Positions 1-18,444 of a stretch of DNA of 18,444 nucleotides are shown here, piece after piece. The notes beneath the pieces were generated by a model that made no database searches, was not told where the DNA came from, and saw nothing but the letters and a program-made list of their open reading frames with translations. The position numbers and the translations under genes are program-made. The number at the start of each line of letters is the position of its first letter. Position 1 is the first letter of the stretch. Source of the stretch: Thermoplasmatales archaeon SW_10_69_26 (lineage in GTDB: Archaea > Thermoplasmatota > SW-10-69-26); contig PXUB01000015.1 of the NCBI GenBank assembly GCA_003009755.1, positions 1-18,444 on the forward strand, read 5' to 3'.

Positions 1-883
1 GGTGGTTGACCTCCTCGTAGCTGTCCTGTCCGACGTCGCCGATGAACAGGTCGCCGGTGGCCGGGTCGAAGCTGAACCGCCACGGGTTGCGGAGACCGTA
101 GGCCCAGACCAGGTCGTGGCCGGCCTCGTCGCCGACGAACGGGTTGTCCTCAGGGGCTTGGGCTTGCTCGCCGGCGACGTCCAGGCGTAGCATCGAGCCC
201 AAAAGCGTCGTCGGATCCTGGCCGTTGCCCTCGGGATCGCCGCCGGAGCCGCCGTCGCCGAGACCGTAGTAGAGGTAGCCGTCGGGGCCGAAGGCGATGT
301 TCCCGCCGTTGTGGTTCCCGTAGGGCTGGTCGACGGTGAGCAGAACCTGCCCGTCGGGGGACGGCGAGCCGTTGGGCGGGTCCTCGACGGTGTGGCGGGC
401 CAGCACCGAGTCCCCCTCGGTGTCCGTGTAGCTGGCGTACAGCCGGCCGTTGTCGGCGAATTCGGGGTCGAAGGCCAGACCCAGCAGGCCCTGCTCGCCT
501 CCGGCGTCGGTCTCGTCGGTCAGATCGAGGTAGGGGTCCTCGGCCAGTTGGCCGTCCTGGAGGACCCGGACGCGGCCAGGTTGCTCGAGGACGAACAGGC
601 GACCGGTGCCGTCGCCGGCGTGGGTCGCCAGCGTCGGCCGCTCGAGCCCGGAGACGACCTCATCCAACGCGAGATCGGGCGGCTCGCGGGGCTCGTCGAT
701 CTCGTCGGTCCCGTCGTCGCCCTGGTCGGGGTCCTCGTCCGAGGAGCCCTGGGATCCCCCCCCGCCGGGGTCGTCGGCGTCGGGTCCGCCGGGGATCGAT
801 TGGGCATCGTCGGTGTCCTGGGCGCACCCCGCCACCGGTAGGGCCAACGCCAACGCGAGGGCCAGCAGCCAGCGAGCGCGCAT
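1..883 (-). CDS. PQQ-dependent sugar dehydrogenase-like lipoprotein (C-terminus outside window)
   Basis: Six-bladed propeller enzyme of the soluble aldose/glucose dehydrogenase (GdhB/YliI-like) family, which oxidises sugars with PQQ outside the cytoplasm. The 294 visible residues start with a basic n-region, a Leu/Ala-rich core and a lipobox ending in Cys20 (LPVAGC), so the protein is probably lipid-anchored. An acidic Asp/Gly/Pro linker of about 45 residues follows. The catalytic part starts near residue 70 and shows the motif NHNGG (190-194), whose His191 matches the family's catalytic base, then the YGLRNPWRF block (262-270) and the GDVGQ block (282-286). The start ATG (881-883) is chosen because the signal peptide begins there. 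The reading frame runs off the left edge without a stop. A SnoaL-like gene lies 61 nt upstream on the same strand. Family assignment is strong; the real substrate and PQQ use are inferred. Confidence 0.9.
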   Translation of the reverse strand, partial: MRARWLLALALALALPVAGCAQDTDDAQSIPGGPDADDPGGGGSQGSSDEDPDQGDDGTDEIDEPREPPDLALDEVVSGLERPTLATHAGDGTGRLFVLEQPGRVRVLQDGQLAEDPYLDLTDETDAGGEQGLLGLAFDPEFADNGRLYASYTDTEGDSVLARHTVEDPPNGSPSPDGQVLLTVDQPYGNHNGGNIAFGPDGYLYYGLGDGGSGGDPEGNGQDPTTLLGSMLRLDVAGEQAQAPEDNPFVGDEAGHDLVWAYGLRNPWRFSFDPATGDLFIGDVGQDSYEEVNH

Positions 884-944
884 CGAGCCCCCATCGTGCC
901 CGGCCCTTGTCTTCCCTGCGACTGGGGAACGTCTCGATGACCCG

Positions 945-1337
945 TCAGAACATCCCATTCCCGTGCGCGATCTCGTCGGGGATCGGTTGCAGCGCGTCCC
1001 AGTGCTCGACGATGCGGTCGTCCTCGTCGAAGCGGAAGATGTCGATGGCCGCGTGGTCGTCGTCGCCGGGCCAGACCTGCTCGCAGTGGAGCACGACGAG
1101 GTTGTCCTCGGCGATCGTCCGGTGGACGTGCACCTCCTTGTCGGGGTAGGCCGCGGCCATCTCCTCGAAGTAGCTGATGAACGCCTCCTTGCCGTCGGGA
1201 ACGTGGGGGTTGTGCTGGGTGTAGGTCCCGCCGACGTAACGCTCGACGGCCTCCCGTGGCTCGCCCTCGGTGAACATCTGCTCGTAGAAGGCGACGGCTC
1301 GCCGCTTACGTCGTTCGAGGCGCTCGTCCCCGGCCAT
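945..1337 (-). CDS. SnoaL-like / NTF2-fold protein
   Basis: A 130-residue protein of the SnoaL-like polyketide-cyclase/NTF2 superfamily, normal length for a single alpha+beta barrel domain. Typical features are the N-terminal helix with a YEQMFTEGE segment, the Y-x-QHNP motif near residues 59-63, the central VHVHR strand, and the C-terminal FRFDEDDRIVEHWD strand pair. Proteins of this type are often annotated as predicted ester cyclases or aldol-condensation enzymes, but many have no proven activity, so no reaction is assigned. It has no signal peptide and should be cytoplasmic. A GGGGGAG sequence directly precedes the ATG on the minus strand. It is divergent from tyrS, sharing about 98 nt of upstream DNA, and could be co-transcribed with the downstream sugar dehydrogenase gene. 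Confidence 0.85.
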   Translation of the reverse strand: MAGDERLERRKRRAVAFYEQMFTEGEPREAVERYVGGTYTQHNPHVPDGKEAFISYFEEMAAAYPDKEVHVHRTIAEDNLVVLHCEQVWPGDDDHAAIDIFRFDEDDRIVEHWDALQPIPDEIAHGNGMF

Positions 1338-1406
1338 GCTCCCCCATCGCTTCGCGACGCCTGAAGGTTGGGCTGCCCCTCGAGCGGCGGCGCCTCGGCG
1401 TAGCCT

Positions 1407-1413
1407 CTTTAAG
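1407..1413 (+). promoter_or_regulatory. TATA box of tyrS (leaderless promoter)
   Basis: CTTTAAG is an archaeal-type TATA element. Its centre lies about 26 nt before the ATG at 1436, the usual distance from TATA to transcription start. The message would therefore begin at or next to the start codon, with no Shine-Dalgarno site, and none is seen. Confidence 0.65.
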
Positions 1414-1435
1414 CACCGGCCGCCTGCTCGCCGTG

Positions 1436-2479
1436 ATGCCGTCGGACGCCTTCGAGCTGGTGACCCGCAACACCGAGGAGGTCGTCACCGAGGGGGACCT
1501 CGAGGACGCCCTCGACCGCGGGGAGCCGGCCGCCTACATCGGGTTCGAGCCCTCCGGCACGGCCCACCTCGGTTGGCTGATCTGTGCCCGCAAGATCCGG
1601 GACCTGCAGGAGGCCGGGTTCGAGGTCACCATCCTGTTGGCCGACTGGCACGCGCAGATCAACGACAAGCTCGACGGCGACCTGGAGCGCATCCAGGCCT
1701 GCGGACGCTACATGGAGGAGGCGATGGAGGCGCTGGGCGTGCGAGAGGACGCCAACTTCGTGTACGCCAGCGACTGGGTGGCCGACCCCGACTACTGGGC
1801 CACCGTGCTCCGCGTGGGCAAGTCCTCGACGCTGAACCGCATCAAGCGCGCCATGACGATCATGGGCCGCGAAGCCGAGGACGCCGACCTCGACTACGGC
1901 AAGACGATCTACCCCGCGATGCAGGTCGCCGACATCTACTACGGCGACTTCGACGTCGCGCTTGGAGGCATGGACCAGCGCCACGCCCACATGCTGGCCC
2001 GCGACGTCGCCAGCAAGCTCGACGGGGAGCCGCCGGTCGCCATCCACACGCCGCTGCTGCCCGGGCTGACCGAGGCCGGGGCCCGCATGGACCCGACCGA
2101 GGCCAAGATGAGCAAGTCCGAGCCCGAGACCGGCGTCTTCCTCCACGACGAGCCCGGGGAGGTCGAGGCCAAGATCGAGGACGCCTACTGCCCGGGCGGC
2201 CAGGTCGAGGACAACCCGGTGCTCGCGCTGCTCGAGATGGTGATCTGGCCGGAGATCGAGGACGCCTTCGTCGTCGAGCGCCCCGAAGAGTACGGGGGCG
2301 ACCTCGTGTTCGAGACGTTCGACGAGGTCGAGGCGGCCTTCGACGACGGCGAGCTGCATCCCCTCGACCTCAAGCAGGCCGTCGGGGCCGAGCTCAACGC
2401 CGTCCTCGACCAGGTGCGCGAGCACTTCGAGGCCAACCCCGAGGGCATCGAGGCGCTCGACGAGGCGCTCGAACGCTGA
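1436..2479 (+). CDS. tyrS: Tyrosyl-tRNA synthetase, archaeal type
   Basis: Class I aminoacyl-tRNA synthetase that attaches tyrosine to tRNA-Tyr in the cytoplasm. The 347-residue protein is compact like archaeal/eukaryotic TyrRS and lacks the bacterial S4-like tail. The HIGH-type signature appears as AHLGW (43-47) within FEPSGTAHLGW, and the KMSKS loop is intact at 224-228. The blocks TIYPAMQVADI, GGMDQRHAHMLAR and AYCPGG match archaeal TyrRS, including residues around the tyrosine pocket. Tryptophanyl-tRNA synthetase was considered but these blocks fit TyrRS better. A GTG sits directly before the ATG; the ATG is preferred because the TATA box predicts transcription starting there. It is followed by two small membrane-protein genes on the same strand. 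Confidence 0.96.
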   Translation: MPSDAFELVTRNTEEVVTEGDLEDALDRGEPAAYIGFEPSGTAHLGWLICARKIRDLQEAGFEVTILLADWHAQINDKLDGDLERIQACGRYMEEAMEALGVREDANFVYASDWVADPDYWATVLRVGKSSTLNRIKRAMTIMGREAEDADLDYGKTIYPAMQVADIYYGDFDVALGGMDQRHAHMLARDVASKLDGEPPVAIHTPLLPGLTEAGARMDPTEAKMSKSEPETGVFLHDEPGEVEAKIEDAYCPGGQVEDNPVLALLEMVIWPEIEDAFVVERPEEYGGDLVFETFDEVEAAFDDGELHPLDLKQAVGAELNAVLDQVREHFEANPEGIEALDEALER

Positions 2480-2532
2480 GCGTGCCCGACGTGAGCCGGT
2501 AGACCCTTGACCCAGCGAGGGGGTTGTCGCTC

Positions 2533-2652
2533 GTGGACCTGCGCGAGCTGCTCACCGAGCCCGCCGAGATCCCCCGCTGGGGCGTGCTCGCCGCCAGCCT
2601 CGCGCTCGTGGCCGTTGCCCTCCTCCTCGAAGCCCTTTTGTCGGGGGTCTGA
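2533..2652 (+). CDS. Small single-pass membrane protein (39 aa)
   Basis: A short reading frame of 39 codons starting at GTG, nine bases after a GAGGGGG ribosome-binding-like sequence (2517-2523). An in-frame TTG at 2524 is too close to that site. The peptide begins VDLRELLTEPAEIPRW and then has one hydrophobic segment, roughly residues 17-37, rich in Ala, Leu and Val, ending LLSGV. Nearly every codon ends in G or C, like the neighbouring real genes, which is the main reason for believing it. It starts 53 nt after tyrS and ends 10 nt before the next membrane-protein gene. No family is recognised. It could be a small membrane subunit or regulatory peptide. Confidence 0.55.
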   Translation: MDLRELLTEPAEIPRWGVLAASLALVAVALLLEALLSGV

Positions 2653-2662
2653 TTCGCGAGCG

Positions 2663-2989
2663 ATGGCGCCGACGGCCCGCTGGCTGGCGGCCCCGATCGC
2701 CTTCGCCTGGACCGCCGCTGGCTGGGCGACGTCCAGCTGGGCCACCGGCACCACCGCCGACGTCGGCCGGCTTCTTTGGAGCCTGCCCTACCTGTCGGTC
2801 TTCTGGGGCGGCTGGCTGGCGATCCCCGTGCTGGGCGTGGGCGCCACGTTCGCCCAGCCCATGTTGCCCGAGCGCTGGCGGGCGCCCGTGCGCGGCTGGT
2901 TCGTCGGCTGGCTGTTGGCCTGGATCGGCGTGCTCGCGGCCGTCTGGTGGCTGGGCCCGCCGCCCGGGTTCGAGGCGGTGCCGACGTAG
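2663..2989 (+). CDS. Small three-helix membrane protein, unknown function
   Basis: A 108-residue, Trp- and Ala-rich hydrophobic protein with about three predicted membrane helices near residues 8-27, 37-58 and 75-95, separated by a short charged loop (PERWRAPVR). I recognise no family. The reading frame stays open upstream to 2507, but that part is Ser/Pro/Arg-rich and overlaps the 39-codon gene in another frame, so the ATG at 2663 is preferred. The start lies 10 nt after the preceding small gene's stop, suggesting translational coupling. Strong GC bias at third codon positions supports coding. Confidence 0.7.
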   Translation: MAPTARWLAAPIAFAWTAAGWATSSWATGTTADVGRLLWSLPYLSVFWGGWLAIPVLGVGATFAQPMLPERWRAPVRGWFVGWLLAWIGVLAAVWWLGPPPGFEAVPT

Positions 2990-3060
2990 CGCGAGCGCGT
3001 CTCGGGCGTTGTCACGGGGCGTTGCCTCCCTGCGCAGGACCTGGGTTACGCGGGGGGAAA

Positions 3061-3067
3061 GCTTATT
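3061..3067 (+). promoter_or_regulatory. TATA-like element upstream of the secreted PPC-like protein
   Basis: AAAGCTTATT (3058-3067) is an AT-rich island in GC-rich DNA, with a TTATT core. It would set transcription to begin near 3090, leaving a short leader of about 15 nt that holds the ribosome-binding site at 3092-3097. Confidence 0.5.
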
Positions 3068-3091
3068 CCCTGGCTGGGTTCGTCTGGAGCT

Positions 3092-3097
3092 AGGAGG
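3092..3097 (+). promoter_or_regulatory. Shine-Dalgarno site fixing the GTG start at 3105
   Basis: A perfect AGGAGG lies seven bases before GTG 3105-3107. It decides the start, because the frame is open further upstream (to 3009) but the residues there are not signal-like, whereas a signal peptide begins exactly at this GTG. Confidence 0.8.
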
Positions 3098-3104
3098 CAC
3101 AAGA

Positions 3105-4010
3105 GTGGCAGCTCGCGTTCGCGTCCTTGCCCTTGCTCTGCTGTTGGTGACCGTTCCGATGCTGGGTGCTCTCGCTCACTCACCCAGCGACGATGCCGGT
3201 AGTGGCGACGATGCCCCAGATGAGCGGTCCGATGCGGTGAACGCCAGACCCGGGAGCTTCGTCGGCAACCTCACACCGGGATCGTACGAGGACGACCATC
3301 ACGACGACTACAGCAGCTACGAGGACGACGACATCACCCGCGACCACGACTGGTACCGGGTGAACACGACCGAGGACGCCCAAGAACCGAGCTGCACGCG
3401 GGCCGACTACGAGCTCGACAACCAGCCGAACAACGACACCCGCATCCACATCGAGCAGCCCGCCCTCGAGGAGGCGCACATCGACCAGCGCGTGACCGGC
3501 GGCGGCACGATGGCGATGGTCGGACCCAGCGCCTCCGGCGCGCTCGTCGGCCTGTCCTCCGCCGACACGCCGCACGTCACCGGCTACGAGGTCACCACGG
3601 ACGTGATCACGCTTTCCGACGTCCAGGAGACCGGCGGCAGCGGCGGCACCGCGGACACGATCCCCGCTCCGTGCTTCGGTGGCACGCTCGAGGACTGGGA
3701 GGTCCACGAGTGGACCTTCGAGGCCAACGCCGGCGAGGTGCTGTGGGTCACCTTCGGCACCGAGCTCGACCGCAGGGACGACCTCGTGCTCGAGGCGCCC
3801 GACGGGACCGAGATCGGCTCGATCACCTCCGGCGACGAGGTCGCCATCGGCGGCGCCGTGCTCGACGAGGCGGGCAACTACACGATCAGCGCCGAGGCCG
3901 GCGATAGCGGCCTGCTGACGATCACATCCTCCACCTACATCGCGGGGTTCATGCTCGAAGGTCCCGAGGAGGAAGAGGAGGACCCCTGCAGCCCGAACTG
4001 CATGAGCTGA
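3105..4010 (+). CDS. Secreted acidic protein with PPC-like modules
   Basis: A 301-residue exported protein. The N-terminus has a basic start, a Leu/Val-rich core and an Ala-His cleavage region near residue 25. A highly acidic region rich in Asp, Glu and His follows (61-84). Two segments resemble the pre-peptidase C-terminal (PPC) beta-sandwich: one around 50-90 with the DHDWYRV pattern, and one at about 191-266 with WTFEANAGEVLWV and the repeat pattern LEAPDGTEIGS...AGNYTISAEAG. Four N-x-T sequons (55, 87, 110, 258) would allow surface glycosylation. The tail is five glutamates then a Cys-x3-Cys pair (295, 299); two other Cys are at 97 and 190, so disulphides are possible. There is no C-terminal membrane anchor. 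It has its own TATA box and ribosome-binding site. The function is unknown; binding or adhesion is a guess. Confidence 0.85.
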   Translation: MAARVRVLALALLLVTVPMLGALAHSPSDDAGSGDDAPDERSDAVNARPGSFVGNLTPGSYEDDHHDDYSSYEDDDITRDHDWYRVNTTEDAQEPSCTRADYELDNQPNNDTRIHIEQPALEEAHIDQRVTGGGTMAMVGPSASGALVGLSSADTPHVTGYEVTTDVITLSDVQETGGSGGTADTIPAPCFGGTLEDWEVHEWTFEANAGEVLWVTFGTELDRRDDLVLEAPDGTEIGSITSGDEVAIGGAVLDEAGNYTISAEAGDSGLLTITSSTYIAGFMLEGPEEEEEDPCSPNCMS

Positions 4011-4106
4011 GCCCATGCCATCCCCACAGTGTCCGATCGCGCGAGGACCCGCCGCCCACAGGGAGCGCGACCCACCTCTGCATCCTGCTGGTTTGGACGT
4101 AAGTGT

Positions 4107-4113
4107 CTTTAAG
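4107..4113 (+). promoter_or_regulatory. TATA box of the sensor kinase operon
   Basis: CTTTAAG, identical to the tyrS element, predicts transcription starting near 4136. The preceding GACGTAAGTGT is purine-rich in the place expected for a BRE. The leader would be about 40 nt and contains the strong ribosome-binding site at 4168-4176. Confidence 0.65.
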
Positions 4114-4167
4114 CCGTGCCGCCCGGCTGGAGGTCCAGAAAGTGATGGCCTGGCCCACAGACGGACG

Positions 4168-4176
4168 AGGAGGTGA
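4168..4176 (+). promoter_or_regulatory. Near-perfect ribosome binding site before a non-standard kinase start
   Basis: AGGAGGTGA complements the 3' end of archaeal 16S rRNA almost fully. No ATG, GTG or TTG follows it in the kinase frame; the in-frame codons after it are ACA, ACG (4180) and ATC (4183). The TGA at 4174-4176 is the last in-frame stop before the kinase. This site is the main evidence that translation begins about 200 nt before the first ATG at 4378. Confidence 0.6.
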
Positions 4177-4179
4177 ACA

Positions 4180-6258
4180 ACGATCGCACCCCTTCCATTC
4201 CTAGACATCTCCGCCCTCTGGTCGATCGTCAGCGGCATCGCGGTCTTCCTCCTCGGCTGCTACGCGCTCCGAGGCGGGAGGGCGCGGCCACGGGGAGGGC
4301 TCGCGTTCGGGCTCTTCGCCATCGCCTGGGGCGTCCAAGTCACCGCCATCAACGCTGCCTCTATCGTCGAGCCCGCCATGGCCGAGCAGCTCTACCTCGT
4401 CTCCCTCGTGGGGCTCTTCTTCCTCCCCTACTTCCTCATCGAGTTCTCCGCCTCCCAGACGGACCGGAGGGGAAGGACGACGGGATGGTACCTGCTCAGA
4501 GGTGGCGCGGCCCTCGTCGCGTTCGTCTCGGCGGGGACCCTCGTGCTGGCCCCCGATCTCCTCTTCCAGGGCATCAACCTGGCCAACGGAACCGTATACC
4601 CCCTCTGGGGCCCTCTCTTCGCCCCGCTCATCAACCTCCCCTTGTTCACCGCCTTCGGGCTCGCGGTCATCGGCCTCCAGTCCGGGTTGAGCTCCTCGCC
4701 GACCGAACGGACCGAGAGGGTTCAACTCTACATGCTGGGGGGCTTGGCCCTCTACGTCGCCTACACCGCCTCGTACAACCTCCTCCTGTTCTCTAACCTG
4801 ACGCTCTCGCTTGGGCTCTCATTCGAGCGGGTGCTGTACGTCCTCATCTTCGCCTTCCTTTCCGCCCTCGTCCTCGCGGTCGGTTGGAAGAACCTTCGTC
4901 GATGGGGGAAGGGCGATGGCCACGGTCAGCGGCAGGCGCGATGGTTGGCTCTCGCCTTCCTGGTGCCCTTCGCCAGCGCCATCCTCGTTCGGGGTGTGCG
5001 AGCCTTGGGCGCCGTCGGCTTCAACCTCGTCGGCGTCTTCCGTTTGGCCGGCGTCGGCGTCATCACGTACGGCTTCGCCCGTCGCCGCCTGTACGACCTT
5101 CCGCAGCGCGTTCGGCGGACGGGCGCCACCGCGACCGGCTCGGTCAGCGCCCTGGCGGCCGGCGGCACCGCGTTCGGGTTCGCCAGCGTCCTCTCCGGCG
5201 GCCTCGCCTTGCCGATCCTGGCGGGCGTGGCCGCGACGGGCGCGACGGCGATGCCGGCGCTGAAGTGGGCCCGTCGGCTGTTCTCGGCCGGGGACGAGGA
5301 CAACCCGGTCGACGAGGCCGAGGACCTGTACGAGCAGAAGATCGAGACCTACCGCGCCGCGCTCGAGGACGCGATGGCGCGGGACACGATCGAGGAGGAC
5401 GAGCCGTTCCTGACGGGCCTGCGCGAGCGGTTCGGCATCTCCGACGAGGAGGATCGCATCCTGCGCTACTACGCCCGCAAGTCGACCGTTCCGCGCCGGG
5501 AGGGCGACCCGGACACGGCTTACGAGCGGTTGCGGATCCTCGGCGAGGGCGGCGCGGGGCGCACGTGGCTGGCCCGCGACCGTTCGCGCGATCGACTCGC
5601 CGTGGTGAAGGAGCCCTTGGAGAAATGGCACAGCGAACCCTCCGTGCTCGAGGCGGCCCGCCGCGAGGCGCGCTTGGCCGCCAAGGTCCGCCACCCGAAC
5701 GTCGTCGAGGTCGAGGAGGTGCTCGAGGACGAGGGCCGCCCCCTGCTCGTCATGGAGCACGTCACCGGCGGCTCGCTGGCGGACAAGCTTCGCCAGAGGG
5801 GCACGCTGGAGCCCCGCCAGGCGCTGAAGCTTGGCTACGATCTGGCCCAGGGCCTGCAAGCCATCCACGAGGCCGGCATCGTGCACCGCGATCTGACGCC
5901 CGACAACGTCCTGTTGACCGAGGACGGGCGGGCCCGCATCACGGACTTCGGGCTCGCGCGGACCCAGGACAGCTCGGGCACCCAGCTCCTCGAAGACGAG
6001 GCCGGCACGAAGGGCTACCAGGCCCCCGAGGCGGCCCACGGCAGCGACGATCCGACCGTGGACGTGTACGGGTTGGCCGCGATCATGCACACGTGCCTGT
6101 ACGGCAGCCCGCCGGTCCAAGGCACGATCCAGGTCGAGACCGAGGTCCCCCGCGAGCTGCAGGAGGCCATCGACCGCGGCCTGCAACCCGATCCCGACGA
6201 GCGGTACCCGAACGCGGCGACCTTCGCCGACCGGCTGGAGACGCTGGTGGAACGATGA
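4180..6258 (+). CDS. Polytopic membrane sensor fused to Hanks-type Ser/Thr protein kinase
   Basis: Membrane receptor kinase, about 692 residues if translation begins near 4180, or 626 from the first ATG (4378); residue numbers here use that ATG. About nine hydrophobic helices precede residue 234, two of them upstream of the ATG, resembling the 7TM N-terminal region of archaeal histidine kinases. Another hydrophobic stretch lies at 253-297 and a charged helical linker at 311-368. The kinase domain (about 384-626) is complete: glycine loop GEGGAG (389-394), Lys411, helix-C Glu430, HRD (503-505), Asn510, DFG (523-525) and APE (549-551). It should transfer phosphate from ATP to Ser/Thr on the cytoplasmic side. 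Its stop overlaps the start of the winged-helix/FHA gene (ATGA). The start is uncertain: no standard codon follows the ribosome binding site, so ACG 4180, ATC 4183 or a base error are all possible. Confidence 0.9.
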   Translation, partial: TIAPLPFLDISALWSIVSGIAVFLLGCYALRGGRARPRGGLAFGLFAIAWGVQVTAINAASIVEPAMAEQLYLVSLVGLFFLPYFLIEFSASQTDRRGRTTGWYLLRGGAALVAFVSAGTLVLAPDLLFQGINLANGTVYPLWGPLFAPLINLPLFTAFGLAVIGLQSGLSSSPTERTERVQLYMLGGLALYVAYTASYNLLLFSNLTLSLGLSFERVLYVLIFAFLSALVLAVGWKNLRRWGKGDGHGQRQARWLALAFLVPFASAILVRGVRALGAVGFNLVGVFRLAGVGVITYGFARRRLYDLPQRVRRTGATATGSVSALAAGGTAFGFASVLSGGLALPILAGVAATGATAMPALKWARRLFSAGDEDNPVDEAEDLYEQKIETYRAALEDAMARDTIEEDEPFLTGLRERFGISDEEDRILRYYARKSTVPRREGDPDTAYERLRILGEGGAGRTWLARDRSRDRLAVVKEPLEKWHSEPSVLEAARREARLAAKVRHPNVVEVEEVLEDEGRPLLVMEHVTGGSLADKLRQRGTLEPRQALKLGYDLAQGLQAIHEAGIVHRDLTPDNVLLTEDGRARITDFGLARTQDSSGTQLLEDEAGTKGYQAPEAAHGSDDPTVDVYGLAAIMHTCLYGSPPVQGTIQVETEVPRELQEAIDRGLQPDPDERYPNAATFADRLETLVER

Positions 6259-6965
6259 CCGAGGTGCAACGAGAGGAGGACGACGACCTGCAGGAGCTCT
6301 CCGAGGTCCTCTTCGCGCTCGCGAACGCCCGCCGGCTGCGCATCCTGCACGAGGTCGACGAGCCGGAGACACGCACCGAGCTGGCCGACCGCATGGACGT
6401 CTCCCGGCAGGCGATCAGCAAGCACATCGACAAGCTGCTCGAGCACGGGTTCGTCCGCCAGTTGCCGGGATGGCGGGAGTCCGGCCCGGTGGACGAGTTC
6501 CAGGTCGATCCCAAGCGCCTGTACGCCATCGGCAAGGAGATCGCCGACCTCGGCCACCTCGAACCGAAGGGGGGCCCCGAGCTAACCGACGCCCAGGCCA
6601 CGGAGATCCGCGCCGACAGCATCGATGACGACAGCCCGACCTCGAAGGGCAGCTCGGCCCAAGCCCACCTGCTGGTGCTGGACGGGCCCGAGGAGGGCGA
6701 CCGCTTCGTGCTCGCGGGCGAGCAGGATCGCTGGACGATCGGCCGCGAGGAGGATCGGGATCTGTGCCTGGACCACGACCCATACATCTCCGGCAGCCAG
6801 TTCGAGATCCAGGCCACGCCGGACGGTCACGCGGTCGTCGACGTCTACAGCTCCAACGGTACCTACGTGAACTTCGGCCAGCTCCCGGAAGGGGGGCGCA
6901 CGGCCCTCGAGCCCGGGGACGTGGTCCGCATCGGGCGCACCTCGCTCGTCTACCAGCGGCGCTGA
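6255..6965 (+). CDS. Winged-helix DNA-binding protein with C-terminal FHA domain
   Basis: A 236-residue cytoplasmic regulator. Residues 14-95 form an ArsR-like winged helix (ALANARRLRIL, then the recognition-helix pattern DVSRQAISKHIDKLLEHGFV). A polar acidic linker with several Ser and Thr (about 105-134) leads to an FHA domain at about 138-235, with the phosphate-contacting Gly163-Arg164, Ser179 and the SNGTYVN turn (Asn201-Gly202). FHA domains bind phosphothreonine peptides. The usual His of the S-x-x-H motif is Gln here (ISGSQ). The ATG overlaps the kinase stop by ATGA, so the two are translationally coupled. A natural reading is that the kinase phosphorylates itself or this protein and FHA binding changes DNA binding; this is inference. 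It ends 27 nt from the convergent purB. Confidence 0.93.
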   Translation: MTEVQREEDDDLQELSEVLFALANARRLRILHEVDEPETRTELADRMDVSRQAISKHIDKLLEHGFVRQLPGWRESGPVDEFQVDPKRLYAIGKEIADLGHLEPKGGPELTDAQATEIRADSIDDDSPTSKGSSAQAHLLVLDGPEEGDRFVLAGEQDRWTIGREEDRDLCLDHDPYISGSQFEIQATPDGHAVVDVYSSNGTYVNFGQLPEGGRTALEPGDVVRIGRTSLVYQRR

Positions 6966-6992
6966 CGAGCGCGGGGGTCCCAGCCCACGAGC

Positions 6993-8366
6993 TCAGGCGT
7001 GGCCGGTGTCCGCGAGCACGCGATCCACGAGCTGGGGCGCCATGCCCAGGTAGTTCGTCGGATCGAGCCACGCGTCGAGTTGATCGGCGTCCACGACCTT
7101 GTCGACCTCGTCGAAAGCGAGCAACGCCTGGCGGAAGCTGGCTCGATCCTCGGCGTCGAGCGAGGCCTGGCGGACGACCTCGTGAGCGCGTTGCCGGGGC
7201 ACGCCACGCTCGGCGAGCTGGACGACGACGCGCTCGGCCGTGATCGTCGGCGTCAGCTCGAGGTTGTCCTTCATGCGCTCTGGGTCGACCTGCAGATCGC
7301 GGAACACGGTCGCCGAGACCGACAGGGCCTCGTGCGTGAGCGTGAACAGGTGGGGCAGGATGAAGCGCTCGCTGCTGGAGTTGGCCAGGTCGCGCTCGTG
7401 CCACTGGACGGCGTTCGCGTAGGCCGGATCGAGGAAAGCCCGCGCCGTGCGGGCGAGCCCGCACACCTTCTCCGAGCTGATCGGGTTCTTCTTCTGGGCC
7501 ATCGTGGAGGATCCGACCTGGCTGTCCTCCTCGAAGCCCTCGGCCGCCTCGCCGATCTCGTTGCGCTGCAGGTTGCGGATCTCGGTCGCGAACTTCTCCA
7601 GGCTCGTCACGATGTTGACGAGCTGGGCGAACAGCTCGTTGTAGCGGTCGCGGGCGACGATCTGGGTCGGGGCGATCTCCATCTCGAGGTCGAGGATGTC
7701 GCCGACGGCTTCCTCGATGGCGAAGGCGTCCTCGCCGAACCCGGCGCCGGTGCCGACGGCGCCCATCATCTTGCCGACGACCTCCTCCTCGCGGGCCTGC
7801 TGTAGCCGTTCGCGGTGGCGGTGGATCTCCTGCAGGTAGGTCGCCATCTTGTAGCCGAAGGTCGTCGGGACGGCGTGCTGGCCGTGCGTGCGCCCGGGGC
7901 AGGCGGTGTCCCGGTGCTCGCGCGCCAGCTCGGCCAGCGCCTCCTCGAGCCGGTCGAGCTCCTCCTCGATCAGGGCGAGGCCCTCGCGCATCATCAACGC
8001 GTTCGCGGTGTCGATGATGTCGTAGCTGGTCGCCCCCAGGTGCACGTGGGACCCGGCATCGCCCTCACAGGCTTCGCTGAGGGCTTCGACGACGGCCATG
8101 AGATCGTGCTTGATCTCGGCCTCGATCTCCTTGACGCGCTCGGGGTCGACGTGGTCGAGGGTCGCCTTCGCCTCGATCTCCTCGGCGGCCTCGTCCGGCA
8201 CGGTGCCCACGCGGGCGTGAGCTCGGGCGAGAGCTGCCTCCACCTCGAGCAGACGGGCGAGCTTGCCTTCTTCGCTGAACGCGGCCTTGATCTCGGGGCC
8301 CCCGTAGCGGAAGTCCAGGGGGCAAAGCGGCTCTGGCGATGGGCTCGTCCGTGGGGCCTGGCCCAT
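6993..8366 (-). CDS. purB: Adenylosuccinate lyase
   Basis: Cytoplasmic homotetrameric lyase of the fumarase/aspartase superfamily acting twice in purine synthesis: SAICAR to AICAR plus fumarate, and adenylosuccinate to AMP plus fumarate. The 457-residue protein has PLDFRYG (16-22), the substrate-binding block HVHLGATSYDIIDTA (107-121), the catalytic-His block RTHGQHAVPT (159-168), the mobile signature loop GSSTMAQKKNP (285-295) with Ser287, and WHERDLANSSSER (322-334). The last two blocks favour PurB over argininosuccinate lyase. The usual Pro of the M-P-x-K loop is Ala here. The ATG at 8364-8366 is chosen because family similarity begins just after it and an AT-rich promoter-like element lies 25 nt upstream; the frame is open further upstream but not protein-like. 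No other purine gene is nearby. Confidence 0.93.
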   Translation of the reverse strand: MGQAPRTSPSPEPLCPLDFRYGGPEIKAAFSEEGKLARLLEVEAALARAHARVGTVPDEAAEEIEAKATLDHVDPERVKEIEAEIKHDLMAVVEALSEACEGDAGSHVHLGATSYDIIDTANALMMREGLALIEEELDRLEEALAELAREHRDTACPGRTHGQHAVPTTFGYKMATYLQEIHRHRERLQQAREEEVVGKMMGAVGTGAGFGEDAFAIEEAVGDILDLEMEIAPTQIVARDRYNELFAQLVNIVTSLEKFATEIRNLQRNEIGEAAEGFEEDSQVGSSTMAQKKNPISSEKVCGLARTARAFLDPAYANAVQWHERDLANSSSERFILPHLFTLTHEALSVSATVFRDLQVDPERMKDNLELTPTITAERVVVQLAERGVPRQRAHEVVRQASLDAEDRASFRQALLAFDEVDKVVDADQLDAWLDPTNYLGMAPQLVDRVLADTGHA

Positions 8367-8384
8367 GGAGGCGGCACACCCTGA

Positions 8385-8397
8385 CCCTTTTTCTTTC
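8385..8397 (-). promoter_or_regulatory. AT-rich promoter element of purB
   Basis: On the minus strand this reads GAAAGAAAAAGGG, the only AT-rich patch in the region, centred about 25 nt before the purB ATG. The position fits a leaderless archaeal promoter, although the bases are not a classic TATA box. Confidence 0.45.
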
Positions 8398-8449
8398 TTC
8401 GGGGCCTCGACTTCGCCCGAGGGGGACGGAAAACGGTCGCGAAGCATCG

Positions 8450-8470
8450 GGCCGAAGCGTGGCTTCGGCC
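8450..8470. repeat. Perfect 8-bp inverted repeat (hairpin)
   Basis: GGCCGAAG and CTTCGGCC flank a 5-nt loop. It lies two bases before a second hairpin; together they suggest a structured RNA or a leader structure. Strand is not determined. Confidence 0.6.
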
Positions 8471-8472
8471 GC

Positions 8473-8505
8473 TCCCGAGACCGCCAAGCGCCGTCGGTCT
8501 CGGGA
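8473..8505. repeat. Perfect 11-bp inverted repeat (hairpin)
   Basis: TCCCGAGACCG and CGGTCTCGGGA flank an 11-nt loop. There is no T tract on either strand after the stem, so it is not a typical intrinsic terminator. It lies over 100 nt upstream of purB, before its likely transcription start. Confidence 0.6.
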
Positions 8506-8778
8506 GGAAACCCCCTTGCCAGCGACCCAGGCCCCAACGTCCCGGACCGTGGCCGCTGGTGCACCTTCACGCGGGGCTATCTCCACCTGACGGGCGACCC
8601 CGAGTGGTGAGGGGCCACGGCCTCGACGGGGCGAGAGGGGAACGGTCGTGAGGATCCGCTGGCAAGCTTCACCCCATCCCTGGAACGCGACCGACCCCGA
8701 GGGAGAACCGGCCCCCTGCAGGCCCTCATCCACTCGACCGCAACCGCGGCCGCCCCCTCGCACGGGGCGACCCGCTTG

Positions 8779-8785
8779 TTTTAAG
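8779..8785 (+). promoter_or_regulatory. TATA box of the membrane winged-helix gene
   Basis: TTTTAAG lies 55-60 nt before the TTG start, predicting transcription from about 8810 with a leader of about 30 nt that includes the ribosome-binding site at 8830-8834. Confidence 0.6.
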
Positions 8786-8829
8786 GACGTCACCACTCGG
8801 TTGAAGACCCGTCGGTCCGCTCCCCCGTC

Positions 8830-8834
8830 GGAGG
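8830..8834 (+). promoter_or_regulatory. Shine-Dalgarno site fixing the TTG start at 8841
   Basis: GGAGG sits six bases before TTG 8841-8843. There is no ATG or GTG near, and a hydrophobic signal sequence begins right after this TTG, so the site decides the start. Confidence 0.75.
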
Positions 8835-8840
8835 CTCACC

Positions 8841-9890
8841 TTGGGTCAAGCGCTCACGCTGCTGTTCGCCGTGCTGTTGTTGGGGGGTGCCCCCGTCGCC
8901 GACGAGACCGGCGCCGACGACGAGCCGATGGTCCCCACGGAGACCGACGCCTCCGTCGTCGAGACCGAGAGCAACGCGAGCCCGACGCAGGGCCACGGTA
9001 GCCTCGCGGCGGGCGAGGCCGACACCGCCGATCCCAACGCCACGGCCACCGCCAACGGTTCCACGTCAGGTGAGCACCTCAGCGCGGAGGCCGACGCGGT
9101 CGAGGGCGACGTGGAGGTGACCGCTTCACCGATCGAGGGGACGGTCCGCGTGTCCGATCGACGCGTCGTCGAGATGACATACACGCCCCCGAGCGCCGAA
9201 GAGGCCATGCCCGAGGTCCCCCAAACGGCCCCCGACGACGAGAACGTGGAAGAGACCGACGCCGAGGCCGCCTCCACGGAGGACGAGCAGGCCGGCTCCA
9301 GCGAGGCCGTCTGGGCGCTGGCCCCCGCGACCGGCTTGGCCGCAGCCGCCGCCGTCACGCAGACGACGCCCGTCGGCCGCTGGCTGCGCCGCGTGCTCTC
9401 CACCGCGCCGCTGGCGCCGCTGTACTCGCGGATCTCCAGCGACGAGGTGCTCGACCACGAGACGCGGGAAGCGATCTACGAGCTGCTCGAGAGGGAGGCT
9501 GGGCTCAGTCTCGAGGCGATCGCGGACGAGCTGGATCTGGCGCGCTCGACGGCCCGCCACCACGTCCGCAAGCTCGAGGAGACCGGCATGATCGAGCACG
9601 CTCGCATCGGTCGGGCCCGCGTCCACCACGTGGTCGGCGAGCGCAAGCGCGCCCTGCACAGCCACCTGTTGGCGAACGAGACGCGGGCCGAGGTGTTCGA
9701 GGCGATCGAGGATCGCCCGCTCACGATCACCGAGATCGCGGAGGCGATCGACGCCAACCCCGGCTCGGTGCACTTCCACCTCGACAAGCTCGCGGACCGC
9801 AACCTCGTCCAGACCACCGACGAGGAAGGCCGCCGGTACCTGGCGACGGACCTGGCCGCGGCGCCCGACGCCGTCGTCGACCCGGCGTGA
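8841..9890 (+). CDS. Membrane-anchored regulator with two winged-helix domains
   Basis: A 349-residue protein with an unusual order. A hydrophobic signal or anchor (4-20) is followed by an extracytoplasmic acidic region rich in Glu, Asp, Thr and Ala (21-155) with sequons at Asn45, Asn66 and Asn72 and a short beta-like part around 90-115. A second hydrophobic segment (about 156-173) is followed by a basic stretch (RWLRRV), which places the rest in the cytoplasm. Two tandem winged helices follow: about 203-268 (SLEAIADELDLARSTARHHVRKLEETGMI) and 275-337 (TITEIAEAIDANPGSVHFHLDKLADRNLV). It therefore resembles the one-component membrane-bound wHTH regulators seen in archaea. The signal sensed and the target genes are unknown. 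It stands alone, with its own promoter and a hairpin 12 nt after the stop. The topology is inferred by eye. Confidence 0.88.
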   Translation: MGQALTLLFAVLLLGGAPVADETGADDEPMVPTETDASVVETESNASPTQGHGSLAAGEADTADPNATATANGSTSGEHLSAEADAVEGDVEVTASPIEGTVRVSDRRVVEMTYTPPSAEEAMPEVPQTAPDDENVEETDAEAASTEDEQAGSSEAVWALAPATGLAAAAAVTQTTPVGRWLRRVLSTAPLAPLYSRISSDEVLDHETREAIYELLEREAGLSLEAIADELDLARSTARHHVRKLEETGMIEHARIGRARVHHVVGERKRALHSHLLANETRAEVFEAIEDRPLTITEIAEAIDANPGSVHFHLDKLADRNLVQTTDEEGRRYLATDLAAAPDAVVDPA

Positions 9891-9902
9891 AGGAGAGGGG
9901 TG

Positions 9903-9932
9903 GGCGGAGGGCCCGTGGAGGCACCCTCCGCC
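9903..9932 (+). terminator. Hairpin after the membrane winged-helix gene
   Basis: GGCGGAGGG and CCCTCCGCC form a perfect 9-bp stem with a 12-nt loop, starting 12 nt after the stop codon. A pyrimidine-rich stretch (ACCATCCCTCCCTCC) follows soon after. The position suggests transcription end or 3' stability; it lacks a clean T run. Confidence 0.55.
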
Positions 9933-10028
9933 TCACACCATCCCTCCCTCCAGCCCAAGCCTGAACGTTGTCCTCGATCAGCGAACAGATCCCGTGCGCG
10001 GATCGGAGAGCCTGTTAGCCCAGCGAGG

Positions 10029-10160
10029 GCGACAGCCGAGGCTCGGTTGCGATGGTTCGCGGAAGACGACGAGGCAGCCGACCGCCGGATGGCCGCAGCA
10101 ACTACGGTCTACGAGATGGCGGCCGATATGTCCTACAGAAAGCTAGGGGTCCGGGGGTGA
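10029..10160 (+). pseudogene. Possible remnant of a short protein-coding gene
   Basis: The plus frame ending at the TGA 10158-10160 encodes about 43 residues that look protein-like (RLRWFAEDDEAADRR, then TVYEMAADMSYRKLGVRG), while the part upstream of about 10020 is low-complexity and not convincing. About three quarters of codons end in G or C, clearly fewer than in neighbouring genes. It has no clear start or ribosome-binding site. It may be the tail of a decayed or transferred gene, or chance. No family was recognised. Confidence 0.25.
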
Positions 10161-10309
10161 GCGCCGCCGCTTTGGAGCACGGAGAGAACGGGAGGAGAAG
10201 GGTAGGGCGGTCAGGGTGGCCCGACAGCGGGCGGGGTAGCCGATAGAGAGACCGGCGCCGCGGTGGACGCCCAGTCTCTTCAACGACGCGTCGCAACCCT
10301 TCTGGTTTG

Positions 10310-10333
10310 GCGGAGCAGCACGGTCCGCTCCGC
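10310..10333. repeat. 7-bp inverted repeat (hairpin)
   Basis: GCGGAGC and GCTCCGC flank a 10-nt loop. It is the first of three hairpins in a row beyond the cdc48 3' end. Confidence 0.45.
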
Positions 10334-10338
10334 GTCTC

Positions 10339-10383
10339 GGGAGCATCCGGCCCGACCGGTTCCGCCGGGCCAGGGATGCTCCC
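10339..10383. repeat. Long nested hairpin downstream of cdc48
   Basis: An outer 10-bp stem (GGGAGCATCC with GGATGCTCCC) and an inner 6-bp stem (GGCCCG with CGGGCC), separated by a 2-nt bulge on one side and closed by an 11-nt loop. All pairs are perfect. It lies about 100 nt beyond the cdc48 stop on the minus strand and could be a terminator, an RNA stability element or part of a small RNA. Confidence 0.65.
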
Positions 10384-10424
10384 GATCTGCACGGCCTCGG
10401 CGGTCACCGCGGTCGGCCGTGCGC

Positions 10425-10482
10425 TAGCGAGACCGCGCGTGGAGCGGCCGCGAGGTTCCCGATGCCGAGCGCGGTCTCGCTA
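10425..10482 (-). terminator. Perfect 14-bp inverted repeat over the cdc48 stop codon
   Basis: TAGCGAGACCGCGC (10425-10438) pairs perfectly with GCGCGGTCTCGCTA (10469-10482) across a 30-nt loop that contains a GCGGCCGC palindrome. On the minus strand the first bases of the stem are the cdc48 stop codon itself. There is no T tract, so I infer a 3'-end or termination role only from position. Confidence 0.55.
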
Positions 10483-12699
10483 TCCAACCTCGATGTTCCG
10501 CGTGTAGTCGCCTTGCTGCTGGGCGAGCCCGCCCTCGAGCTCCTGGGCGACGCGGTTGTAGTACTGCTTGGTCGAGTCGTCGACGCTGGGTCGGACGACG
10601 TTGAGCGCCTCGGTGAAGTGGTGCATCTGCACCTCTTCGGCCTCCTCGCCCTCACGCAGGGCCAGCATGGCTGCCTCGCGGCTGAGGTTCTCGATGTCGG
10701 CGCCGACGTAGCCCTCGGTCACGCCCTGCAGCTCGTCCAGGTTGACGTCGTCGGCCAGGGGCATGTCCTCGGTGTGGATCTCGAGGATCTCCCGGCGGGC
10801 CTGGCGGTCGGGGACGGGGACCTGGATCAGTCGGTCGAAGCGGCCGGCGCGCAGCAGGGCGTTGTCGACCATGTCCGGGCGGTTGGTCGCGGCGATGACG
10901 ACGACGCCCTCGAGCGTCTCCAGGCCGTCGATGCTGGTCAACAGCTGGTTGACGATGCGCTCGGTGACGTTCGAGTCGCCGCTGCCGGCGCCTCGTCGCG
11001 GGGCGAGCGCGTCGATCTCGTCGAGGAAAACGATGCTCGGCGCCGCGGACTTGGCCTTCTTGAAGACCTCGCGGACGGCTTTCTCGGATTCGCCGACCCA
11101 CTTGGACAGGATCTCGGGCCCCTTGATCGAGATGAAGTTGGCGCCGGACTCGTTGGCGACGGCCTTCGCGAGCAGCGTCTTGCCGGTGCCCGGCGGGCCG
11201 AACAGCAGGATGCCGCGCGGGGGCTCGACGCCCAGCCGTTCGAAGACCTCGGGCTGGGTGAGCGGCCACTCGACGGCTTCCTTGATGTTCTGCTTGATCT
11301 CGCCGAGGCCGCCGACGTTCTCCCAGCTGACCTCGGGGATCTCGAGCAGGACCTCGCGCAGCGCGCTGGGTTCGACCTCGCGCCGGCTCTCCTCGAAGTC
11401 GGCGTGCCGGACCTCCATGCGTTCCAGCAGGTCGGGCGGGATCGGCTGGTCGAGGTCGATCTCGGGCAGGTAGCGGCGCAACGCGCTCATGGCCGACTCC
11501 TTGGCGAGCGCGGCCAGGTCGGCGCCCACGAACCCGTATGTGTCGCTGGCCAGCGTGTCCAGGTCGACGTCGTCGGCCAGCGGCATGCCGCGGGTGTGGA
11601 TGAGCATGATCTCCTTGCGGCCCTCGCGGTCGGGCACGCCGATCTCGATCTCGCGGTCGAAGCGGCCCGGGCGTCGCAGGGCGGGATCGATGGCGTCCGA
11701 GCGGTTGGTGGCCGCGATCACGATGACCTCGCCGCGGCCCTCGAGCCCGTCCATGAGGGTGAGCAGCTGGGCGACGACGCGGCGTTCGACCTCGCCCTGG
11801 GTCTCCTCGCGCTTGCTGGCGATCGAGTCCAGCTCGTCGATGAAGATGATCGAGGGCGAGTTCTCCTCGGCGTCCTCGAAGACCTCGCGCAAGCGGGCCT
11901 CCGACTCGCCGTAGAACTTGCTCATGATCTCCGGGCCCTGGATCGAGTAGAAGTTGGCGCCGGACTCGTTGGCGACCGCCTTCGCGATCAAGGTCTTCCC
12001 GGTGCCGGGCGGGCCGTAGAGCAACACCCCCTTGGGCGGGTCGATGCCCAAGCGCTCGAAGAGCTCGGGGTGCTTGAGCGGCAGCTCGATCATCTCGCGG
12101 ACCTTGGTGAGCTCGTCGCGGAGCCCACCGACGTCCTCGTAGGTAATCTTGGGAGCCGCGATGTCGGCCTCGCTGACGGCCTCCTCGCGGATGACGATCT
12201 CCGTCGATTCGGTGACCTGGACGACGCCTGTCGGGTCCAGATCGACGACGATGAAGGGGAGCGCGCGCCCGATCAGCGCGATCCCGGGAACGATGACGGT
12301 GTCACCTTGCGTGACCGGTCGTTTGAACAGCCCTCGCTTGACGACGCCCTCGATCCCGGCGCCGAACTGGAGCTTCTGTCCTTCCTCGATGACGGGAGCC
12401 AGCGTGATCTTGTCTGCGGGCGTAACGTCCGCCTTCGTGACGCGGACCTTGTCGCCGATGCCCACGCCGGTGTTGTCGCGGATCAGACCGTCCATCCGGA
12501 TGACGCCCTTGCCCTCGTCTTCGGGGGGCGCCCGCCACACGATGGCAGCGGTCGCCTCCTTGCCGTGGATCTCCACGACGTCGCCGACGGTGAGCTCGAG
12601 CTCGAGACGGGTCTGGGAGTCCAGGCGGACGCGGCCCTTCGCCACGTCCTCCTGGACGGCCTCCGCAACACGGAGCGTGGCCTCTTCGTTCGAAGCCAT
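10480..12699 (-). CDS. Cdc48/VAT-like AAA ATPase
   Basis: Hexameric unfoldase of the CDC48/p97/VAT family that pulls substrates apart with ATP, often feeding the archaeal proteasome. The 739-residue length is normal (Thermoplasma VAT is about 745). Order: N-domain (double-psi barrel, about 1-185), D1 with Walker A GPPGTGKT (229-236) and Walker B IIFIDE (284-289), D2 with Walker A (501-508) and Walker B IVFLDE (556-561), each with a GRFDR arginine-finger region (345-349, 619-623). Both rings look catalytically intact. The C-terminus ends DYTRNIEVG, with no terminal HbYX motif for docking on the proteasome. A TATA sequence lies about 26 nt before the ATG, so the message is probably leaderless. 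It is convergent with the membrane winged-helix gene and divergent from a truncated lipoprotein-like frame. Confidence 0.97.
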
Positions 12700-12724
12700 C
12701 GTAGCCGCATGAGGGGGACCGGCC

Positions 12725-12728
12725 TATA
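12725..12728 (-). promoter_or_regulatory. TATA box of cdc48 (leaderless promoter)
   Basis: CCTATAGG on the minus strand, about 26 nt before the ATG at 12699. No Shine-Dalgarno-like sequence precedes that ATG. Confidence 0.55.
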
Positions 12729-12739
12729 GGGCTTTGTGT

Positions 12740-12772
12740 CTTGGACCGCTCACGTCCGGCCGAGGGTCCAAG
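12740..12772. repeat. 8-bp inverted repeat upstream of the cdc48 promoter
   Basis: CTTGGACC and GGTCCAAG are separated by 17 nt. The repeat lies just upstream of the TATA box on the cdc48 side, where an archaeal activator or repressor could bind. This is a position-based guess. Confidence 0.4.
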
Positions 12773-12830
12773 AGTCGAAGCTCGGCCGCCGCTGACGCGA
12801 CGGTTCGCCGGCGGGACCGACGGCAACGTC

Positions 12831-13196
12831 GGCGACGGGCGCGCCCACCCGCGGAGCCACATGATCAAGAACGGTGAGGGCGAGCGGATCAACGTCTCCG
12901 TCACCTCGCAGGGCCAGACCCACCACGAAACCTCCAACGAGTCGAACCTCTGCATGAACGCCGGGGTCGGGGACGGGGAGATCGGCAGCGCCCGGGCCGT
13001 CGAGCTCGCCGGCAACGAGAGCCGGGACGTCGCTAGCGTGCTCGAGGCCGACGACGCCGAGGTCGGCTACGTCGTCGCCGGCCACGGCGGCCAGCAGGCG
13101 TGGATTCGCGACGCCAAGAGCAACGCCAGAGACCAGCAGGTGACGGTCGCCGTGGACGCCAAGACGGGGGAGGGCCGGCGGATGGGTGGCCGCTGA
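12831..13196 (+). pseudogene. 5'-truncated paralogue of the neighbouring PepSY-like lipoprotein
   Basis: The plus frame from 12831 to the stop at 13196 aligns almost without gaps to the C-terminal half of the lipoprotein encoded convergently at 13248-13862. Matching points include GDGRA with GDGVA, NVSVTSQGQT with NVYVTAQGDT, VLEADDAEV with LLEAEDATV, QQAWI with EPAWL, and VAVDAKTGE with LVVNAETGE. The signal peptide, lipobox and about the first 85 residues of the relative are missing, and no hydrophobic export sequence exists in any frame upstream, because the cdc48 promoter lies there. The frame is open back to a TTG at 12741; an internal ATG lies at 12861, inside the homologous part. Codon use is still like neighbouring genes, so the truncation may be recent, or a short cytoplasmic protein may be made. 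Confidence 0.6.
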
Positions 13197-13247
13197 CGCC
13201 CGCGCGGCCGCCGATCCATCGGGCCAGACGGGCTTGCTCGCCTCGCC

Positions 13248-13862
13248 TCAGCCTGACCCCGGGAAGGGCTGCATCTCGCCCGTCTCGGCGTTCACGACCA
13301 GTTGGCGTCGCTCGTCCTGCGAGGGGCTCTCGACGCTGAGCAACCAGGCCGGTTCCTCGCCGCCGAGCAGGCCGTGGAGCACCGTGGCGTCCTCGGCCTC
13401 CAGCAGCGAGGTGAAGTTCTCGTCCTCGGAGGCCTTCTCGGCCGCCTCCTCGCTGGAGACGTTCCAGTCGCCGATTTCCCGCTCGCTGTCCGTCTCCACC
13501 TCCGTGCTCGTCTCGGTGTCGCCCTGGGCGGTCACGTACACGTTCATCGCCTCGTCGTCGCTGTTGCGGTAGGTGTACTTCCAGTAGGCGGCGACGCCGT
13601 CCCCGGGGGTGTCGTCCGGCGTGAGGTTCATCTCGACGTCCCCCTGGTCCGGCTGCTCGGCCTCGGGGCCCAGCTCCATCGTCACGATCTCGACCAGGCG
13701 GGCGTCCTCGGCCCACGCTTGGGCCTCGCCGTCGGCGGCGGCCTTGCCGTCCTCGGCAAGCATCCCTTCCCCGTCGGCCTGGGGGCTGTTCGTCCCGCCG
13801 TCGTCCGCGCATCCGGCCAGCGGGGCCGCCAACAGGATCAAGGCGACCATCAGATAGCGCAT
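13248..13862 (-). CDS. Lipoprotein with C-terminal PepSY-like region
   Basis: A 204-residue probable lipoprotein. The signal (MRYLMVALILLAAPLAGC) ends in a lipobox with Cys18, followed by an acidic linker. The body shows a strand-rich part (DGVAAYWKYTYRNSD..NVYVTAQGDT) and a C-terminal part ending in a strand with NAETGE, a pattern seen in PepSY-type domains, where a beta-hairpin ends in D/N-A-x-T-G-E. It is anchored outside the cytoplasm and its role is unknown. The ATG 13860-13862 is chosen because the signal starts there; the frame continues upstream without a signal-like sequence. It follows the second GIDE gene by 105 nt on the same strand and has a truncated relative convergent to it 51 nt away. 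Confidence 0.85.
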   Translation of the reverse strand: MRYLMVALILLAAPLAGCADDGGTNSPQADGEGMLAEDGKAAADGEAQAWAEDARLVEIVTMELGPEAEQPDQGDVEMNLTPDDTPGDGVAAYWKYTYRNSDDEAMNVYVTAQGDTETSTEVETDSEREIGDWNVSSEEAAEKASEDENFTSLLEAEDATVLHGLLGGEEPAWLLSVESPSQDERRQLVVNAETGEMQPFPGSG

Positions 13863-13967
13863 GTTGCCGGGGCGATCGGGATCTGGAGCGATCGTGTTCA
13901 CCGCGAGGGGGAAGCGGAGCCCACCGTTTGACACCCTCGGTTCCACGACGCCGCCTCGAAAGCCGGT

Positions 13968-14936
13968 CTACACGAGACCGAAGCTGTCGAGCAGCGTCGT
14001 GATCCCGAAGACGAGGAAGACCACCGAGGTGCCGAGCATCCAGAGAGCGCCGTCGATCCGGTGCTCGCGGAGCTCGCCTTCCGAGCCGTCGCTGACGACG
14101 AACGTGCCGGTGCCGTCGTGTTCTCGCATGACGAGATTGCGCTCGTTCCGGGCGTGGTCGGTCCCCTCGCGGCGGTGGGCGGCTCCCCAGACGTAGACGG
14201 GCTCGTCCACGGCGATGACGCTCTCCTCGACGACCCGGTCCCGGTCGGCGGGCTGGGAGAGGTAGGTGGCCAGGTTGTCGTCGATGCCGACCGTGCTCGC
14301 CTGGAAGACCTCCGCGAGGTCCTCCGCCTGGGCCTCCTCGTATCGCGTTCCCTCGCGGAACCCCTCCCGAGCCCAGGCGACGAGCGGCTCGGGCGGTTCC
14401 TCGCCGGCCTCGATCCGTGTCCTCTGCTCGGTGTCCACGACGAGCTTGGCCTCCTGCGGGTCGACCCGCACGGCCCCGGTCCCGTCGTCGATGCGGAGGG
14501 GGACCTCGTCGCGGGTCTGGAGGATTCGGTTGGCACCGCCCTCGTCGCTCTTCGAGATCTCCTTGATCTCGATCTCGTAGAGGACGGCGCTCGTCCCGGT
14601 GAGCGGTGACGTCAGCGGCTCGTCGACGGGCTGGGCCTCCCCGTGGATCTCGGCGGCCCCGACGGCGAGGCTTCGAACGGTGCTCGTCGGCGTGTTCCGG
14701 GCGAGCTGGAACTCGCGGTACTGCCGCCACCCGAAGTAGAAGATCATCGCGCCCAGCGCGATCACGAACAGGACGCCGAGCAGCGGGCTGTCGGGCCCGG
14801 CGCTGACGGGGTTCATGCCCGGCAGGGCGCCCGTGATCACAAGGCTGGCGGCGACGACGAGGACGAGCGCGAGGGCGATCTTGGCTCGCGTCGCCAGCGA
14901 TCCCGACGAGTCGGCGTGCTCGTGCTCAGGCACCAT
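13968..14936 (-). CDS. GIDE-domain membrane protein (second copy)
   Basis: A 322-residue protein with two N-terminal membrane helices (about 19-37 and 50-69), a large soluble domain and a C-terminal helix (about 297-317), the layout of the GIDE/BAM family related to the mitochondrial ligase MULAN/MAPL. The block NTPTSTVRSL followed by EPLTSPLT (81-113), the DDGTGAVRVDP strand pair, VYVWGAAHRR and the VVSDGSE segment are shared with the first copy at 15373-16236. There is no RING finger, so ubiquitin-ligase activity should not be assumed. Its ATG begins one base after the stop of the small lipoprotein gene, so the two are translationally coupled. The soluble domain is longer than in the first copy because of an insertion around 195-230. 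The function in archaea is unknown. Confidence 0.88.
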   Translation of the reverse strand: MVPEHEHADSSGSLATRAKIALALVLVVAASLVITGALPGMNPVSAGPDSPLLGVLFVIALGAMIFYFGWRQYREFQLARNTPTSTVRSLAVGAAEIHGEAQPVDEPLTSPLTGTSAVLYEIEIKEISKSDEGGANRILQTRDEVPLRIDDGTGAVRVDPQEAKLVVDTEQRTRIEAGEEPPEPLVAWAREGFREGTRYEEAQAEDLAEVFQASTVGIDDNLATYLSQPADRDRVVEESVIAVDEPVYVWGAAHRREGTDHARNERNLVMREHDGTGTFVVSDGSEGELREHRIDGALWMLGTSVVFLVFGITTLLDSFGLV

Positions 14937-14937
14937 C

Positions 14938-15297
14938 TCACCCCCTCACCGTGAAGGTGGCGGTCGGCGTCGGCTGGATCCCCTCACCGTCCACCGTCGT
15001 CGACGAGGCCTGGTACTCGTGACTGGTCGAGGCCGCGTCCGTGGGGTCGATGGGCTCGACCTCGACGGGGATCGAGCCCTGGTCCACGTCGGGGTGGGTG
15101 CCGACGATCAGGTCCTCGGTGAGGTTCGCGTCGTCGGCGAACGCAGTGGACGTGCCTGCTCGCAGCTCGTCGGTGTCCGTGAGCACGTGGTCCGAGGAGG
15201 TCAGATCGACCTCGGGGACCTCCTCGCTGTCGGAGGCACAGCCCACAGTCAACGTCATCGCGGCTACGACGAACAGGAGGACGGGGCGGTCGTGCAT
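14938..15297 (-). CDS. Small lipoprotein between two GIDE genes
   Basis: A 119-residue probable lipoprotein with a signal ending in a lipobox LTVGC (Cys20). The mature part is acidic and rich in Thr, Ser, Asp and Val, and ends in an alternating strand-like segment (TPTATFTVRG). No family is recognised. Its stop is followed after one base by the ATG of the second GIDE gene. A CTTTAG element on the minus strand (15335-15340), about 40 nt before the ATG, may be an internal promoter. The position between the two GIDE genes suggests a partner exposed on the outer face of the membrane. Confidence 0.8.
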   Translation of the reverse strand: MHDRPVLLFVVAAMTLTVGCASDSEEVPEVDLTSSDHVLTDTDELRAGTSTAFADDANLTEDLIVGTHPDVDQGSIPVEVEPIDPTDAASTSHEYQASSTTVDGEGIQPTPTATFTVRG

Positions 15298-15334
15298 GGG
15301 AGGCGCTCCCGGACCGTGCGACGGAGCCCGGGCG

Positions 15335-15340
15335 CTAAAG
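15335..15340 (-). promoter_or_regulatory. Possible internal TATA element of the GIDE/lipoprotein cluster
   Basis: ACGCTTTAGCG on the minus strand resembles the CTTTAAG elements elsewhere in the window. It would start transcription near 15313, giving a leader of about 16 nt for the small lipoprotein gene. The 75-nt gap at this place is the largest between the two GIDE genes. Confidence 0.35.
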
Positions 15341-15372
15341 CGTTCCGACCTCAGCTCGCCGTCGTCCGAACC

Positions 15373-16236
15373 TCACACGATGCCGATCCAGACGAGGCTG
15401 CCGACGATGCCGTAGGGCAGGCAGACGAGCGCGAGGGCGAGGACGACGGCGGCCTCGGCGAGCTGGTCCTCGAGCAGCTCGCCCTCGGATTGGTCGGAGA
15501 CGATGAACGTCTCGGTGCCGCTGTGCTCGCGGACGACCAGGTTGCGCTCGTTCTCGGTCGACGCGGCGTCCTCGCGGCGCTGGGCGCCGCCGAAGACGTA
15601 GGCGGATTCGCCGTCCTCGAGCACGCGCTCCTGCAGCTTGCGGTCGTACCGGGAGGTGGAGGTCAGGTGCCGGCTGTCGATCCCGTGCTGGTTGGCCCAC
15701 TCGCGGACCGGCTTGGGCGGCAGCTCGCCGTCGTCGACGTCGATGCTGGTCTCGCGCTCGATCTCGAGCTGGGCGTCGTCGGGATCGATCCGGACCTTGC
15801 CGGTCCCGTCGTCGAGGCGGAAGGGGACGTGTTCGCTCGTGTAGAACACCGTCTCCCAGTCCGAGTCGTCGTCCCCGTCGGGCCGGTACTCCCTGACGCG
15901 CAGCTGATACATGCAGGCGTCCTGCTGGGTCAGCGGCGAGGTGAGCGGTTCCTCGACCGGGGCGGCCTCACCATTCACCTCGACGGCGCCGACGGGCATG
16001 CTGCGGATCGTGCTGGTCGGCGTGTTGCGGATCAGCTGGGCGTTCTTGAACCGCCCCCAGCCGCCGTAGAGGGCGAACCCGCCGAACACGAGGCCGAAGA
16101 AGGCGATCGCGCCGTGGTTGGTGCCGGCGTCGCGCATCATCGCGGGCAACGGGTACACCAGCGCCAGGGCGACGGCGAAGGCTAGGCCGATCTTCGCGTA
16201 CAGCGTCCAGGGGTAGTCGGTGCCCGCCTCGGCCAT
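15373..16236 (-). CDS. GIDE-domain membrane protein (first copy)
   Basis: A 287-residue membrane protein of the same family as the gene at 13968-14936, with helices near 14-32, 42-60 and 260-285. Shared blocks are NTPTSTIRSM and EPLTSPLT (71-103), DDGTGKVRIDP (142-152), AYVFGGAQRR (212-221), ENERNLVVREH (228-238) and FIVSDQSEGEL (244-254). It lacks a RING finger. The start lies 12 nt after the beta-propeller lipoprotein stop, supporting an operon. Archaeal GIDE proteins are commonly found near LemA, as here. The soluble GIDE domain lies between helices 2 and 3; which side of the membrane it faces is not clear from the sequence. The molecular role is unknown. Confidence 0.88.
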   Translation of the reverse strand: MAEAGTDYPWTLYAKIGLAFAVALALVYPLPAMMRDAGTNHGAIAFFGLVFGGFALYGGWGRFKNAQLIRNTPTSTIRSMPVGAVEVNGEAAPVEEPLTSPLTQQDACMYQLRVREYRPDGDDDSDWETVFYTSEHVPFRLDDGTGKVRIDPDDAQLEIERETSIDVDDGELPPKPVREWANQHGIDSRHLTSTSRYDRKLQERVLEDGESAYVFGGAQRREDAASTENERNLVVREHSGTETFIVSDQSEGELLEDQLAEAAVVLALALVCLPYGIVGSLVWIGIV

Positions 16237-16248
16237 GCGATCACCACG

Positions 16249-17403
16249 CTACTCGAGGGCCAGGCCGTTGGCGAACAGCGTACCGTCGGCGATCGCCATC
16301 GTCGAGCTGCCCGTGCGGTCGTCGAGGGACCACAGCTCCTTGCCTGTCTCCGCGTCGTGGGCGTGGATTCCGTCGCCCTTGACGTACACGATGCCGTCGG
16401 CCACGGCGGGCACGTCGCCGGGATGCTCGTCGCTCCACTCCTCCTCGCCCGTCTGGGCGTCGAGGGCGCGCAGGTGGGGGGCGCCGACGTAGACGAGTCC
16501 GTCGGCGACGGCGGGCGTGCTCTCGAGGTTGCTGTCGGTCTCGAGTGTCCACTGCTCCTCGCCGGTCTCCGCGTCCACGGCGTAGAGATTGCCGTCCTGG
16601 CTGGTGGCGTAGACCATGCCCTCGGCCACGGCGACGTCGCCGTGCATCCACGACCCGGGCTCCTCGTAGGTCCAGAGCTCGTCGCCTGTCTCCGCGTCGA
16701 GGGCGGAGACCGCCTCGGCCCGGCCGGCGGTGTAGACGGTGTCGTCGACGACGGCCGGGGTCGAGCGGACGGCGCCGCCGGTGTCGTAGGGCCACTGCTC
16801 GTCGCCGGTCTCGGCGTCGAAGGCGTACAGGGTGTCGTCGTCGCTGCCGACGTACACGTTGCCGTGGGCGACCGTGGGGGAGACGAGGATGCGCCTGTCG
16901 GTCTCCGCCGTCCAGGCCTGATCGCCGTTCTCCGCGTGGAGGGCATAGACGGCGCCGTCCGTGTCGCCGAAGAAGACCTTGTCCTCGCCGACGGCCGGCG
17001 CCGAGCGGACGTTCACGTACTCGCCGATGCCGTCGCCGTCGGTGAAGTTCCACTGGACCTCGCCGTCGTCGGAGTTGAGCGCGAAGACGCCGTCGCTGTG
17101 GGTGGCAACCACGAGGCCGTCGGCGACGACGGGTCTGTACCAGGTGTACTCGGTGGACCACAGCTCGTCGGCCGCCTCCCCGGGCCCGGTCTCGTCCTCG
17201 GCGTGGCCGGTGTTGGCCCCGTCCTGGCCGAGCATCGGCCAGCCGTCGTGGCTGCCGCGGTCGACGGTCACGCCGGGACCGGCGGGATCTGAGGCGTCAC
17301 CGGCCTCGTCTCCGGAGGCTGGCTCCTCCCCAGGGGAGGCGCATCCGGCGACCATCGTCGCAACCGCGACCACGCCAACCAGAAGGACGACGCTCCGTCG
17401 CAT
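16249..17403 (-). CDS. PQQ-like beta-propeller lipoprotein
   Basis: A 384-residue exported lipoprotein (signal ending in MVAGC, Cys21) whose body is made of about seven repeats of the PQQ/pyrrolo-quinoline type, each with the core LYAxDAETGxExW. It resembles BamB-like and WD40-like PQQ propellers, which mostly serve as protein-binding scaffolds; no PQQ ligand residues could be identified, so enzyme activity is not assumed. The mature N-terminus is acidic and Gly/Ser-rich. The ATG at 17401-17403 is chosen for the signal peptide; an AT-rich GAAAAAGCC element lies about 30 nt upstream (17430-17438). It follows lemA by 85 nt and precedes the first GIDE gene by 12 nt. Outward-facing scaffold for an envelope complex is the simplest inference. 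Confidence 0.9.
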   Translation of the reverse strand: MRRSVVLLVGVVAVATMVAGCASPGEEPASGDEAGDASDPAGPGVTVDRGSHDGWPMLGQDGANTGHAEDETGPGEAADELWSTEYTWYRPVVADGLVVATHSDGVFALNSDDGEVQWNFTDGDGIGEYVNVRSAPAVGEDKVFFGDTDGAVYALHAENGDQAWTAETDRRILVSPTVAHGNVYVGSDDDTLYAFDAETGDEQWPYDTGGAVRSTPAVVDDTVYTAGRAEAVSALDAETGDELWTYEEPGSWMHGDVAVAEGMVYATSQDGNLYAVDAETGEEQWTLETDSNLESTPAVADGLVYVGAPHLRALDAQTGEEEWSDEHPGDVPAVADGIVYVKGDGIHAHDAETGKELWSLDDRTGSSTMAIADGTLFANGLALE

Positions 17404-17429
17404 GTCGGCTGGAAACCAAGCGAGGGTTT

Positions 17430-17438
17430 GGCTTTTTC
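17430..17438 (-). promoter_or_regulatory. AT-rich promoter-like element of the propeller gene
   Basis: GAAAAAGCC on the minus strand, about 30 nt before the ATG at 17403. It would leave a leader of only a few nucleotides. It suggests the propeller-GIDE part can be transcribed separately from lemA. Confidence 0.4.
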
Positions 17439-17488
17439 GATGGTCGTTGGGAGAGGCTAGGTCTGCGTCGAGCTTTCCCACCCGACGC

Positions 17489-18067
17489 TTAGGAACCGAA
17501 AGCGTCGCCGACGTCGACGTCCTGCAGCTCGGACTCGTCGGCTTCGAAGAGGTCGCGAGCCTGGTAGTTCATCAGGCCCGCCACGATGTTGTAGGGGATC
17601 TGGTTGATCCGGATGTTGTAGGTGTTGACGCTCTCGTTGTAGAACTCGCGCCGGTCGGCGATCTGCTCCTCGAGCGCCGAGATCCGTTCCTGGAGCTGCT
17701 GGAAGCTGTCCTGGGCTTTCAGATCCGGGTAGTCCTCGGCGCGGGCGAAGAGGTTGGCCAGGGCCCCCTCGAGCTGGGCGTCGGCGTTGGAGGCCTCGTC
17801 GGGGTTGTCGGCCTGGCGGACCCGTTCGCGGGCCTCGGTGACCTCCTGGAGGACGCGCTCCTCGTAGTCCATGTACTGCTCGACCGTGTCGATGAGCTTG
17901 TCGAGCTCGTCGGCGCGCTGCTTGCGGAGCACGTCGATGTTGCTCCACGCCCGGTCGATGTTGCGGTTCAGCCGGACCAGGCCGTTGTAGACCATCACCG
18001 CGTAGACGACGACCAGCAACCCGACCAGGCCGCCGACGACGGTGAGAGCGATCGTGTGGACGCTCAT
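17489..18067 (-). CDS. lemA: LemA family membrane protein
   Basis: A 192-residue LemA protein: one N-terminal membrane helix (about 6-27), then the signature YNGLVRLNRNIDRAWSNID (27-45) and a long alpha-helical cytoplasmic or peripheral bundle, with the NxYNIRINQIPYNIVAG block near the end. The length is typical. LemA is widespread in bacteria and archaea with a disputed role; it often lies next to GIDE, TPM or DUF3137 genes. A GGAGGT ribosome-binding-like sequence lies 11 nt before the ATG (plus-strand 18079-18084). It is the first gene of the minus-strand envelope cluster. The C-terminus is acidic and lacks a second membrane helix. Confidence 0.93.
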   Translation of the reverse strand: MSVHTIALTVVGGLVGLLVVVYAVMVYNGLVRLNRNIDRAWSNIDVLRKQRADELDKLIDTVEQYMDYEERVLQEVTEARERVRQADNPDEASNADAQLEGALANLFARAEDYPDLKAQDSFQQLQERISALEEQIADRREFYNESVNTYNIRINQIPYNIVAGLMNYQARDLFEADESELQDVDVGDAFGS

Positions 18068-18139
18068 GGGAACCGGTGACCTCCACCGTCCGAGGACGGA
18101 TGAACATGTTGGAATGCCACGTTCCTACACCTCCGCAGG

Positions 18140-18157
18140 GCGCCCGTTCGCGGGCGT
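18140..18157 (-). terminator. Compact hairpin with a 4-nt loop
   Basis: A 7-bp stem (six Watson-Crick pairs and one G-T) with the loop TTCG on the plus strand, CGAA on the minus strand. It begins at a TGA (18157-18159) that ends a short C-terminal-like frame read from the helicase side, so it may be the original 3' hairpin of that gene. It also lies upstream of lemA. Confidence 0.4.
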
Positions 18158-18208
18158 CAGTACAGGTTCGGCTTCTTGCCCCGCGGCGGGGGAGACGCCG
18201 CCGGTAAC

Positions 18209-18444
18209 CTAGCTGGCCATCGCTGCCAGCACGTCGGGGTTCCGGCGGGCTGTCTGGATCGGTGTGAGCGCGACCGGGGCCTCCTCGACGCGGCGCAGGC
18301 TCGCCGATCCGCTGACCGCTGCGATCTCGTCCTCCGCGAGCCCCACGTGGTCGACGAGGTCGGCCGTCCACTGGTGCAACAGGGCCCGCGTGGGGACGAC
18401 GACCAGCGCGCGCTGGTTGCCGGCGCGGGCCCACTCGATCGCGC
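18209..18444 (-). pseudogene. Truncated SF2 helicase (5' end outside window)
   Basis: The minus frame from the right edge encodes 77 residues that match the first RecA domain of an XPB/DEAD-type superfamily 2 helicase: motif Ia as LVVVPTRALLHQW, then motif Ib as VALTPIQTARRNPDVLAAM. The next expected element is the DEAH box (motif II), but the frame stops at TAG (18209-18211) after AMAS. Motifs II to VI are therefore missing, and no DEAH-like sequence occurs in any frame in the 140 nt downstream. The protein should be inactive as a helicase. In another frame just downstream, PPPRGKKPNLY followed by TGA looks like a genuine protein tail, which would fit an internal deletion. Only the end is seen, so the state of the rest is unknown. 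Confidence 0.6.

Follow-up and report, generated by a model that had tools for sequence, protein, structure and literature searches.

In the window, i.e., the whole 18,444-nucleotide stretch analysed here (contig C13 of a 2.8 Mb source genome assembled in 49 contigs), the gene of a membrane sensor kinase overlaps the gene of a protein that joins a winged helix (wHTH) to a forkhead-associated (FHA) domain. Comparison with related genomes supports, from sequence evidence, that such kinases and wHTH-FHA proteins form a conserved and co-evolving pair. We propose that they act as a dedicated pair, in which the kinase would phosphorylate a threonine in the linker of its partner, the FHA domain would capture this phosphothreonine (pThr), and DNA binding would change; we give this reading a probability of roughly two in three. 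The pair has the appearance of a signalling system dedicated to linking membrane and genes, made from eukaryote-like parts and present in multiple copies in little-known archaea. Its features in the window are the following:

4177..6258, + strand: membrane sensor kinase, about 693 codons (open frame, translation, Pfam Pkinase 9e-44)
about 4180-5300, + strand: N-terminal polytopic region of the kinase
5521-6243, + strand: Hanks-type Ser/Thr kinase domain
6255..6965, + strand: wHTH-FHA regulator, 236 aa (Pfam HTH_20 1e-12, FHA 6e-14; family of 46 members)
6318..6458, + strand: ArsR/MarR-like winged-helix DNA-binding domain, residues 22-68 (HTH_20 1e-12; the family profile matches ArsR-type solved structures)
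6600..6602, + strand: codon of linker Thr116, predicted phospho-acceptor (one alignment column, 39/39 members with an intact FHA triad)
6732..6935, + strand: FHA domain, residues 160-227 (FHA 6e-14; pThr pocket Arg164, Ser179, Asn201)

The window kinase carries the glycine-rich loop, the catalytic Lys, the C-helix Glu and the HRDLTPDN, DFG and APE motifs, which makes it a Hanks-type Ser/Thr kinase, and a simple hydropathy scan finds seven hydrophobic segments 3' of Met4378. The complete kinase with a polytopic membrane part, described in an earlier note made from the sequence, is thus confirmed. The same note placed its start at 4180, but this codon is ACG: the frame is open from 4177, after an in-frame TGA at 4174, down to the TGA at 6256-6258, and its first ATG, GTG or TTG is the ATG at 4378. 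Upstream of Met4378, the kinase has a further conserved hydrophobic N-terminal part, and since the orthologous kinases of L059 and L179, from two other genomes, can be aligned over positions 4177-4378, this segment is coding and the N-terminus is real. Hence, either a non-standard start codon is used after a GGAGGTGA motif, or the assembly holds a base error.

The start of the regulator (ATG, 6255-6257) and the stop of the kinase (TGA, 6256-6258) share an ATGA, as had been noticed, and the regulator does unite a winged helix and an FHA domain in one protein. Its three pocket residues are invariant in the alignment of the five regulators of the source genome (A1). By family profile, the closest solved FHA relatives are OdhI (3e-13) and GarA (3e-12), and EmbR is also among the solved matches (2e-7). 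The curated NCBIfam OdhI model gives only 50 bits for a cut-off of 200, i.e., no full-length match. Neither BTAD nor Trans_reg_C is found among the 25 Pfam matches listed; the regulator, whose wHTH matches HTH_20, ArsR and MarR models, does not show the OmpR-type wHTH and BTA domain that precede the FHA domain in the EmbR (SARP-FHA) family. Among the Pfam matches listed, HisKA, HATPase or receiver domains appear in neither the kinase nor the regulator. A single-sequence AlphaFold model of the regulator was too poor (pLDDT 45) and was set aside.

Several other genes of the window were also annotated. Near the pair, on the + strand, 8841-9890 encodes a protein anchored in the membrane that carries a tandem pair of winged helices (HTH_20, 4.6e-23), possibly a one-component membrane regulator. 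On the − strand, two adjacent membrane proteins (13968-14936 and 15373-16236) match the GIDE (E3 ligase-like) domain at 1.6e-9 and 1.2e-11, and close to them lies a 192-aa membrane protein (17489-18067), which we take to resemble LemA. A tyrosyl-tRNA synthetase is also present, with 54% identity to its best records, Thermoplasmatota being nearest.

The pairing is repeated within the source genome. A Pfam profile search recovered five strong Pkinase matches and five FHA matches; each of the five clear Hanks kinases has a wHTH-FHA gene adjoining it or within about 4 kb, and all five FHA genes encode wHTH-FHA proteins, each on a contig shared with a kinase and all aligning from end to end (A1). 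The arrangements differ, i.e., co-directional and overlapping on C13, divergent on C12, convergent on C19 and C43, and on the same strand about 1 kb apart on C1. The A1 profile also recovered two more divergent members, on C25 and C8, both without a Hanks kinase. On C19 (L014:9616-10407), the convergent kinase frame extends over the FHA gene, and the FHA frame stops abnormally at a G-rich run (GGGGGGRGSP) and lacks the C-terminal motif of the family; because of this abnormal end and missing motif, a frame break or an assembly error is likely there. A search of the source genome for a PP2C_2 phosphatase gave no match.

Full-length members were found in all seven genomes of the class (7/7), and elsewhere in only two of 389 sampled Thermoplasmatota genomes, G076 (five members) and G213 (three). 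The window regulator as sole query found no relative in the collection of genome contigs, the archaeal control genomes gave an FHA match only in Sulfolobus, and a plasmid search for the family returned only matches to the FHA part, in Rhodococcus and Nocardia. According to counts compiled by hand, 34 of the 46 members have a Hanks kinase domain within 5 kb, for 1.05 expected from kinase density. The earlier note had suggested looking for the pair in other archaeal genomes, and it is indeed conserved in related genomes. Since it is kept in co-directional, convergent and divergent arrangements, the pairing is not merely one inherited operon. Moreover, in G076 and G213, which were fetched after the models had been built, all eight members (8/8) are accompanied by a Hanks kinase, in most cases a polytopic one. 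At the L052 locus, the contig breaks off within a gene whose product shares 34% identity over 295 aa with the propeller kinase of C1, so that this member is probably paired with a kinase too.

Of 41 kinase stretches, nearly all retain the Lys, the Glu, the HRD-Asn and the DFG-type residues, and the nearest solved kinases are PknE, PknA and PknB. One kinase (L090:3258-5456) has HGNLRPEH in place of HRDxKPxN and an Ala at the C-helix Glu, which makes it a likely pseudokinase from these residues. Most kinases carry many predicted transmembrane segments, the C1 kinase has a PQQ propeller with a PKD domain, and the L071 kinase a Kelch propeller; this variety recalls the sensor swapping of histidine kinases. 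Some Hanks kinases of the same class had no wHTH-FHA gene found with them (L064:5656-7439, L065:5850-9108, L066:4980-9502 and L082:5883-7936); the regulators near them include a receiver-domain protein, an HTH_10 protein, a TrmB-PAS protein and a tandem wHTH protein.

We compared kinase-domain distances with regulator distances over 24 pairs and obtained a Mantel r of 0.585, a value reached by none of 5000 permutations. When partners were swapped within genomes only, 0/5000 permutations reached it either (mean 0.25, maximum 0.525). Because the correlation survives this within-genome permutation, the partners appear to be one-to-one. The similarity of the activation-loop Thr motif to the linker motif of the partner did not reach significance (p 0.055). 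That the two genes adjoin by inheritance or by chance, with no functional link, would agree with the members that have no Hanks kinase neighbour, but it is largely refuted by the statistics, i.e., 34/46 pairings against about one expected, in all orientations, pair specificity within genomes, and 8/8 in the two later genomes; we hold it to be very improbable. The same distances bear on another explanation, in which the FHA domain would read pThr on a third protein phosphorylated by the neighbouring kinase, the regulator not being a substrate. It has a precedent in Sulfolobales, where ArnC phosphorylates ArnB and the FHA domain of ArnA binds ArnB (PMC12852372). Against it, kinase and partner distances track each other directly, and a qualitative look through the gene lists of the inspected loci showed no third gene recurring beside the pair. 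We judge this third-protein route quite unlikely.

The phosphorylation of the regulator itself is suggested by its linker. In the members whose FHA triad (Arg-Ser-Asn) is intact, one linker Thr falls in a single alignment column in 39/39 cases (27/31 in an earlier alignment, before realignment with eight later members). Shuffled and realigned linkers (100 shuffles) never gave more than 11 Thr in a column, a comparison that overstates the significance of 39/39 because shuffling breaks phylogeny. The linker is otherwise variable, its next-best residue reaching no more than 19/39. This Thr lies 40-48 residues before the pocket Arg (Thr116 in the window protein), within a motif that is roughly [D/E]-[A/P]-T-x-x-[L/A], i.e., D/E at -2, A/P at -1 and a preferred L at +3. 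The family thus has, in a flexible stretch that precedes the FHA domain, a conserved Thr as in the GarA/OdhI type. The earlier note had proposed residues 105-134 as a possible substrate of the kinase, a span which includes T116, and for this predicted phosphorylation the support from conservation is strong. On the FHA side, the triad is kept wherever a member lies next to a kinase and its FHA domain is complete, in line with the pThr-binding FHA domain that had been assumed for the kinase partner; the second basic pocket residue of many FHA domains (the R of SRxH) is not conserved in the family.

The FHA domain could also serve for docking only. It would then bind the autophosphorylated activation loop of the kinase, the regulator being controlled by its location (held at the membrane or released) and the linker Thr being structural. 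An activation-loop Thr before the GTxxY motif is indeed found in 24 of 25 paired kinases, and PknH needs the FHA domain of EmbR in order to phosphorylate this regulator (PMC4601284). However, docking leaves unexplained an invariant Thr in the otherwise variable linker of 39 proteins, as well as the loss of this Thr in five of the six members that have lost the triad. Docking and linker phosphorylation are also compatible, as successive steps. As the whole explanation, we regard docking as unlikely, though less so than the third-protein route.

For none of these six members (on C25 and C8 of the source genome, two on L051, and one each on L056 and L058) does the stretch examined include a Hanks kinase (0/6), and 5/6 have no linker Thr. 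Fisher's p for the joint loss is 1e-4, a statistic that ignores that the six are one clade; because this clade comes from two related genomes, the joint loss of the kinase, the pocket and, in most cases, the Thr is probably one evolutionary event. The clade offers a natural control for the role of the phosphate switch. Five members with an intact triad also lack a Hanks kinase on the stretch examined, one of them adjoining a histidine kinase. In three places, a wHTH-FHA gene without a Hanks kinase lies directly beside a histidine kinase: L050:7892-10789 (C8 of the source genome) and L056:2821-4632, where the triad is lost, and L054:4839-7823, where it is intact. The family may possibly have been rewired to histidine kinases in places.

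The switch that we favour, in which the linker Thr is phosphorylated and captured, can be described step by step. The membrane kinase would sense a signal via its polytopic N-terminus and autophosphorylate its own activation loop. It would then phosphorylate the linker Thr (here Thr116) of the wHTH-FHA protein paired with it, as the conservation suggests. The FHA domain would bind this pThr, whether its own or that of the other subunit of a dimer, and the capture would alter the DNA binding of the winged helix. By duplication and acquisition of different sensors, the module would have given rise to several insulated copies running in parallel in each genome. On a wider scale, these modules could form a lineage-wide archaeal "threonine two-component system", made of many insulated pairs of membrane Hanks kinases and wHTH-FHA proteins, with the linker Thr in the place of the receiver Asp and the FHA domain as readout, one sub-clade having lost the pocket and mostly the Thr, with some members now beside a histidine kinase; we lean only slightly towards this broader view.

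Direct connections between a membrane Ser/Thr kinase and DNA have seldom been described in archaea, and the literature that we found concerns ArnA in Sulfolobales. If our reading is true, the pair represents a kinase-to-DNA module present in several copies, whose candidate phosphosite, Thr116, lends itself to tests by single mutations. Hanks kinases, instead of acting with broad specificity, would then have become dedicated here to one partner each. In the open-access subset of the literature, no described archaeal pair of a wHTH-FHA protein and a Hanks kinase was found. Both the components and the principle are known; in that literature, we found no mention of a repeated and dedicated archaeal module of this make-up whose linker Thr is invariant. 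The statement that this pair is not a described system thus holds for archaea within this scope and not for the general kind, which PknH/EmbR (PMC4601284) and ArnA with ArnC/ArnD already represent.

Compared with known systems, the pair is best read as working like PknH/EmbR combined with the GarA/OdhI switch, an analogy that follows from joining PknH/EmbR regulation to intramolecular capture of pThr by an FHA domain. In Mycobacterium tuberculosis, the pknH and embR genes adjoin each other. PknH is also a transmembrane Hanks-type kinase and EmbR a regulator with an N-terminal winged helix and a C-terminal FHA domain, and phosphorylation of EmbR by PknH, for which the FHA domain of EmbR is required, promotes promoter binding (PMC4601284). 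This association of a wHTH-FHA regulator with a kinase gene is what we observe in 34/46 members. On the other hand, EmbR combines an OmpR-type wHTH with a BTA domain (PMC4601284), whereas the wHTH here is ArsR/HTH_20-like, the linker is short with one conserved Thr, the sensors are polytopic or propellers, and a genome holds several pairs. Some FHA domains are intramolecular inhibitors that bind pThr elsewhere in their own protein (PMC4601284). GarA and OdhI, from Actinobacteria, have the FHA domains closest by profile to our family. Both proteins are phosphorylated on a Thr that precedes the FHA domain, and this same FHA domain then captures it; unlike our regulators, they possess no DNA-binding domain and regulate metabolic enzymes. 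In Sulfolobales, ArnA/ArnB with ArnC/ArnD likewise place an archaeal FHA protein under Hanks-type kinases and affect transcription (PMC10470591, PMC12852372), but ArnA has a zinc-finger domain in place of the wHTH and acts with ArnB, and ArnC has an OB and TPR-like N-terminus unlike the paired kinases here. The pair had been called a replacement for a two-component system, which is too strong because such systems coexist with it in the source genome (20 HATPase and 17 receiver-domain matches). It resembles them by its modular sensors, its dedicated kinase-regulator pairs and its several insulated copies per genome, and differs from them in that a Hanks kinase, a Thr and an FHA domain here take the place of the histidine kinase, the Asp and the receiver domain.
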